The position numbers and the translations under genes were made by a program. From assembly GCA_003696155.1 (NCBI GenBank), contig RFFP01000014.1, forward strand, positions 1 to 64,000: a DNA stretch of 64,000 nucleotides, in the 5' to 3' direction. This document shows, piece by piece, positions 1-64,000 of this stretch. Origin of the DNA: Acidobacteriota bacterium (GTDB taxonomy: Bacteria; Aquificota; Aquificia; Aquificales; Aquificaceae). The notes under the pieces are model-generated. The model was not told the origin of the DNA. It searched no databases and was given only the letters and a program-made list of their open reading frames with translations. Position 1 is the first letter of the stretch; each line of letters begins with the position of its first letter.

Positions 1-456
1 AACCTTAAGATGGGCATGGATATAAGATGGATAAACTGGAAAAATGCCAAGGGTTATAAGCACTTCCAGTGGAAGGACCAGTGGGTATTTGCTGTGGGTG
101 GTGAATACAAGCCTACGGAGAAGTTAGCTTTAAGGGCTGGATACAACTACGGCAAATCTCCTATAAGGGGTGGAGCCAAGAACTTGATGAACGCTAACAG
201 CATACCCAATTTCTCCGCACCCTTCAGTGATTTTGACATAGCCTGGTTTAACCTAATAGGATTTCCAGCAATAACGGAACATCACATAACCTTAGGTCTT
301 GGGTATGAGTTTACCAAGAACTTTGGTATAGACCTTGCTTACAAGCATGCCTTTAATAAGAAGGTGAGGGCAACGGATAATGCAGGTATGGGTTTTCTTG
401 TAGAAGCCCAGAACTCACAGAACGCTATATCTTTAGGTCTGAACTGGAAATTTTAA
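1..456 (+). CDS. Outer membrane FadL/OmpP1-type transport protein, C-terminal part
   Basis: This reading frame enters from the left edge and ends at 456, so only about 151 C-terminal residues are present. The protein alternates short beta-strand segments with polar turns (for example AVGGEYKP, LALRAGYNYG, ITLGLGYEF, FGIDLAYKHAF) and ends in LGLNWKF, an aromatic C-terminal strand of the kind recognised by the BAM machinery. The pattern and the phrase LALRAGYNYGKSPI fit the OMPP1/FadL/TodX family, which takes up long-chain fatty acids or other hydrophobic compounds across the outer membrane. The substrate cannot be read from this piece. A hairpin terminator follows directly. Confidence 0.75.
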   Translation, partial: NLKMGMDIRWINWKNAKGYKHFQWKDQWVFAVGGEYKPTEKLALRAGYNYGKSPIRGGAKNLMNANSIPNFSAPFSDFDIAWFNLIGFPAITEHHITLGLGYEFTKNFGIDLAYKHAFNKKVRATDNAGMGFLVEAQNSQNAISLGLNWKF

Positions 457-464
457 GCTCTCTT

Positions 465-483
465 GGGGGCTTTGCCCCCTTTC
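465..483 (+). terminator. Rho-independent terminator after the FadL-like gene
   Basis: GGGGGC-TTT-GCCCCC forms a perfect six-pair GC stem nine bases after the stop codon and is followed by TTTC. This is a short but convincing intrinsic terminator. Confidence 0.75.
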
Positions 484-523
484 AACTGTGATAAGCCTCA
501 TATGAGCTTCTGAGCTCTTCTGT

Positions 524-529
524 TAGAAT
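524..529 (+). promoter_or_regulatory. Candidate -10 box of the ferredoxin gene
   Basis: TAGAAT lies 26 bases upstream of the ATG, leaving room for a short leader that carries the AAGGAGG site at about 543-549. No clear -35 box is visible. Confidence 0.35.
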
Positions 530-555
530 TCTCTAAAACTTCAAGGAGGTTAAAC

Positions 556-888
556 ATGCAGTTCAGGCACGTCTTTGTGTGTGTGAACCAAAGGCCCCCA
601 GGTCATCCTATGGGCTCATGTGCAGAAAAGGGTGGAAGAGACCTTTACATGATGTTTATGGAAAAGCTTCAGATGGACCCAGAACTCTTTATGAGCACTG
701 CGGTCACACCCACAGGCTGTCTTGGTCCTTGCGGTCTTGGTCCCACGGTGGTAGTTTACCCAGAGGGCGTGTGGTACGGAAACCTTGGAGCTTCTGATGT
801 GGAGGAGATAGTCCAAAGTCATCTGAAAGGTGGTCAGCCTGTGGAGAGGCTTGTGGTCTCAAAGGGCAAGCCACCGGGTATGCTATAA
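556..888 (+). CDS. Thioredoxin-fold [2Fe-2S] ferredoxin
   Basis: This 110-residue protein closely resembles the Aquifex aeolicus [2Fe-2S] ferredoxin Fd4, a dimeric thioredoxin-fold ferredoxin related to the NuoE and clostridial Shethna-type proteins. The four cluster ligands are visible at Cys9, Cys22, Cys55 and Cys59 (VFVCVN, GSCAEKG, TGCLGPC), the same positions as in Fd4. The C-terminal SKGKPPGML also matches. It is cytoplasmic and presumably carries electrons, but its partner is not evident from the neighbourhood. The start has a strong AAGGAGG seven bases upstream. The gene stands alone, convergent with hfq nine bases away. Confidence 0.93.
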   Translation: MQFRHVFVCVNQRPPGHPMGSCAEKGGRDLYMMFMEKLQMDPELFMSTAVTPTGCLGPCGLGPTVVVYPEGVWYGNLGASDVEEIVQSHLKGGQPVERLVVSKGKPPGML

Positions 889-910
889 AAGAAGGGGCTA
901 CGTTGCCCCT
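884..910 (-). terminator. Terminator of the topA-hfq operon
   Basis: On the minus strand AGGGGC-AACGTA-GCCCCT forms a six-pair stem and is followed by TCTTTTAT. The hairpin overlaps the last codons of hfq. On the plus strand the stem lacks a T tract, so it works mainly for hfq. Confidence 0.65.
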
Positions 911-1140
911 GGAACACCCTCCTCTTCAAACTCTATCTCCATCCTTTCTGCGGGTATTATGGTGGTTATTGCATGCTTATAAACCAGCGTCTGCTGGCGT
1001 CCATCCTCCATAAGTATGGTATAGAGGTCAAAGGACCTTATCCTTCCCTGAAGTCTCACACCGTTTATAAGATAGATGGTGACCTTGACCCTCCTCTTTC
1101 TGGCAGTATTTAAGAAGGCCTCCTGCAGTTTGTAGGACAT
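898..1140 (-). CDS. hfq: RNA chaperone Hfq
   Basis: This 80-residue Sm-fold protein is the bacterial RNA chaperone that forms a hexameric ring and pairs small RNAs with mRNAs. The Sm1 region VTIYLINGVRLQGRIRSFD and the Sm2 region with YKHAITTI are clear; bacterial Hfq has KHA or similar at this place. The C-terminal tail is short and acidic (EIEFEEEG), with none of the long disordered extension of the E. coli protein. The start has GGAGG in front of it. It lies one base after the ADP-ribosylglycohydrolase gene, as the last gene of a topA-ADPRH-hfq operon. Confidence 0.95.
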   Translation of the reverse strand: MSYKLQEAFLNTARKRRVKVTIYLINGVRLQGRIRSFDLYTILMEDGRQQTLVYKHAITTIIPAERMEIEFEEEGVPGAT

Positions 1141-1141
1141 C

Positions 1142-2128
1142 TCAGCTCCTCCTTTCCAAAAAGGCTAAGGTTTTATCGTATAGTCTTTCAGTTAAAGTAA
1201 TATAATATCCTGAATTTTCAAGATTTTCAAGGAGTTCTGAGGGAAAGACCCAAGCACCTGCATAGGCACCCACCAAGGAGCCCACAAGGTAGCCTATGGC
1301 ATCCGTATCACCCCCAAAGTCACCACAGGCATTGACCCCCTGCCAGAAGGCTTCTATAGGGTCTTCTACATTGCTTAGGAATATAAACAAAGACAGAGGT
1401 AAGGCTTCAAAGACGTAGGTAGAGTTTCCGAGCTGTTTTATGGCTTCCTCTAAGCTTGAACCTGCTTTAAGAAGCTCTTCAACCCTCCTAAGGTATAGCC
1501 TGTTCTTCTCGTGCTTCATAAGGTTTGCAAGTTGCTCTAAAAGGGCGTATCTATCAACTTCGTGCCTCAAATCAAAGCTGTCAAGAAGGAGGTAAGATAT
1601 GGCAGCGGAGAGCACTGCGCTTGCATCGTATATCTCCTTACTCCTGTGGGTTATAAGACTTACCAACCTGCCAGCCTCGGAGGCCAAGTAGGGATTGTAG
1701 TAGTGGAAAAGACCTGTTATGGCGCATCTTAATATACCCTCCACAGAATAGGAAACTATACCCGCCTCCTCAAGACCCACACCCGCGGAAAGCAGGTCTA
1801 TGGCTGTCAGAAGGGTAGGGTCTGGGTATCTATGAACCTCTTCCTTTTTTGACCAATCGCGGAGCTTTTGAAAAAAATGAAAGGGGTCTATATGACCCTT
1901 TTCTACTATACTTTCCAAGAGCAGAAGGCTTATGGTGGTTTCATCTGTAATTTGGTTGGGCTCAAGCCCTACTGCAGGGCTCATAGGATGAGGTTCAACG
2001 TAGCCCATGACCTCACCACCGTAAAACTCAAGGGCTTGACCCTTTGGCACATCTTCAAGGCACTTACCTATGGCATCTCCGAGGGCACCACCCAGCACAA
2101 CACCTATAAACTTGTCCAAAAGTTCCAT
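1142..2128 (-). CDS. ADP-ribosylglycohydrolase family protein (DraG-like)
   Basis: The family removes ADP-ribose from proteins or small molecules using two magnesium ions. The N-terminal GGALGDAIG (about residues 13-21) and the C-terminal FGGDTDAIGYLVGSLVGAYAG region are the two metal-binding signatures. The central signature, normally TDDT, reads TDET here, so one metal ligand is Glu instead of Asp; activity is likely but not certain. At 328 residues it has normal length. It starts two bases after the topA stop and is followed at once by hfq, so it is cotranscribed with them. No nitrogenase gene is nearby, so a DraG role in nitrogen fixation is not supported by context. Confidence 0.85.
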   Translation of the reverse strand: MELLDKFIGVVLGGALGDAIGKCLEDVPKGQALEFYGGEVMGYVEPHPMSPAVGLEPNQITDETTISLLLLESIVEKGHIDPFHFFQKLRDWSKKEEVHRYPDPTLLTAIDLLSAGVGLEEAGIVSYSVEGILRCAITGLFHYYNPYLASEAGRLVSLITHRSKEIYDASAVLSAAISYLLLDSFDLRHEVDRYALLEQLANLMKHEKNRLYLRRVEELLKAGSSLEEAIKQLGNSTYVFEALPLSLFIFLSNVEDPIEAFWQGVNACGDFGGDTDAIGYLVGSLVGAYAGAWVFPSELLENLENSGYYITLTERLYDKTLAFLERRS

Positions 2129-2130
2129 CT

Positions 2131-3729
2131 TTATAAATTTATTGCATCTTCAAAGCTTTTTCTGACTACCTTCTTCCAGTCTTCTTTACCCTCCTCAACA
2201 AGGTCTAAAAGGGCTTCTAGCCGTGCGGTAAACTCATAGTCCACAACCTTTGAAAAGTGCTCTTTTATGTAGTCAACCACCTGAAAAGCTATCTCAGTAG
2301 GCTTTAAGTATCCCCTTTCCTCTATCACGTACCCCCTATCTTTTAACGTCTTCACTATAGTCGCATAGGTTGAGGGCCTTCCAATTCCTAAATGCTCCAA
2401 CTTTTTTATCAGAGAGCCTTCTGTGTATCTGGGTGGGGGTTGGCTCTGCTTCCTTTCAAGCTCTACCTTTACGGGCTTTAGCACCTCTCCCCTTTGGAGC
2501 TCTGGCAATCTTTTTAGTTCTACCTGCTCTTGGTATATCTTCAGATAGCCATCAAAGAGGAGATCCCCTCCCCTAGCGGTAAGCTCTATACTTTCACAAC
2601 CCTTGCATATAGGGATAATAGCGGCGAGCTTCTGCTCCAACTTGGCTGGGCTTGATAGGCTCGCAAGGGTTCTGAGGAGTATGAGCCTGTATAGTTTAAA
2701 AGCCCAATCTTGCGTAGGAGGGCTATCAATGCCCGTAGGCCTTATGCACTCATGGGCACCCTGGGCTGTGGACTTGGTTTTGAACTTCCTCAAGCTTCCC
2801 ACATACTCCCTTCCGTAGGTCTTGGCTATGTATTCCATAAACTCCCTTGCCCTCTCTTCGTTCATCCTGTAGCTGTCCGTCCTTGGGTAGGTTATATAGC
2901 CCCTCTCGTAAAGGCTCTGGGCAAGGGACTGCACCTTCTCCACACTAAAACCAAGCTTTTGGCTGGCTACAGCCTGAAGGCTTGCGGTTATAAAGGGCTT
3001 GGGTGGCTCCTTTTCTTCCACTATCTTTTTAAACTCTTTCACCTCAAAGAGAGCATCCTTTATCTTCTGGAGGAAGGGCTTTGCGTTCTCAGGTTTTTCA
3101 AAGGCGTAATCCCAAACAGCATAAAACTCCACGCCATCCTTTTCAAAGAGAACCCTGACATAGTAGAGTTCTTTTTTCTTAAAGCTTATTATCTCCCTCT
3201 CCCTCTCCACTATAAGCCTTAAGGCAGGGGACTGAACCCTTCCTATAGAAAGACCAGCTTTTTTAAGCTCTCTCCAAAGGTAAGGAGAAAGCTTATAGCC
3301 TATGAGCCTGTCAAGCACCCTTCGGGCAAACTGGGCATGGACTAAGTTTAAGTTTATACCGCCCGCTCTTTTAATGGACTCTAATATACTCTCTTTAGTA
3401 ATTTCATAAAAGATAGCTCTGTGTATGGGCTTTTTAAGACTCTTTAGTTCTTCGTGGACAAAGTAAGCTATTGCCTCGCCTTCTCTATCAGGGTCTGTGC
3501 CTATGTAAACAGTCTGCGCCCTACTCGCCATCCTTTTTATCCTCTCCATTAGGGGCTTCTTCCCTTTTACCCAAAAGAAGGTTGGCTTTAAGGTCTCCTC
3601 GTCCACACCCAGCGAATCCCTGGGTAGGTCCCTTATGTGCCCCAGCGTGGCCACCACAGACCATCCCTTTCCCAGATACTTGGCTACAGTTTTTGCCTTC
3701 GTGGGACTCTCGAGTATGAAGAGCTTCAT
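2131..3729 (-). CDS. topA: DNA topoisomerase I, short form
   Basis: This is type IA topoisomerase, which relaxes negatively supercoiled DNA by cutting one strand. The Toprim domain begins at once (KLFILESPTKAKTVAKYLG, then GTDPDREGEAIA), and the catalytic tyrosine is Tyr281 in GYITYPRTDS. The core ends at about residue 530 with none of the C-terminal zinc ribbons of the E. coli enzyme, so it is a minimal 532-residue form. The reading frame extends eight codons further upstream, but the ATG at 3729 gives the normal family N terminus and lies seven bases from a TATAAC box. It is first in the topA-ADPRH-hfq operon and divergent from fbp. Confidence 0.95.
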   Translation of the reverse strand: MKLFILESPTKAKTVAKYLGKGWSVVATLGHIRDLPRDSLGVDEETLKPTFFWVKGKKPLMERIKRMASRAQTVYIGTDPDREGEAIAYFVHEELKSLKKPIHRAIFYEITKESILESIKRAGGINLNLVHAQFARRVLDRLIGYKLSPYLWRELKKAGLSIGRVQSPALRLIVEREREIISFKKKELYYVRVLFEKDGVEFYAVWDYAFEKPENAKPFLQKIKDALFEVKEFKKIVEEKEPPKPFITASLQAVASQKLGFSVEKVQSLAQSLYERGYITYPRTDSYRMNEERAREFMEYIAKTYGREYVGSLRKFKTKSTAQGAHECIRPTGIDSPPTQDWAFKLYRLILLRTLASLSSPAKLEQKLAAIIPICKGCESIELTARGGDLLFDGYLKIYQEQVELKRLPELQRGEVLKPVKVELERKQSQPPPRYTEGSLIKKLEHLGIGRPSTYATIVKTLKDRGYVIEERGYLKPTEIAFQVVDYIKEHFSKVVDYEFTARLEALLDLVEEGKEDWKKVVRKSFEDAINL

Positions 3730-3736
3730 AAGAACT

Positions 3737-3742
3737 GTTATA
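3737..3742 (-). promoter_or_regulatory. -10 box of topA, leaderless layout
   Basis: TATAAC on the minus strand ends seven bases before the topA ATG and no Shine-Dalgarno site is present, so transcription should begin at or next to the start codon. It overlaps the opposed -10 box of fbp. Confidence 0.6.
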
Positions 3743-3744
3743 AT
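3739..3744 (+). promoter_or_regulatory. -10 box of fbp
   Basis: A consensus TATAAT lies 27 bases before the fbp ATG and allows a short leader with the GAGGAGGTC ribosome site. It shares four base pairs with the topA -10 box on the other strand. Confidence 0.6.
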
Positions 3745-3771
3745 ATTAATCAAAAGTTGAGGAGGTCAGCC

Positions 3772-4917
3772 ATGAAGCTCACACTAAGCGTGATAAAGGC
3801 GGATATAGGGGGTTATGTGGGACACTCTGCCGCTCATCCTGAGGTGGTTCAGAAGGTAAGGGAGATAGGTTCAGGGGAGGTGGAAAAGGGAAATTTGATA
3901 GACTGCGATGTGCTTGTATGTGGCGATGATATTGCTCTTGTTATGACCCATGAGCATGGCGTTGACAGTGAGCTGGTTCACAGTATAGCCTGGAGAGCTT
4001 TTGAAAATGGGACAGATGTAGCCAAGAAGCTTAAGCTTTACGGTGCTGGGCAGGATCTTCTCTCCGATACCTTTTCCGGAAACGTAAAGGGTATGGGGCC
4101 CGGTGTGGCGGAGATGGAGTTCGAGGAAAGACCTTCTGAACCGGTGATAGTGTTTTTTGCAGACAAGACTGCACCCAGCGCTTGGAGTCTGCCCCTTTAC
4201 GAGATGTTTGCTGACCCTATGGTGTGCGCAGGCCTTGTCATAGACCCGAAGATGCATGACGGTTTTACCTTTGAGGTGCTTGACACCTTCACAGGTAAGG
4301 CTGTAAAGCTATCCACTCCTGCAGAGCTCTATGACCTTCTTGCTCTTATAGGCACGGTGGAACGCTATGCGGTAAAGAGCGTTTGGAGAAACTCCGACGG
4401 TGAGATAGGAGCGGTGGCATCCACACAGAGGCTTTCCCTTATAGCGGGCAAGTACGTGGGTAAGGATGACCCTGTGATGATAGTGAGGGCTCAATCGGGC
4501 TTTCCTGCCATAGGGGAGATACTTGAGCCCTTTGCAAGACCTTGGATAGTAGAGGGTTGGATGAGGGGCTCTCACAACGGACCTCTTATGCCCGTGTCCT
4601 TTAGATATGCGACCCCCTCAAGGTTTGACGGACCTCCGAGGGTCATAGCGGCGGGCTATCAGATAGCCAACGGCAAGCTCATAGGCCCGAGGGACCTCTT
4701 TGACGACCCAGCTTACGACAAAGCAAGGGAGCAAGCGCAGATCATAGCGGACATCCTTAGGCGTCAGGGTATATTTGAACCTCATAGGCTACCCTCTGAA
4801 GAGATGGAGTACACAACCCTGCCCAAGATACTCAAAAAGCTCGAGGATAGGTTTTACGAGCTTGAGGAGGGTAAAAAAGCGCCCACAGGGGAGGAACATC
4901 ACACGGAGACGGACTAA
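3772..4917 (+). CDS. fbp: Fructose-1,6-bisphosphate aldolase/phosphatase
   Basis: This bifunctional enzyme condenses the triose phosphates and then removes a phosphate to give fructose 6-phosphate, which makes gluconeogenesis one-way. It is typical of archaea and deep-branching thermophilic autotrophs. The N terminus KLTLSVIKADIGGYVGHSA is diagnostic; Asp11, His18, Asp52 and Asp53 correspond to magnesium ligands of the Sulfolobus enzyme. The length is 381 residues, as in the family. The start at 3772 follows GAGGAGG; a longer in-frame start at 3637 would run into topA and is rejected. Its stop overlaps the next start (TAATG). It would take up the triose made from pyruvate supplied by the por enzyme. 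Confidence 0.95.
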   Translation: MKLTLSVIKADIGGYVGHSAAHPEVVQKVREIGSGEVEKGNLIDCDVLVCGDDIALVMTHEHGVDSELVHSIAWRAFENGTDVAKKLKLYGAGQDLLSDTFSGNVKGMGPGVAEMEFEERPSEPVIVFFADKTAPSAWSLPLYEMFADPMVCAGLVIDPKMHDGFTFEVLDTFTGKAVKLSTPAELYDLLALIGTVERYAVKSVWRNSDGEIGAVASTQRLSLIAGKYVGKDDPVMIVRAQSGFPAIGEILEPFARPWIVEGWMRGSHNGPLMPVSFRYATPSRFDGPPRVIAAGYQIANGKLIGPRDLFDDPAYDKAREQAQIIADILRRQGIFEPHRLPSEEMEYTTLPKILKKLEDRFYELEEGKKAPTGEEHHTETD

Positions 4918-5372
4918 TGGACAGAATATACAGCATAGAGGAAAGGGTCATACTCATAGTGCGGGAGTTCGTGGAGGACCTTCCCCAAAAGGAACCCTTT
5001 CCTTCCCTCCTTTCAGATTACCGCTTTAGGTTAAAGTCAAAGCTTGTGGAGCTGATAAATCAGTTTGCTACCGATACCCAGGCAAGAAACGTAAGCTTTG
5101 ACAGCGCCCTTGAAGGTGTTTTAAAGAGCCTTGAGGAAAGTATAAACAAGGCAGACCTTGAGGACAGGAAAAGCATAGAAAGGCTTATAAGGACCTTGGA
5201 AGAAACAAACGAGGTACTTAAGGAGTTTCTATACGGAGACCAGATAAGGGATAAGTCAACGCTTTCAAAGGTCTCCGGCAGAATAGGTCAGTGGGTTGAG
5301 AGCTTGAGGATGGAATACAAGAGGCGTTTTGGCAGCATCTTGAGCAAGATAAAGGCTCTCTTTGGTAGATGA
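4917..5372 (+). CDS. Uncharacterised helical protein
   Basis: I do not recognise this 151-residue protein. It is strongly helical and charged, with heptad-like stretches such as LEGVLKSLEESINKA and ERLIRTLEETNEVLKEF (about residues 62-105) that suggest a coiled coil, and a basic C terminus (MEYKRRFGSILSKIKALFGR). There is no signal peptide or membrane segment. Its start overlaps the fbp stop by one base and its end overlaps the next start by four, so it is translationally coupled in the fbp-TSUP-era operon. Confidence 0.65.
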   Translation: MDRIYSIEERVILIVREFVEDLPQKEPFPSLLSDYRFRLKSKLVELINQFATDTQARNVSFDSALEGVLKSLEESINKADLEDRKSIERLIRTLEETNEVLKEFLYGDQIRDKSTLSKVSGRIGQWVESLRMEYKRRFGSILSKIKALFGR

Positions 5373-6100
5373 CCATTTTCCTATCTGTGTTCCTCGCATG
5401 GGTTTTTCAGACGGTCACCGGCTTTGGGGCCGGCATATTTATAGTGGGCTTTCTCTCCCTGCTCTATGACCCTAAGATGGTGGTTGTGTCTTCTGCCCTT
5501 TTTAACCTTTTAGGCACCCTGGGGCTCCTCTTGCAGAACAGGGGGGGAAGGGTAAACCTCTACATGCTCCTGTCCTTGGTGGTTGGTTCTGTGCCCGGCA
5601 TACTTCTTGGTGCCTTCCTTCTTGACAGGTTAGACAGCAGAGAGCTAAGGCTCCTAATTGGTCTCTTTATACTATACTTAGGACTATACGACCTTGCGGT
5701 TCAGAAGGGTCTTATAAAGCTGAGGATGAACAGATATATGGGTGTGCCCATGGGCTTTTTAAGCGGCATCTTTGCTGGACTTGTGGGCATGGGTGGACCA
5801 CCTCCCGTGGTCTTCCTAAACCAGCTTCTTAAAGACTCTCAGTCTATAAGGCTTATGCTCAACCTCTTCTTTACCTCAAACATACTCATAAGGCTCCTCT
5901 TTTATGGGGGTTTTGACATGCTTTACTTGGATGTGGAGTTTATACTACCGGGGCTTCTGGGGGTACTTACGGGTCTAAGTCTTGGCTACGTACTTTCAAA
6001 GCTTATTAAGGAGCACCATTACAAAAGGGGAGTAGCCTACGGAGTCATAACCGTTGGCTTGACCCTGCTTGTCTTTACCGAGTTAAAATATAGACAATGA
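5369..6100 (+). CDS. TSUP family membrane transporter (TauE/SafE type)
   Basis: This 243-residue integral membrane protein has about seven hydrophobic segments. The N-terminal repeat WVFQTVTGFGAGIFIVGFLSL and the second half FAGLVGMGGPPPVVFL are the paired, glycine-rich signatures of the TSUP family, formerly DUF81, whose members export sulfite, sulfonates or other small anions. The substrate cannot be told from sequence. In a sulfur- or hydrogen-oxidising relative a sulfur-compound role would be plausible, but that is inference. It is coupled by ATGA overlaps to the genes on both sides. Confidence 0.85.
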   Translation: MTIFLSVFLAWVFQTVTGFGAGIFIVGFLSLLYDPKMVVVSSALFNLLGTLGLLLQNRGGRVNLYMLLSLVVGSVPGILLGAFLLDRLDSRELRLLIGLFILYLGLYDLAVQKGLIKLRMNRYMGVPMGFLSGIFAGLVGMGGPPPVVFLNQLLKDSQSIRLMLNLFFTSNILIRLLFYGGFDMLYLDVEFILPGLLGVLTGLSLGYVLSKLIKEHHYKRGVAYGVITVGLTLLVFTELKYRQ

Positions 6101-7002
6101 AAAGTGGATACGTCGCCATAGTAGGCAAGCCTAACGTAGGAAAGTCCACCTTGCTAAATCAGATAATTGGAACAAAGGTTTCCATAATATCCCCAAAACC
6201 TGGAACCACAAGGATAAGGGTCCTGGGCGTAAAAAACATTCCAGGAGAGGCTCAGATAGTCTTCCTTGATACACCGGGCATATACAAGCCCAGGGATGCT
6301 TTAGGTGAGGCCATGGTTGAGGCTGCAAGCAGCTCTCTACAAGATGCAGACCTTATACTCTTCATCATAGATGCGGAGGATGGCTGGAGGGAAGATGACA
6401 GCATGGTCTTTGAGAACTACATAAGAACTCATGCGGAGAAGAAACCTGTCTTTTTGGTAATAAACAAGGTAGACAGGGTCGGCGATGTTAAAAACCTTCT
6501 ACCCCTTGTGGAAGAGCTTTACAGAACATATCCCCAGTTTAAGGAGATAATACCCATAAGTGCCCTAAAGGGTTACAACCTTGATGAGCTCTTAAAGACC
6601 ATACTTAAGTACTTGCCCGAAGGAGAGCCCCTTTTCCCAGAGGATATGCTTACAGACCTTCCCTTCAGACTTTTAGCTGCAGAGATAATAAGGGAAAAGG
6701 CGCTTCTAAAGGTGCATCAGGAGATACCCCAGGGTATGGCAGTGGTTGTAAACGAGATATCTGAAGGAAGGCATGATCCAAGAGTATTGGTCATAAAGGC
6801 GGACATAGTTGTAGACAGGGAAAACTACAGACCCATAATAATAGGCAAGGATGGGCAAAGGCTCAAGAGTATAGGTAAGATGGCGAGGGAGGAGCTAGAG
6901 CTTCTAACGGGCAGGAAGGTTTACTTGGAGCTTTGGGTAAGGGTAAAGCCAGACTGGAAGAGAAGGCCCGAGCTAGTCAAGAGTTTCGGATACACCATCT
7001 GA
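6097..7002 (+). CDS. era: GTPase Era
   Basis: Era is a GTPase that binds the 3' end of 16S rRNA and helps mature the small ribosomal subunit. The G motifs are all present: GKPNVGKST (residues 10-18), an FLDTPGIYKP switch II and INKVD for guanine recognition. The KH RNA-binding domain fills the last third, with IIIGKDGQRLKSIG as its GXXG loop region. At 301 residues it is full length. It is the last gene of the fbp operon and its last 30 bases overlap the convergent small gene on the other strand. Confidence 0.96.
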   Translation: MKSGYVAIVGKPNVGKSTLLNQIIGTKVSIISPKPGTTRIRVLGVKNIPGEAQIVFLDTPGIYKPRDALGEAMVEAASSSLQDADLILFIIDAEDGWREDDSMVFENYIRTHAEKKPVFLVINKVDRVGDVKNLLPLVEELYRTYPQFKEIIPISALKGYNLDELLKTILKYLPEGEPLFPEDMLTDLPFRLLAAEIIREKALLKVHQEIPQGMAVVVNEISEGRHDPRVLVIKADIVVDRENYRPIIIGKDGQRLKSIGKMAREELELLTGRKVYLELWVRVKPDWKRRPELVKSFGYTI

Positions 7003-7155
7003 TTCTGAAAGGACTATAAGCACATCCACCCTGCTCACAACCCTTTTGTTCACATCCTCCCTTTTATCCGCCTGAGCTACAACCATACCCTTCCTTAGAA
7101 GCCTGTTGGTGAGCCTTTTTGCCACCTTCCCGTTTTTAACCTCTATAACCTTCAT
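6973..7155 (-). CDS. Small conserved-looking protein of unknown function
   Basis: This 60-residue protein is lysine- and arginine-rich (KVAKRLTNRLLRKGMVVAQ). I do not recognise it. It is called real because a strong ribosome site (AAGGAGGTAAGAAC) stands directly before the ATG, and because the spacing to the upstream gene on the same strand is 24 bases. Its last ten codons are antisense to the end of era. The basic N-terminal half could bind nucleic acid, but nothing proves it. Confidence 0.6.
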   Translation of the reverse strand: MKVIEVKNGKVAKRLTNRLLRKGMVVAQADKREDVNKRVVSRVDVLIVLSESDGVSETLD

Positions 7156-7179
7156 GTTCTTACCTCCTTATAAGAAAGT

Positions 7180-9132
7180 TTACTCCCCATGTGTTAAAAC
7201 TTGATTAAGGTTCTCGTACTTTTTGCACACCTGACCCTCGCACACCACAAGGCCATCCACAGGAGACCTAAGGACAAACTTAAAGGGCCTGAAAAGCTCT
7301 AGAGCCTCTTCAAAGAAGCTCTCCGTCTCTATCTTATATATGCCCATAAGGTATGCATAAAGGCTTATCAGGTAAGAGTGGGATGCCATGGGAACCTCTT
7401 TCATAAAGCTTGAAAAAGCCTGTAGTGTTTTCTCCGCGTAATCTAAAAGGTCAGACCTTCCGGTTATTGAACCGAGGAGAAGAAGGGTGTAGGGGGCAGA
7501 ACCGTTGGACGACTGTGTAGGAGTATCCTGAATCCCCTTCATCCTAATGCTTAGAAGCCCTTGCCCCTTATCTGTAGCGTCAAAAAAGCCCCAGTTTTCC
7601 GCATCCCAGAAGAGTTCTATGGCCTTCTCCACAAGCCTTACAGAGAGCTCAAGGTGTTCCCTTTTCTGGCTTATCTCAAACAGAGAAAGCAGGGCCCTAG
7701 CCATAAAGAGGTAATCCTCCGAGAAGCCCTCCACACCTTCCCTGTGGTAAAGCTGTCCATCTTTGTAGAGCTCCCCTAATATTCTCTCCGTGGTCTTCTC
7801 TGCCATATATAGAGCCCATGGGTCTTTGAACACCTTCCAATACTCGCACAGAGCTTCGACCATGAGGGCGTTCCAGTTTGTATATATGGTCCTGTCAATG
7901 TAGGGCATGGGCCTTTTAGTTTCCCTGTATGCAAGCATCTTCCTTTTTGAAGACCCTATTAGCCCCCTTACCCTCTCCAAGGGTAGGTTGAGCGTCTTTG
8001 AAAGCTCTTCCTCTTCTGTGGCTATGTAGAGCACGTTTTTATCTGGGTCATGATGCATCTCTCCCCTCTCCCCAACGTCAAAGTAAAGGCTTATCACTCT
8101 TAGTTCCTCAGATGTTAACAGTTCCCGAAGTTCCTTCAAGGAGAAGGTGTAGTATCCCCCTTCATCCAACTCACCTATGTCTGCATCCTGAGAGGCGTAG
8201 AAGCCACCATCTTGGCAAGAACCATAGGCTTTGTAATATCTGACTATACCCTCTGCAGTTTTCCTATATAGCTCCTTGCCAAAGACCTTGTAAGCCTTCG
8301 AGTACAGAGAGAGAAGTTCTGCGTTGTCATAGAGCATCTTCTCAAAGTGGGGCACTATCCACCGCTCGTCTGTGGAGTATCGGAAAAAGCCACCAAGCAG
8401 ATGGTCATAAACACCACCCTTGGCCATGGCATCCAAAGAGCTCTCTACAGCCTTAGCCAATATGGGAGCACGTTTGAAAAAGTTGTGGTATAGGAGCAGT
8501 TCAAAGGCCTTGGCATGATGAAACTTAGGAGCAGAGCCTATACCACCATGCTGATAGTCTACGCTAGCAAGAAGGGCATTTATGCCCATCTGGAGGAGGT
8601 CCTCTCCCACAAAATCCTTATAACTTCTTGAAGAGAAGTTTAGAAGGCCTTCGTATATGCTGTCTGCAGACTTTAATATCCTTTCCCTCTCCTCTTTCCA
8701 AAGTTTGGCAATCCTTAGTAGCAGTGACTTAAAACCCGGCCTGCCCCAGCGGTCTTCAGGTGGGAAGTAAGTACCGCCAAAGAAGGCCTTACCCTCAGGG
8801 GTCATAAAAACGGTAAGTGGCCACCCCCCTGAGCCTGTAAGGGCAAGGACCACTTCCTGATACCTCCTGTCCACGTCAGGCCTTTCATCCCTATCCACCT
8901 TTATGGCGACAAAGTGCTCGTTTATTATCTGTGCAATCTCCGGGTTTTCGAAACTCTCGTGGGCCATAACGTGGCACCAGTGGCACCACACACCACCCAC
9001 AGAGAGCAGTATGGGCTTATCCTCTTCTCTTGCCCTTCTAAAGGCCTCTCCAGACCACTCATACCAGTCTACGGGCTGGTTGGCGGATTTTTTAAGGTAA
9101 GGACTCTTAGCGTTCATAAGTCTGTTAGGCAT
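7180..9132 (-). CDS. DUF255 thioredoxin-domain protein (YyaL/SSP411 family)
   Basis: This 650-residue protein begins with a thioredoxin-like domain (about residues 1-165) carrying a CHWC motif at Cys50-Cys53 and the family phrases SPYLKKSANQPVDWYEW and GGWPLTVFMTPEGKAFFGGTYF. The rest is an (alpha/alpha)6-barrel region like that of glycoside hydrolases and N-acylglucosamine epimerases (HFEKMLYDNAEL, NWNALMVEAL). The bacterial function is not established. It lacks a signal peptide and should be cytoplasmic. GGGGAGGTG stands before the start, and the small gene at 7155 follows. Confidence 0.88.
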   Translation of the reverse strand: MPNRLMNAKSPYLKKSANQPVDWYEWSGEAFRRAREEDKPILLSVGGVWCHWCHVMAHESFENPEIAQIINEHFVAIKVDRDERPDVDRRYQEVVLALTGSGGWPLTVFMTPEGKAFFGGTYFPPEDRWGRPGFKSLLLRIAKLWKEERERILKSADSIYEGLLNFSSRSYKDFVGEDLLQMGINALLASVDYQHGGIGSAPKFHHAKAFELLLYHNFFKRAPILAKAVESSLDAMAKGGVYDHLLGGFFRYSTDERWIVPHFEKMLYDNAELLSLYSKAYKVFGKELYRKTAEGIVRYYKAYGSCQDGGFYASQDADIGELDEGGYYTFSLKELRELLTSEELRVISLYFDVGERGEMHHDPDKNVLYIATEEEELSKTLNLPLERVRGLIGSSKRKMLAYRETKRPMPYIDRTIYTNWNALMVEALCEYWKVFKDPWALYMAEKTTERILGELYKDGQLYHREGVEGFSEDYLFMARALLSLFEISQKREHLELSVRLVEKAIELFWDAENWGFFDATDKGQGLLSIRMKGIQDTPTQSSNGSAPYTLLLLGSITGRSDLLDYAEKTLQAFSSFMKEVPMASHSYLISLYAYLMGIYKIETESFFEEALELFRPFKFVLRSPVDGLVVCEGQVCKKYENLNQVLTHGE

Positions 9133-9195
9133 GAAACACCTCCCCTTTAGAAGGTAGATAAGATAGAGGGAGAAGGCTATGAGGAAGCTTAGGTT

Positions 9196-9672
9196 TTATT
9201 GAAGAAGGTAGTCAAAGTTGAGCTTTCTAACCTTTCCCTTCTCATCCCTTATGTATACGTTAACAGAGTAAAGTCCCTTCTCAGCCATTTGGAACCATCC
9301 CCCAAAGTTGTCACCGTGCTGATGGGGGTACTTGTGCAAATCCTTTCTCTGAGCTCTTAAAAGGGGAGACCTAACCTCTGCCTCCACCCTGTAGTTGGAT
9401 AGGTAAGTTACCCTATCCCCCTCTTCCCTCCATAGGGCAACGGCAAGATGGTGGGTATCGTATTTAGTAGGTGAGCCATGATGCTTTTCCAAAAGGCTGT
9501 AAGCTCTTGGAAAAGACCTTTTTAGCTCTTCAATGCTTATAATACCAAGGCTTACATTCATATCAGGCAGTTTTTTGGTTAAAGGGGTTTTTATAAGCAC
9601 ATCTTCCTCTTGGGCTAGAGAAAGCCCAAGGATACCAAGCAAGAAAGCCACTAGCGCCACTAACCTTACCAT
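9196..9672 (-). CDS. Secreted protein of unknown function
   Basis: This 158-residue protein has a clear signal peptide (MVRLVALVAFLLGILGLSLA, cut before Gln-Glu-Glu). The mature part is histidine-rich around YDTHHLAVALW and KYPHQHGDNFGGWFQMAEKG, and looks like a compact beta domain. A periplasmic metal or ligand binder is possible, but I recognise no family. The ATG at 9672 is chosen over an in-frame start 12 codons upstream, since it directly follows AAAGGAGG and begins the signal peptide. It is followed by the DUF255 gene. Confidence 0.7.
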   Translation of the reverse strand: MVRLVALVAFLLGILGLSLAQEEDVLIKTPLTKKLPDMNVSLGIISIEELKRSFPRAYSLLEKHHGSPTKYDTHHLAVALWREEGDRVTYLSNYRVEAEVRSPLLRAQRKDLHKYPHQHGDNFGGWFQMAEKGLYSVNVYIRDEKGKVRKLNFDYLLQ

Positions 9673-9887
9673 TTTTACCTCCTTTTCTTTAATATCATAG
9701 CTCAGCATCTTGGTGAGCGCAATTACAACTCTTTACTTAGAGAATAAGTGTATCTTATATGTGCTATGTCTAATAATAACCGTCTAAACTTTAACGTTAT
9801 TTTCATAAGTTGCTGTGGCTCAAGCTTTTGAAGATGTTTATTGGACAAAGCAGTTTATAATCCAACAAAGCTAATGGAAACACAGGA

Positions 9888-9893
9888 TATAAT
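9888..9893 (+). promoter_or_regulatory. -10-like box before the TnpB-like gene
   Basis: TATAAT ends seven bases before the ATG at 9901, the same leaderless spacing as in many host genes of this window. It decides the start chosen for the TnpB-like gene. Confidence 0.45.
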
Positions 9894-9900
9894 ACAACCC

Positions 9901-10773
9901 ATGGAAGTTAGAAGGAGCCTACCTTTCTCCCTAGAGTTTGCCAACACTGGAAAGAAAAACTTCCTCTATGAGCTACGGAAGGAATACAAAAGAGTAATTG
10001 AGCTTCTTTTAAAGCTTGGAGCAAAGAAAAAGAAACTAGCTTATGAAGACACAAAGCTCATAGATAGCTGGCTTTCCGCAAGATACAAAGGCTTTGCACT
10101 AAAACAAGCACAATCTATGCTAAAGTCTTGGATAAAGAAGCCTGAGATAAAGAAGCTCCCTATCAAGCTTGATAGCAGGTTCTTTAAGTTTGAAAAAGGT
10201 AAAAACAGCTTTGATTACTGGCTACTTATAAGAGGGCCAAGAAAAGAAGAGTGGATAACCTTTCCAGTAAAGAGTTATGACTATGCTAAGGGCTATTTTG
10301 AAAACTGGCAAAGGGCGGACTTTGTTGAGATTAAAAAGCTAATAACCACTTCAGATGGTCAAACTTATGGAAGGGAGATAAAGGAGATAATTGAGAAGAG
10401 AATAGACAGGAAAGAACAAGGTTCTAAACCTTTTAAGAGGGCTAAACATTTTCTAAAGACTGAGATAAACAGGATTTTGAAATCCGTTATAGATGGAAGT
10501 TTTTCACCAGTTTTTGAGAACTTGAAGAACCTCAAGAAAGGTAAAGCCAAAGGGTGGGTAAGGTCTGTAAACAGGAGATTTAATCACTCTCAGTATACAA
10601 GCAGGGCTTGTCCTGTGTGCACCTGCACAGACAAGCGGAACCAAAAGGGTAAATGTTTTAAGTGTGCCAGCTGTGGCTATAGTGCGCCTGCAGACTACGT
10701 TGGTTCCCTAAACATTCTCCTTAGGTTTACGCCTGCGAAACTTGTTCCTATAAAATGGAATAATTGTCTGTAG
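9901..10773 (+). CDS. TnpB-like protein (IS200/IS605), RuvC-I motif missing
   Basis: The family is the RNA-guided transposon nuclease TnpB. Visible are a basic helical N-terminal half, the KKLITTSDGQTYGREIKEII stretch that normally follows RuvC-I, a RuvC-II-like FENLKNLKKGK, a zinc finger (CPVC and CASC) and a RuvC-III-like ADYVGSLNILL. The expected RuvC-I segment with its catalytic Asp (a G-D-G-K type motif) is absent: DFVEI joins directly to KKLITT. The helices between RuvC-II and the zinc finger also look shortened. At 290 residues it is well below the usual 370-420. A longer TTG start exists at 9841. No TnpA is present and it ends two bases before mutL. It is probably a decayed element, but the frame is open throughout. 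Confidence 0.75.
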   Translation: MEVRRSLPFSLEFANTGKKNFLYELRKEYKRVIELLLKLGAKKKKLAYEDTKLIDSWLSARYKGFALKQAQSMLKSWIKKPEIKKLPIKLDSRFFKFEKGKNSFDYWLLIRGPRKEEWITFPVKSYDYAKGYFENWQRADFVEIKKLITTSDGQTYGREIKEIIEKRIDRKEQGSKPFKRAKHFLKTEINRILKSVIDGSFSPVFENLKNLKKGKAKGWVRSVNRRFNHSQYTSRACPVCTCTDKRNQKGKCFKCASCGYSAPADYVGSLNILLRFTPAKLVPIKWNNCL

Positions 10774-10775
10774 GA

Positions 10776-12062
10776 ATGGGAACTATATTCCTTCTTCCTG
10801 AAGAGGTAAGGAGCAAGATATCTGCGGGCGAGGTAATAGAGGGACCTGCAGAGTGTGTCAAAGAGCTGATGGAAAACTCCCTAGATTCTGGTGCAACGAG
10901 AGTGGAGGTGGAGGTATTAAAGGGGGGCAAAAGGTACATACTCGTTGCAGACAACGGTGAGGGTATAGCATCTGAGGATATCGAGAGAGCCATACTCGGT
11001 GGAGCAACCAGCAAGATTAGAAGTTTTGAAGACCTTGCCTATCTACGTACCTATGGATACAGAGGTGAAGCCCTGCACACCATAGCTTCTGTAAGTAAGA
11101 TGGTTCTAAGGTCAAGGTTCTTTCAGGAAGATATGGGGCGAGAGATAAGGGTAGAAGGTGGGAATATAAAAAACATAAGGTCTATAGGTATGCAGGTGGG
11201 TACGCAAGTGGAAGTCTTTGATCTCTTTTACAACCTCCCCCTCAGACAGGCTTTTATGAGTAGGGAAGATACAGAGAGAAACAGAATATACAAAGTGTTT
11301 AAGCTTCTTGCCCTTGCAAACCCTCACGTTAGCTTTACGCTGAAGGCAGAGGGCAGGACAGTAATGAGCTTCACAACCTCACAGCTGCCGGAGAGAGTAG
11401 AGGACGTTTTAGGCGGAAGGTATGAGCATCTTAGCCATGAAAGGGACGGTATAAAGCTGAATGTGTTCCTATCTGTTGAAAAGGGTAAAGGGGAGGTCTA
11501 TCTCTTTGTAAACAGAAGGCCCGTGTTTAACAGGGGATTGGTAGAGTACCTTAAAAAGCTAACGGGTAAAAAGTACAACTGCCTCTGCTACTTAGAGCTC
11601 CCTCCCTATCTTGTAGATGTGAACGTGCACCCTAAAAAATGGGAGGTAAAGCTCAAAGTTGAGGGTAAGATAAAGGAAATGATAAGAGAAACCATTAGAA
11701 AGGTAAACTATCCAAAGCCTCCATCCCTTATAAAGCAGGAAGAGGTAAAGTATAAAGTAGAGCCACGGCTCATAGGCATATTGGAGGACACCTTCATCCT
11801 TGCCGTATACGGAGACTATCTTTACTTTTTTGATCAACACCTTCTTTCGGAAAGGTACAACTACGAAGTTAAAAAGGAAAACCCTGACAGAGCTTGCAGG
11901 TCTTCCATCAAAGCGGGTCAGAAGTTGGATGAGGAGACAGCTAGGGAACTTCTCAAAAGATGGCTTTACCTTGAAAACAGGGAGGTATGCCCTCATGGAA
12001 GACCTATATACTATAGGCTTTATCTGGGTGAAATATACAAAAAACTTGGAAGGAGTTACTGA
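10776..12062 (+). CDS. mutL: DNA mismatch repair protein MutL, compact form
   Basis: MutL links mismatch recognition to strand incision. The GHKL ATPase motifs are present: [24 protein letters not shown] and [14 protein letters not shown]. The C-terminal nuclease metal site [12 protein letters not shown] (residues 353-364) fits DQHA(X)2E(X)4E apart from Ala to Leu, and CPHGRP is at 405-410. The total is 428 residues, like the roughly 425-residue Aquifex protein and much shorter than the usual 600 or so, because the linker is nearly absent. ATG 10776 gives the family N terminus; an in-frame TTG at 10764 is possible. The stop is directly followed by the hisF ATG. Confidence 0.94.
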
Positions 12063-12827
12063 ATGCTTGCGAAGAGGATAATTCCATGTCTTGATGTGGA
12101 CAGGGGTCGTGTGGTAAAGGGTGTAAGGTTCAAAAACCTTGTGAATGCCGGAGACCCTGTAGAGGTGGCGAAGATATACGAAGAGCAGGAAGCAGATGAA
12201 CTTGTCTTTCTTGATATAACCGCCTCCGCAGAGGATAGGAAGATAACCATAGAAGTAGTAAAGAAGGTGGCGGAGGAGGTCTTTATGCCCTTTACCGTTG
12301 GGGGCGGCGTGTCAAGTCTTGAGGATATGAGAAGGCTCTTAGAGGCTGGTGCAGACAAGGTTTCTATAAACACCTCGGCGGTAAAGAACCCTCAGCTAAT
12401 CTATGAAGGAGCCAAAAGGTTTGGCTCCCAGTGTATAGTAGTAGCTATAGATGCAAGAAGGAAGGGAAGTAGCTGGGAGGTCTACATACACGGAGGGAGA
12501 ACACCGACGGGAATGGACGCCATAGAATGGGCCAGGAGGGTAGAGAGCCTCGGAGCTGGTGAGATATTGCTAACGTCCATGGACAGGGACGGCACCAAAA
12601 GGGGTTACGACATAGAGCTCACTAGTGCTGTGGTGTCGTCGGTGAATATCCCGGTCATAGCTTCAGGTGGTGCAGGCTTAATGGAGCATTTCTACGAGGT
12701 GCTTTCAAAGGCTAATGCAGATGCTGCCCTGGCAGCCTCCCTATTCCATTTCAGGGAGGTGAGCATTCCAGAGCTCAAGAGCTATCTTATCTCAAGGGCG
12801 CTTCCTATTAGGCTCTCTGCCCTTTGA
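12063..12827 (+). CDS. hisF: Imidazole glycerol phosphate synthase, cyclase subunit HisF
   Basis: HisF uses ammonia passed from HisH to close the imidazole ring in histidine synthesis. The (beta/alpha)8 barrel starts with [20 protein letters not shown]; Asp11 is one catalytic acid and the Asp of VVAIDARR is the other. The phosphate-binding ends VGGGVSS and IASGGAG are present. The length of 254 residues is normal. It begins at the base after the mutL stop, and hisH and the other his genes are not in this window, so the his genes are scattered. Its last 46 bases overlap the convergent OmpA-domain gene. Confidence 0.97.
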
Positions 12828-13609
12828 GGGGTATCGATGCAGGCAACCTTACTTTCCAGAAGGGATTTAACTATCCACAAAGCTCTTTCTCTTGCTATAA
12901 CTTGGTTTACTTTCCTCCTTCCCGTGCTGTCAGCATACCCTTTAACCCTTATCCTGTATTCTCTATCGTAAGGCAACAATGAAACATCTGTGATTATTCT
13001 TTCTATCAATAAACTCTCATCTATCTTTCTTTGTCCAGGACCGAAGTAAATGCTATACCTTTTAAAGAGGGATGTTTGCACCTTCTCCTTTTTAATCACA
13101 GGTGAAACTATGGATGGGGGAGAGAGGTAATAGCCATCTATTTTATAGTTCAGCAATAGGTGCTCGCCCGGTTTTAGGCTTGCCAAGCCTATGTATATGT
13201 TTTCACCCTCTTGTCTGTATGGTACCATGATGAAATCCTCTACTATAAGGGGCGTATGATTTAGTATTTTTCTTGCTTTGATAAAACCGCTCGCTATTCC
13301 CTTTGCAACTTGCAAGAGAACAATATCCTCAATATGATTGTCACCGACATTTTTTAAATCGACATGGACCAATCCACCCGGATTTAGATTGCTGTTTATA
13401 AGTATCCTAGGATCCCTTTCTGTAACCTGTGTCCTTGTAAACTCTATTATTTCAACATCTACCCTTCTATACTCTTTACCTTTCCTAGAAGATACCTCAT
13501 AGCTCCAGGATACCCTGGGGGTGCCTAAAGAGCAAGGAAAAGACAGATTATAGGACAATGCTAAGGCAATAGATGCAAAGGCTATTATATAACCCCTTTC
13601 CACTCCCAT
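12782..13609 (-). CDS. Exported protein with OmpA-like C-terminal domain
   Basis: This 275-residue protein has an N-terminal hydrophobic segment ([19 protein letters not shown]) that looks like a signal peptide and a C-terminal peptidoglycan-binding OmpA-like domain at about residues 185-260 ([15 protein letters not shown], then [25 protein letters not shown]). The middle is beta-rich and not recognised. It probably sits in the periplasm bound to the cell wall. The promoter is leaderless in layout, and the 3' end overlaps hisF. Confidence 0.75.
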
Positions 13610-13617
13610 GGCAATAT

Positions 13618-13623
13618 ATTTTA
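13618..13623 (-). promoter_or_regulatory. -10 box of the OmpA-domain gene, leaderless layout
   Basis: TAAAAT ends eight bases before the ATG with no ribosome site between. Confidence 0.5.
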
Positions 13624-13645
13624 ATCTTGGAAATTAAAGGCGCAA

Positions 13646-13665
13646 CCCCCTCCTCGGGGAAGGGG
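13646..13665 (-). terminator. Hairpin after porG, probable operon terminator
   Basis: On the minus strand CCCCTTCC-CCGA-GGAGGGGG forms eight pairs, one of them a U-G wobble that would be a C-A mismatch in plus-strand RNA. It starts eight bases after the porG stop and is followed by TTGCGCCTTTAATTT, a weak T tract. It also sits just upstream of the OmpA-domain promoter. Confidence 0.5.
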
Positions 13666-13673
13666 CACCTATA

Positions 13674-14387
13674 TTATACTGTCACCTTCTTTGGTGGTGG
13701 TGGCAAAAAGGGTTCTAATCCCTGCTCTCCTGCCCATCTCTGGGCTAAGTCGTAGGCTCCCTTTGCCGTGTTGAGGTTCTTCTCTATGAGCTCAAGCTTT
13801 TTCTTAAACTTCCTTTCAAGGGCTGAGTCGAGAGAGGCTGTTCCACCAGAAGCCACAAATTTTTTGAGGAACCTGGACTTTATCCCCTCCTCTATTGCGT
13901 CAAGACCCACACAACCTATAGCACCAAAGAGGGCGCCTATCATGGCCATGTTAGTGGAGAGCTCCGTTCCTGCTATATCTATAGCCAGCTTGGTTGCTGG
14001 GAAGTTGAGCACCTTAACGTCAAGACTTTCAAGCCTCTCCTTATCTTCGTCGGTAAGAAGGTCCTCCTCCGTGTTTATTATGATAAGGCCCTTTCTCTTT
14101 ATGCCAGAGTAAAAGGGCATGGTGTAGGACTTGCCCATGGTTATAACCTGTGGGTGAAAGACCATTATCACGTCTGGATAGACCACCTCACCCCTGTCAA
14201 AGATGGGCTCTAGCCCTATACGTGCATAGCTTTCCGCTGGTGCCATCCTCTTTTCCGCACCAAAGAAGGGGTTGGAAACGGCATAATATCCCTCATAGTC
14301 TGCAGCTGTTGCTATTATGTGTGCTGCGGTGACCGCACCCTGACCACCAAGGGCCGGCATCCTTATGTTAACCCTCTTTCTCATCAT
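13674..14387 (-). CDS. porG: Pyruvate:ferredoxin oxidoreductase, gamma subunit
   Basis: This is the gamma subunit (2-oxoacid:acceptor oxidoreductase domain III) of a CoA-dependent enzyme that, in the reductive TCA cycle, makes pyruvate from acetyl-CoA and CO2 with reduced ferredoxin. The N-terminal MPALGGQGAVTAAHIIATAA is the family signature. It is 237 residues with an unusual proline-rich end (FLPPPPKKVTV). The start overlaps the porB stop (ATGATGA), with GGAGGG upstream. It is the last gene of the operon. Confidence 0.9.
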   Translation of the reverse strand: MMRKRVNIRMPALGGQGAVTAAHIIATAADYEGYYAVSNPFFGAEKRMAPAESYARIGLEPIFDRGEVVYPDVIMVFHPQVITMGKSYTMPFYSGIKRKGLIIINTEEDLLTDEDKERLESLDVKVLNFPATKLAIDIAGTELSTNMAMIGALFGAIGCVGLDAIEEGIKSRFLKKFVASGGTASLDSALERKFKKKLELIEKNLNTAKGAYDLAQRWAGEQGLEPFLPPPPKKVTV

Positions 14388-15244
14388 AACAGTCCCTCCT
14401 CTTTCTTACGCTCTATGACCTCCTTTGCAGCATCGCTCACATACTCAAAGAAGGCAAACCTTTCCTTGTCCCGCTGCCTCATCTCATCAAGTCCGTCATC
14501 GGAGTTTAGCCCTATTTCCAGTATGCAGGGGGTGTATAGGTGGACGTAGGTGGGGCCTACCTCTCTCGCCACGTATATGGCTTTCTTTATGACCGTTTCC
14601 ACCCTCTTGGGTGAGGATACGGTGAGTCTTGCCACGTAGTGACAGCCTGAGTCTATGGCAATCTGCCAGAAGGGCACCTTATCCCACTGCTTACCCTTTG
14701 GAGCCATCTTAAATACATGACCCTTAACTGTAAGACCGCTTTCCTGACCACCAGTGTTTGCGTAAACCTCGTTGTCAAAGCATATGGTTGTTATCTTTTC
14801 CTGCCTAAAGAAAGACTGAAGGGTGCAGTCAAGTCCTATGTCCACCGTGGCACCGTCACCTGCAAGAACCACAACGTCCTTGACCTTATCGGGAAAACGC
14901 CACTCAAGCACCCTCTTTATACCAGAGGCAACCGCATTTTGGTTTCCAAAGAGAGAATGGACCGTATGGAGTGCTATGTGTGGGAATACCAAAGAGGTAC
15001 ATCCTGTAGAGTTTACTATTATGGTATCCTCTGGGCTTGGAAGAGAGGCGAGTATGTACCTTAGAGCCATAGACTCAGGGCATCCAGCGCAGAGGGAATG
15101 CTCCTCTATGAGTTCCTTAGAGTAGGGTAGGTCCATAACACCCCTCTTGGGATTACCCCATGTGGCTCTGAACTGAAGGTCCCTTATCTCTTGGGGCATA
15201 ACATCTAAAAGGTCCTCGTTTATCTCATAAATCTTATAGGACAT
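14384..15244 (-). CDS. porB: Pyruvate:ferredoxin oxidoreductase, beta subunit
   Basis: The beta subunit carries thiamine pyrophosphate and an iron-sulfur cluster. The TPP motif reads GDGATVDIGLDCTLQSFFR, with the Asn of FDNEVYANTGGQ completing it, and CAGCPES plus STGCTS supply cluster cysteines. The 286-residue length is normal for split enzymes. It overlaps porA by 11 bases and porG by four, so expression is tightly coupled to give equal subunit amounts. Confidence 0.93.
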   Translation of the reverse strand: MSYKIYEINEDLLDVMPQEIRDLQFRATWGNPKRGVMDLPYSKELIEEHSLCAGCPESMALRYILASLPSPEDTIIVNSTGCTSLVFPHIALHTVHSLFGNQNAVASGIKRVLEWRFPDKVKDVVVLAGDGATVDIGLDCTLQSFFRQEKITTICFDNEVYANTGGQESGLTVKGHVFKMAPKGKQWDKVPFWQIAIDSGCHYVARLTVSSPKRVETVIKKAIYVAREVGPTYVHLYTPCILEIGLNSDDGLDEMRQRDKERFAFFEYVSDAAKEVIERKKEEGLL

Positions 15245-16436
15245 GCTTTACCTCCTTTCCGGTGAGTTTTAAAACCTCCTGCACTATGACCTCGGCGGGC
15301 ATGGTCATACCACCCGCTACCCTAGGAGAGCCTATGACCTCTGCGTCAGAGTGCCCGTAAAGGTACCTTCTCACCTCTCGCTCAAGCCAGCCAACTACGT
15401 TAAACTCTGGCACGAAGATGTACTTGGCGTTTTTAACAGCCCCCTTTAACTCTTCAACAGGGAAGGGCCTTATGGTTTTGAGCTTTACCACCCTTGCTTT
15501 TATGCCTTCATCCTCTAAAAGCCTGACCGCCTCTTTTGCCTGAGCTGCTGCGGTCCCACAGGCAACAAAGACAAGCTCCGCAGATGGGTCCCCAAACTCT
15601 TCGATAAGACCCTTCAAATAGCGCTTTGCATATGGTCTTGACCTTTCAATGGCAGAGCGCACCTCCCACTGCCAGCTGGCATGGGTTGCGTAAGATATGT
15701 AGTTGGACTTCATGACAAAGGGATCTCTGAGGAATCTTCCCGGTGGCACTTCCGCATCTATAACGGGCATGGGTGCCCTATAGGGGTTGTAGGGTGGCAG
15801 GGCTATATCGTCAGGTGGCAACATTATAGCCTCCCTTGTGTGGGAGACAAAAAAGCCGTCAACCACCGTTATAACTGGAACGTGCACGTCTGGCTGTTCT
15901 GCAACCACAAAGCCTGCCAGTATCATGTCAAAGAGGTCCTGGGCGTTTTCCGCATACCATATCATACAGCCCGTATCAAGGAGGAAACCCACCTCAAGGT
16001 TATCCGGTTGTATGGAAAGAGGAGAGTTCACCCCCCTTGCCATAAGGACAAGCTGCACTGGGATCCTTGTCCCCGCCCACATGGGAAAGTTTTCAAAAGC
16101 CCTTAGTGTTCCGGGTCCTGATGTTGTTGTTATCGTTCTGGCACCAGCCATAGCACAACCCGCTATCTCAGACATGACCCCAAACTCTGACTCACCTCTG
16201 AAGTAAACACCCACATAACCCTCAACCCAGAGCTCTCCTATGAGATGTGCTGCCTCAGACTGTGGTGTTATTGGGTAAGATACAGAAGCGTCCACAGAGG
16301 CGCGCCTCACCGCTTCTTTGACCGCCTCCGAACCTGTCATAAAGTGCTTTGTTCTTGGTGCTTCAAAGAGAAGGTACTCGGGTGAAACCACCCTCTGTCC
16401 AGCCCTGTTGTATATAACACTTTCGGTAGCTTGCAT
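15234..16436 (-). CDS. porA: Pyruvate:ferredoxin oxidoreductase, alpha subunit
   Basis: The 400-residue alpha subunit combines the pyrimidine-binding TPP domain (VSYPITPQSEAAHLIGEL, then GARTITTTSGPG) with the transketolase-like C-terminal domain (VFVACGTAAAQAKEAV). It forms the active site with PorB. A GGAGG site precedes the start at 16436. Between it and porD lie 80 bases without a gene or a clear terminator, so all five genes are taken as one operon. Confidence 0.93.
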   Translation of the reverse strand: MQATESVIYNRAGQRVVSPEYLLFEAPRTKHFMTGSEAVKEAVRRASVDASVSYPITPQSEAAHLIGELWVEGYVGVYFRGESEFGVMSEIAGCAMAGARTITTTSGPGTLRAFENFPMWAGTRIPVQLVLMARGVNSPLSIQPDNLEVGFLLDTGCMIWYAENAQDLFDMILAGFVVAEQPDVHVPVITVVDGFFVSHTREAIMLPPDDIALPPYNPYRAPMPVIDAEVPPGRFLRDPFVMKSNYISYATHASWQWEVRSAIERSRPYAKRYLKGLIEEFGDPSAELVFVACGTAAAQAKEAVRLLEDEGIKARVVKLKTIRPFPVEELKGAVKNAKYIFVPEFNVVGWLEREVRRYLYGHSDAEVIGSPRVAGGMTMPAEVIVQEVLKLTGKEVKHVL

Positions 16437-16516
16437 GTCTTACCTCCTTGCTGAGTTTTTTTTCTAAATCTATGAAAGGCCTTATCTAAAAGGATGACAC
16501 TCATCATCTAAAGCCC

Positions 16517-17086
16517 TTATTTCCCCAATTCCTTCTTTACTTCCTCTGCAACCTTTATAAACCTTTCCATCTCCTCCACGTGCTGGTCTCTCAGGGTTAT
16601 CATGGCATCCTCGTGGCCTGCCATACCGCACATGGCTATGGTGAAGCAGTCTGTTTCTGCCCTTATTATCTTTAGTGCCACGTTAGCATAATGACAGTGA
16701 ACACCCACGAAGATGCACGCCTTTATCCTGTTGTGCCATATGGTCAGGTTTGGATGGTTTGGGTTTATCTCTACCGCTGGGTCTATCTTGGGATATTTGG
16801 GTCTGTAGTCGTACATGGGTATAATCTTAGCTCCAAGGACCTGGGCTATCCTCTTTACGAGCTTTGCCTTTTCCCTCGCCTCCTCGTTCCATGCGTAGAG
16901 AACTTGCGGACCGGGGAATATGGTAGGGTTAGCCCTTGTGAGCATAGCCCTTGCCGCCTCCCTCATAGCCAGCTCCTCGTCCACTATCTCGTTGAACATA
17001 AGAGCCTTACCCGGAGGTGGGTTTAAAACCCCCTCATAAACAGCTACTGGGTAGGGTGAAAAACCGCTAGGTCCAAGAGTTGCCAT
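16517..17086 (-). CDS. porD: Pyruvate:ferredoxin oxidoreductase, delta subunit (PorD type)
   Basis: This 189-residue protein lacks the ferredoxin motifs of usual delta subunits. It matches my recollection of the extra subunit of roughly 20-25 kDa found in the Hydrogenobacter pyruvate and 2-oxoglutarate ferredoxin oxidoreductases. It has an Asn-Pro rich centre (IDPAVEINPNHPNLTIWHN) and a Cys/His region (CIFVGVHCHYANVALKIIRA) that may touch the oxoacid site; that role is inference. The name follows the E-D-A-B-G order of the Hydrogenobacter operon. Confidence 0.8.
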   Translation of the reverse strand: MATLGPSGFSPYPVAVYEGVLNPPPGKALMFNEIVDEELAMREAARAMLTRANPTIFPGPQVLYAWNEEAREKAKLVKRIAQVLGAKIIPMYDYRPKYPKIDPAVEINPNHPNLTIWHNRIKACIFVGVHCHYANVALKIIRAETDCFTIAMCGMAGHEDAMITLRDQHVEEMERFIKVAEEVKKELGK

Positions 17087-17099
17087 GCCTTACCTCCTC

Positions 17100-17330
17100 T
17101 TACCTTTCTGCGTGTACTTCTGGCATTATCATATGTATGGCATTTCTCTTAAGAAGGTTAACACATACGTAAACGCAGAGTGCACAGCCCTTACACCTTT
17201 CCTGGACTACGAAGGCATGATGTTCTTCATCGGTATACATGAGCGTGTTAGGTTCTGGACAGAAAAGGGTACACTGCTTGCAGTTGTACTTACTGCATTC
17301 CTCGTTTATCACCTCTGCCACATAGTACAT
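17100..17330 (-). CDS. porE: Pyruvate:ferredoxin oxidoreductase, ferredoxin-like subunit (PorE type)
   Basis: This 76-residue subunit has two iron-sulfur motifs, CKQCTLFCP near residue 17 and CKGCALCVYVCVN near residue 46, for two [4Fe-4S] clusters that pass electrons between ferredoxin and the catalytic core. It is the first gene of the cluster, with GGAGG six bases before the ATG and a sigma-70 type promoter further up. A leading small ferredoxin gene is what separates the porEDABG order from the forDABGE order of the 2-oxoglutarate enzyme. Confidence 0.85.
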   Translation of the reverse strand: MYYVAEVINEECSKYNCKQCTLFCPEPNTLMYTDEEHHAFVVQERCKGCALCVYVCVNLLKRNAIHMIMPEVHAER

Positions 17331-17363
17331 GCCATGCCTCCTGCAAAAAGGATTGGTGTAAAT

Positions 17364-17391
17364 AAGTTAACACCCTTGAAGGATTTGTCAA
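17364..17391 (-). promoter_or_regulatory. Sigma-70 type promoter of porEDABG
   Basis: On the minus strand TTGACA (17386-17391) is separated by 16 bases from TAACTT (17364-17369). The start codon is 33 bases further on, so the mRNA has a leader with a ribosome site, unlike the leaderless genes nearby. Confidence 0.6.
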
Positions 17392-17419
17392 CCTGGATAT
17401 ATTTAAATTCCCAAAAGTC

Positions 17420-18529
17420 ATGGGTGTACCCCTTCTGCTGGTCCTTCTTCTCTTTGAACTGGTAAAAGCCCAAGAGGTCTGTTCAAGGGAAGATATCCTG
17501 CTCAGAATGAAGGATGTGATAGAGAACCATTATCTGTGGTTTGACAGGATAAAGGGGATTGAATGGAAAGATGGAGAGGATTTTATAAAACATGCAAGAA
17601 ACCACGGTGACCGATGGACGGCAATAACAAAAAGGGAAGAAGATAGGCTATGGTACTCAAGCTCAAAGATGGTAGGCATAGGTATAAGATGGGATGATAA
17701 GGGCTATATAAAGAGGGTTTTTCCCAACTCCCCTGCACAGAAAGGCGGACTTAGAGAGGGGGACCTTATGGTAAGCATAGGTGGTACTGTAGACAAGGCT
17801 CTCTGGAGGAAGGTTATAAGGGAGGTGGAGGTGGGTAAACCCATCAAGGTAGAAGTTATAAGGGGGGGCTTTTTTATGGAGTTTGATGTGGTCAAAGGGG
17901 AGTTTTTAGTTCCAGCCATAGAGGAAGTCCGCCTCATAGATCACGATGGGAAGCTCGTAGGGTACGTTCACATTACAAACTTTACGCAGCCAGCCCTTGA
18001 AGGTTTTACAGAAGTCATGGACAGGTTTAACTCTGTTAACATTGACCTGCTTATTATAGACCTGAGGGACAACGGTGGTGGTCTTATCTCGGTTGCCAGG
18101 AGTATGTTGGATATGTTGGTGAGTGGCGAAGGCGTGATGTTTTACCTGGAGGGTAGGAAGGGAAACATGGGCGTTTACGAATTTAGGGGAAAGAAGGGAT
18201 TTAAAAAACCCATAGCTGTAGTGGTAAACAGACAGACAGCCTCTGCGGCTGAGCTCTTCACCTCAGTGCTAAAAAGGTACGCAGGGGCCTTGATAGTGGG
18301 AGAGAACACAGTGGGTAAGTACGTGGGTAGCAACCTCTATCCCCTTGACGACTGCGGTAACGTGCTCAGGCTAGTAACCTTTCAGATGAAGCTCTCGGAT
18401 GGCAGCTTAGTTACCACAGAAAAGGGAATAGAGCCGGACTGTAAAACAGGCTCAAACACAGATCCGATAGAGGCATCCTTGGAGTGTCTTAACCTCTCTC
18501 AAAAAGTAAACGCTGTAAAACAGCCTTGA
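17420..18529 (+). CDS. S41 family C-terminal processing peptidase
   Basis: This 369-residue exported protease has a signal peptide (MGVPLLLVLLLFELVKAQ), a PDZ domain at about residues 90-160 (RVFPNSPAQKGGLREGDLMVSIGG) and the S41 catalytic domain. The Ser-Lys dyad is readable as Ser275 in RQTASAAELF and Lys300 in GENTVGKYVG. It belongs to the CtpA/Prc group, which trims or degrades periplasmic proteins from their C termini. It is divergent from porE, and its last 41 bases overlap the convergent kinase gene. Confidence 0.92.
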   Translation: MGVPLLLVLLLFELVKAQEVCSREDILLRMKDVIENHYLWFDRIKGIEWKDGEDFIKHARNHGDRWTAITKREEDRLWYSSSKMVGIGIRWDDKGYIKRVFPNSPAQKGGLREGDLMVSIGGTVDKALWRKVIREVEVGKPIKVEVIRGGFFMEFDVVKGEFLVPAIEEVRLIDHDGKLVGYVHITNFTQPALEGFTEVMDRFNSVNIDLLIIDLRDNGGGLISVARSMLDMLVSGEGVMFYLEGRKGNMGVYEFRGKKGFKKPIAVVVNRQTASAAELFTSVLKRYAGALIVGENTVGKYVGSNLYPLDDCGNVLRLVTFQMKLSDGSLVTTEKGIEPDCKTGSNTDPIEASLECLNLSQKVNAVKQP

Positions 18530-19004
18530 GCTCCTCTCTGCTCTTTTGTGTGTTTACAACAGTAGCATAATGGGGGGCAACAAATTTTTCCTTCTGTTTT
18601 CTGTAAACCTCTACGTTTGCGTCGGAGATGTCCACCCTGCTTCTGAGCCTTCTGAGTATTTCCTCCTCATCTGCATAGGCAAGCAGGAAGAGGGCTTCGG
18701 GGAAGGTACTTCTTACCATCTGTCTTTGCCAGTCTTCCAAAAAGGTGGCATCTAGCACCACGTCCTTTCCCATATTTGAGAGCTCCTTCGCTCTCTTGAG
18801 CATCTCTTCGTAAACCCTCATCGTCCACTGGGGTGAGTATATACCCTCTCCATAGGGAAGGTCTAACTTTTGCGTTGGCTTAAGACCCGCAAGCTCCTTC
18901 CTTATGAGGTCACTCCTGAGCCATTCAAAACCAAAATCCTCATGGAGTATGCTTGCGATGTAGGACTTTCCGCCCCCAGAAAGGCCCATCACTACCACAA
19001 TCAT
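18489..19004 (-). CDS. P-loop small-molecule kinase (AAA_33 type)
   Basis: This 171-residue protein has a Walker A motif GLSGGGKS at residues 7-14, a DVVLDATFLEDWQRQMV stretch in the Walker B and substrate region, and an arginine-rich LID (LRRLRSRVDIS). The arrangement fits the AAA_33 / zeta-toxin / gluconate-kinase-like group that phosphorylates sugars, nucleosides or RNA ends; the substrate is not predictable. It is coupled by a four-base overlap to the Dsb-like gene upstream. No antitoxin-like partner is adjacent. Confidence 0.8.
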   Translation of the reverse strand: MIVVVMGLSGGGKSYIASILHEDFGFEWLRSDLIRKELAGLKPTQKLDLPYGEGIYSPQWTMRVYEEMLKRAKELSNMGKDVVLDATFLEDWQRQMVRSTFPEALFLLAYADEEEILRRLRSRVDISDANVEVYRKQKEKFVAPHYATVVNTQKSREELKAVLQRLLFERG

Positions 19005-19495
19005 CTTATGCCGAGGTTTTTTAGAAGCGCAGGGCTGTATCCTTCAATGACCTTGTAACTTCCTAGCACTATGTTGTAGGGTGTTCCTTGGACGTTTAAC
19101 TTTTCCGCAGCCCTTATATGCTCATAAACAAGAGGACACTCTGCAACCTTAGGTGGATTGCGGTCAAACTTCCCAAGCAGGACCTCATCAAGAGCTCTAA
19201 CCTTATCCTTAGAGCAGGCAATATAGTGAGACTTGGCATAGCTTTCTGGAAAGCCTTTGAAGGGAAGTAAAAAGACGTAGAGTTTAACTTTGTCAAGATG
19301 GGGCTTTAGCTCCGTCCACTCCTTTCTGCAGTGCCCACAGTCGGGGTTTATAAAGGTTATGAGCTCCCTTTTGCCCTTGCCTACCACTATAGCCTTTTCT
19401 AAGGGAAGCTCCTTTACCTGCTGTCTTATAAACTCAGAGTAAAGGTCCTGAGCCAAGGAGAAACTAAGAAGAAGGAGAAAGACTAACACCTTCAT
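19001..19495 (-). CDS. Periplasmic thioredoxin-fold protein (DsbC/DsbG-like)
   Basis: This 164-residue protein has a signal peptide (MKVLVFLLLLSFSLAQ), a CGHC redox motif at Cys53-Cys56 in FINPDCGHCRKEW, two further cysteines (IACSKDK, AECPLVY) and the cis-proline loop GTPYN. It should act on disulfides in the periplasm, like the catalytic domain of DsbC/DsbG but without their dimerisation domain. The start is leaderless in layout, its -10 box lying on the ispH stop codon. Confidence 0.85.
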   Translation of the reverse strand: MKVLVFLLLLSFSLAQDLYSEFIRQQVKELPLEKAIVVGKGKRELITFINPDCGHCRKEWTELKPHLDKVKLYVFLLPFKGFPESYAKSHYIACSKDKVRALDEVLLGKFDRNPPKVAECPLVYEHIRAAEKLNVQGTPYNIVLGSYKVIEGYSPALLKNLGIR

Positions 19496-19502
19496 GGATA
19501 GG

Positions 19503-19508
19503 ATTATA
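19503..19508 (-). promoter_or_regulatory. -10 box of the Dsb-like gene, leaderless layout
   Basis: TATAAT ends seven bases before the ATG and overlaps the ispH TAA stop codon. Confidence 0.55.
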
Positions 19509-20364
19509 ACTTAGTGAGCTCCCTTATACGACCGATGACTTGCTCAATTATCCAATTTGGCGTAGAGGCTCCTGCGGTCAGGCCTACCCTCTTTACACCC
19601 TCAAACCACTCTGCTTTTAGCTCTTCTGCGGTTTCCACGTGGTAGCTTCTGGGGTTTAAGCTCTTGGCTATTTCATAGAGCCTTTTGGTGTTCCCGCTGT
19701 TCCTACCACCTATAACCACCATGAGGTCCACCTCTGGAGCTATCTTGTATACATCCTCTTGGCGCTCGGAGGTGGCGTTGCATATGGTGTTTATTATCTT
19801 AACCTCCCTTGCCCAAAGGGCAACCTCTCCCACGACCTCCTTGAAAAACTGCTCGTTTTGGGTTGTCTGTGCCACTATGCCCACCCTATCCCTGTGCAGA
19901 ACGGCCTTCAGGTCATCTCTGTTTTCCACCACAACACCCTTGCCTCCTGCTTCCTCAAGGTATCCTAGGGTTCCTATAACCTCCGGGTGGTTCTTTTCAC
20001 CTACCAGCACTATAAAATACCCTTCTTGGGAGAGTTTTATCACAGCCTCGTGCACAGCCTTTACAAAGGGGCAGGTAGCGTCCACTATGCTCACGCCCTT
20101 TGAAAGGAGCTCCCTCTCCCTCTTTGGAGATATACCATGAGACCTTATTATCACTACGCCCCCACTCTCCAGCCCGTCCTCACTTTCAACAGGGTTCACA
20201 CCCTTTTGCCTTAACCTGTTTACCTCCTGAGGGTTGTGTATGAGGGGACCTAGGGAGTATATGGTCTTCTGTTTCCTTTCTCTAGCTGCCTCTTCTGCCA
20301 GGTTTATGGCTCTCTTTACGCCAAAGCAAAAGCCCGCATGCTCAGCAACCACTATCTCAACCAT
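19504..20364 (-). CDS. ispH: 4-hydroxy-3-methylbut-2-enyl diphosphate reductase
   Basis: IspH performs the last step of the MEP isoprenoid pathway, giving IPP and DMAPP with an iron-sulfur cluster. The three cluster cysteines are in AGFCFGVKRA (Cys13), DATCPFV and NTICNAT. The catalytic loops RSHGIS, EKNHPEV and GGRNSGNT are present. At 286 residues it is a normal single-domain enzyme with no S1 domain fusion. The gene is flanked on both sides by leaderless-type promoters, one for itself and one for the next gene. Confidence 0.97.
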   Translation of the reverse strand: MVEIVVAEHAGFCFGVKRAINLAEEAARERKQKTIYSLGPLIHNPQEVNRLRQKGVNPVESEDGLESGGVVIIRSHGISPKRERELLSKGVSIVDATCPFVKAVHEAVIKLSQEGYFIVLVGEKNHPEVIGTLGYLEEAGGKGVVVENRDDLKAVLHRDRVGIVAQTTQNEQFFKEVVGEVALWAREVKIINTICNATSERQEDVYKIAPEVDLMVVIGGRNSGNTKRLYEIAKSLNPRSYHVETAEELKAEWFEGVKRVGLTAGASTPNWIIEQVIGRIRELTKL

Positions 20365-20372
20365 GTCCTTTA

Positions 20373-20378
20373 AATATA
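20373..20378 (-). promoter_or_regulatory. -10 box of ispH, leaderless layout
   Basis: TATATT ends eight bases before the ATG. An AAAGGA within the gap is too close to the start to act as a normal ribosome site. Confidence 0.5.
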
Positions 20379-20406
20379 GTTGTCTTCTAGTGAAAGGCTC
20401 TATGCT

Positions 20407-21255
20407 CTAGCTCATGCACCTTAATGCCTCTTCTGTAAGGAAGCCTTCAAAAACCTTGCAAACCCCACCTTCTAGAAACACCTCCTTCATATCTTCGCTC
20501 ATGTCTACTCTAAGAATCTCTCCACCCCTTGTGTGTACCTCAACGGGCTTACTTTTAACCATACCCTTTGTGTAGGCTATGAGGGCTGAGGCCACAGCAC
20601 CTGTCCCACAGGCAAGCGTTTCCGATTCCACACCACGTTCGTAGGTCCTTATGCTTATGGAGCTTTCAGAGAGAGGTTCTATAAAGTTTACGTTTGTACC
20701 TTTTGGTTCAAACTCTCTGTGGAACCTTATAGACCTACCCAACCTGACAACATCTATTCTTTCAAGGCCATCAACAGGTGCCACAAAGTGGGGAACGCCG
20801 GTGTTTATGAAGTAGCCCTTCACAGTTATTCCATCCACCTCAAGGCTGATCTCCCTTAGGCTGTGGGGACTTGTAAGCTGAACCTTTACCCTTTTACCCC
20901 CTTGGAGCACCCAAGCCCTTATTACACCAGCAAGGGTTTCAAATCTAACCTCCGAGCCCACAACAATACCCCTATCGTAGGCAAACCTGACCGCACAGCG
21001 AGAACCATTTCCACACATCTCCGCCAGTGAACCATCAGAGTTAAAAAACCGCCATCTGAAATGGTTGTCCGGATTTTGGGGCTCCTCTATGAGTATTAGG
21101 CCATCAGCTCCCACACCCCTATGGAATAGGCACACCGCCTTTACAAAGTCGCTTATTCCCATTTCCAGCTTCTGCAAGAAGGTCTCAACCTTACCATCTC
21201 TGTTGTCTATAAGAATAAAGTCGTTTCCCGAGCCTTGCAATTTTGTAAACTCCAT
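20407..21255 (-). CDS. dapF: Diaminopimelate epimerase
   Basis: DapF turns LL- into meso-diaminopimelate for peptidoglycan and lysine. The two catalytic cysteines are in the phrases EMCGNGSRC and LACGTGAVASA, which are diagnostic, and the N terminus FTKLQGSGNDFILIDN is typical. It is 282 residues. The region in front is unusual: it combines a leaderless-type -10 box with a short upstream reading frame whose stop ends one base before the dapF ATG. Confidence 0.96.
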   Translation of the reverse strand: MEFTKLQGSGNDFILIDNRDGKVETFLQKLEMGISDFVKAVCLFHRGVGADGLILIEEPQNPDNHFRWRFFNSDGSLAEMCGNGSRCAVRFAYDRGIVVGSEVRFETLAGVIRAWVLQGGKRVKVQLTSPHSLREISLEVDGITVKGYFINTGVPHFVAPVDGLERIDVVRLGRSIRFHREFEPKGTNVNFIEPLSESSISIRTYERGVESETLACGTGAVASALIAYTKGMVKSKPVEVHTRGGEILRVDMSEDMKEVFLEGGVCKVFEGFLTEEALRCMS

Positions 21256-21256
21256 T

Positions 21257-21292
21257 TTATATTATTATAACCTTATTCCCCAGCAACCCCAT
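21257..21292 (-). CDS. Possible 11-codon upstream reading frame before dapF
   Basis: On the minus strand an AGGAGGTGA site stands three bases before an ATG that opens MGLLGNKVIII and stops at 21257, one base before the dapF start. The ribosome site is as good as any in the window. It could be a leader peptide coupled to dapF, but it would need a transcript starting upstream of 21300; the leaderless dapF promoter lies inside it. It is a speculative call. Confidence 0.3.
   Translation of the reverse strand: MGLLGNKVIII
21264..21269 (-). promoter_or_regulatory. -10 box of dapF, leaderless layout
   Basis: TATAAT ends eight bases before the dapF ATG, with no ribosome site between. Confidence 0.5.
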
Positions 21293-21307
21293 GGCTCACC
21301 TCCTCCC

Positions 21308-21327
21308 TCACCCCCTCCCGGGGGTGA
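21308..21327. repeat. Perfect GC-rich inverted repeat between dapF and hemE
   Basis: TCACCCCC-TCCC-GGGGGTGA is an eight-pair inverted repeat with a four-base centre, midway between the two divergent start regions. No T tract follows on either strand, so it is unlikely to be a terminator. It may be an operator or an RNA hairpin in front of the short upstream frame. Confidence 0.5.
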
Positions 21328-21335
21328 AAATGTGA

Positions 21336-21341
21336 TAGGAT
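21336..21341 (+). promoter_or_regulatory. Weak -10 box of hemE
   Basis: TAGGAT ends nine bases before the hemE ATG. A TATAAG four bases before the ATG is an alternative. No ribosome site is present. Confidence 0.3.
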
Positions 21342-21350
21342 ATAAGGACC

Positions 21351-22352
21351 ATGCTTCTTCTTAAAAGTATAAGAGGAGAAAAGATTCCCCGCTTTCCTAT
21401 ATGGCTCATGCGTCAGGCGGGTAGGTACATGCCCCAGTACAGGGAGTTAAGAGAAAAAGAGAGGGATTTTTTTAGCTTCTGCAAGAACGTAGAGCTCTCA
21501 GTCAAAGCCAGCCTTCTTCCTCTTGAGCTTCTAGGTGTGGACGCAATAATAATCTTTTCTGACATACTCGTTCCTCTAGAGCCCATGGGTGTGGATGTAA
21601 GCTTTTTTGAAGGTGAGGGTCCAAGGCTTTACTGGGACGGTAGGGTAGAAGGTCTGAAAAGGATAAGCTTTTCTCAGGTAGAGTTTGTGGGCGAGATAAT
21701 AAGGTCTTTGAAAAGTGTTGTTAAAGATGTGCCCATCATAGGCTTTTGTGGAGCTCCCTTCACTTTGATGTCCTATATGCTAGAAGGTGGGTCTAGCAGG
21801 GATTTTAGAAAGACCAAGCTCTTCATATGGCAGAGAAGGGGAGAGTGGGAAAGGCTTATGTCTTTGCTTGTGGAAAGCCTTGTGGAATACATGAGGGGTC
21901 AGGTGAGGGCAGGGGCAGACCTCCTTCAGGTCTTTGACAGTTGGGCTATGCACCTACCTTATGAGGACTTTGAGGAGTACGCCCAGAGGTATCTAAAGGT
22001 CTTCTTTGAAAGCCTAAAAGGGAGCGTGGACGTTCCCCTAATATACTTCTTCAGAGGTTCGGGCTCTTTCCTTAGGGCTCTTGAGAACTTGCCCGTGGAT
22101 GTTATTTCCCTTGACTGGACAGTGGACATGGTCTCCGCCATGAGAAAAAGCTCCAAGGTCTTCCAAGGAAATCTGGATCCTGCAGTGCTTTACTGCGACG
22201 AAGAAACCATAGATGGGAAGGCCTTAGAGCTTCTAAGGTGCGTACCGAGAAAAACGGGCTACATTTTCAACTTAGGGCATGGTCTTATGCCCGACATGGA
22301 GCTCAAGAAGGTCAAGTTCCTTGTAGACAGGGTCAAGAGCTTTGCCCTATGA
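21351..22352 (+). CDS. hemE: Uroporphyrinogen decarboxylase
   Basis: HemE removes four carboxyl groups from uroporphyrinogen III to give coproporphyrinogen III in haem synthesis. The signature FPIWLMRQAGRYMPQYRE begins at about residue 15, and IIFSDILVPLEPMG and FCGAPFTLMSYML follow. The length of 333 residues is normal. Its stop codon overlaps the trm1 start (ATGA), so the two are translated together although their functions differ. hemL is found elsewhere in the window. Confidence 0.97.
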   Translation: MLLLKSIRGEKIPRFPIWLMRQAGRYMPQYRELREKERDFFSFCKNVELSVKASLLPLELLGVDAIIIFSDILVPLEPMGVDVSFFEGEGPRLYWDGRVEGLKRISFSQVEFVGEIIRSLKSVVKDVPIIGFCGAPFTLMSYMLEGGSSRDFRKTKLFIWQRRGEWERLMSLLVESLVEYMRGQVRAGADLLQVFDSWAMHLPYEDFEEYAQRYLKVFFESLKGSVDVPLIYFFRGSGSFLRALENLPVDVISLDWTVDMVSAMRKSSKVFQGNLDPAVLYCDEETIDGKALELLRCVPRKTGYIFNLGHGLMPDMELKKVKFLVDRVKSFAL

Positions 22353-23458
22353 CCAAGGAAGGAAGGGTTTTACTGGATCTTGAGGTTCCCAGAGTAGTAT
22401 CCTCAAAGATGGGGGTCTTCTACAATCCCTATATGAGAGAAAACAGGGACATTAGCCTTCTCCTGCTTACCGCCCTAGACATGGATGGACTGACCGTCTG
22501 CGACCCTATGGGTGCGAGCGGAGTGAGAAGTTTAAGGTTTCTCCTGGAGCTTCCTAAGGTTAATAGGCTCATATACAACGACATAGACCCGAGGGCTGTA
22601 GAGTACTTTAGGGGTCTCCTACAGAGGCACAAGGTGGACCTAGACAGGGTGGAGATTTACAACGAGGATGCGTGCCTGCTTTTGAGAAGGCTGAAAAACT
22701 GCCACTATGTAGACCTTGACCCTTATGGTTCCCCTGTACCTTTCTTGGAGAGCTCTATCCTGCCCCTATCAAGGTATGGCGTGCTTGCGGTGACTGCAAC
22801 GGACACCTCCGTCCTTTCGGGTACCTATCCCAAGACCTGCTTAAGAAGGTACGGTTCCCTTCCCCTTCTTGAGGCGGAGTTTTACCACGAGGTAGGTACA
22901 AGGATACTCATAAAGAAGGTTATAGAAGAGGGTGCAAAGCTTGACTATGCCTTAACACCCCTGTTCTCTTACTCATACAGACACTACATTAGGGTTTTCT
23001 TCCTAAAGGATATGGGACCAAAAAAGGCAGATGTACTGCTGGAGAGAATAGGCTTTTTGACCTACTGTCCCAGCTGTCTTTACAGAAAGGGAATAAAACC
23101 CTACCCTTCGGTGAAAGGATGCCCACACTGTGGAAGTGATCTCCTCTTTGCCGGTCCCCTCTGGCTTGGGGAGCTGTGGAAGGGAGAGGTTCTTTCAAAG
23201 ATGTGGGAAAGGAGGAGCATGCTTGAGCTCTCAGAAAATACACATAAGATAATTATGAGGATAAGGGAGGAATCAACCCTACACACCTTAGGCTTTTACA
23301 CCATATCCTCAATAGGTAGGGCTTTTAGGAAAGGTCAGCTTCCACCTATAGAGAGGTTCTTGGAGCTTTTTGAGGCTGTCAGGACCCATTTTACCGCAGA
23401 AGGCTTTAGAACAGCCCTCCCGCATGAGGAAGTGTTAAGGAGGATAAGCCTCCTATGA
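22349..23458 (+). CDS. trm1: tRNA (guanine-N2)-dimethyltransferase Trm1
   Basis: Trm1 makes N2-methyl- and N2,N2-dimethylguanosine at position 26 of tRNA and is mainly an archaeal and eukaryotic enzyme; the Aquifex enzyme is a known bacterial case that also modifies G27. The SAM motif VCDPMGASGVRSLRFLLEL, the catalytic DLDPYGSPVPFLES and a zinc site with CPSC and CPHC are readable. The length is 369 residues. The frame is open 37 codons further upstream, but the ATG at 22349 overlaps the hemE stop and gives the normal N terminus. It is coupled to hemE and to the next gene. Confidence 0.93.
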   Translation: MTKEGRVLLDLEVPRVVSSKMGVFYNPYMRENRDISLLLLTALDMDGLTVCDPMGASGVRSLRFLLELPKVNRLIYNDIDPRAVEYFRGLLQRHKVDLDRVEIYNEDACLLLRRLKNCHYVDLDPYGSPVPFLESSILPLSRYGVLAVTATDTSVLSGTYPKTCLRRYGSLPLLEAEFYHEVGTRILIKKVIEEGAKLDYALTPLFSYSYRHYIRVFFLKDMGPKKADVLLERIGFLTYCPSCLYRKGIKPYPSVKGCPHCGSDLLFAGPLWLGELWKGEVLSKMWERRSMLELSENTHKIIMRIREESTLHTLGFYTISSIGRAFRKGQLPPIERFLELFEAVRTHFTAEGFRTALPHEEVLRRISLL

Positions 23459-23991
23459 GTTATTACAGAGAGCTAAGGCAGCTGGTGCTCGAGCTAAAAG
23501 GAGGGGAGTTTTTCCTCTCACCTAGGGACAGATGGTTTCTAAAGTTCCTTGAGGAAAACAACTACCCCCTGCCAGTGGTCAAGGAGGGTATAAGAAGGTT
23601 TTTTCTGAAGCATCCACCGGAGAGGAGAAGGCTTCCCCTCTTCATGAGCTTTGGAGAAATTGAAAAGCTAAGGAAGGTTTATAGGAAGGGGGAAGCTAAG
23701 GGCTTTAGCTGGCAAGAGAGGTTCTGGGATAAGGTCAAAGTGGCCGAAAGGTTTTTAGGTGAGCTAAAGCTTAAGGAGCCAGAGGATATGGAGTCAGCGG
23801 AGGGGACCCTTCAGATGCTTGAGAACACCCTTGCGAAAAAGCTCTGGGATAACCTCCCAAAAGAAGAGAAGCTTAGGCTAAGAAGGAAGTTTTCCCAGTT
23901 TGCCACCGAGGAGGAGCTATTCAAGCTTATGATAAAAAGGGAACTACTCAAAAGGGAAGGCCTGGGGAGGCTTTCCGTCTTTGTTGACTGA
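23455..23991 (+). CDS. Uncharacterised charged helical protein
   Basis: I do not recognise this 178-residue protein. It is rich in Glu, Lys, Arg and Leu, begins with SYYRELRQLVLELKGGEFFL and has a middle RRFFLKHPPERRR. There is no signal peptide or membrane segment. It is coupled to trm1 by an ATGA overlap, which hints at a link with RNA or tRNA handling, but this is only context. The last 44 bases overlap the convergent trpE. Confidence 0.65.
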   Translation: MSYYRELRQLVLELKGGEFFLSPRDRWFLKFLEENNYPLPVVKEGIRRFFLKHPPERRRLPLFMSFGEIEKLRKVYRKGEAKGFSWQERFWDKVKVAERFLGELKLKEPEDMESAEGTLQMLENTLAKKLWDNLPKEEKLRLRRKFSQFATEEELFKLMIKRELLKREGLGRLSVFVD

Positions 23992-25459
23992 CCTCTTCCG
24001 CCATGCTTACAGCCTTCATAAGTGCCCTTGCCTTGTTTACCGTCTCCCACCACTCCCTCTCAGGGTCAGAGTCGGCCACTATGCCCGCACCCGCCTGCAC
24101 GTAGACCTTTCCATTCAAGATGAGTGCGGTCCTTATGGCTATGGCCATGTCCATGTTTCCCTCGAAGGATATATAACCCACCGCACCGGCGTATATGCCC
24201 CGACTTTCCTTCTCAAGCTCCTCTATTATCTGCATGGCCCTTACCTTAGGAGCTCCCGAAACTGTCCCCGCAGGAAAGAGGGCCTTAAGCACATCCAGAG
24301 CATCCCTATCCTCTCCTAACTTTCCCACCACATCGCTTACCATGTGCATCACATGGGAGTACCTCTCCACCCTCATAAAACCTTCAACCCTAACACTCCC
24401 CGGTTTGGCAACCCTTCCCACATCGTTACGAGCCAGGTCCACAAGCATCAGGTGTTCAGCCCTCTCCTTTTCGTCCTTTAGGAGTTCCTCCTCAAGTCTT
24501 AGGTCCTCCTCGGGAGTGAGACCCCTCCTCCTTGTACCTGCTATAGGCCTTGTTTCCACCCTACCACCTTCGAGCCTCACAAGAACCTCAGGGGAGGAAC
24601 CCACTACCTTTATGTCCTCAAGGTCCATGTAGTACATATAGGGAGAAGGGTTTAAAAACCTTAGAGCTCTGTAAAGGTCTTCTGGCCTCCCCATGTAAGC
24701 TTTAGTGAACCTCTGGGACAGCACCACCTGTATTATATCCCCCTGGGCTATGTACTCCTTCGCTTTCCTTACTGCGGACAGGAATTCTTCCCTTTCGAAG
24801 TTGCTATCCCAAAAGGAAAGCTCAGGCTCCTTCTGGGGTAGGTGAAGAGGATAAACACAGCTACCGAATATGACCTCCTCCAACTTACTTATAAGTTCCT
24901 CTGCTCTCTTGTACTCTTCTTCCACACCCTTCTGAACCCAGAGGGGGACAACTATCTTTATGCTTCCAGTTAGGTTGTCGTGTACCACGAGACAGTCGCT
25001 GAGCAGAAAGAAGAGGTCGTAAACTCCCAAGCTATCCGGCTTTGACCTGGGTACGGGCTCGTAGCACTTTATTATGTCATAACCTATATAACCCACCAGC
25101 CCACCCCAGAATCTGGGAAGCCTCTCGTCTCTGTAAGGTTTTAGAGAAGAGAAGAAGACCTTGGGATACTGTAGGGGGTCATCCACACTGAAAAGCTTTA
25201 CCCTTCCCCCCTGCTTCAGCATAGCAATACCATCCTTCCAAGCGTAGTGCTGGGAAGAGCCAAGGATTATAAAGGAGTACCTTCCCCACTTGATGCCCCC
25301 TTCTACGCTTTCAAGAAGGAGGGTGTATTTACTTAGACCTCTTAGCTTTAGGTAGAGAGAAAGGGGAGTTTCTGTGTCTGCCACAAGCTCGCGAAAGAGT
25401 GGGATAGGGTTGTAGTCTTTTGAAAGGGCTTTTACATCCCTTAGGCTCAGGCTTAGCAT
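23948..25459 (-). CDS. trpE: Anthranilate synthase component I
   Basis: TrpE makes anthranilate from chorismate with ammonia from TrpG. The tryptophan feedback site LLESVEGG near residue 50, the catalytic GDIIQVVLSQRF, ETRPIAGTRRRG and LFPAGTVSGAPKVRAM are all present. At 503 residues it is the stand-alone large subunit. trpD is 29 kb away, so trp genes are scattered, and no attenuator or leader is visible. The start region has TAAAAT ten bases before the ATG and no ribosome site. Confidence 0.96.
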   Translation of the reverse strand: MLSLSLRDVKALSKDYNPIPLFRELVADTETPLSLYLKLRGLSKYTLLLESVEGGIKWGRYSFIILGSSQHYAWKDGIAMLKQGGRVKLFSVDDPLQYPKVFFSSLKPYRDERLPRFWGGLVGYIGYDIIKCYEPVPRSKPDSLGVYDLFFLLSDCLVVHDNLTGSIKIVVPLWVQKGVEEEYKRAEELISKLEEVIFGSCVYPLHLPQKEPELSFWDSNFEREEFLSAVRKAKEYIAQGDIIQVVLSQRFTKAYMGRPEDLYRALRFLNPSPYMYYMDLEDIKVVGSSPEVLVRLEGGRVETRPIAGTRRRGLTPEEDLRLEEELLKDEKERAEHLMLVDLARNDVGRVAKPGSVRVEGFMRVERYSHVMHMVSDVVGKLGEDRDALDVLKALFPAGTVSGAPKVRAMQIIEELEKESRGIYAGAVGYISFEGNMDMAIAIRTALILNGKVYVQAGAGIVADSDPEREWWETVNKARALMKAVSMAEEVSQQRRKASPGLPF

Positions 25460-25465
25460 AGGGAC

Positions 25466-25471
25466 TATAAT
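25466..25471 (+). promoter_or_regulatory. -10 box of the CBM48 gene
   Basis: TATAAT is followed 22 bases later by the ATG, with AAGGAGGTGA in the leader. It lies in the short divergent gap with trpE. Confidence 0.5.
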
Positions 25472-25493
25472 TTTAGCTTAAGGAGGTGAGAAA

Positions 25494-25778
25494 ATGATAA
25501 AGAAAGCATACCAAGAGGAAAAAGGTTTATGTACGGTTAGCTTTTACGTTAAGAAAGACAACGCGGAAAGGGTTGAGATTGTGGGTGAATGGAACGGATG
25601 GAAGCCTGAGCCTATGAGGAGGAAGAAAGACGGCACCTTCTGGACAAGCAAGAGGCTAAAACCCGGAACCTACAGGTTTAAGTATCTTATAGATGGACAT
25701 CTTTGGGAAAACGACCTAGAGGCTGACCAGCAAGTACCAAATCCCTATGGAACAACGGATAGCTTGATAGTAATCTGA
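25494..25778 (+). CDS. Stand-alone glycogen-binding (CBM48/AMPK-beta-like) domain protein
   Basis: This 94-residue protein is a single early-set domain of the CBM48 type found in AMP-activated kinase beta and in glycogen branching enzymes: VTFYV-like strands, VEIVGEWNGWKPEPM, then LKPGTYRFKYLIDGHLWENDLEADQQVPNPYG split over two signatures. The tryptophans and the Asn-Pro end are glycan-contact positions in the family. No catalytic domain is attached. It may bind glycogen and work with the GH57 enzyme encoded 5.4 kb away. The start follows a strong AAGGAGG. Confidence 0.85.
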   Translation: MIKKAYQEEKGLCTVSFYVKKDNAERVEIVGEWNGWKPEPMRRKKDGTFWTSKRLKPGTYRFKYLIDGHLWENDLEADQQVPNPYGTTDSLIVI

Positions 25779-25794
25779 GACCTATCTTATTCTC

Positions 25795-29004
<3,210 letters not shown>

Positions 29005-29008
<4 letters not shown>

Positions 29009-29424
29009 AGGTATCCGGCCTCAACCCCGATGCATGCATCCCAAACTATATCTATTCTGTCCTTGTACCTTTCTATGACCTCAAGGTTCTCACAGCCGGG
29101 CTGAAGCCACACGCACCTGGCACCTACTCCTATGGCTTCCTCGAGGATAGGCTCTATGTGGGCTGGGTTCCTAAAAACGTTTACTATGTCTATGGGTTCT
29201 GGCACATCCTTAAGAGAGGAAAGAACCTTTACACCCATTATCTCCTGTCCGCTGTACTTGGGGTTTACAAAGTAAACCCTGTGCCTACCCTTGGATAGAA
29301 GCCTTTCGCTAACATAGTAGGAGGGTCTTTCCGGGTCTGGGGATATACCAACGACGACAACCACTGAAGAACCCTTCAAGACCTCAAAGGCTTCGTCCTT
29401 ATGGCTATGGTGAAGTTCTTTCAT
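29005..29424 (-). CDS. CoA-binding domain protein (YccU type)
   Basis: This 139-residue Rossmann-fold protein resembles the CoA-binding domain of succinyl-CoA synthetase alpha: VVVVVGISPDPERPSYYVSE, then YFVNPKYSGQEIMG, then VWLQPGCENLEVIERYK. Single-domain members of this family are common in bacteria and have no agreed function. The Cys of QPGCENLE is a conserved position. It has a leaderless-type promoter and stands alone. Confidence 0.85.
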
Positions 29425-29432
29425 AAGGTAAG

Positions 29433-29438
29433 ATTATA
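29433..29438 (-). promoter_or_regulatory. -10 box of the CoA-binding protein gene, leaderless layout
   Basis: TATAAT ends eight bases before the ATG and no ribosome site is present. Confidence 0.55.
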
Positions 29439-29461
29439 AGCTAAACCCTTTGTGAAGAACG

Positions 29462-30094
29462 TCAATAAACACACTCCAATTCTCTCAATACCCTCCTTAT
29501 AGCCTCATCCTTCAGGCTTTCTGCACTTTTTAAAAACCTTTCCCTTGTATGTTTGTACGACATTATTATGTGGGTCAGAGCGTCCACCGTATGGTCAAGA
29601 AACTCGTTCACAACTATATAGTCAAAGTGTTTGGCACAGGCTATCTCTTTCTCTGCAGCCCTTAGCCTCTCCTCGAGGTTTGTATCTTTGTAGCCCCTTC
29701 CTAAGAGCCTTCTCCTTAGCTCCTCAAAGGAAGGAGGTAGGAGGAATATGAGCACGTTTTTAATGTCCTGCTGCTCTCTTATCCTCTTTGCACCCTGCAC
29801 ATCTATGATTAGGAGGGAGTCAATGCCCATCTCCTCGTTCTTCATAACCTGGTCCCTTGGTGTGCCGTAGTAGTTTCCATAGACGAGGGCGTGCTCGAGG
29901 AAAAAAGCCCTCTCTATGCCCTCTTTAAACTCCTCCTGAGACATAAACAGGTAGTCCACGCCGTGGACCTCTCCTTCCCTTCTCTGTCTTGTGGTAGCAG
30001 TGACAACCCTACAAAGGCCCGGTACCCTTTCTAACAGCTTGCCAGCTACAGTCGTTTTACCAGCACCAGAGGGAGCAGACAGAACAAAGAGCAT
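29462..30094 (-). CDS. gmk: Guanylate kinase
   Basis: Gmk phosphorylates GMP to GDP. The P-loop SAPSGAGKTT begins at residue 6, followed by TTRQRREGEVHGVDYLF for GMP binding and LLIIDVQGAKRI. The length from the ATG at 30094 is 210 residues. The frame is open 25 codons further, but those codons run into the tRNA gene, and the chosen ATG sits six bases from a TATAAT box. It is divergent from tRNA-Val. Confidence 0.96.
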   Translation of the reverse strand: MLFVLSAPSGAGKTTVAGKLLERVPGLCRVVTATTRQRREGEVHGVDYLFMSQEEFKEGIERAFFLEHALVYGNYYGTPRDQVMKNEEMGIDSLLIIDVQGAKRIREQQDIKNVLIFLLPPSFEELRRRLLGRGYKDTNLEERLRAAEKEIACAKHFDYIVVNEFLDHTVDALTHIIMSYKHTRERFLKSAESLKDEAIRRVLRELECVY

Positions 30095-30096
30095 GT

Positions 30097-30102
30097 TATA
30101 AT
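30097..30102 (+). promoter_or_regulatory. -10 box of tRNA-Val
   Basis: TATAAT ends nine bases before the first tRNA base. It lies in the 12-base perfect palindrome TTATAATTATAA (30096-30107) that also holds the opposed gmk box. Confidence 0.5.
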
Positions 30103-30106
30103 TATA
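30101..30106 (-). promoter_or_regulatory. -10 box of gmk, leaderless layout
   Basis: TATAAT on the minus strand ends six bases before the gmk ATG; the -35 region would fall inside the tRNA gene and is not recognisable. Confidence 0.5.
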
Positions 30107-30111
30107 AAACA

Positions 30112-30187
30112 AGGCGCGTAGCTCAGTAGGCAGAGCGCTGGCCCGACACGCCAGAGGTCGGCGGTTCAAGTCCGCCCGCGCCTACCA
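30112..30187 (+). tRNA. tRNA-Val (anticodon GAC)
   Basis: The 76 bases fold as a standard cloverleaf: acceptor AGGCGCG pairing with CGCGCCT, D stem GCTC/GAGC, anticodon stem CTGGC/GCCAG around the loop CCGACAC with anticodon GAC, variable AGGTC, T stem GGCGG/CCGCC with loop TTCAAGT, discriminator A and an encoded CCA end. GAC reads the valine codons GUC and GUU. Confidence 0.97.
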
Positions 30188-30190
30188 TGT

Positions 30191-30196
30191 TATAAT
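30191..30196 (+). promoter_or_regulatory. -10 box of accA, leaderless layout
   Basis: TATAAT starts four bases after the tRNA CCA end and ends seven bases before the accA ATG. No ribosome site is present. Confidence 0.6.
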
Positions 30197-30203
30197 CTCT
30201 CTG

Positions 30204-31154
30204 ATGTTCCTACAGTTTGAAAGGGAGCTTCAAGAACTACACGAAAAGGTTGAACACCTCAAAAGGCTATACAAGCTTGGAGAGAAGGATAAGGAGGTTG
30301 AGCTAAGGAGGCTACAGAGAGAGTTTAAAAAAAGAGCAAGGGAGCTCTACAAAAAGCTTGACCCATGGGAAAAAGTCTTGGTTGCTCGCCATCCTCAGAG
30401 ACCCCACACCCTTGACTTTATAAACCTCATATTTAAAGACTTTATAGAGTTGCATGGAGATAGATGTTTCTCCGATGATAGGTCTGTAGTGGCGGGCTTT
30501 GCGTACTTAGACCGCTTTCCGGTGGCTGTTATAGCCCAGCAAAAGGGTAGAAGCACTAAGGAGAAGATGGAGAGGAACTTTGGCATGCCCCATCCAGAAG
30601 GCTACAGAAAGGCCATAAGAGTGGCAAAGCTCGCCGAGAGTTACCGCATGCCCCTTATAACCTTTGTAGACACCCCTGGAGCCTATCCAGGCATAGGAGC
30701 GGAGGAAAGAGGACAATCAGAAGCCATAGCAAAAAGCCTTTACGTCTTTGGATACCTAAAGATACCTACAATAGCGGTCATAATAGGTGAAGGTGGCTCA
30801 GGTGGAGCTTTAGCCTTAAGTGTTGCCAACAAGGTCCTAATCCTTGAGAATGCGGTATACTCCGTCATATCCCCAGAAGGATGTGCGGCCATCCTTTGGA
30901 AGGACCAAAGCAAGGTAAGGGAAGCCTCAAGGGCCCTCAAACTGACTGCACAAGACCTTTTAAAGCTTGGCGTGGTAGACCATGTGGTGCCAGAACCCTT
31001 AGGCGCTGCACACTGGAGCTACGAAAGGAGTGCGAGGGTTTTGAAGAGATACCTGAGGAGATGTTTGAAAGAGCTTTTAAGCCTGGACCATGAGGGGATA
31101 GTCTCCCAAAGAAGGGTAAAGTTTGAAAGGATGGGGGCTTACATAGAGAGATGA
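30204..31154 (+). CDS. accA: Acetyl-CoA carboxylase carboxyltransferase subunit alpha
   Basis: AccA, with AccD, transfers CO2 from carboxybiotin to acetyl-CoA in fatty acid synthesis. An N-terminal coiled coil (about residues 1-55) precedes HPQRPHTLDFINLIF, FIELHGDRCFSDD, RNFGMPHPEGYRKA and the oxyanion-type loop FVDTPGAYPGIGAEERGQ and GEGGSGGALALSVAN. The 316-residue length is normal. It overlaps the GH57 gene by four bases. Confidence 0.97.
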   Translation: MFLQFERELQELHEKVEHLKRLYKLGEKDKEVELRRLQREFKKRARELYKKLDPWEKVLVARHPQRPHTLDFINLIFKDFIELHGDRCFSDDRSVVAGFAYLDRFPVAVIAQQKGRSTKEKMERNFGMPHPEGYRKAIRVAKLAESYRMPLITFVDTPGAYPGIGAEERGQSEAIAKSLYVFGYLKIPTIAVIIGEGGSGGALALSVANKVLILENAVYSVISPEGCAAILWKDQSKVREASRALKLTAQDLLKLGVVDHVVPEPLGAAHWSYERSARVLKRYLRRCLKELLSLDHEGIVSQRRVKFERMGAYIER

Positions 31155-33184
31155 GTTTCTTCTGCCTTCACTGTCACTTCCATCAACCCCCAAGGGAAAA
31201 CCCCTACCTTGGTCTCATACCCATCGAAGAAAGTGCCTACCCCTTTGAAAATTGGAACGAGAGGATTTTTAGGGAGTGTTACCTTCCTAACCTATACGCT
31301 CATTACAGATCAGATGGAAAACTCCTAAAGGTGGTTAACAACTACGGTGGTGTGAGCTTTAACTTTACCCATAGCCTTCTGTCTTGGCTTGCGAGGGAAA
31401 AGCCCTGGTTTGTGGAGAAACTTAAAGCCTCTTCAAAAAACGCCCTTGCGAGCGGTTTTAACCACACCATACTACCCTTAGACCCAAAGGAGGACAGGGA
31501 GGTCCAGATAGTTTGGGGCATCAGGTCCTTTGAGCACTTCTTTGGAAGAAAACCGAGGGGGTTTTGGCTCCCCGAGCTTGCGGTGGATAGGGCCACTCTA
31601 TCCCTTTTGGTAAGACACGGCATAAAATACGTAATCCTCGCTCCCCATCAGGTAAAGGTCAAGGGGAGCTTTTTGAGACACTACCTTCCCGAGGGACACA
31701 TAGACATATTTGTGTATGACGGTGAGCTTTCCCACGGTTTTGCCTTCGGGGACCTGCTCAGGGATGTATCACAGGTAATAGGGAGGACTTTGGATTCTAA
31801 GAGGCTTACCTTGGTGGCGGTGGACGGGGAGACATTCGGCCACCATAAGAAGTTCGGCGAGATGGGACTTGCTTACCTTTTGGAAAACCATCCGAGGATG
31901 AAAACCTTAGAGGAGGTTTATGACCTTCTGAGGCCCGATATGGAGACGGAGATTAAGGAGCTTACTTCCTGGAGCTGTGCCCATGGAATAGAGAGGTGGC
32001 ATTCGGACTGTGGATGCACCACTGGGGATCAGCCAGGATGGCATCAGAAGTGGAGAAGGCCCTTAAGGGAGGCTTTGGAGTTTTTAAGAAGTGCGGTTAA
32101 GGAGAGACTCCTTTTAGAGCTCCATAGGTACTTTAAAGACCCATGGGAAGGGGTGCTAGACTTTATAAACGTCATACTGGGTGGATCTAAGGAAGAGTAC
32201 TTCAGTAGGCACCTCAAGGCACCCATAAACAAGGAAGAGAGGGTGAAACTGCTCAAGCTTTTAAACGCTTACATGTATGTTCATCTCTCCTTCTCTTCTG
32301 ATGGCTGGTTCTTTGCGGAGATATCCCAGCTTGAGCCTGTAAAGAACCTGCTCTTTGCAAAGTTTGCCCTTGACCTTATAGGAGACAGTGCGCTAGAGGA
32401 AGGCTTTGTTAGGCTACTTTCCCAGGCACCTAGCAACCTACGCACCTACGGAAACGGTCTTGGGGTATGGGAGAGGCTTGTTAAAACAAAGTCATTAAAG
32501 GTGGAAGACTTGATAAAATCCCTGGTAGTTCTCGAGCTTTCCGATGTGATACCCCAGGAGGGAATGCTCGGAAGGTTCTACTACAGAGTTGAGGGTTTTG
32601 AGCCCTGGAAGGTCTACATAAAGGACAGGGAGACAGAGGAGGAGTACGAAGGAATGGAAAAGCTTAGAGAGTTTGAATCAGGGAGGGTCCCTCAACCCTT
32701 ACTCAAGTGGCTTCTTGAAAAGTGGTCCCTTGACTATGGAAAGGAGGATGTGGAATTTACCAAGCACTACCAAGCTCTGTTGGAGGACCTAATATCCTAC
32801 TCCAAGGACACGCCCTTTGACCTGAAGGATGAGCTGAAAGGAGAGTTGGAGACCCACTACAAAATAAGGCTGTACATAGCCCTAAAGAAGGAAGAGGACT
32901 TTGATAGGGCGAAGGAGCTCCTCGATAGGGCAGACAGTTTGGGGCTTTCTTTAAAAGACCAAAAGCTGAAGTTATGGATTGAAAACTACATAAGCAGAAA
33001 GGTTTTAAAGGGTCTTTTGGAGGAGGAGGCCTATAAGATAGCGGGCTTTGTCAAAGAGTACAACAGGTCTGTAGGAAAGTACGAGCTCATGGTTGACCTG
33101 TGGGAACTTAAAAACTGGGCCTGGGAGAGAAAGGAGAGCATAAAAAATGTGGAACTCTTAGGACTCCTTGACCTTCATCTTTAA
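31151..33184 (+). CDS. Glycoside hydrolase family 57 protein (DUF3536 type)
   Basis: GH57 enzymes from thermophiles act on alpha-glucans. This 677-residue protein begins LHCHFHQPPRENPY (motif 1), with GFNHTI as motif 2, the WLPE nucleophile Glu142 and the acid VDGETFGHH at about Asp225. The C-terminal half matches the DUF3536 region of the large alpha-amylase/alpha-mannosidase-like group. The exact substrate is not known for this subgroup. It may turn over glycogen in the cytoplasm, since no signal peptide is present. It is coupled to accA by ATGA. Confidence 0.9.
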   Translation: MSFFCLHCHFHQPPRENPYLGLIPIEESAYPFENWNERIFRECYLPNLYAHYRSDGKLLKVVNNYGGVSFNFTHSLLSWLAREKPWFVEKLKASSKNALASGFNHTILPLDPKEDREVQIVWGIRSFEHFFGRKPRGFWLPELAVDRATLSLLVRHGIKYVILAPHQVKVKGSFLRHYLPEGHIDIFVYDGELSHGFAFGDLLRDVSQVIGRTLDSKRLTLVAVDGETFGHHKKFGEMGLAYLLENHPRMKTLEEVYDLLRPDMETEIKELTSWSCAHGIERWHSDCGCTTGDQPGWHQKWRRPLREALEFLRSAVKERLLLELHRYFKDPWEGVLDFINVILGGSKEEYFSRHLKAPINKEERVKLLKLLNAYMYVHLSFSSDGWFFAEISQLEPVKNLLFAKFALDLIGDSALEEGFVRLLSQAPSNLRTYGNGLGVWERLVKTKSLKVEDLIKSLVVLELSDVIPQEGMLGRFYYRVEGFEPWKVYIKDRETEEEYEGMEKLREFESGRVPQPLLKWLLEKWSLDYGKEDVEFTKHYQALLEDLISYSKDTPFDLKDELKGELETHYKIRLYIALKKEEDFDRAKELLDRADSLGLSLKDQKLKLWIENYISRKVLKGLLEEEAYKIAGFVKEYNRSVGKYELMVDLWELKNWAWERKESIKNVELLGLLDLHL

Positions 33185-33187
33185 AAT
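33182..33187 (+). promoter_or_regulatory. -10 box of pncB, leaderless layout
   Basis: TAAAAT at the end of the GH57 gene ends six bases before the pncB ATG, with no ribosome site. Confidence 0.45.
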
Positions 33188-33193
33188 ATTTCC

Positions 33194-34459
33194 ATGCTTT
33201 CTACCGCACTCTTTACAGACCTATACGAGCTCACAATGGCACAGGTCTACCTAGAAAAGGGGAAAGTGGATAGGGCGGTTTTTAGTCTATTTGTTAGGGA
33301 GCTTCCAAAAAATAGAAACTTCCTAGTCTCCTGTGGTCTTGAGCTCCTCTTAGAGGTTCTGGAGAGGTTCCAATTTACAGATGAACAGCTTTTCTATCTT
33401 AAATCCCTTGGTATTTTCAAAGACTGGTTTCTTGACTACTTGAAGGAATACCGTTTCCGCTCCGACCTTTACGCCATACCTGAAGGAAAAATATTCTTTC
33501 AGAACGAGCCACTCCTTCAGCTTGAAGGCTCTCTTCCCGATGTGCAGGTACTTGAAACCATAACCATGAACCTTATGCACTACAACGTCTTGGTGGCTTC
33601 AAAGTGTGCAAGGTGCTACATGGCATCTGGGGGAAGGGCCTTGGTGGACTTTGGACTGAGGCGTGCCCACGGTCTTGATGCGGGGCTATACTCCGCAAGG
33701 GCATGCTACATTGCTGGCTTTGCGGGAACCTCTAACCTTCAAGCGGGCATGACCTATGGCTTGCCCGTCTTTGGGACCATGGCCCACTCCTTTGTTATGG
33801 TCTTTGAGGAAGAGGAGGAGGCCTTCAGGGCCTTTTCCGAGGTATTTCCTGACAGGACCATCCTCCTGATAGACACCTACGACACCCTAAAGGGTGCACA
33901 GAAGGCAATAAAGCTCATGAAGGAATGTGTAAAGGTGGTGGGTGTTAGGATTGACAGCGGAGACCTTGGAGAGCTGAGCAGAGAGGTAAGGGAGCTCTTT
34001 GACCGTGAGGGCTTTACCCATGTAAAGATTGTGGTAAGTGGGGGCTTGAGCGAAGAGGACATTCAAGGGCTAATATCCTCCGGTGCACCCATAGACACCT
34101 TCGGTGTGGGGACGAAGGTGCTTACCTCCTCCGATGCTCCCTATCTTGACATGGCGTATAAGCTTGTGGAGTACGGTGGAGAGCCCAAGTTTAAGCTAAG
34201 CCCTGGCAAGAAAACCTTTCCCTATAAGAGGCAGGTGTTTAGGTTTTACGATGGAGGGAAGATGGCTTGGGATGAGGTAGTAAGGTACAGGGAAGGCGGG
34301 ATGGTAGAACTCATTTGCAAAGACGGCAGACCTCTAAAAACCTTACCAAGCATAAAGGAGATAAGGGAGCTATTTATGAAGGAGATGGAAAGCCTACCCA
34401 CAGCTTTACGCTCCCTTTCAAAGGTTGATGATTATAATGTTATAGTTAAAAACGATTAG
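33194..34459 (+). CDS. pncB: Nicotinate phosphoribosyltransferase
   Basis: The enzyme salvages nicotinic acid to nicotinate mononucleotide for NAD. TDLYELTMAQVYLEKG at the N terminus, FGLRRAHGLDAGLYSARACYI, the catalytic His in GTMAHSFVMVF, and the phosphate-binding VRIDSGDLGELSREVR and FGVGTKVLTSSDAPYLDMAYKL regions identify it. It is 421 residues long. It lies after the GH57 gene by nine bases, and rpoZ follows. Confidence 0.94.
   Translation: MLSTALFTDLYELTMAQVYLEKGKVDRAVFSLFVRELPKNRNFLVSCGLELLLEVLERFQFTDEQLFYLKSLGIFKDWFLDYLKEYRFRSDLYAIPEGKIFFQNEPLLQLEGSLPDVQVLETITMNLMHYNVLVASKCARCYMASGGRALVDFGLRRAHGLDAGLYSARACYIAGFAGTSNLQAGMTYGLPVFGTMAHSFVMVFEEEEEAFRAFSEVFPDRTILLIDTYDTLKGAQKAIKLMKECVKVVGVRIDSGDLGELSREVRELFDREGFTHVKIVVSGGLSEEDIQGLISSGAPIDTFGVGTKVLTSSDAPYLDMAYKLVEYGGEPKFKLSPGKKTFPYKRQVFRFYDGGKMAWDEVVRYREGGMVELICKDGRPLKTLPSIKEIRELFMKEMESLPTALRSLSKVDDYNVIVKND
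34433..34438 (+). promoter_or_regulatory. Candidate internal promoter for rpoZ
   Basis: TATAAT lies within the last codons of pncB, 30 bases before the rpoZ ATG, and the TTAGGAGGTT ribosome site follows. It would uncouple rpoZ from pncB. Confidence 0.4.
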
Positions 34460-34468
34460 GAGGTTTCC

Positions 34469-34702
34469 ATGAGTAAAAGACCTAACATAGAGGAGGCTTT
34501 AAAGAAGGTCTCTTCTAGGTACGAGCTTGTGCACGCAGCTGCAAAAAGGGTAAAGCAGCTTCTTGAGAAGGGCGAGGACATATTCATACTTGACAGAAAA
34601 CGTGGAGAGCTATTAAAAAAGACCTTTCAGGCTATAGAAGATATATCCTCTGGAAAGGTTCAGGTCATGAGGCTAAAGAAGAGGGAAGGTAGTCATGATT
34701 AG
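34469..34702 (+). CDS. rpoZ: DNA-directed RNA polymerase subunit omega
   Basis: This 77-residue protein is the omega subunit that helps assemble RNA polymerase. The typical start RPNIEEALKKVSSRYELVHAAAKRVKQL and the later KTFQAIEDISSGKVQV match the family. AGGAGG precedes the ATG. It overlaps the next gene by eight bases. Confidence 0.92.
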   Translation: MSKRPNIEEALKKVSSRYELVHAAAKRVKQLLEKGEDIFILDRKRGELLKKTFQAIEDISSGKVQVMRLKKREGSHD

Positions 34703-35099
34703 AAGTCTGCTATTTCTGCACATACTCTTCGCCTCTGTGTGGATAGGTGGGATGGTGTACAGCCTGTTCTTTTTGGGTCCTTCCCTTAAGTCCATGCAGG
34801 AGGAAAGGAGAAGGGAACTGCTCAGGTCTGTTCTTGGAAAGTTCTTCCCCGCCGTATGGCTGTCCATACTCGTACTCTTTATAACCGGGATGGGTCTGTG
34901 GCATGGTTACAGGAAGGACTTTTCAACCAATCCACTCTTTCATACAAAGCTCTTTCTTTTCACCCTTATGACTCTTATTTTTGCGTACATATACATCTTC
35001 CTATTCCGTAGGGGGCACTTAAAGGGTATACCCAACCTCATAGGCGTCAACCTTCTGCTGGGTGTATTAGTGCTTCTTCTGATAACCTACATAGCCTGA
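34695..35099 (+). CDS. Small four-helix membrane protein (CopD/DUF4149-like)
   Basis: This 134-residue protein has four hydrophobic segments, at about residues 3-28, 50-65, 82-104 and 114-133. LHILFASVWIGGMVYSLFFLGP with a conserved His and the TGMGLWHGY region are typical of the CopD-like / DUF4149 superfamily of small membrane proteins, some of which bind haem or copper. No firm function follows. It overlaps the rpoZ end and is one base from the transglycosylase gene. Confidence 0.65.
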   Translation: MIRSLLFLHILFASVWIGGMVYSLFFLGPSLKSMQEERRRELLRSVLGKFFPAVWLSILVLFITGMGLWHGYRKDFSTNPLFHTKLFLFTLMTLIFAYIYIFLFRRGHLKGIPNLIGVNLLLGVLVLLLITYIA

Positions 35100-35100
35100 T

Positions 35101-36753
35101 ATGCTCCTTTTGCTACTTCTCTCTCTGCTTTCCCTTGCCTTCTCCCAGCTTCCAAAGGAGTATGAGCTTTTTATAGAGTATAGACAGTCTAAAAACCCAG
35201 AGGTGGCTTATAGAATACTGAGGGAATACCCCAATGCGGTCTTTAAAGACGACCTTATGGTCATGCTCGCAAAGGAGCTTTATTCAAAGGGTAAGGAAGA
35301 GGAGGCAAAGAGGCTGATCTTACAGGTGGACCCGAAAAACCTCAAGGAAGACCTTGCGGAGGAGTTCCTAAGGCTCTGGAAGGGTTTAAGCTTAGACCCG
35401 AAGAGGGCACTCCTAAACTCTCCTGTACTCTTCAGAGAGTTCATCCCGCAGGTCAACCTCACCACAGAGGATGCCCTATCCGTATCCAGTACCCTTTACA
35501 GGAGAAGGTTTTATAAAGAGGTTATAAGATTGCTTGAGCCTATGGAGTATGAGAAAGTCTGTTACACCCTGGGCAAGGCATACAGAGCTCTTGGAGATAG
35601 AGAAAAGGCTATTCAAACCTTGGAAAGCTGTACAGACGAGAGAGCCAAGGGCGAGCTTGCGGTTATCTATTTTGAACAAGGATTAAGAGAAAAAGCAGAG
35701 GGTATAGTCAGCTCCTTAGAAGACACTAGGGTGCTACAGGAAACCCTCCTTAGGCTCGGGAGGCTATCCCTCCAGAGAGGAGATTACAGTGGGGCAGCGG
35801 AGTACTTCAGCAGGATGGAGATGGGATACGTAAGCCAGTTTCAACTTGGTCTATCTTACTATGCTTTGGGCGATCACTCAAGGGCTCTTGAAAGCTTCCA
35901 AAGGGCTCTAAACCATGCAAAGAGCAAGGAAGAGCAAACTGCGGCAAACTTTTGGGTTTACAAGTGCAAGGTCCTGATGTCCCACGAGGACGCTCTTGAA
36001 TACCTTGTAAAAGCCTCAGATGGTGTAGGCTTTTACCATGCGGTTGCCAGCTCCATGCTGGGGGTGCCAGTGGCAAGCAGAGCCCTAAGGGTAGTTATAG
36101 AAGACGAAGGGCTCCCAAAGACAGCAGAGGTGATAAGAAGTATAAACAGGGCAGGTTTTCCACATTACGCAAGGCTGGAAGCCCTTAAAAGGCTTAGCGC
36201 CATGTCCTCTTCGGACATAATATCCATATCCGCCTTTGACCCAAATCTTGCGGTAAGGCTTGCAGTGAGGAAGTTCGGACATGGTAGTCTTGTTTACAGC
36301 GCCGTCGCCTTCCTCACACCTTATAGGAAGGAGGTGCAAAGAGCATCAGAGGCTTACGGTGCTGACCGTGCTCTTATATACGCAGTTATCAGGCAGGAGA
36401 GCCTCTTTGACCCATACGCTCTATCTGTAGCAGGGGCAAAAGGGCTCATGCAACTCATAGACAGCACCGCAAGCTACGTGGCAAAGAGGGAGGGCATAAA
36501 CCTGGAAGACGTGTATGACCCAGGGACTAACATTCTACTTGGCACTGCCTATTTGAGATACCTTATAAACATGTGGAATGGAGACCTAGTTAAGGCTCTG
36601 GCAAGCTACAACGCAGGTCCAAACAGGGTAAAGGGCTGGGCCAACCAGGAGGACCAGTATCTTTATATAGAGCTTATACCCTTACAAGAAACCAGGGACT
36701 ACGTAAAAAGGGTCCTTTACAACTACTATGTTTACTCCGAACTTCTAAAATGA
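35101..36753 (+). CDS. slt: Soluble lytic murein transglycosylase (Slt70 type)
   Basis: The enzyme cuts peptidoglycan between MurNAc and GlcNAc and forms 1,6-anhydro ends. It has a signal peptide (MLLLLLLSLLSLAFSQ), a long alpha-helical tetratricopeptide-like superhelix (about residues 20-400) and a C-terminal SLT domain with catalytic Glu433 in IRQESLFDPYALSVAGAKG, then GLMQL and YNAGPNRV. The total is 550 residues. Its 3' end overlaps hemL by nine bases. A periplasmic location is expected. Confidence 0.93.
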   Translation: MLLLLLLSLLSLAFSQLPKEYELFIEYRQSKNPEVAYRILREYPNAVFKDDLMVMLAKELYSKGKEEEAKRLILQVDPKNLKEDLAEEFLRLWKGLSLDPKRALLNSPVLFREFIPQVNLTTEDALSVSSTLYRRRFYKEVIRLLEPMEYEKVCYTLGKAYRALGDREKAIQTLESCTDERAKGELAVIYFEQGLREKAEGIVSSLEDTRVLQETLLRLGRLSLQRGDYSGAAEYFSRMEMGYVSQFQLGLSYYALGDHSRALESFQRALNHAKSKEEQTAANFWVYKCKVLMSHEDALEYLVKASDGVGFYHAVASSMLGVPVASRALRVVIEDEGLPKTAEVIRSINRAGFPHYARLEALKRLSAMSSSDIISISAFDPNLAVRLAVRKFGHGSLVYSAVAFLTPYRKEVQRASEAYGADRALIYAVIRQESLFDPYALSVAGAKGLMQLIDSTASYVAKREGINLEDVYDPGTNILLGTAYLRYLINMWNGDLVKALASYNAGPNRVKGWANQEDQYLYIELIPLQETRDYVKRVLYNYYVYSELLK

Positions 36754-38019
36754 GGACAGAGCCCTATCTATCCTCTCAAGGGCTATATCTATATCCTCCT
36801 CTGTGTGGGCAGTGCTCAAAAACCAGGCTTCAAACTGGGAAGGTGGTATGAGAACGCCTTCTTTCAGCAGTGCTCTGAAAAACCTGGCAAATAACTCCCT
36901 GTCTGACCTTTTTGCTGTCTCGTAATCGTAAACCTCCCCATCGGTGAAAAAGATGGTAAACATGGACCCTATCTGGTTTATGCAGTGGTGTATACCTTTC
37001 CGAGTTAGGAGTTCACCTATGCCGGATGTTAGCCTCTTTGTGAGCTCCTCAAGCGCTTGGTAGGGATTGAGCCTAAAGAGCTCCTCCAGTGTTGCTATGC
37101 CAGCCACCATGGATACTGGGTTGCCCGACAGAGTCCCCGCCTGATAGACAGGACCCTCCGGCGCTACCTTTTCCATTATATCCCTTCTGCCTCCGTAAGC
37201 ACCAAGAGGCATACCACCGCCCAGTATCTTACCCATACATGTTATGTCTGGCTCCACTCTAAAAAGCTCCTGGGCTCCACCCTTGGAGAGTCTAAAGTTG
37301 GTGATAACCTCGTCACATATGCAAAGGGAGCCGTACCTTTGAGTTAAATCCTTTATACCTTGGAGAAAGCCCTCCCTTGGTAAAACTACGCCCATGTTCC
37401 CCGCAACAGGCTCCACTATGACACAGGCTATGTCTTCACCATACCTGCGAAAGGTCTCCTCAAGGGCCGATAGGTCGTTGTAAGGCACCACTATGGTTAA
37501 GCCCGCTATCTCTTCGGGAACGCCAGGCGTACCGGGTATGCCTAAGGTTGCCACTCCAGAGCCGGCGTTCACAAGAAGGCTGTCTCCATGCCCGTGGTAG
37601 CACCCGTCAAACTTTACCACGTACTTCCTTCCCGTGTAGCCCCTTGCCAGCCTTATAGCGGACATGGTGGCCTCAGTGCCAGAAGACACAAAGCGCACCA
37701 TCTGAACGGAGGGTACATAAGAGACCACAAGCTCCGCAAGGGTTATTTCGTGCTCGTTGGTAAGCCCGTAGGACAGGCCTTTAAGAACTTGCTCATGCAC
37801 AGCCCTTACCACCTTTGGATGGGCGTGGCCCAATATGAGAGGGCCCCAGGACATGAGAAAGTCTATGTATTCCTTACCCTCTACATCCCAAATTCTTGAG
37901 CTTTGAGCTTTCGAGACTATTATGGGCTCCCCACCTACAGCTTTGAAGGCCCTCACGGGAGAGCTAACCCCACCGGGCATGAGAGCCCTTGCCCTTTCAA
38001 AGAGTTCCCTATTTTTCAT
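36745..38019 (-). CDS. hemL: Glutamate-1-semialdehyde 2,1-aminomutase
   Basis: HemL makes 5-aminolevulinate by the C5 pathway from glutamyl-tRNA, feeding haem synthesis along with hemE. It has the N terminus NRELFERARALMPGGVSSPVRAF, the PLP region with FVSSGTEATMSAIRLARGYTG, CDEVITNFRL, and the Schiff-base Lys in GKILGGGMPLGAYGG. The ATG at 38019 gives the normal 424-residue protein; 18 more codons are open upstream but cover the promoter. It is divergent from thrC. Confidence 0.96.
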   Translation of the reverse strand: MKNRELFERARALMPGGVSSPVRAFKAVGGEPIIVSKAQSSRIWDVEGKEYIDFLMSWGPLILGHAHPKVVRAVHEQVLKGLSYGLTNEHEITLAELVVSYVPSVQMVRFVSSGTEATMSAIRLARGYTGRKYVVKFDGCYHGHGDSLLVNAGSGVATLGIPGTPGVPEEIAGLTIVVPYNDLSALEETFRRYGEDIACVIVEPVAGNMGVVLPREGFLQGIKDLTQRYGSLCICDEVITNFRLSKGGAQELFRVEPDITCMGKILGGGMPLGAYGGRRDIMEKVAPEGPVYQAGTLSGNPVSMVAGIATLEELFRLNPYQALEELTKRLTSGIGELLTRKGIHHCINQIGSMFTIFFTDGEVYDYETAKRSDRELFARFFRALLKEGVLIPPSQFEAWFLSTAHTEEDIDIALERIDRALSSF

Positions 38020-38028
38020 AATCGCTAT

Positions 38029-38034
38029 ATTATA
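38029..38034 (-). promoter_or_regulatory. -10 box of hemL, leaderless layout
   Basis: TATAAT ends nine bases before the hemL ATG and overlaps the opposed thrC box. Confidence 0.55.
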
Positions 38035-38036
38035 AT
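38031..38036 (+). promoter_or_regulatory. -10 box of thrC
   Basis: TATAAT lies 30 bases before the thrC ATG; the leader carries TTGGAGGT. It shares four base pairs with the hemL box. Confidence 0.5.
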
Positions 38037-38066
38037 TAACTCTTTCTTCCTTTTGGAGGTACAAAA

Positions 38067-39296
38067 ATGGCAAAGGTGCAAGGTCTCAAGTGCAGGGAAT
38101 GCGGAAGAGAATATGCAGTAGAACCTATGCACGTGTGCGAGTTTTGTTTTGGCCCGCTGGAGGTGGTTTACAACTACGATGAGATAAGGAAGAACATAAG
38201 CAGGGAGAAGATAGAGGAAGGTCCAAAGAGCCTATGGCGCTATGTGGATCTTCTACCCGTTGAAGAGCCAAGGGTTGGGCTCTCCGCTGGCTTTACACCC
38301 CTCAGAAAGGCGGAGAACTTAGGGAAAGCCCTGGGGCTTGAAAACCTTTATATAAAGGACGACTCAGTGAACCATCCAACCCTCTCCTTCAAGGACAGGG
38401 TTGTTTCTGTAGCCCTCTCAAAGGCAGTGGAGTTTGGTTTTGACACTGCAGCCTGCGCTTCAACTGGAAACCTTGCCAACTCGGTAGCAAGCCACTCCGC
38501 ACAGGCGGGGCTCCAGTGTTTTGTCTTTATCCCTGCAAACCTTGAGTCTCAGAAGATATTCGGAAGTCTAGTCTTTGCTCCCACCGTGGTTGCAGTGGAG
38601 GGCACATACGATGATGTGAACAGGCTTTGCTCTGAGATAGCCAACGAACTCCAGTGGGCCTTTGTGAACATAAACATAAGACCCTTCTACGCAGAGGGCT
38701 CAAAGACACTGGCCTTTGAGGTAGTAGAACAGCTCGGCTGGAGGGTACCGGATGCAGTTGTAGCACCCGCCGCCTCGGGCTCACTCATTACAAAGATATG
38801 GAAGGGTCTGCAAGAATTTTTGAAAGTTGGGCTCATAGATGAGCTAAAGACCAGGGTTTACGGTGCTCAAGCGGAGGGTTGTTCACCCATAGCCAAAGCT
38901 TGGAAAGAAGGAAGGGACTACATAATTCCCGTCAAGCCCAACACCATAGCTAAGTCCATAGCCATTGGCAACCCGGCGGATGGCATCTATGCCCTGCAGG
39001 TTACCAAAGAGAGCAGAGGTGACTGGGAGACAGCTACCGATGAGGAGATAGTAGAAGGTATAAAGCTCCTTGCGGAGACGGAGGGCATATTCACGGAGAC
39101 GGCAGGTGGAACCACTGTAGCGGTTCTCAAAAAGCTCGTTCAGAGGGGAGCCCTTAGAAAGGATGAGCTTGTGGTTGCCTACATAACGGGCAACGGCTAC
39201 AAGACCATGGAGGTCTTGGAAGGGCATCTAAGGGAAACGGTGCACATAAGGCCCACTCTTGCGGACTTCAAAGAGAAGATACTAGCACGTGTTTAA
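38067..39296 (+). CDS. thrC: Threonine synthase
   Basis: ThrC makes threonine from O-phosphohomoserine with PLP. A zinc-ribbon-like N terminus with Cys9, Cys12, Cys24 and Cys27 precedes the fold II PLP core: the Lys of PTLSFKDRVVS, ASTGNLANSVA and the PAASGSLITKIWKG phosphate loop. The protein has 409 residues and belongs to the short class. A TTGGAGG site precedes the start. It overlaps the next gene by eight bases. Confidence 0.95.
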   Translation: MAKVQGLKCRECGREYAVEPMHVCEFCFGPLEVVYNYDEIRKNISREKIEEGPKSLWRYVDLLPVEEPRVGLSAGFTPLRKAENLGKALGLENLYIKDDSVNHPTLSFKDRVVSVALSKAVEFGFDTAACASTGNLANSVASHSAQAGLQCFVFIPANLESQKIFGSLVFAPTVVAVEGTYDDVNRLCSEIANELQWAFVNINIRPFYAEGSKTLAFEVVEQLGWRVPDAVVAPAASGSLITKIWKGLQEFLKVGLIDELKTRVYGAQAEGCSPIAKAWKEGRDYIIPVKPNTIAKSIAIGNPADGIYALQVTKESRGDWETATDEEIVEGIKLLAETEGIFTETAGGTTVAVLKKLVQRGALRKDELVVAYITGNGYKTMEVLEGHLRETVHIRPTLADFKEKILARV

Positions 39297-39708
39297 GCTG
39301 TTTTTTGCTCTTTTACTTCTGTTTTCCTGCACCCAGGATAGCCTACCGAGGATAAAGGTAAAGGAGTTAGGTGGAAGGAGTCTATACCTTACAGAGCTGA
39401 AGGGGAAAAAGACCCTTATCTATGTATGGAGCAGGACCTGTGCAGGACATAGCAAGGATCTCAGAGAGCTCAACAAGATGGTCGGTGAAAGGAGAGACTA
39501 TAGGATAGTTTCCTACGCAGTTGCTATGGAAGAGGAGGATGTCAAAAAAAGCTATAAGGAGCTGGGTATAGAACCCAAGTTTATAACCCTTGTGGACACG
39601 GAGGTGAAGCTGGGCGAGTACTTCCCAATAACCTTTCTACCCTCTACCTACCTTTTTGACGAGAGAGGGAGGCTTGTGAAAAGCGTACCAGGGTTGGGAG
39701 GCTTTTAA
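39289..39708 (+). CDS. Lipoprotein with TlpA/redoxin-like domain
   Basis: This 139-residue protein has a lipoprotein signal (FFALLLLFSC, lipid-modified Cys14) and a thioredoxin-like domain: KVKELGGRSLYLTELKGKKT, then YVWSRTCAGHSKDLREL and a cis-Pro TFLPSTYLFDERGRLV. The redox motif is CAGH, with Cys51 but no second cysteine, so it cannot act as an ordinary CXXC reductase. It starts at GTG inside the end of thrC and ends without a downstream partner. A one-cysteine peroxide or thiol role is possible but unproved. Confidence 0.75.
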   Translation: MFKLFFALLLLFSCTQDSLPRIKVKELGGRSLYLTELKGKKTLIYVWSRTCAGHSKDLRELNKMVGERRDYRIVSYAVAMEEEDVKKSYKELGIEPKFITLVDTEVKLGEYFPITFLPSTYLFDERGRLVKSVPGLGGF

Positions 39709-39710
39709 AG

Positions 39711-39716
39711 TATAAT
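39711..39716 (+). promoter_or_regulatory. -10 box of valS, leaderless layout
   Basis: TATAAT ends nine bases before the valS ATG; the gap is ATT-rich and holds no ribosome site. Confidence 0.6.
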
Positions 39717-39725
39717 TACCTTTTT

Positions 39726-42700
39726 ATGAAAGACATAGGGCAGTACGACCATAGGGCTATAGAGGAAAAGCATTCGAGAAGATGGGTAGAAAGGGCTCTT
39801 TATAGCGCGGACAAGGTATCTGAGGAAAGGTTTTCTGTGGTTATACCGCCGCCCAACGTAACGGGCTCTCTGCATATGGGTCATGCCCTTAATATAACCC
39901 TTCAGGACATAGTCTGCAGGTGGCAGAGGATGTTAGGGAAAAGTGTGGTGTGGGTGCCGGGCTTTGACCATGCGGGCATAGCAACCCAATACGTTGTGGA
40001 TAGACAGCTCCAGGAGAGGGGTATAGATAGGCTCCAGCTTGGGAGAGAGGAATTCTTAAAGAGGATCTGGGAGTGGGTTCCCATATCAAGGAGAGCCATA
40101 AGAGAGCAGCTTGAAAAGCTAGGTGCAAGCGTGGACTGGAATAGGGAGCGCTTCACCTTGGATGAAGGCTTTTCAAGGGCTGTAAGGCACGCCTTTAAAA
40201 AGCTTTATGAGGATGGGCTTATATACAGGGGTGAGTACATGGTGAGCTGGTGTCCTAGGGACCTTACAGCCCTCTCCGACCTTGAGGTGGAGCACGAGGA
40301 GGAAGAAGGAAAGCTTTACTACATAAGGTATCCCTTTGAGGATGGCTCGGGCCACATAACCGTTGCCACCACAAGACCCGAGACCGTGCTGGGAGACACG
40401 GCGGTAGCCGTCCATCCAGAGGATGAGAGGTATAAACACCTTGTTGGCAAGAGGATAAGGCTTCCCCTAGTGAGTTGGATAAGAAAGGCTATGGATGGGA
40501 GGGAGGTCTCCAACCTCATACCCTTGATAGCGGACGAAAGGGTAAAGCCCGAGTTTGGCACCGGCGCCGTGAAGATAACGCCAGCCCACGATCCCCTTGA
40601 CCTCGAGATAGGTAAGGACCACAGTCTTCCTTACGTCCAGGTTATGGACATCTTTGCCCGTATGAACGAAAACGCCGGAGAGTTTGCGGGGTTTGAAAGG
40701 TACGAGGCAAGGAAGAGGATAGTCCAGAGGCTTGAAGAGCTGGGTCTTCTAGAGAAGGTGGAAAACCATCGCCATGCGGTGGGCAAGTGCTACCGCTGTA
40801 AGACCACCCTTGAGCCCTATCTCTCAACCCAATGGTTTGTAAAAGTCTCAGACCCTAGGATAAAGGAGAGGGCTACGGAGGTTTTAAGGGAAGGGCTCAT
40901 AAGGTTTGTGCCAGAGAACTGGATAAAGCACTACCTTCAATGGATGGAAAACCTCAAAGATTGGTGCATATCCCGTCAGATTTGGTGGGGTCACCGTATA
41001 CCCGTATGGTACTGCCAAGATTGTGGCCATGCGAACGTTTTTACCGACGAGGACTTTGACAGGGTCTACGACAAGCTGGTCTTTAACCTCATGGCAGATG
41101 GTAAAATAGGTCAGGAGTTCACACCGGAGGAGGTGGAGATGGTCCTGCACTCACCCTCCTTTGTACACCCAGGGCTTTCCGTGCTTGACTTTTACAAGAA
41201 GTTTGCCTTCCATCGCTTTCACTCCACCGAGATAGACGCTAACAGTCTAAGGCTCTTCTTTACCCAAGACCTCAACCCTATGGCCATGCTTACAGAGAAA
41301 AGGGGTAGGTACCGTTACAACTCGCAGAAGAGGACCTTTAGCTTTGTGCTAAGGTGTAAGTCTTGTAATTCTGAAAACCTAAAGCAGGAAGAAGATGTCT
41401 TAGACACGTGGTTTTCCTCAGCCCTTTGGCCCTTCGGCATCTTCGGATGGCCGGAAAAAACAGAGGAGCTTGGGGCTCTCTATCCGACGGACCTTCTGGT
41501 TACGGGCTTTGACATCATATTCTTCTGGGTTGCCCGTATGGTTATGATGGGTACTTACCTTATGAAAGAGGTGCCTTTCAGAGACGTTTACATACATGCC
41601 CTTATAAGGGACGAGAGGGGTCAGAAGATGTCCAAAACAAAAGGTAACGTCATAGACCCTCTGGACATAGTGGAGAGGTATGGCGCCGATGCTCTTAGGT
41701 TTACCCTGGCCATACTCACCCAGCAGGGTAGAGATATAAGGCTCTCAGAAAAGCGCTTTGAGGGTTATAAACATTTTGCCAACAAGATATGGAACGCAGG
41801 CAGGTTTATCCTCCTTAACTTAGACGAAGACCTCCTTACAAACCTTCCCTACGCCGCACCACCCAGACCCGAAGACCTGTGGATAACAACCAGACTTAAC
41901 CAGACCGCAGAGGCGGTGAATAGACACCTCTTAAGGTACGAGTTCTCCGAGGCTGCAAAGGAGCTTTATGAGTTTGTATGGTCTGAGCTGTGCGATTGGT
42001 ACATAGAGTTTTCCAAGATAAGGCTCTACGCAAAGGTGGACCATTCTCTGCCAGAGGAAGAAAGGGAGGCTCAGGAGCAGAGGCTAAGGGCTGAACGCAT
42101 AACTGCACAGGCCAACCTTCTATACTTATTTGAGAAAACCTTAAGGCTTCTCCACCCTTTTATGCCCTACATAACGGAGGAGCTTTGGCTCAAGCTCCCA
42201 ACGGCCCACAAGGAAAGCATCTCCCTTACCCAGTACCCCCAATACGAGGAGGTACACACGGAGAGCTTTCAAAAGGTGGAAAGGCTAAAGGAGGTAATAA
42301 GCACCATAAGGTCCCTGCGTAGCGACCTAAGGATTGAACCCTCAAGGAGGATAAGGCTGTACTATAAAGCCAACGAGAGCAGGAAGGTTTTTGAGGAGTT
42401 CAAAGAGCATATCCAGAGTCTTGCAAGGATTGAAGCCCTTGTAGAGGTTGAGGAAAGACCACCACACTGCGTGGCAAGCTTTACAAGGGATGCAGAGCTA
42501 TTCCTGCCAGTGGAGGAAGGGATTAAAGTAGAGGAACTTTTAGAATCTTACGGCAGAAGGCTTTTGGAGGTGGAAAGGTCCATGCATGGCTTTGTTGCAA
42601 GGCTCAGCAACGAGAACTTCCTAAAGAGAGCTCCCGAGGAGGAGATAAACAGGACAAGAGAGGCGGTACGAGAACTTGAGGAGGAAAAGAGGAGGATAGA

Positions 42701-42734
42701 AAAGCTTCTGAGCCTGCTCAAAGAGGTAAGTTAG
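39726..42734 (+). CDS. valS: Valyl-tRNA synthetase with an inserted domain
   Basis: ValRS charges tRNA-Val. The HIGH motif is in [10 protein letters not shown], the KMSKS motif is KMSKTKGNV, and an editing domain with [17 protein letters not shown] lies between. The C-terminal coiled coil ([20 protein letters not shown]) is typical of ValRS. The protein has 1002 residues, about 95 more than the Aquifex enzyme as I recall it. The extra part lies between the two halves of a zinc ribbon, after Cys430/Cys433 (CQDCGH) and before Cys544/Cys547 (CKSC), where the family has about 15-20 residues. The 3' end overlaps fabZ by four bases. Confidence 0.95.
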
Positions 42735-43183
42735 GACCTCTTGAGGTCTTTGAGCTCCCTTGCTGCCGCATAAAGAATAGCATGGGCTACAACCTCCGAG
42801 TTCACTCTAGCAGTTCCCTTCATCTTGGAAAGACTCGCCTTCAGAGACATAACCTCAAGCTCTAATATGAGCTGGTCCCCTGGGTATACGGGCCTTTTGA
42901 AGCGCGCGTCGTCTATGCCAGCAAAGACTATGGCATACTTACCTACTTCCAGACCTAGGGACTTTATCATGAGTATGCCACCCACCTGAGCCATAGCCTC
43001 AAGGATGTATACACCAGGCATGAGAGGAAAGCCTGGAAAATGTCCCTGAAAGACGGGCTCGTTCACCGAGACGTTCTTTAAACCCACTATCCTCTTACCA
43101 AGCTCAAGCTCAACAACCCTATCCACCAGAAGTATGGGATAGCGATGGGGAAGTATGTCCATGATTTCTCTTACATCCAGCAT
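42731..43183 (-). CDS. fabZ: 3-hydroxyacyl-[acyl-carrier-protein] dehydratase FabZ
   Basis: FabZ dehydrates hydroxyacyl-ACP in fatty acid elongation. The hotdog fold shows [19 protein letters not shown], the catalytic His of [13 protein letters not shown] and the Glu of [13 protein letters not shown] 43183 gives 150 residues and matches the family; an ATG at 43207 is in frame but would place the TATAAT box inside the gene. It works with AccA encoded 12 kb away. Confidence 0.95.
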
Positions 43184-43189
43184 GTGAAG

Positions 43190-43195
43190 ATTATA
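43190..43195 (-). promoter_or_regulatory. -10 box of fabZ, leaderless layout
   Basis: TATAAT ends six bases before the ATG at 43183 and has no ribosome site after it. Confidence 0.5.
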
Positions 43196-43229
43196 AGGAA
43201 GTTTCATCCTTTTTTCACAAGATGGGTGC

Positions 43230-43235
43230 TATAAT
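43230..43235 (+). promoter_or_regulatory. -10 box of the cytochrome c operon
   Basis: TATAAT lies 21 bases before the ATG, and the leader carries GAGGAGGT. Confidence 0.55.
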
Positions 43236-43256
43236 TTGACAAGAGGAGGTTAAAAA

Positions 43257-43649
43257 ATGAGGAAAAGGCTCTTTACCGTGGCTGTAGGATTGGCTCTGAT
43301 TTCCTTCTCCTGTCAGCAAAAGCCTGCGGAAAAGCCCGCGGAGCAACCAACACAGCAGGCTCAGCCTGCAGAACAGCCCCAACAGCAGGCGGTAGCGGTC
43401 AAGGATATGCAGGCCTTTGCACAGCAGAAGGGTTGCTTTGCCTGTCATGACATAAACACCAGGAAGGTAGGTCCTGCCTTTAAAGAAGTTGCCGCTAAAC
43501 TCGCTGGAAAGCCAGGCATAGAGGAACACCTTGCGGAAAGAATTAAAAAGGGCGGTGTGGGCGAGTGGGGTAACGTACCCATGCCACCTCAGAACGTAAC
43601 GGATCAAGAAGCAAAGGACTTGGCAAAGTGGGTTCTCTCTCTTAAATGA
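43257..43649 (+). CDS. Anchored cytochrome c (c551/c552 type)
   Basis: This 130-residue protein is a class I cytochrome c on a tether. The N terminus is a signal or anchor (LFTVAVGLALISFSC, with Cys19 a possible lipidation site), followed by a low-complexity linker of Lys, Pro, Ala, Glu and Gln (about residues 20-47). The haem site is CFACH at Cys60, Cys63 and His64, and the Met ligand is in WGNVPMPPQNVT. It resembles soluble cytochrome c552 of Aquificales with an added tether, so it may carry electrons to an oxidase while fixed to the membrane. A strong GAGGAGG precedes it. Confidence 0.88.
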   Translation: MRKRLFTVAVGLALISFSCQQKPAEKPAEQPTQQAQPAEQPQQQAVAVKDMQAFAQQKGCFACHDINTRKVGPAFKEVAAKLAGKPGIEEHLAERIKKGGVGEWGNVPMPPQNVTDQEAKDLAKWVLSLK

Positions 43650-43882
43650 GGGAATTTTTCAAGGGCTTTGTAGATCTTCACCTTAAAAAACCGGTGGAGC
43701 TATCCCAGTCTCACCTTAGGGATATGCTCCTTCTGATGCTTTTTCTTGACTACTTGGGCCTTGACAACCCATTAGGAGTTTATACCCTTGACCTCTATCC
43801 CCATCTCCTTGAAGAGTTTCACCTATGGCATAGAAGTTTGGGGCTCGAGAGGGCAGGAATAGACCTTCTGCCGTGTTGCTAA
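43646..43882 (+). CDS. Small protein of unknown function
   Basis: I do not recognise this 78-residue protein. It is leucine-rich, with LRDMLLLMLFLDYLGL as a hydrophobic core helix, and ends in LLPCC. It may be a small cytoplasmic or membrane-associated protein. Overlaps with the cytochrome gene (ATGA) and with the ArsA-like gene (10 bases) on both sides argue that it is translated. Confidence 0.55.
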   Translation: MREFFKGFVDLHLKKPVELSQSHLRDMLLLMLFLDYLGLDNPLGVYTLDLYPHLLEEFHLWHRSLGLERAGIDLLPCC

Positions 43883-44682
43883 AAAGGCTCGTGTTTTTCG
43901 GTGGTAAGGGAGGCGTAGGCAAAAGCACCCTAGCCTGCGCTCTCTCTTTGGCACTTTCGGAGTTTGGTAAAACCCTCCTCCTGTCCATAGACCCAGCCCA
44001 TTCCCTTTCACACATAATGCAGACAGAGCTAAACGTGAGCCCTAAGGAGGTCAAAGAAAACCTCTATGCGGCGGAACTTGACGGAGAAAGGCTCGTTATA
44101 GATTATGCGGAGCGTGTCCTTCGTTCCCTAAAAGAGCTCGTGCCCTCTTTGGGCTCAGGGCTAAGAGAATACGCCAGATATATGGCAAGCTCACCCACAG
44201 CATTGGATACGGCCATGCTGGACAGGGTGGTAGACTTCTTGTATGAAGGTTACGACTACGTGGTGTTAGACTCCGCACCCACGGGTCAGATGGTCAGACT
44301 CTTCCAGACCATGCATATGGTTTCTGCCTGGTTTGACCTTTTGCAGAAAGTGGCCAAAAGCAGGGCAAAGGTGGAGGCTTTCATGGGAAGGGAAGACAAT
44401 CTCACTCGGTTAATAGCCAGCAGGAAAGAGAGGATAGAGCTCCTCATAAAGACCATAAGAGAAAGGGGCCTACTGCTTATCGTTGCCAACGAGGAACCCC
44501 TATCTTTGCAGGAAGCCAAGGAGCTCCAAGAGAAGCTAGAGGGCACGGTGAAAGTCATAAGGGTCATGAATCGCAGCATGTCCAAAGGGGCTCTCACTGT
44601 GGAGTATGTGGAAAGTCCCTACGGTCTTGAGGGTCTCAAAAGGCTAAAGCTTGAGAGGCTGATTCAGGAGGTTCTCACCTAA
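43873..44682 (+). CDS. ArsA/Get3-like ATPase
   Basis: This 269-residue protein has the deviant P-loop FFGGKGGVGKST of the ArsA/MinD group and SIDPAHSLSHIM as the ArsA-type switch I, plus VVLDSAPTGQMVRLF as switch II. It is a single ATPase domain like Get3, not the double-domain ArsA of arsenite pumps, and no ArsB pump or ArsR regulator is near. A role in handling membrane proteins or metals is possible. It starts at GTG 43873 inside the small gene. It overlaps the convergent P-type ATPase by eight bases. Confidence 0.85.
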   Translation: MLLKRLVFFGGKGGVGKSTLACALSLALSEFGKTLLLSIDPAHSLSHIMQTELNVSPKEVKENLYAAELDGERLVIDYAERVLRSLKELVPSLGSGLREYARYMASSPTALDTAMLDRVVDFLYEGYDYVVLDSAPTGQMVRLFQTMHMVSAWFDLLQKVAKSRAKVEAFMGREDNLTRLIASRKERIELLIKTIRERGLLLIVANEEPLSLQEAKELQEKLEGTVKVIRVMNRSMSKGALTVEYVESPYGLEGLKRLKLERLIQEVLT

Positions 44683-47161
44683 ACAGCCACTTTCTCAACT
44701 CTATGCCCAGGAATATGGCAAAGGGAAGCACTAGGGCATAGGGGAGCTCCTCAAGAGAAAGCCTAACAGCATGAAAGTAGTGTGGCAAGAAGGTTATTGC
44801 AGTTAGCTGAAGGATAAAACCTAAGGATATGCCCATATATATGTAAGGGTTTAGCCTTATGTACTCTATGGGGTTCATGAAAAAGGGTCTTTCTCCAACC
44901 TCCTGAAGACCCACAGCCCACTGGCTTGCCACAGCGGAGGTAAAGCTTATGCTCAGGGCGGTTTCATAAGGGTATAGGGTAAGGAGGTACCTAAAAAAGA
45001 AGTAGTGCATAAGACCCATAAGAAGTCCGTTGTAGACTATCTTTAAGAACTGCTCCTTGCCTGTGAAAGTCCTTTCAGGTTTTTTTGGTTTTTCTCTCAT
45101 GGGATTGCCCTCGTACTTGGTGAAGGGATAGGCCTTATCCTGAACACCGTCGGTAACAAGGTTTATCCAAAGTATCTGGGTGGCATAAAGGGGCAGGGGG
45201 AATCCTGTGATTATGGCCAGAGAGTTGTATATTATCTCAAAGGCGTTTGTAGATAGCAAATACCTTATAACCTTCGCTATATTTTTGGCTATGAGCCTAC
45301 CCCTTCTTACCGCGTTAACTATGATGGCAAGGTTGTTGTCCAATATGACCATCTTGGCCGAATCCTTTGCCGCCTGAGAGCCCGAGCCCATGGCTATGCC
45401 GAGGTCCGCAACCCTCAGAGCGGGTGCATCGTTGGCTCCATCGCCTGTCACTGCCACCGTCTCGCCCTTTGACTGAAGTACCCTGACTATTCTGTACTTG
45501 TCCTCTGGGGTAGCTCTGGCTACGACAGTTACCCTTTTGAGCAGGTTGTAAAGCTCCTCATCGCTGAAATCTTCCAGATGTTTACCTTCTATGGCAAGGT
45601 CTTCCTCCGCGTATATGTCTACCATGCCTGCTACCGCCTTTGCGGTGAGTAGGTTGTCCCCCGTTATCATGATAACCCTGATACCTGCTTCTTTAGCGAT
45701 CTTGACGGCCTCCTTCACACCCTCTTTGGGAGGGTCCAAAAAGCCAACAAGACCAATTATCCTTACGCTCACGTGGTCCACACTCTGGGGAAGGCTATCA
45801 AGCCTTGAATATCCAAAGGCAAGAACCCTCAGACCTTCCTTTGCCATAAGGTTATGCTCCTTCCATACGTGCTCAGGACAGCCGTCTGAACACATCTTAG
45901 AGATGCTCTCTAGGGCACCTTTCACATAAAAGTCATAGCCACCATAGGTAGGCACCAACACGGCCATTAATCTCCTTTTAGTGTCGAAGGGGTGTTCCCA
46001 CACCCTTTCGTAAGCTTCTCTGAGAGCCTTCCAGTTTACCCTCTCACCCTCCAGCCATTCAAGGAGGGCAACCTCCAGAGGGTCACCCCTTAAGCCATCT
46101 GCATCGTTGCAAAGAGCGGAAGCAAGAAAGAGCCTCATCTTGTCGTAGGCTCTGTAGTCCTCCACCTTTAATCTACCTTGGGTTATGGTTCCCGTCTTGT
46201 CCGAACATATGTAAGTGGCGCTACCCAAGGTTTCAACCGCAGGAAGGTACTTGACCAAAACCTTCTCCCTAGAGAGCCTCATGGCACCGACCACTAAGGC
46301 TATTGTGACCACTATGGGAAGGCCTTCGGGCACTGCGGATACGAGCTGGGCTATGGCAAAAAAGATTATGTTCTTTGCCTCCCTTCCCTGTAGTATACCT
46401 ATAAGAACCAAGAGCGAGAGAAGTAAAATGAGCACAAGTATCCATTTTTTACCGAAGGAGCTAAGGGCTTTTGTAAGCGGGCTTTCCGGCGACTTTTCCT
46501 GCATCCTCTGAGCTATCCTGCCAAGCTCCGTATTTTTGCCAGTTGCAAAGATAACGCCTATAGCCTTTCCTCTGACTGCCACCGTCCCCTTGTAAAGGCA
46601 GTTCACCCTATCATGCAAAGGTGTGTTTTCGGGGAGGACAACCTCTGAAGACTTCTCCACGGGCACAGACTCCCCCGTGAGCATGGCTTCATCTACCATA
46701 AGACCCACAGACTCCAAGAGCCTGATATCCGCGGGCACCACATCACCCTCAGATATTAAAACCACATCGCCGGGAACAAGCTCATCAACTCTAACCTCTC
46801 TCTCCTTACCATCTCTTATAACCTTAACCTTAAAAGCAGTTAATGTCTTTAGAGCTTCAATAGAGGCTATGGCCCTTAACTCCTGATAAAAACCTATAAG
46901 ACCGTTCACTATCACAAGACTGTACACAACTACCGCATCCTTAACCTCACCAAACAACAGAGCTATAAGACCTGCAAGCATCAAGATGGCTATGAAAGGG
47001 CTCGTGAACTGCCTTATGAGGACCTTAAGCCTGCTCTCTCTTTCTTCCTTTAGTAGGTTGTAGCCATAAAGGCTTAGTCTCTTTAAGGCTTCCTCCTCAG
47101 AAAGCCCCTGCAGACTACTCTTGAGCTCTTTAAGGGCTTCTTCGGGACTCTTATCATGCAT
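44675..47161 (-). CDS. P-type cation-transporting ATPase (calcium type, P2)
   Basis: This 828-residue pump has an N-terminal cation ATPase domain (SPEEALKELKSSLQGLSEEEA), the actuator TGES in MLTGESVPVEK, the phosphorylated Asp321 in SDKTGTIT, GDGANDAPAL in the P domain and about ten membrane helices. AVPEGLP in helix 4 is of the SERCA/PMR1 type, so Ca2+ or Mn2+ is the likely cargo. The first ATG is chosen because TAAAAT lies six bases before it. It is divergent from atpB. Confidence 0.92.
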   Translation of the reverse strand: MHDKSPEEALKELKSSLQGLSEEEALKRLSLYGYNLLKEERESRLKVLIRQFTSPFIAILMLAGLIALLFGEVKDAVVVYSLVIVNGLIGFYQELRAIASIEALKTLTAFKVKVIRDGKEREVRVDELVPGDVVLISEGDVVPADIRLLESVGLMVDEAMLTGESVPVEKSSEVVLPENTPLHDRVNCLYKGTVAVRGKAIGVIFATGKNTELGRIAQRMQEKSPESPLTKALSSFGKKWILVLILLLSLLVLIGILQGREAKNIIFFAIAQLVSAVPEGLPIVVTIALVVGAMRLSREKVLVKYLPAVETLGSATYICSDKTGTITQGRLKVEDYRAYDKMRLFLASALCNDADGLRGDPLEVALLEWLEGERVNWKALREAYERVWEHPFDTKRRLMAVLVPTYGGYDFYVKGALESISKMCSDGCPEHVWKEHNLMAKEGLRVLAFGYSRLDSLPQSVDHVSVRIIGLVGFLDPPKEGVKEAVKIAKEAGIRVIMITGDNLLTAKAVAGMVDIYAEEDLAIEGKHLEDFSDEELYNLLKRVTVVARATPEDKYRIVRVLQSKGETVAVTGDGANDAPALRVADLGIAMGSGSQAAKDSAKMVILDNNLAIIVNAVRRGRLIAKNIAKVIRYLLSTNAFEIIYNSLAIITGFPLPLYATQILWINLVTDGVQDKAYPFTKYEGNPMREKPKKPERTFTGKEQFLKIVYNGLLMGLMHYFFFRYLLTLYPYETALSISFTSAVASQWAVGLQEVGERPFFMNPIEYIRLNPYIYMGISLGFILQLTAITFLPHYFHAVRLSLEELPYALVLPFAIFLGIELRKWLFR

Positions 47162-47167
47162 GGCTAT

Positions 47168-47173
47168 ATTTTA
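47168..47173 (-). promoter_or_regulatory. -10 box of the P-type ATPase, leaderless layout
   Basis: TAAAAT ends six bases before the ATG at 47161. Confidence 0.45.
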
Positions 47174-47185
47174 ACCAGCTTATGG

Positions 47186-47191
47186 TATAAT
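47186..47191 (+). promoter_or_regulatory. -10 box of atpB, leaderless layout
   Basis: TATAAT ends nine bases before the atpB ATG at 47201 and no ribosome site is present. Confidence 0.6.
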
Positions 47192-47200
47192 GTAAGAACC

Positions 47201-47854
47201 ATGCAAGATATGAATCACGTCTACCTTGGAATTGTGGCTATGGGGCTGTCTTTGGGTCTTGTTGCCCTTGCGGGGAAACCATCCATAAAACCTACCAAGT
47301 TTCAAGCTTTCTGGGAAGGTTATGTAAGGTTCGTAAGGAGCATGGTCCTTGAAAACATGGGTCAGGAAGGGCTTCGCTACGTTCCCGTAATAGGAGCTAT
47401 AGGCCTTTTTGTCTTCTTTTCCAACCTCCTTGGTATGATACCGGGGCTTGAGGCACCTACAGCCAATGTAAACACCAACCTAGCCTTAGCCTTGGCAGTT
47501 TTCCTACTCTACAATATAGAGGGCTTTAGGCTACACGGTCTTTCTTACCTTAAACACTTTATGGGTCCTAACCCTTATCTGGCTCCTGTCTTCTTTCTAA
47601 TAGAAGTCATATCCCATCTGGCCAGACCCATAACCCTGACCTTGAGGCTTTTTGCAAACATGAAGGGGGGTGCTTTACTCCTCGTGGTTCTTGTAGGTCT
47701 TGTAGTTCAAAATCCCTTCACTATGGCAGTTTCCCCTGTTTTCCTTCTCTTCATAATAGCCATAAAGTTCCTTGCGGTTTTTATCCAAGCCTACATATTC
47801 ATGATACTCTCGGTGGTTTATCTGGCTGGTGCAGTTGTCCATGAGGAACATTGA
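47201..47854 (+). CDS. atpB: ATP synthase F0 subunit a
   Basis: Subunit a forms the proton half-channels next to the c ring. The protein has about 217 residues and five or six helices; the key Arg is in LTLRLFANMKGG, and FFSNLLGMIPGLEAPTANVN is typical. An upstream in-frame start at 47156 is rejected since it overlaps the divergent ATPase gene and the promoter. Only atpB and atpE are here, and atpF, atpH, atpA and the rest must be elsewhere, as in other Aquificales. Confidence 0.95.
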   Translation: MQDMNHVYLGIVAMGLSLGLVALAGKPSIKPTKFQAFWEGYVRFVRSMVLENMGQEGLRYVPVIGAIGLFVFFSNLLGMIPGLEAPTANVNTNLALALAVFLLYNIEGFRLHGLSYLKHFMGPNPYLAPVFFLIEVISHLARPITLTLRLFANMKGGALLLVVLVGLVVQNPFTMAVSPVFLLFIIAIKFLAVFIQAYIFMILSVVYLAGAVVHEEH

Positions 47855-47860
47855 AAATAA

Positions 47861-48187
<327 letters not shown>

Positions 48188-48188
48188 T

Positions 48189-48206
48189 GGGGCTTCGCCC
48201 CCCTTT
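48189..48206 (+). terminator. Terminator of atpBE
   Basis: GGGGC-TTC-GCCCC begins one base after the atpE stop and is followed by CCTTTAATTT. It ends the atpB-atpE unit. Confidence 0.7.
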
Positions 48207-48222
48207 AATTTAGGAGGTAAGG

Positions 48223-48366
48223 ATGGCAACACAGAGAAACGTTACACATATATCCAATCTTAAGCGCAAGCGTAAAAGTGGATTCCTTGCGCGCATGTCT
48301 ACCAAGAGCGGAAGGAATATAATAAAGAGGAGAAGGCAGAAGGGAAGGAAAAGGTTAACACCTTGA
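48223..48366 (+). CDS. rpmH: 50S ribosomal protein L34
   Basis: This 47-residue basic protein reads [18 protein letters not shown], then [20 protein letters not shown] and GRKRL. The phrase of the type GFxxRMxTxxGRxxIxxRRxKGRxxL is the L34 signature. An AGGAGGTAAGG site directly precedes it. Its TGA overlaps a TTG that starts yidD. In most bacteria rnpA follows rpmH; here it does not. Confidence 0.95.
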
Positions 48367-48569
48367 GGAAGTTGCTCATAGGTTTTATAAGATTTTGGCA
48401 GGTCTTTATCTCGCCCCTGTATCCTCCTTCCTGTAGGTACTACCCTACGTGCTCCCAGTATGCCATCATGTCTGTGGAAAAATACGGTCCAATTAAGGGC
48501 TCAATAAAAGCCCTGTGGCGAATAATAAGGTGCAATCCCCTATCAAGGGGTGGAGTGGACTATCCCTAA
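48363..48569 (+). CDS. yidD: Membrane protein insertion efficiency factor YidD
   Basis: This 68-residue protein matches the YidD family: [20 protein letters not shown], three conserved cysteines in [12 protein letters not shown] and [14 protein letters not shown]. YidD helps insert inner-membrane proteins with YidC. It starts at TTG, overlapping the rpmH stop, and its TAA overlaps the yidC ATG (TAATG). Confidence 0.93.
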
Positions 48570-50068
48570 TGGAAAGAAAGGACTTAGACCTTAAGGCACT
48601 CTTTATAATCTTCTTAGTTACGACCCTTTTTCTCTTTGGCTACCAGGCTTATCTGACCTTCTTTGTACCGCCGAAGGCTGAAAAGCCTCAGGAGCAGAGG
48701 CCTGAAATAAGGGAAGCTCCCCAGTTATTGCTTGGGACAGCAAGGGAAGGAAAAAAGCCTTCCAATCTAGTAACCTTTGAGTTTGAAAAGTTCAGGGTTG
48801 TGTTATCAGAGGAGGGAGCAAAAATAGTAAGCCTTCTGGACAAGAAATACGGCAAGGACCTTATAACAGAGGAAGAAAAGAGGCTAAATATATACCCTCT
48901 TGAACTCTTCACTGGCGACCCAGCATCAGATGAGCTCCTAAACTTCTCGAGGTATGAGGTCTCAAAGCAGGACAACACCATAACCGCAAAATTTAAGGCT
49001 GACGGTCTTGAGGTCCTAAAGGTGATCGAGAACAGAGGTGACCATTTTGTATTTAAGGTTAAAGTCAGCGGTATACCCATGCCCTTTGTGAACGCCGGCA
49101 CCCATGTGAAGGAAGGGGAGTTTTACACCCATACCGGTCCAGTTCTTAGGATAGGCGAAGGCTTGCGTAGGTTAGACATAGGAGACATAGAAGGAAAGGA
49201 GCTGATAACTGGGGATATAAGCCTTGCAGGTGAGGAGAGTAGGTACTTCTTTAAAGGCTTTGCAGGTAAGATGGATGCGGTGGTGTTTTACCGCATAGAT
49301 CAGAAGGATAGCTTTACCTTGGTAAAACCCAGCACTGGAGAGCTCCTATTGTACGCAGGTGCTAAGGAGTATGCGAGGCTCAAAAACATAGGACTTTCCG
49401 ATGTGATAGATTATGGAAGTCTAAAGCTAATAGTTAAGCCCCTTTTTGTCTTTATGTACTGGATATACGAGCATCTTGGCTCTTGGGTGGTATCTATAAT
49501 CGTCCTCACGCTTATAGTAAGGCTCCTTATGTTCCCCCTTACCTATAAGAGCACAGTGGCCATGGGTAAGATGGCCGAGCTTACCCCCAAGATGCAGGAG
49601 ATAAGGGAGAAGTATAAAAACGACCCTGCCAAGTTTCAGGAAGAGATGATGAGGCTTTACCAAGAGGTGGGTTTTAACCCTATGTCTGGATGCCTTCCCC
49701 TTCTTTTGCAAATACCCATTTTCTTTGCCCTCTATAAGGTTCTTACCATAACCGCAGACCTCCAGCTGGCTAAGTTCTTGTGGGTTCAGAGCCTGGCGGA
49801 GAAAGACCCATACTACGTACTGCCCATTTTTATGGGCATAACCATGATAGCACAGCAGTTTGTAAGCCCAAGCCCTGAAAAGAGCCAAAACTACATCATG
49901 TTTATAACCTCTGTGGTTTTTACCTTCCTCTTTGCCAGCTTTCCCGCAGGCTTGGTTTTATACTGGACACTAAACAACGTAGTCAATCTACTGCAGACCT
50001 ACGTGATAAAGAAGATGACCTTTAGAGGAAAGGCTCAGCCCGTAAAGAAAAAGGGTAAGAAAAGATGA
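48569..50068 (+). CDS. yidC: Membrane protein insertase YidC
   Basis: YidC inserts small and F0-type membrane proteins. The Gram-negative form is seen: one N-terminal helix (ALFIIFLVTTLFLFGYQAYL), a large periplasmic beta domain (about residues 60-290), and a C-terminal core of five helices with RLLMFPLTYKSTVAMGKM, NPMSGCLPLLLQIPIFFALY and LYWTLNNVVNLLQ. A basic tail (KAQPVKKKGKKR) may bind the ribosome. Length 499 from ATG 48569; an earlier start at 48515 is rejected as it covers yidD. It is coupled to hldD by four bases. Confidence 0.96.
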   Translation: MERKDLDLKALFIIFLVTTLFLFGYQAYLTFFVPPKAEKPQEQRPEIREAPQLLLGTAREGKKPSNLVTFEFEKFRVVLSEEGAKIVSLLDKKYGKDLITEEEKRLNIYPLELFTGDPASDELLNFSRYEVSKQDNTITAKFKADGLEVLKVIENRGDHFVFKVKVSGIPMPFVNAGTHVKEGEFYTHTGPVLRIGEGLRRLDIGDIEGKELITGDISLAGEESRYFFKGFAGKMDAVVFYRIDQKDSFTLVKPSTGELLLYAGAKEYARLKNIGLSDVIDYGSLKLIVKPLFVFMYWIYEHLGSWVVSIIVLTLIVRLLMFPLTYKSTVAMGKMAELTPKMQEIREKYKNDPAKFQEEMMRLYQEVGFNPMSGCLPLLLQIPIFFALYKVLTITADLQLAKFLWVQSLAEKDPYYVLPIFMGITMIAQQFVSPSPEKSQNYIMFITSVVFTFLFASFPAGLVLYWTLNNVVNLLQTYVIKKMTFRGKAQPVKKKGKKR

Positions 50069-50991
50069 AAGCTCTAGTAACGGGTGGTACGGGTTTTATA
50101 GGCTCCAACCTGGCAAAGGCTTTAGAGGCTAGAAAGTTTAAAGTTTGGGTGCTGGATGACTTCTCTTCTGGACACTTTAAAAACCTCATAGGCTTTAAAG
50201 GTGAGGTCATCACAGGAGATATCTCCCAAAGGGAACTCTGGGACTGGCTAAGAAGGGACTTCCAATTTGACGTAGTTTTTCACCAAGCTGCCATAACGGA
50301 TACCACACTTCAGGACCAGAGGAGGATGATGCTGGTAAACGCAGATAGCATGAGGTTCATCCTTGAAAGCGTTTTTCATTGGAGGGCAAAGCTCATATAC
50401 GCTTCCTCCGCCGGCGTTTACGGAAACTCAACACCACCAATGAGGGAAGAGGAGGGTCTTGTACCTGAAAATATATACGGCTTTTCCAAGCTTACCATGG
50501 ACCGAATAGCTCTTAGCTTTATAGAGGAGCATCCAGAGGTTCAGGTGGTAGGTCTGAGATACTTCAACGTCTACGGACCTGGGGAAAGCTACAAGGGTAA
50601 AACCGCAAGCATGGTTTACCAACTCTATCTTCAGATGAAGGCAGGCAGAAGACCCAAGCTCTTCAAATGGGGTGAGCAAAGAAGGGATTTTGTTTACATA
50701 GAGGACATAATAAGGGCTAACCTCCTTGCCCTTGAGAAGGGGTTTTCGGGCATCTTCAACGTAGCCACGGGGCAGGCAAGGAGCTTTAACGAAATGGTAA
50801 GCATACTAAACAGATACCTTGGGACCAACTTAGAACCCGAATACTTTGACTGCCCTTACGACTTTTATCAGAACTACACACAGGCGGACCTTTCAAAGGC
50901 AAAGGAGAAGCTGGGTTATGAACCAGCTTACAACCTTGAGGAAGGCATAAGAGAATACCTTGAAAGGCTGGGAGAGAGTACTGGGGCTTGA
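50065..50991 (+). CDS. hldD: ADP-glyceromanno-heptose 6-epimerase (HldD/RfaD-like)
   Basis: This 308-residue Rossmann-type epimerase has TGGTGFIGSNLAKAL for NAD(P), the catalytic pair Ser/Tyr in YASSAGVYG and YGFSKLTMD, and FNVYGPGESYKGKTAS with FKWGEQRRDFVYIEDI, which fit HldD, maker of the L-glycero-heptose of the LPS core. A related sugar epimerase cannot be excluded entirely. It is translated with yidC. Confidence 0.85.
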   Translation: MKALVTGGTGFIGSNLAKALEARKFKVWVLDDFSSGHFKNLIGFKGEVITGDISQRELWDWLRRDFQFDVVFHQAAITDTTLQDQRRMMLVNADSMRFILESVFHWRAKLIYASSAGVYGNSTPPMREEEGLVPENIYGFSKLTMDRIALSFIEEHPEVQVVGLRYFNVYGPGESYKGKTASMVYQLYLQMKAGRRPKLFKWGEQRRDFVYIEDIIRANLLALEKGFSGIFNVATGQARSFNEMVSILNRYLGTNLEPEYFDCPYDFYQNYTQADLSKAKEKLGYEPAYNLEEGIREYLERLGESTGA

Positions 50992-51526
50992 CCTTGCAGG
51001 AAGCCCTAAAAGAAAAACGGGATACGCATACTTTGACGGAAAGCTAAGGGTGGGAACGCTTCACACAGACGAGGAGATAATCAGTCTTGCACAAGGTTTT
51101 AGACTTGTTATGATAGATGCACCCCTTTCCCTGCCAGAGGGAAGGGAAAGTATAGAAGATAAGGGACCCCACTACAGAGAGTGCGACCTAAAACTGAAAA
51201 GTATGGGGATAAGGTTCTTTCCCATAAGCCTTGGACCTATGAGGCTTCTCACCGAAAGGGGTATACGCATAAGGGGGGAATTAGAGAAGAAAGGCATTCA
51301 GATACTTGAGACTTTTCCAGGTGGAGTTTACGACAGGCTTGGGGTTAAGAGGAAGGACAAAAGGGCTATAAGGGAGCTCTACTTAAGACTGGGCCTTCCT
51401 TTGGAGGAGAGGAACTACTCTCAGGACGAGCTGGACGCTATAGCATGCTTTCTGGTAGGTGTTTATCACCTTGAAGGTAGGTCAAAGATGGTTGATGGAA
51501 AGGATGGGCGAATTTTCCTGTTATGA
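50960..51526 (+). CDS. DUF429 family protein
   Basis: This 188-residue protein starts GWERVLGLDLAGSPKRKTGYAYFDG, with an RNase H-like first strand and Asp, then MIDAPLSLPEGRES and RECDLKLKSMGIRFFPIS, and SQDELDAIACFLVG near the end. These are the blocks of the DUF429 family, predicted RNase-H-fold nucleases of unknown role. The acidic residues of the fold (Asp in LGLDLAG, Asp in MIDAP, Asp in DELDAIA) are present. The TTG at 50960 inside hldD is the best start; ATG codons are absent near the N terminus. Confidence 0.75.
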   Translation: MKGWERVLGLDLAGSPKRKTGYAYFDGKLRVGTLHTDEEIISLAQGFRLVMIDAPLSLPEGRESIEDKGPHYRECDLKLKSMGIRFFPISLGPMRLLTERGIRIRGELEKKGIQILETFPGGVYDRLGVKRKDKRAIRELYLRLGLPLEERNYSQDELDAIACFLVGVYHLEGRSKMVDGKDGRIFLL

Positions 51527-51527
51527 C

Positions 51528-51556
51528 TTGACTTTTTTACTATTGCGAATTATTAT
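51528..51556 (+). promoter_or_regulatory. Sigma-70 type promoter of leuA
   Basis: TTGACT (51528-51533) and TATTAT (51551-51556) are separated by exactly 17 bases. The leader is about 15-20 bases and includes CAAGGAGG. No attenuator, leader peptide or T-box is visible. Confidence 0.75.
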
Positions 51557-51578
51557 CATTTAGCAAGGAGGTCTGAAA

Positions 51579-53138
51579 ATGGAAAAAGTTTACATCTTCG
51601 ATACCACCTTAAGGGATGGTGAACAGGCACCGGGTTTCTCTATGACCACAGAGGAAAAGCTCCAGATGGCACTCCAACTTGCAAAGCTTGGCGTAGATGT
51701 TATAGAGGCAGGTTTTGCGGCCGCTTCTAAGGGGGACTTTGAGGCGGTAAACCTCATAGCCAGGGAAGTAAAGGGACCGGTCATATGCTCCTTGGCAAGG
51801 GCCTTGAATAAGGACATAGAGCTTGCGGGGGAGGCTCTACGTCCTGCAGAAAGGAAAAGGGTTCACACCTTTATAGCCACCTCTGAGATCCACATGAAGT
51901 ACAAGCTTAGGATGTCGCCGGAGGAGGTGCTTCAAAGAGCTCAGAAAGCGGTCCAGTATGCCCGTAGTTTTACCGACGATGTAGAGTTCTCTTGCGAGGA
52001 TGCCACAAGAAGTCAGAGGGATTTTCTCTACAAGGTGATAGAAATCGCCATAAAGGCTGGTGCTACTGTCATAAACATACCGGACACGGTGGGATACACG
52101 GTGCCCGAGGAGTTTGGTGATTTGATAGAGGGTATAAGGAACAATGTCCCCAACATAGATAAGGCTATAATAAGCGTCCACTGTCACGATGACCTTGGTA
52201 TGGCAGTTGCCAACTCCCTTATGGCTGTGAAACACGGTGCAAGGCAGGTGGAGTGCACCATAAACGGTATAGGAGAAAGGGCAGGAAACGCCTCCCTTGA
52301 GGAGATAGTCATGGCCCTCAAGGTCAGAAGGGATTTCTTTGGGGGGATTTATACGAACGTAAACACAAGGGAGCTCTACAAGACGAGCAGGCTTCTCTGT
52401 AGAATAACGGGTAGCTTTGTCCAGCCCAACAAGGCAATAGTTGGGGACAATGCCTTTGCCCACGAGTCTGGCATACATCAGCACGGAGTCCTGACCCACC
52501 CACTTACCTATGAGATAATGTCACCAGAGGATGTGGGCTTCCCGTCCACGAGGATAGTGCTCGGTAAACATTCGGGCAGACACGCTCTAAAGAGCAAGTT
52601 AACGCAGATGGGCTATCAGTTCTCAGAGTTGGACATAGACCGGATATTTGAAAGGTTTAAGGCCCTTGCGGATAAAAAGAAGGAGGTTTACGAAGAGGAC
52701 CTTGAGGCTATCATATACGAGGAGTTTCTAAAGGCGGAGGAGGAAGAGCCCGTTAAGGTCCTTCACTATCAGGTTCAAACGGGAGATAAACTTCTACCCA
52801 CTGCAACCGTTGTGCTGAGCTATAGGGGAGAGGAAAGAACTGCCAGTGCCACGGGTAACGGTCCTGTAGATGCGGTAATAAGGGCTATACAGAAGGCTCT
52901 TGGGATCCAGCCAGAACTCCTAGACTTTTCCATAAAGGCGCTTACTCCTAATACCGACGCTCAAGCGGAGGCAAGGCTTGTGATAGAGCTTGAAGGTGTG
53001 AGGGCAAGCGGTAGGGGTGTGGACGTAGATATAATAAAGGCGAGCGTTTCCGGATTTGTGGATGCCCTGAACAGGGCCATACTAAGAAGAAGCTATATAC
53101 TGTCAAAGGAGAGCATAAGGCAGGAGGGCACGGTCTAA
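51579..53138 (+). CDS. leuA: 2-isopropylmalate synthase
   Basis: LeuA condenses acetyl-CoA with 2-ketoisovalerate, the first step of leucine synthesis. The TIM-barrel domain begins [17 protein letters not shown] and has the metal and CoA site [14 protein letters not shown] and [11 protein letters not shown]. The C-terminal regulatory LeuA domain (about residues 385-510) is present, so leucine feedback is expected. The length of 519 residues is that of the LeuA1 type. AAGGAGG precedes the ATG. The end overlaps selD by four bases. Confidence 0.96.
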
Positions 53139-54148
53139 AAGACCCTTAGCCCTTGCCCCTCTTCCACCTTTCCTATAATCCAGGCCCTAATCCCCAATTC
53201 CTTGCAAAGGCCATCCAGGTCCTTGGCCCTTTCCTCGGGGAAAGTAAAGAGAAGTCCACCAGAGGTCACAGGGTCTGTCAAAAGAAGGAGTTGCCACCAT
53301 TCTAGGCCCTCATGCACCATGTGTTCCTTTACAAAGTTGTAGTTGTCCACTGCACCCTTTGGGTGTATCTTCTGCCTTACAAAGTGGACTGCCTCCTCAT
53401 ATATGGGAACCTTTGAAAAGTCTATGTGAAGGCTTACACCGGACCTCCTTGCTATGTTGTAGGCGTGCCCCAGAAGGCCAAAGCCCGTCACATCGGTGCA
53501 GGCGGTAGCCCCAAGCCCCTTTGCCAGCTTTGAGGCTCTGTTGTTAAGCATAAGCATGTATTCTATGGCCTCTCCTATATCCTTCTCCTTAATCTTTCCC
53601 TCCTTTATAGCCTTGGTTAGTATGCCCACACCCACGGGTTTGGTAAGGACCACAAGGTTTCCTGCCTTTGCCCCCGACTGGGATATGAAGCACCCATCCT
53701 GACACACCCCCATAACAGCAAGCCCAAACTTGGGCTCCTTATCGTCTACTGTGTGTCCACCCAAGAGCACAGTTTTTGCCTCTTTCAGCTTATCCACACA
53801 CCCCTTCATAACCTCCTGAAGCACCGATGGCTGGAGCTCGCAGTTGTTAAAACCGACTATGGCCAGAGCGTTTAAGGGCAAGCACCCCATAGCGTAGACG
53901 TCACTGAGAGAGTTGGCCGCAGATATGCCACCCCAGAGGTAAGGGTCGTTTACCACAGGCGTTATAAAGTCCACCGTATGGACGAAGATACTGCCCTCGT
54001 AAAGGTAGACTCCCGCATCGTCGCCCACACCCAAAAGGGTCCTCTCGTCTATATAAAGGTCAAGACCCCTTATGAGCTGTTCTAGGTCCGCCGGACCCAG
54101 CTTGCTAGCTCAACCAGAAGCTCTAACAAGTCTCAAAAGCTCCACCAT
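53135..54148 (-). CDS. selD: Selenophosphate synthase, selenoprotein with Sec13
   Basis: SelD makes selenophosphate from selenide and ATP for selenocysteine. A plain reading starts only at 54034, inside the protein. Reading through one in-frame TGA (54110-54112) gives a full 337-residue protein starting [21 protein letters not shown]. Sec13 then falls at the catalytic Cys/Sec position, as in the Aquifex SelD. The rest has [48 protein letters not shown] and [17 protein letters not shown] stem-loop nine bases after the TGA fits a bacterial SECIS. The -10 box is seven bases from the ATG. It is convergent with leuA and divergent from trpD. Confidence 0.93.
54082..54112 (-). promoter_or_regulatory. 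UGA selenocysteine codon with downstream SECIS-like hairpin
   Basis: On the minus strand the TGA at 54112-54110 is followed after nine bases by CTGGGTCC-GGC-GGACCTAG (54100-54082), an eight-pair stem with one G-U pair and a three-base loop. Placement fits the SelB-binding hairpin of bacteria, which lies about 11 bases after the UGA. Confidence 0.8.
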
Positions 54149-54154
54149 GTTTAC

Positions 54155-54160
54155 TATGAT
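54155..54160 (+). promoter_or_regulatory. -10 box of trpD, leaderless layout
   Basis: TATGAT ends eight bases before the trpD ATG and overlaps the opposed selD box by five base pairs. Confidence 0.5.
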
Positions 54161-54161
54161 A
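54156..54161 (-). promoter_or_regulatory. -10 box of selD, leaderless layout
   Basis: TATCAT on the minus strand ends seven bases before the selD ATG; no ribosome site is present. Confidence 0.5.
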
Positions 54162-54168
54162 CTTTAAA

Positions 54169-55191
54169 ATGTTTTCTATGAAAGAAGTCCTGAAAAAACT
54201 CTCCGAGTTTGAAAACCTTACCAAAGAACAGATAAGACAGGTGCTTGAGGATATGGTAGAGGGAAGGGCAACCGACGCTCAGATAGGCGCTTTTATCATA
54301 GCGATGAAGATGAAGGGAGAAACGCCAGAAGAGATAGAAGGAGCGGCAAGCTTCTTCAGAGAGAGGGCAACCAAGGTAGAGGTGGAAAACAGGGAAGACC
54401 TAGTAGACACGTGTGGAACGGGTGGGGATATGTCTGAAACCTTTAACGTGTCCACGGTTGTATCCTTTGTGCTTGCTGGTGCAGGAGTGAGGGTAGCAAA
54501 GCATGGCAACAGGTCTGTCTCTTCTAAGAGTGGAAGTGCAGACCTCCTTGAGCATCTTGGAGCCAAGATAGACCTCGGTCCCTCTCAAGTAAAGAGGATG
54601 ATAGAGGAGCTGGGTATAGGCTTTATGTTTGCTCCCATGTTCCACCCCGCCATGAAAAGGGTCATAGGTCCGAGGAAAGAGGTAGGAATAAGGTCTATCT
54701 TCAACCTCCTTGGCCCCCTTTCCAACCCAGCGGGTGCAAAGAGGCAACTTCTCGGCGTGTTTTCTGACGGTCTTGTAGAAAAGGTGGCCTTTGCCTTGAA
54801 GGGAATGGGAATTAAGAGGGCCTTTGTGGTACACGGAAAGGATGGATTGGATGAGGTCTCCATTAGCGCGCCAACCCGCATAGCGGAGCTAAAGAACAGT
54901 GAGGTTTTTATATACGAGTTCCATCCTGAGGAAATAGGCTTTAAAACCTATCCCATAGACTATATAAAGGCATCTTCGGTAGACGAAAGCGCAAAAATGG
55001 CAGTTTCTGTGTTAAAGGGTGAGGTTTCACCTGCCTATTACATGGTTTTATTAAACTCCATGTTTGGCCTTTTGGTTTCTGGCATAACCGAGGACAGAAG
55101 AGAGGCCCTTGAAATAGCTAAGGAATCAATCCACTCCGGCAAAGCCTACGAAAAACTTCAAAAGTTTATAGAGCTATCCAATAAACTCTGA
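54169..55191 (+). CDS. trpD: Anthranilate phosphoribosyltransferase
   Basis: TrpD joins anthranilate to PRPP. The PRPP loop DTCGTGGDMSETFNVSTVVS, the KHGNRSVSSKSGSADLLEHLG anthranilate site region and NLLGPLSNPAGAKRQLLGVF are diagnostic. The protein is 340 residues with the ATG at 54169 (MFSMKEVLKKL); an ATG three codons later is also possible. It is stand-alone, not fused to trpG. It overlaps mqnA by one base (TGATG). Confidence 0.96.
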   Translation: MFSMKEVLKKLSEFENLTKEQIRQVLEDMVEGRATDAQIGAFIIAMKMKGETPEEIEGAASFFRERATKVEVENREDLVDTCGTGGDMSETFNVSTVVSFVLAGAGVRVAKHGNRSVSSKSGSADLLEHLGAKIDLGPSQVKRMIEELGIGFMFAPMFHPAMKRVIGPRKEVGIRSIFNLLGPLSNPAGAKRQLLGVFSDGLVEKVAFALKGMGIKRAFVVHGKDGLDEVSISAPTRIAELKNSEVFIYEFHPEEIGFKTYPIDYIKASSVDESAKMAVSVLKGEVSPAYYMVLLNSMFGLLVSGITEDRREALEIAKESIHSGKAYEKLQKFIELSNKL

Positions 55192-55922
55192 TGCTCCGAA
55201 TTGGGAAGGTTTCCTATCTGAATACCTTACCCCTCTTTTTTTGTTGGGAAAGGGATGGGGTAGAATTTGTGGAGGATGTCCCCTCCAAACTCGTGGAGCT
55301 CCTAAGGGCTGGAAAGATACAGGCAGGAATAGTCTCCTCCGTTGAATACCTGAAACATCCAGAGAACTACAGGGTTGTACCGGGCCTTTCCATATCCTCC
55401 TCAAAAAGAGCGTGTTCCGTAGTCCTCTTTTCAAGAAAGCCCATCCAGCACATAAGGAACATCTATCTAACAGAGGCTTCTATAACCTCAAGAATCCTAG
55501 CCCTTCACATTTTAAGGGACTTATACGGCACTTCACCATCCTCCTCTAAAAGCAGTGAAGGGGCGGATGCCATCCTGCTGATAGGGGATGAAGCCATAGA
55601 GGAGAAGAGAAGAGGAAGATGGGAGCATGTTTACGACCTTGGTGAGGAGTGGTACAGAGCTTACAAAATGCCTTTCGTCTTTGCCCTTTTCCTTGTCAGA
55701 AGGGATGCACCCCCTTGGCTCGACGAGCTTATAGCACGAGAGTGTGGTAAATCCATGGAACTCTTCTATAAGACCCTTAGAGGGGGGAGCTTGGAGGTAG
55801 AAGGCTACGATAGGGCTTTTCTGGAGGAGTACTTTACCCAATGCCTTCAGTACAATTTAGGAGAGAGGGAGTGGCGGTCTCTGAATTTTTTTAATGAAAT
55901 TCTAATTAAAGAGGAGTTATAA
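55191..55922 (+). CDS. mqnA: Chorismate dehydratase MqnA
   Basis: MqnA dehydrates chorismate to 3-enolpyruvyl-benzoate in the futalosine pathway to menaquinone-type quinones. The N terminus IGKVSYLNTLPLFF, the KLVELLRAGKIQAGIVSSVEYL region and SSSKRACSVVLFSRKPI match the MqnA/MqnD family; the YKMPFVFALFLVRRD region is also conserved. Aquificales make thio-modified menaquinones by this route, consistent with the call. The 243-residue length is slightly short. It shares a start/stop overlap with trpD, both using chorismate-derived compounds. Confidence 0.85.
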   Translation: MLRIGKVSYLNTLPLFFCWERDGVEFVEDVPSKLVELLRAGKIQAGIVSSVEYLKHPENYRVVPGLSISSSKRACSVVLFSRKPIQHIRNIYLTEASITSRILALHILRDLYGTSPSSSKSSEGADAILLIGDEAIEEKRRGRWEHVYDLGEEWYRAYKMPFVFALFLVRRDAPPWLDELIARECGKSMELFYKTLRGGSLEVEGYDRAFLEEYFTQCLQYNLGEREWRSLNFFNEILIKEEL

Positions 55923-55923
55923 T
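55918..55923 (+). promoter_or_regulatory. -10 box of the glycine-zipper lipoprotein gene
   Basis: TATAAT overlaps the mqnA stop and is 26 bases before the ATG, with AAAAGGAGGT in the leader. Confidence 0.5.
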
Positions 55924-55949
55924 CAACAGATAAAAGGAGGTATAAAAGA

Positions 55950-56348
55950 ATGAAAAAGTTGGCCATAGCAACGCTCTCAATTTTTGGTTTTTCTATGCTT
56001 ATCTCCTGTGGGCAGGTTACCACTCAGAGAACCTATGAAGGTGCTGCAGTAGGAGCTATAGGCGGTGCGGTGGCAGGTGCCCTCATAGACAAGCACAACA
56101 GATGGCGTGGTGCGATAATAGGCGGTGCGTTGGGTGCGGTAATAGGTGGTACTATAACCGAAATTGCTGCAAGGGCTTCAAGAGAAGCTGCTGCAAGCAA
56201 CAAGCCAGTGGAGTATAGATCTGAGGATGGAAGGGAGAGGGTGTATGCCGAGCCTGTAGCCTCGCGTGGCAACTGCAGAATAGTTAAGACAACCTACTAT
56301 CAGGATGGAAAGGTGGTAAGGGTGGAAGAAAAAGAGATATGCCCCTGA
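55950..56348 (+). CDS. Glycine-zipper lipoprotein
   Basis: This 132-residue protein has a lipoprotein signal (ATLSIFGFSMLISC, lipid Cys about residue 20) and a glycine-zipper segment, YEGAAVGAIGGAVAGALIDKH and RGAIIGGALGAVIGGTITE, which would form two packed helices in a membrane, as in the 17-kDa-antigen/SlyB-type proteins. A short charged C-terminal domain follows. It may support the outer membrane. AAAAGGAGG precedes the start; a terminator overlaps its stop. Confidence 0.82.
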   Translation: MKKLAIATLSIFGFSMLISCGQVTTQRTYEGAAVGAIGGAVAGALIDKHNRWRGAIIGGALGAVIGGTITEIAARASREAAASNKPVEYRSEDGRERVYAEPVASRGNCRIVKTTYYQDGKVVRVEEKEICP

Positions 56349-56364
56349 TGGGCATATCCTTTTT
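56336..56364 (+). terminator. Terminator overlapping the lipoprotein stop codon
   Basis: GATATGCCC-CTGAT-GGGCATATC is a perfect nine-pair stem followed by CTTTTT. The TGA stop codon lies in the loop, so the 5' arm is coding sequence. Confidence 0.85.
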
Positions 56365-56965
56365 AAAGCCCTTTGCACTTAGTATCTATTACGCCGAAGT
56401 TTCCGCCACGCTTTCTGTAGACTATTTTCAAGTTTCCCGTTTCTATGTCTATAAAGGGAAAGAAGTAAACACCCGTATCCTGAAGCTCAAAGATGGCATC
56501 CTCAAGGCTCATAGGTTTTTCTATTACTAGCTCCTCCTCAACCACGGGGGGCCTTTCTCTTTCCTCGTGAGGCAGTATTTCCTCAAGCCTTAGCCCTTCC
56601 TTTATCTTTGCACCTTTGCGTCTAAACTCATGCCTCCTCTGTTTTAACTTTATAAGCTGACGCTCGAGCTCGTCCATTACCTTGTCCAACGCAGAGAAGG
56701 GATCTATGTCCTCGTCCCAGGCGTGAAGAGCTCCCCCACCCCAGGTTTTTAAATACATGTCCAGGTCCACCCTGTAAATTGTAGGTCTGCTCTCACCGGC
56801 AAAATCCTTTTGCTTCGCTCTGGTAGTAGAAAGGGTAACTACCACCTCTACCTGGTCCTCCTCAGCTTCCTTTAAAAATCTTGAAAACCTTTCGAGTTTA
56901 CCCTCTACAAAGCCCTTCATGCTTTCTGTCCATTCAATACCCTTACCTATGAATTCAATGTTCAT
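56363..56965 (-). CDS. hpf: Ribosome hibernation promoting factor, long form
   Basis: This 200-residue protein has an N-terminal RaiA/HPF domain ([20 protein letters not shown], later [19 protein letters not shown]) that binds the small-subunit decoding site, a linker, and a C-terminal dimerisation domain ([22 protein letters not shown]). The long type pairs two ribosomes into 100S particles in resting cells. AAAGGAGGAG precedes the ATG. The 3' end lies next to the lipoprotein terminator. Confidence 0.93.
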
Positions 56966-56992
56966 TTCTAGCTCCTCCTTTCAAGACTGAGA

Positions 56993-56998
56993 TATACT
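56993..56998 (+). promoter_or_regulatory. -10 box of purN, leaderless layout
   Basis: TATACT ends eight bases before the purN ATG, with no ribosome site. Confidence 0.55.
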
Positions 56999-57004
56999 AT
57001 CATA
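56999..57004 (-). promoter_or_regulatory. Candidate -10 box of hpf
   Basis: TATGAT on the minus strand lies 33 bases before the hpf ATG, leaving a leader with the AAAGGAGGAG site. It abuts the purN box. Confidence 0.4.
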
Positions 57005-57006
57005 GC

Positions 57007-57654
57007 ATGAATCTTGGTGTACTGGTATCAGGTAGAGGTTCAAACCTTCAGGCCTTAATAGATGCTGTAGAAAGCGGAAAACTTAAAGCGCGCATATCTT
57101 TGGTTATATCTGATAGGGATGGAGTTCTTGCCATAGATAGGTGTAGAAGGCACGGGATCAACTACAGGGTTATTAAAAGGAAAGATTTTGAGAGTAAATC
57201 CTACTTTGAGAGAGCCATGGCTGAAAGTCTAAAGGAGTCCGGTGTAGAGCTTCTGATTCTTGCGGGCTTCATGAGGGTACTATCGGAAGAGTTTATTAGA
57301 GCCTTCCCAATGAGAATAATCAACATACATCCATCCCTTATACCAGCCTTTCAGGGGTTGAGAGCTCAAAAGCAAGCTATCGATTATGGTGCTAAGCTGA
57401 CAGGATGTACCGTGCATTTTGTCACGGAGGAGCTGGATAACGGGCCGGTTATAGTTCAAGCCTGTGTGCCCGTATTACCAAAGGATACGGAAGAATCCCT
57501 TTCAGAGCGCATACTCGCCTACGAGCACAGAATACTACCGCAGGCTGTTAAGTGGATATGTGAAGGGAGGATAAGGATAGAGGGTCGCAATGTGGTGGTT
57601 GAGAGTGCAAAGTACGGAACACTGCCCGTGAACCCCGCGCTTGAGGATTTTTGA
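57007..57654 (+). CDS. purN: Phosphoribosylglycinamide formyltransferase
   Basis: PurN transfers formyl from 10-formyl-THF to GAR in purine synthesis. [18 protein letters not shown] binds the phosphate; [21 protein letters not shown] with its Asn and His, and [17 protein letters not shown] with its Asp, form the catalytic trio. It is 215 residues. The last purine genes here, purF, purN and purC, are each in separate units. Confidence 0.96.
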
Positions 57655-57660
57655 TATAAT
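57655..57660 (+). promoter_or_regulatory. -10 box of the PA2779-type gene
   Basis: TATAAT follows the purN stop directly and is 28 bases before the next ATG, with TTAAGGAGGTGG in the leader. Confidence 0.5.
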
Positions 57661-57688
57661 AGTGCCAAAATCTTAAGGAGGTGGAGAA

Positions 57689-58081
57689 ATGATAACATTC
57701 CTTAGAAAACCGGTTCTGGCTCTTGCAGTAGCAGGATGGTTGTTCACCTTTAACTCATCTCCTGCGTTGGCTGGCCTTGTAAGTTCAAAGCCCGCCAAGG
57801 AAGAGGTGGCCCCTCAGAGAGAAGAAGATATGGCTAAGGTGCAAAGGGCTCTCGAAAACAAACTCCTCCAGGAGAAGCTAAAAGCCTACGGCCTTACAAA
57901 GGAAGAGGTTGAAAAGAAGCTTTCCGAACTCAGCGATGAACAAGTGCACATGCTTGCCAAGGCCTCAGACAGAGTACTGGCGGGTGGGGATGGTGTTGGT
58001 ATCGTCATTGCCGTTCTCGTTATCGCCATACTCATAGTCATACTTCTTAAGCTTCTCAACAAGGAGATAATTATAAGGTGA
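57689..58081 (+). CDS. PA2779-type exported single-helix protein
   Basis: This 130-residue protein has a signal peptide (LALAVAGWLFTFNSSPALA), a short coiled helical region (MAKVQRALENKLLQEKLKAYGLTKEE in two overlapping pieces, about residues 49-95), and a C-terminal helix GIVIAVLVIAILIVILLKLL. It resembles the PA2779 family, whose genes travel with a C39-like peptidase gene, and exactly that follows one base later. The function of the pair is unknown. AAGGAGG precedes the ATG. Confidence 0.75.
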   Translation: MITFLRKPVLALAVAGWLFTFNSSPALAGLVSSKPAKEEVAPQREEDMAKVQRALENKLLQEKLKAYGLTKEEVEKKLSELSDEQVHMLAKASDRVLAGGDGVGIVIAVLVIAILIVILLKLLNKEIIIR

Positions 58082-58082
58082 G

Positions 58083-58562
58083 ATGCTTCTTCTGCTCCTC
58101 CTTTTCCCTTTTTTAGTATCTTTCAAGCTTCTGGATGTGCCCTTTGTTAGGCAAAAGGACCAGTTCTGTGGTCCTGCATCTCTAAGCTCCGTTTTAGCCT
58201 ACTATGGTCTTCAAGTACCCCAGGAGGAGATAGCAGAGAAGACATACATACCTAAGCTTAAGGGGGCTCTTATAACTGACCTAGAAAACTATACAAAAGG
58301 ACTTGGCCTTAGGACAAGGCTTGAGAGGGGGAGCCTTCAACACCTGCGTAAAGCCGTGGACGAGGGCATACCGTCCATAATCCTTGTAGACATTGGCCTT
58401 CTTTGGCAAAGTCTTCCCCATTACATGGTAGTTGTGGGCTACGAGGGGGAGGACTTCTATCTTCATACGGGATACGAGGAGAAAAAGCTCATGAGCTCAA
58501 AGGAGCTAGATAGAATATGGGGAAAGATGGGAAGGGCGATGCTTCTTGTCTACCCGCCTTGA
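58083..58562 (+). CDS. C39-like cysteine peptidase (PA2778 type)
   Basis: This 159-residue exported protein starts with a signal peptide (LLLLLLFPFLVSF) and has the papain-like C39 blocks: VPFVRQKDQFCGPASLSSVLAYYG with Cys29 as nucleophile, PHYMVVVGYEGEDFYLH with the His, and an Asp/Asn region after it. Bacteriocin-processing C39 domains are fused to transporters; this one is free, and lacks the TPR tail of the Pseudomonas PA2778. Its substrate may be the neighbouring PA2779-type protein. It overlaps the convergent purC by 13 bases. Confidence 0.8.
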   Translation: MLLLLLLFPFLVSFKLLDVPFVRQKDQFCGPASLSSVLAYYGLQVPQEEIAEKTYIPKLKGALITDLENYTKGLGLRTRLERGSLQHLRKAVDEGIPSIILVDIGLLWQSLPHYMVVVGYEGEDFYLHTGYEEKKLMSSKELDRIWGKMGRAMLLVYPP

Positions 58563-59248
58563 ACCCTTTGGAGGATTCTCCTATAACCCTCCATTAGGTC
58601 TCCGAGGTCAAATCTGAACCTATCCTTATCCAGCTTCTCCCCAGTTTTCATATCCCAGAGTCTGCAAGTGTCAGGCGATATCTCATCAATAACACCCACG
58701 CTTCTATCAGGAAGCAGTCCAAACTCTAGTTTGAAGTCTACAAGCAGTAACCCATGGTCCTCAAAAAAGTTTTTTAGAATACTATTTACCCTTAAAGCTA
58801 TCCTACGGACCTCTTTGAGCTCACTGTCTTTCATAAGTCCAAGTAAAAAAAGGTGCTCGCGGCATATGAGCGGGTCGTGAAGTTTATCGTTTTTGTAAAA
58901 TAGCTCCAAGAGAGGTCTTTTTAGTCTCTTACCTTCATCAAGACCGAGCCTTCTGCATAGGCTTCCTGCAGCCACGTTTCTAACAACAACCTCCACATCA
59001 AACCTTCTCGCTTTCCAAACCAGCATCTCCCTATCGGAAAGCTTTTTTATAAAGTGAGTTTTAATACCGCTATCCTCTAGCAAAGCAAAGAGTATGCTAG
59101 ATAAGGCGTTGTTGACCGTCCCTTTGCCTTGAATCTCCGCCTTTTTAGTTGCATCAAAGGCTGTAGCTGTATCCTTAAAATAGATAATACAACGGTTCTC
59201 ATCCAATTCGTACACTATCTTGGCCTTGCCTTCGTAAAGAAGTTTCAT
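58550..59248 (-). CDS. purC: Phosphoribosylaminoimidazole-succinocarboxamide synthase
   Basis: PurC adds aspartate to CAIR. LLYEGKAKIVYEL, FKDTATAFDATKKAEI, VEVVVRNVAAGSLCRRLG and the SAICAR motif LVDFKLEFG and VIDEISPDTCRLWD are all present. ATG 59248 gives 232 residues; the 25 open codons upstream cover the promoter region and are rejected. TATAAT lies 12 bases upstream, so the leader would be at most a few bases. Confidence 0.96.
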   Translation of the reverse strand: MKLLYEGKAKIVYELDENRCIIYFKDTATAFDATKKAEIQGKGTVNNALSSILFALLEDSGIKTHFIKKLSDREMLVWKARRFDVEVVVRNVAAGSLCRRLGLDEGKRLKRPLLELFYKNDKLHDPLICREHLFLLGLMKDSELKEVRRIALRVNSILKNFFEDHGLLLVDFKLEFGLLPDRSVGVIDEISPDTCRLWDMKTGEKLDKDRFRFDLGDLMEGYRRILQRVQGG

Positions 59249-59252
59249 ACTA

Positions 59253-59258
59253 TATAAT
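59253..59258 (+). promoter_or_regulatory. -10 box of pilT
   Basis: TATAAT lies 33 bases before the pilT ATG; AAAGGAGGG is in the leader. Confidence 0.45.
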
Positions 59259-59260
59259 CT

Positions 59261-59266
59261 ATTATA
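59261..59266 (-). promoter_or_regulatory. -10 box of purC
   Basis: TATAAT on the minus strand ends 12 bases before the purC ATG and there is no ribosome site, so the mRNA leader is five or six bases at most. Confidence 0.5.
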
Positions 59267-59291
59267 GGTCAGAGTATAAAGGAGGGAATAG

Positions 59292-60392
59292 ATGACACCT
59301 ATGGAGAGGCCTGGCACTACCATAACAGAAATAAAACTAGTTGATATACTTCAAAGAGCTGTTAGTCTGAATGCTTCGGATATACATTTAACTGCAGGTA
59401 TGAGACCTTGTTTACGTATAGACGGTAAGATAACTCCACTTTTGGACTATCCCATTCTCACGCCCGAGATTAGCCAAAGGCTGGCCTATTCGGTAATGTC
59501 TGAAAAGCACAGAAAAACCCTTGAGGAAAGGGGACAGGCAGATTTCTCCTTTGGTGTTAGGGATGTGGGAAGGTTCAGAGCAAACGTGTTCTTCCAAAGA
59601 GGTACAATAGCTGCCGCCTTTCGCAGACTTCCCTTTGCCATAATGAGCGTTAGAGAGCTTGGCCTCACGGAAAAGGTGCTTGAGCTATGCCATAAGAGCA
59701 TGGGTCTAGTGCTTGTGACTGGTCCAACGGGTTCTGGTAAGACTACTACACTTGCCTCCCTTATTAACTACATAAATCACAACTTTCAATATCACATAAT
59801 CACAATAGAAGACCCAATAGAGTACATACTGCAGCATAAGAAGAGCATCGTTAACCAGAGGGAAGTAGGGGATGATGTGGATAGCTTTGCTGATGCATTG
59901 AGAGCAGCCCTTAGAGAGGACCCAGACGTAATACTGGTGGGTGAGATGAGAGACCTTGATACCATAGAAACAGCATTGCGTGCCGCCGAGACAGGACATC
60001 TTGTATTTGCAACACTACATACAAACACAGCCATATCAACTATAACGAGGATAATAGATGTCTTTCCTCCTCAGCAGCAGGAACAGATAAGGATTCAGCT
60101 CTCCTTTGTCCTGCAGGGTGTTATATCTCAGAGGCTTCTGCCCAAGATAGGTGGAGGGCGTGTGCTTGCTTATGAGCTGATGATACCCAATACTGCCATA
60201 AGAAACCTCATAAGGGAGAACAAGCTTCAGCAGATATACTCCATAATGCAAAGTGGACAGGCCCAGACGGGTATGCAGACGATGAACCAATCCTTATTTG
60301 AACTATACAGAAGTGGTCTGATAGCTCTGGAGGAGGCTTATAAATATTCACCCGATATAAAGGAACTAGAAAGAATGCTAAAAGGTTCATAA
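59292..60392 (+). CDS. pilT: Type IV pilus retraction ATPase PilT
   Basis: PilT powers pilus retraction and twitching motility. The hexameric ATPase shows the N-terminal ASDIHLTAGMRPCLRIDG, Walker A GPTGSGKTTTLAS, the Asp box TIEDPIEY, the Walker B-type LVGEMRDLDTIETALRAAETGH and the AIRNLIRE motif required for retraction. Length 366. The closest relatives of PilT rather than PilB are indicated by the short N terminus and AIRNLIRE. The pilC gene follows two bases later. AAAGGAGG precedes it. Confidence 0.94.
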   Translation: MTPMERPGTTITEIKLVDILQRAVSLNASDIHLTAGMRPCLRIDGKITPLLDYPILTPEISQRLAYSVMSEKHRKTLEERGQADFSFGVRDVGRFRANVFFQRGTIAAAFRRLPFAIMSVRELGLTEKVLELCHKSMGLVLVTGPTGSGKTTTLASLINYINHNFQYHIITIEDPIEYILQHKKSIVNQREVGDDVDSFADALRAALREDPDVILVGEMRDLDTIETALRAAETGHLVFATLHTNTAISTITRIIDVFPPQQQEQIRIQLSFVLQGVISQRLLPKIGGGRVLAYELMIPNTAIRNLIRENKLQQIYSIMQSGQAQTGMQTMNQSLFELYRSGLIALEEAYKYSPDIKELERMLKGS

Positions 60393-60394
60393 AG

Positions 60395-61612
60395 ATGCCA
60401 AAGTTCAAGTATAAGGCTTTTGACGAGTCAGGAACCTTTGTGGAAGATGTGGCCACTTTCCCAACGCAGGAGGCTCTAATAGTCGAGCTCCAAAACAGGG
60501 GGTTTAACATAGTTCAGATAGAAAGGATAGACAAAGAGGAGGAAAAGGCTCCTAGATTCCAAATCCCCTTCGGTGGTGTGAGCGATAGGGATCTTTCCAT
60601 ATTCTGCAGACAGTTGGGTACCATGATAAATGCGGGATTGCCTCTTATAGATGCCCTTGGCGTCATCGCAGAGCAACTTCCAAATAAGAAGCTTGCCAGC
60701 TCAGCTTGGGAAGTTGCAAGAATGGTTAGCGAAGGTGTACCTGTATCTACTGCCATGTCTAAGTTTCCAAAGTTATATCCCGAATTTGTGGTCAACCTCG
60801 TAAGGGTGGGCGAAGAGACGGGTAACCTCGATACAGCCTTGATAAGGGCAGCAGATTACTATGAAAAGATTGCTATGATAAAGAGTAAGATAAAGAGTGC
60901 AGCCTTCTATCCGACTTTTGTAATAATCATAGCCACTTTAATAGTTACTGGGATCCTTTACTTCCTGGTTCCAACCTTTGGGGAGATATACGCTTCCTTA
61001 GGGGGAGAGCTTCCTCTGCCCACTCAGATGCTCATAGGCGCTTCCAACGTTTTGAGACAGAACTTACTGCTGATTATAGCCTTTGTGGTATTTGCCGCAG
61101 TTCTATTCAAAGTGCTTATGGTACAGAGTTATAACTTCAGAAAGGGGGTACATTCCTTTATGTTGAAGGCTCCCAAGATGGGCGACCTGGTGATTAAGAG
61201 CACCATGGCAAAGTTTGCAAGAACCATGGCGACTCTCTTTTCAAGCGGAGTTACTTTAGAGAGGGCCTTTGAGATCGCAGGACAGGTAACGGGTAATGTA
61301 CCTATAAAGGAGGCTCTAGAATCTGCTAAGAAGGCTGTAATAGAAGGCGAGGCAATGCACAAAGCCCTAGAAAAGACTGGTATGTTCCCCAAACTCATCC
61401 TTTCTATGATAAGGGTTGGAGAGGATACGGGAAGGTTGGACGAGATGTTGGATACCGTAGCCAGATTCTACGAAGACGAGTTCGATAAGGCGGTTGAAGG
61501 CATGATAAAGCTGATAGAACCCGCACTTATAGTCTTCATAGGCGGTATTGTAGGTCTTATACTTATAGCCCTATACATGCCCATATTCAAACTGGGAGAG
61601 TTGATAAAGTAA
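60395..61612 (+). CDS. pilC: Type IV pilus inner-membrane platform protein PilC
   Basis: This 405-residue protein is the GspF/PilC platform: a short N-terminal FKYKAFDESGTFVED region, two repeats with RQLGTMINAGLPLIDAL and FARTMATLFSSGVTLERA, the VGEETGNLD and VGEDTGRLDEML signatures, and three membrane helices at about residues 165-185, 220-240 and 375-398. It works with PilT. It may be cotranscribed with pilT; pilin genes are not in the window. Confidence 0.95.
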   Translation: MPKFKYKAFDESGTFVEDVATFPTQEALIVELQNRGFNIVQIERIDKEEEKAPRFQIPFGGVSDRDLSIFCRQLGTMINAGLPLIDALGVIAEQLPNKKLASSAWEVARMVSEGVPVSTAMSKFPKLYPEFVVNLVRVGEETGNLDTALIRAADYYEKIAMIKSKIKSAAFYPTFVIIIATLIVTGILYFLVPTFGEIYASLGGELPLPTQMLIGASNVLRQNLLLIIAFVVFAAVLFKVLMVQSYNFRKGVHSFMLKAPKMGDLVIKSTMAKFARTMATLFSSGVTLERAFEIAGQVTGNVPIKEALESAKKAVIEGEAMHKALEKTGMFPKLILSMIRVGEDTGRLDEMLDTVARFYEDEFDKAVEGMIKLIEPALIVFIGGIVGLILIALYMPIFKLGELIK

Positions 61613-61628
61613 CCTTTAAGCATATAAT
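61601..61628 (+). promoter_or_regulatory. Promoter of ychF, leaderless layout
   Basis: TTGATA (61601-61606) in the last codons of pilC is separated by 16 bases from TATAAT (61623-61628), which ends nine bases before the ychF ATG. There is no ribosome site. Confidence 0.7.
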
Positions 61629-61637
61629 AATCAGCTT

Positions 61638-62744
61638 ATGGGTTTAAGCGTAGGTATAGTTGGCTTGCCTAACGTGGGTAAGTCCACCCTTTTTAACGCC
61701 CTTCTTCAGTCCGCAAAGGCATCTGCGGCGAACTATCCCTTCTGCACCATAGAGCCCAATCTTGGAACGGTTGAAGTCCCAGACCCAAGGCTTTATAAAA
61801 TAGCAGAGCTTGAGAAGTCTAAAAAGATTACCCCAACCTTTATAGAGTTTGTGGATATAGCCGGTCTGGTGAGAAATGCAAGCAAGGGAGAGGGGCTTGG
61901 AAACCAGTTTTTAGCACACATAAGGGAAGTAGACGCCATAGCCATGGTTCTGAGATGTTTTGAAGACCCTGACGTTGTTCATGTGGAGGGGGGCGTGGAC
62001 CCAGTTAGAGATGCGCAGATTATAGATCTGGAGCTCATCGCAAAGGACATAGAAACGGTAGAAAAGAGGTTGGAAAAGGTAGGCAAGCTCTCCAGGCTAG
62101 GGGACAAAAGGGCTAAAGAGGAAGAAAGCAGGCTTTTGAAGCTAAAATCCCTTCTGGAGAATATGGAGCCTATAAGAAAGCATAGGGATAAGCTAAGTGA
62201 AGAAGATACCTTGTATGCTGAAAAGGCACTTTTCTTGCTAACCTCAAAACCACTCATGTATGTGGCAAATGTGGGAGAGAAGGACCTTCCCGAGGGTAAC
62301 GAACACAGCACAAGGGTCTTAGAGTATGCAGAAAAGGAAGGTACGCCGGCGGTCGTCCTGTGCGCTAAACTTGAAGAGGAGCTCATAGGGCTTGAAAGGG
62401 AAGAAAAGGAGGAACTTCTCAGGTCTTACGGTCTTGAAGAGCCTGGCCTTAACAAGCTCATAAGAGAAGCATACAGGCTTTTAAAGCTTGTAACCTTCTT
62501 CACAGCGGGAGAGAAGGAAACAAGGGCATGGACAGTAAAGAAGGGTACAAAGGCACCCCAGGCCGCCGGTAGGATACACTCGGACTTTGAAAGGGGCTTT
62601 ATAGCGGCAGAGGTCATAGGTTACGAGGATTACATAAGAGTGGGTTCTATGAGTAAGGCAAAGGAGATGGGTCTTCTGAGGCTTGAGGGTAGAGAGTACG
62701 AAGTAAGGGATGGGGATATAGTCTACTTTAGGTTTAACGTTTAA
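61638..62744 (+). CDS. ychF: Redox-regulated ATPase YchF (Obg-like)
   Basis: YchF is a conserved ribosome-linked nucleotidase of the Obg family that prefers ATP. GIVGLPNVGKSTLFNAL is the P-loop, ANYPFCTIEPNLG the switch I, FVDIAGLVRNASKGEGLGNQFL the switch II and the C-terminal TGS domain includes TFFTAGEKETRAWTVKKGTKAP and GFIAAEVIGYEDY. Length 368. The NKXD motif is replaced by the typical CAKLEEEL region. Confidence 0.96.
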   Translation: MGLSVGIVGLPNVGKSTLFNALLQSAKASAANYPFCTIEPNLGTVEVPDPRLYKIAELEKSKKITPTFIEFVDIAGLVRNASKGEGLGNQFLAHIREVDAIAMVLRCFEDPDVVHVEGGVDPVRDAQIIDLELIAKDIETVEKRLEKVGKLSRLGDKRAKEEESRLLKLKSLLENMEPIRKHRDKLSEEDTLYAEKALFLLTSKPLMYVANVGEKDLPEGNEHSTRVLEYAEKEGTPAVVLCAKLEEELIGLEREEKEELLRSYGLEEPGLNKLIREAYRLLKLVTFFTAGEKETRAWTVKKGTKAPQAAGRIHSDFERGFIAAEVIGYEDYIRVGSMSKAKEMGLLRLEGREYEVRDGDIVYFRFNV

Positions 62745-62748
62745 AGGT

Positions 62749-63555
62749 TCAGATAAGCCTCTCCTTTACCATATAGTTTAAAAGCTCCTTAGCGGTTTTA
62801 AACCTATTTCTGTGTTCCCGCTGAAGCATGAGCTCCATAAGCCTTGCAGCCTTATCAGAGAAGCCCCCTTCTAAGGAATAGACGCATTGCCTGTTCTTTA
62901 TCAGCCTCTCCTCCCCTGAAAAGAGCTCCTCACCGGTGAGCATGTAATAGAAAAGACAACCCAAAGAAAACACATCACTGCTTCTATGCAGTTCACCATG
63001 GAATACCTCGGGCGCTATGTAACCTACAGTCCCTTTTATATCTATTACTCCGCTCTCTCCCCTTATCCTCATGAGTCCAAAGTCACCTATTTTCCAGAGT
63101 ATGCTGTTTAAAACCCTTTTACCGAAAACATTTTCAGGTTTGACATCACCATGTATGTATCCCCTACTGTGAAGAAATTCCAAACCTCTTGCTACATGAC
63201 TAAGTATCTTTATGGCTTCCTTCTCCTCCAGCTTACCCTTTTTGCTAACGTATTCTCTTAGATTCCCCATATCCATATACTCATACAGTACGTACAGTTC
63301 CCTCTTTTCCTTTTTGTAAAGGTAGCTTATCATGGACACTATGTGAGGATGGTTAAAGAGAATGAGGGTTTGAACCTCCTTCCAGAGGTACGGGATAAAC
63401 TCTAGGTCTTTGGCCACCTTCATGGCCAACGTCTTACCTTTGTTTCTACCCTTGAGTACCCTTACCTTGTAGACCTTACCAAACCTTCCTTCACCCAGCT
63501 TTGATAAGATTTGGTATTGGCCAAGTAAAAGCTCACCTTCTTGGAAGTCTTCCAT
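62749..63555 (-). CDS. Hanks-type serine/threonine protein kinase
   Basis: The 268-residue protein is a bare kinase domain with no membrane helix or sensor. The glycine loop is LGEGRFGKV (residues 20-28), the ATP Lys is Lys46 in AMKVAKD, the catalytic loop is IHGDVKPEN with Asp137, DFG reads GDFGLMRI and APEVF follows. The usual HRD is HGD, so it is a non-RD kinase that may not need activation-loop phosphorylation. No phosphatase or target is adjacent, but the pilus genes and ychF are close. Its promoter overlaps that of hslO. Confidence 0.92.
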   Translation of the reverse strand: MEDFQEGELLLGQYQILSKLGEGRFGKVYKVRVLKGRNKGKTLAMKVAKDLEFIPYLWKEVQTLILFNHPHIVSMISYLYKKEKRELYVLYEYMDMGNLREYVSKKGKLEEKEAIKILSHVARGLEFLHSRGYIHGDVKPENVFGKRVLNSILWKIGDFGLMRIRGESGVIDIKGTVGYIAPEVFHGELHRSSDVFSLGCLFYYMLTGEELFSGEERLIKNRQCVYSLEGGFSDKAARLMELMLQREHRNRFKTAKELLNYMVKERLI

Positions 63556-63569
63556 TCTTTAGTTATATT
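63541..63569 (+). promoter_or_regulatory. Promoter of hslO, leaderless layout
   Basis: TTGGAA (63541-63546) and TATATT (63564-63569) are 17 bases apart, and TATATT ends nine bases before the ATG at 63579. The -10 box overlaps that of the kinase. Confidence 0.55.
63562..63567 (-). promoter_or_regulatory. -10 box of the protein kinase gene, leaderless layout
   Basis: TATAAC on the minus strand ends six bases before the kinase ATG. Confidence 0.5.
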
Positions 63570-63578
63570 TTAATCCTA

Positions 63579-64000
63579 ATGTATAAAGAGTTAGATGTCT
63601 CCGTAAAAGAGGATCTGAGAAACTACTTTGAAGATAGAGACTACATGGTTATATCCGTCCCAAAGAACGAGCCCATAAGGGTCTACACCCTCAGAGCGAG
63701 GCAAACTTTAGAAACCGCTAAAAGGGTTCACAAACCTGAAGGGCAAAGTCTCGAGCTTTTAAGTTATGGTCTTCTATCTTCACTCCTTCTCACATCTCTG
63801 GTAAAGCATGCTACATCTCAAAAGGTCCTTCTTAAAGTATCCAACAAGTGTGGCACTCTGGCCCTTGAGGCTGATGGTATGGGCAAATGCAGGGGTTTCA
63901 TAGAAGGAAGACCCTCAGAATGCTGGGATAAAGGGACGCTCATGGTCGTGAAAGAGCTGAGGCTTGGTACACCTTACACGAGTATAGTTCCCGTAGTAGG
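63579..64000 (+). CDS. hslO: Hsp33-type redox chaperone, N-terminal part
   Basis: The first 140 codons of an Hsp33 family protein run off the right edge. MYKELDVSVKEDLRNYFEDRD opens a fold with YTLRARQTLETAKRVHKPEG, LLSYGLLSSLLLTSLVKHATS and KCGTLALEADGMGKCRGFIEG, which match the Hsp33 dimer domain blocks; LGTPYTSIVPVVG is the region before the linker. The zinc-binding C terminus with its redox-switch cysteines is beyond the edge. The start is fixed by ATG 63579 and its TATATT box. Confidence 0.85.
   Translation, partial: MYKELDVSVKEDLRNYFEDRDYMVISVPKNEPIRVYTLRARQTLETAKRVHKPEGQSLELLSYGLLSSLLLTSLVKHATSQKVLLKVSNKCGTLALEADGMGKCRGFIEGRPSECWDKGTLMVVKELRLGTPYTSIVPVV

What the first reader, a model, noticed from the sequence alone, without database searches (positions are those of the whole stretch)
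9834..10775. TnpB-like open frame without RuvC-I, placed two bases before mutL
The protein keeps its N-terminal half, a RuvC-II-like FENLKNL, a zinc finger and RuvC-III-like ADYVGSLNIL, but DFVEI joins straight to KKLITTSDGQ where the catalytic Asp of RuvC-I should lie. A second shortening occurs between RuvC-II and the zinc finger. Both losses keep the frame open over 290 codons and a TATAAT box stands seven bases before its ATG. It could be a decaying IS200/IS605 remnant, or a nuclease-dead TnpB kept as an RNA-guided DNA binder, as described for TnpB-derived repressors. It could also have brought or altered the promoter of mutL.
Basis: partly seen in the sequence, partly recalled or inferred. 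Interest (0 to 1): 0.6.

Follow-up and report, generated by a model that had tools for sequence, protein, structure and literature searches.

The report
Broken TnpB element splitting mutL's start
A mobile DNA element carrying a damaged TnpB gene has landed inside the very first codons of the DNA-repair gene mutL, and the tip of the element now supplies mutL's start codon; the TnpB itself looks like an ordinary decaying remnant and not a new RNA-guided regulator.

Summary
The reading frame is real: 9841-10773 (+), ATG 9901, stop two bases before mutL's ATG 10776. Intact relatives in this genome and in sister species show what is missing: 31 aa carrying the RuvC-I strand and its Asp (GIDIGY), 25 aa between RuvC-II and the zinc finger, 11 aa near the N-terminus, and 7 aa encoded by a conserved right-end hairpin. 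A second copy (contig 32, upstream of rpmB) shares the 25-aa and 7-aa losses but is frameshifted. The frame shows no sign of retention beyond its family background, has no second guide target, and is unlikely to fold as RNase H, so 'RNA-guided binder' is not supported; a recent, internally deleted IS200/IS605-type element is. The unexpected part is the position. In sister species mutL reads TATCTTATAT-N4-ATG-CGT-ATA. Here that promoter and native ATG remain at 9751-9768, and about 1.02 kb of element lies between native codon 1 and codon 3 or 4. mutL's present ATG and next two codons come from the 3' arm of the element's terminal hairpin, which covaries in 14 copies. mutL is otherwise intact, so its translation is probably coupled to the tnpB remnant (stop TAG, two bases, ATG).

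The parts
9742..9768 (+). Native mutL 5' region left of the insertion: TATCTTATAT promoter element (9751-9760) and native ATG (9766-9768)
   Evidence: Aligns with the mutL upstream region of six same-genus species when the two flanks are joined; short matches found 4-11 bases upstream of the mutL match in G004, G006, G009
9769..10786 (+). Inserted IS200/IS605-type (tnpB-only) element, internally deleted, about 1.02 kb; ends accurate to a few bases
   Evidence: Empty-site comparison; right-end comparison with other copies
9796..9854 (+). 59-bp stretch 90% identical to contig 37:45693-45751, probably a left-end fragment
   Evidence: assignment as left end is inferred
9888..9893 (+). TATAAT seven bases before the tnpB remnant's ATG, spacing typical of a leaderless gene
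   Evidence: no -35 partner found by consensus scan; leaderless spacing in Aquificae from PMC3160421
9901..10773 (+). tnpB remnant, 290 codons, lacking RuvC-I and three other segments (open frame begins at 9841)
10333..10334 (+). Approximate junction of the 31-aa deletion that removed the RuvC-I strand and Asp (between VEI and KKLITTSDG)
10585..10588 (+). Approximate junction of the 25-aa deletion between RuvC-II and the zinc finger, shared with the contig 32 copy
10730..10731 (+). Approximate junction where the 21-nt upstream right-end hairpin (RELIVPL codons) is missing, shared with the contig 32 copy
10740..10780 (+). Terminal right-end hairpin: 13-position stem that covaries among copies (12 of 13 pairs form here); its 3' arm contains mutL's ATG
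10776..12062 (+). mutL, 428 codons; ATG GGA ACT from the element, native sequence from about 10787; NTPase motifs intact

Best explanation
An IS200/IS605-type element with a lone tnpB, already shortened inside, inserted between the native start codon and codon 3-4 of mutL. Its tnpB lost the RuvC-I strand and other parts and is a decaying, nuclease-dead remnant. mutL survived because the right end of the element carries an in-frame ATG (GGA-ATG-GGA-ACT) in the 3' arm of its terminal hairpin. The new start has neither a Shine-Dalgarno sequence at normal spacing nor a -10 box about 12 bases upstream, so mutL is most likely transcribed through the element from the native promoter or the TATAAT at 9888, and translated by coupling to the tnpB remnant, whose stop lies two bases before the ATG. 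Shown by sequence: the deletions, the insertion point, the origin of the start codon. Inferred: loss of protein function, read-through transcription, translational coupling.
For: Deletions against five relatives. Empty site: joined flanks align with the mutL start of six sister species, native ATG at 9766. All right ends of the family finish in GGAACT[AG]T, so ATGGGAACTAT at 10776-10786 is element sequence; the contig 32 copy has the same GGAATGGGAACTAT before a different flank. The right-end stem covaries in 10 distinct sequences. A sister copy in the same genome shares two deletions and is frameshifted; G005 holds several fragments and a copy with two stops. The remnant keeps 106 of 123 family-invariant residues, as does the stop-containing G5 copy, against 106/117 for C15 and 108/118 for G7a. 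A frame of this length stays open by chance in about 20% of simulations at 37 substitutions. mutL is single copy with conserved motifs.
Against: All the remnant's indels keep the frame (1, 2, 7, 11, 25, 31 codons), which is uncommon for neutral decay, although the finding was picked because the frame is open. On the window branch 7 of 13 polarised changes against contig 32 are at third codon positions, a weak hint of constraint. Coupling has no direct evidence. Insertion end points are uncertain by a few bases. Only one genome of this species was available.
Confidence: 0.77

Rival explanations
1. A TldR-like, nuclease-dead TnpB retained as an RNA-guided DNA binder that represses a target gene.
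For: The frame is open, RuvC-I Asp is lost, the zinc finger and a terminal hairpin are kept, and two in-frame deletions are shared by two copies.
Against: The first strand of the RNase H fold and a RuvC helix are deleted rather than the active site mutated; a conserved right-end hairpin is lost; the sister copy is broken; the presumptive guide matches only its own flank in mutL, other matches being at the level of the reversed control; no associated accessory gene and no orthologue at the site.
Confidence: 0.05
2. The tnpB remnant is kept under selection only as a translated leader cistron for mutL: its protein is useless but the open frame and the TAG-GA-ATG junction are needed for mutL translation and to avoid polarity.
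For: mutL is intact, its new start lacks a normal ribosome site and lies in a hairpin arm, stop and start are two bases apart, and all indels keep the frame.
Against: Two of the in-frame deletions predate or are independent of the mutL insertion, since the contig 32 copy has them; openness is compatible with chance over a short time.
Confidence: 0.25
3. The insertion has effectively switched mutL off or down, and the lineage is a recent mismatch-repair mutant.
For: Native start separated from the gene by about 1 kb; window mutL is among the more divergent of the genus (mean identity 0.604 against 0.64-0.69 for most).
Against: The frame and all NTPase motifs are intact, and G012 mutL is equally divergent without an element in its start region.
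Confidence: 0.13

Closest known systems
IS200/IS605-type elements with tnpB and no tnpA (IS1341 group)
   Same: tnpB with a palindromic terminal region; insertion apparently without target duplication; no Y1 transposase in this genome
   Different: Internally deleted; its end now forms the start of a host gene
PATEs and core-deleted IS605-type transposons (Haloquadratum walsbyi, PMC3119063)
   Same: Non-autonomous derivatives with internal deletions that keep the ends
   Different: Much of tnpB is still present as an open frame
TldR, TnpB-like nuclease-dead repressors (PMC13418256 and the work it cites)
   Same: TnpB homologue without a complete RuvC catalytic triad
   Different: By the paper's account TldRs have an inactivated RuvC nuclease domain without apparent loss of guide RNA and DNA binding, and associate with non-transposon genes; here parts of the fold are deleted and none of those associations is seen

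Membership tests
TnpB / IS200-IS605 element | Homology to TnpB along the protein | tested here: met
   54-68% identity to the C15 copy over aligned parts; Pfam TNB domain
TnpB / IS200-IS605 element | RuvC catalytic triad D-E-D | tested here: not met
   RuvC-I Asp deleted, Glu and second Asp kept; so it is a TnpB-derived remnant, not a functional TnpB nuclease
TnpB / IS200-IS605 element | Palindromic right end shared with other copies | tested here: met
   13-position covarying stem in 14 copies
TnpB / IS200-IS605 element | Insertion without target duplication | tested here: inconclusive
   Joined flanks fit an empty site but the ends are ambiguous by a few bases
TldR | RuvC domain present but active site inactivated | tested here: not met
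   Whole 31-aa and 25-aa segments of the RuvC region are missing
TldR | Retained right-end guide RNA scaffold | tested here: inconclusive
   Terminal hairpin kept, preceding hairpin lost; no Rfam family match
TldR | Guide matching a target elsewhere, or association with a non-transposon gene | tested here: not met
   18-base guide matches only mutL itself with fewer than three mismatches in a 1.47-Mb draft genome; mutL association explained by insertion
TldR | RNA and DNA binding by the protein | not testable with these tools
   Needs expression

The most novel reading that the evidence does not exclude
A lineage of TnpB without RuvC-I, spread as at least two copies with shared in-frame deletions, whose protein still binds its right-end RNA and regulates mutL, onto whose start it has moved its own terminal hairpin.
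Probability: 0.05. Interest if true: 0.7.

Novelty: new member of a known kind. Interest (0 to 1): 0.33.

Why it matters
It is a clean natural example of an IS200/IS605-type element that did not destroy the gene it entered, because its own end carries a start codon in the right frame. The gene is mutL, so expression of mismatch repair in this lineage may now depend on a tnpB remnant, which can be tested directly. It also warns that an open, truncated TnpB next to a host gene need not be a domesticated regulator.

Tried and rejected
TldR-like repressor: rejected on deleted fold elements, no other guide target, broken sister copy. Rfam search of 9700-10900: only chance matches to unrelated RNAs. 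Consensus promoter scan: no plus-strand sigma-70 pair and no terminator. dN/dS: synonymous sites saturated, so only coarse. Relatives in the genome-contig collection: one weak locus. The 59-bp repeat on contig 37: the neighbouring gene there is a broken ferredoxin-type membrane protein; it remains uncertain whether the repeat is an element end. Fold prediction was not run: most relatives came from a source not listed as accepted, and a single-sequence model would say little. Right-end pattern search beyond near-exact copies is at background level. The Nature 2024 TldR paper is not in the library.

Full report
WHAT IS THERE. The frame 9841-10773 on the plus strand is open for 310 codons; the start homologous to the family is ATG 9901, leaving 290 codons. 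TATAAT lies at 9888-9893 and the stop is two bases before the ATG of mutL at 10776. The last 45 residues or so match TnpB and Cas12f zinc-finger models, and the protein fails the curated TnpB cut-off that an intact relative passes.

RELATIVES. The genome (1.47 Mb, 37 contigs) holds a nearly complete copy cut by a contig end (C15) and a broken copy on contig 32 between thyX and rpmB. A sister species, G007, holds three intact copies of about 369 aa, 90-92% identical in DNA over about 1.2 kb, and G005 holds a copy with two stop codons plus fragments. No Y1 transposase is found in this genome; in the genus only G007 has one.

THE DELETIONS. Against C15, G7a-c and G5 the window protein lacks 31 aa including KPKGIDIGY, that is the RuvC-I strand and its Asp; 25 aa between RuvC-II and the zinc finger; 11 aa in the N-terminal half; and 7 aa, RELIVPL, which are encoded by a 21-base palindrome near the right end. 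In the solved AsCas12f1-like relatives a weak local match aligns GIDIG of the intact copy with the RuvC-I motif GIDLG. The contig 32 copy shares the 25-aa and 7-aa losses and is 91% identical over 326 bp, but it carries frameshifts and large deletions. The shared losses mean that the shortened form was copied, or was homogenised by gene conversion; I cannot tell which.

SELECTION. Synonymous sites are saturated or nearly so against all intact copies. Of 123 residues invariant in the five relatives the window keeps 106. Leaving out each test copy in turn, the stop-containing G5 copy keeps 106 of 123, C15 106 of 117 and G7a 108 of 118. In the 3' region shared with contig 32, 13 changes fall on the window branch, 7 of them at third positions; 9 fall on the contig 32 branch, 1 at a third position (counted by me from the list, leaving out ambiguous sites and the first few bases). 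A frame like this stays open by chance in about a fifth of simulations at 37 substitutions. All indels keep the frame, which is suggestive but biased by how the finding was chosen. I conclude that the frame is recent debris and that retention is not shown.

THE SITE. In same-genus species mutL starts TATCTTATAT-N4-ATG-CGT-ATA-AAT-CTT-CTG, with the promoter element so close to ATG that the mRNA is probably leaderless. In the window the same promoter element and ATG are at 9751-9768, followed by element sequence. Joining 9771 to 10785 gives an uninterrupted alignment with six sister species. The short divergent upstream leader also aligns in most of them. The element therefore lies inside the first codons of mutL.

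THE START CODON. The right ends of 14 copies end in GGAACT[AG]T and form a 13-position stem with several compensated changes, for example A-T, G-T and T-A at position 5 and C-G or T-A at position 7. In the window the 3' arm is CTGTAGGAATGGG: mutL's ATG is part of it, and codons GGA and ACT follow from the element; homology to MutL proteins of the same genus begins at residue 4. Folded alone, the window end prefers a competing structure; 10725-10790 has z -3.6 against shuffles. The remaining 425 codons of mutL are intact with NTPase motifs conserved. There is no Shine-Dalgarno sequence at normal spacing and no TATAAT-like box near position 10764, so I infer translation coupled to the tnpB remnant.

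WHY NOT A TLDR. TldRs are described as TnpB-derived proteins with an inactivated nuclease domain and no apparent loss of guide RNA and DNA binding, often linked with non-transposon genes (PMC13418256). Here core fold segments and a right-end hairpin are gone. The sequence right of the element, which would be the guide by analogy with ISDra2 reRNA (PMC8612924), matches only mutL itself; other genomic matches have three mismatches and are as frequent as in the reversed control.

VERDICT. Observation confirmed; interpretation partly supported. The TnpB is an ordinary internally deleted remnant, comparable to core-deleted IS605-type elements described in PMC3119063. The insertion that replaced mutL's start codon is the noteworthy part, and whether MutL synthesis depends on the remnant is a direct experimental question.

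Noticed in passing
L092 / contig 32:135330-135812 (-): Second degenerate copy lies directly upstream of rpmB; its right end stops two bases before TATAAT, separating that box from whatever stood upstream. Most relatives have a leader with GGAGG; here and in G005 rpmB looks leaderless.
   Followed up: partly
L096 (G009 contig 43:6561-6614): A right end of the same family sits just upstream of secA, again ending next to a TATAAT box close to the start codon.
   Followed up: partly
G003, five contig ends (L132-L136): Right ends of the family, three exact and two with one mismatch, lie within about 60 bases of contig ends; G003 probably carries several nearly identical copies lost in assembly.
   Followed up: partly
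L091 (contig 37:45452-45922): Fragment of a polyferredoxin-type membrane protein gene that is complete in G007 and G013 is truncated here and preceded by the 59-bp repeat shared with window 9796-9854.
   Followed up: partly
L093 (G007:C1, about 424500-426050): In G007 the RusA-like frame downstream of one intact copy begins with codons inside the element's right end, another possible start supplied by the same end.
   Followed up: no
L071 (G012 mutL): The C-terminus of G012 MutL diverges abruptly after CPHGRP, as if frameshifted.
   Followed up: no
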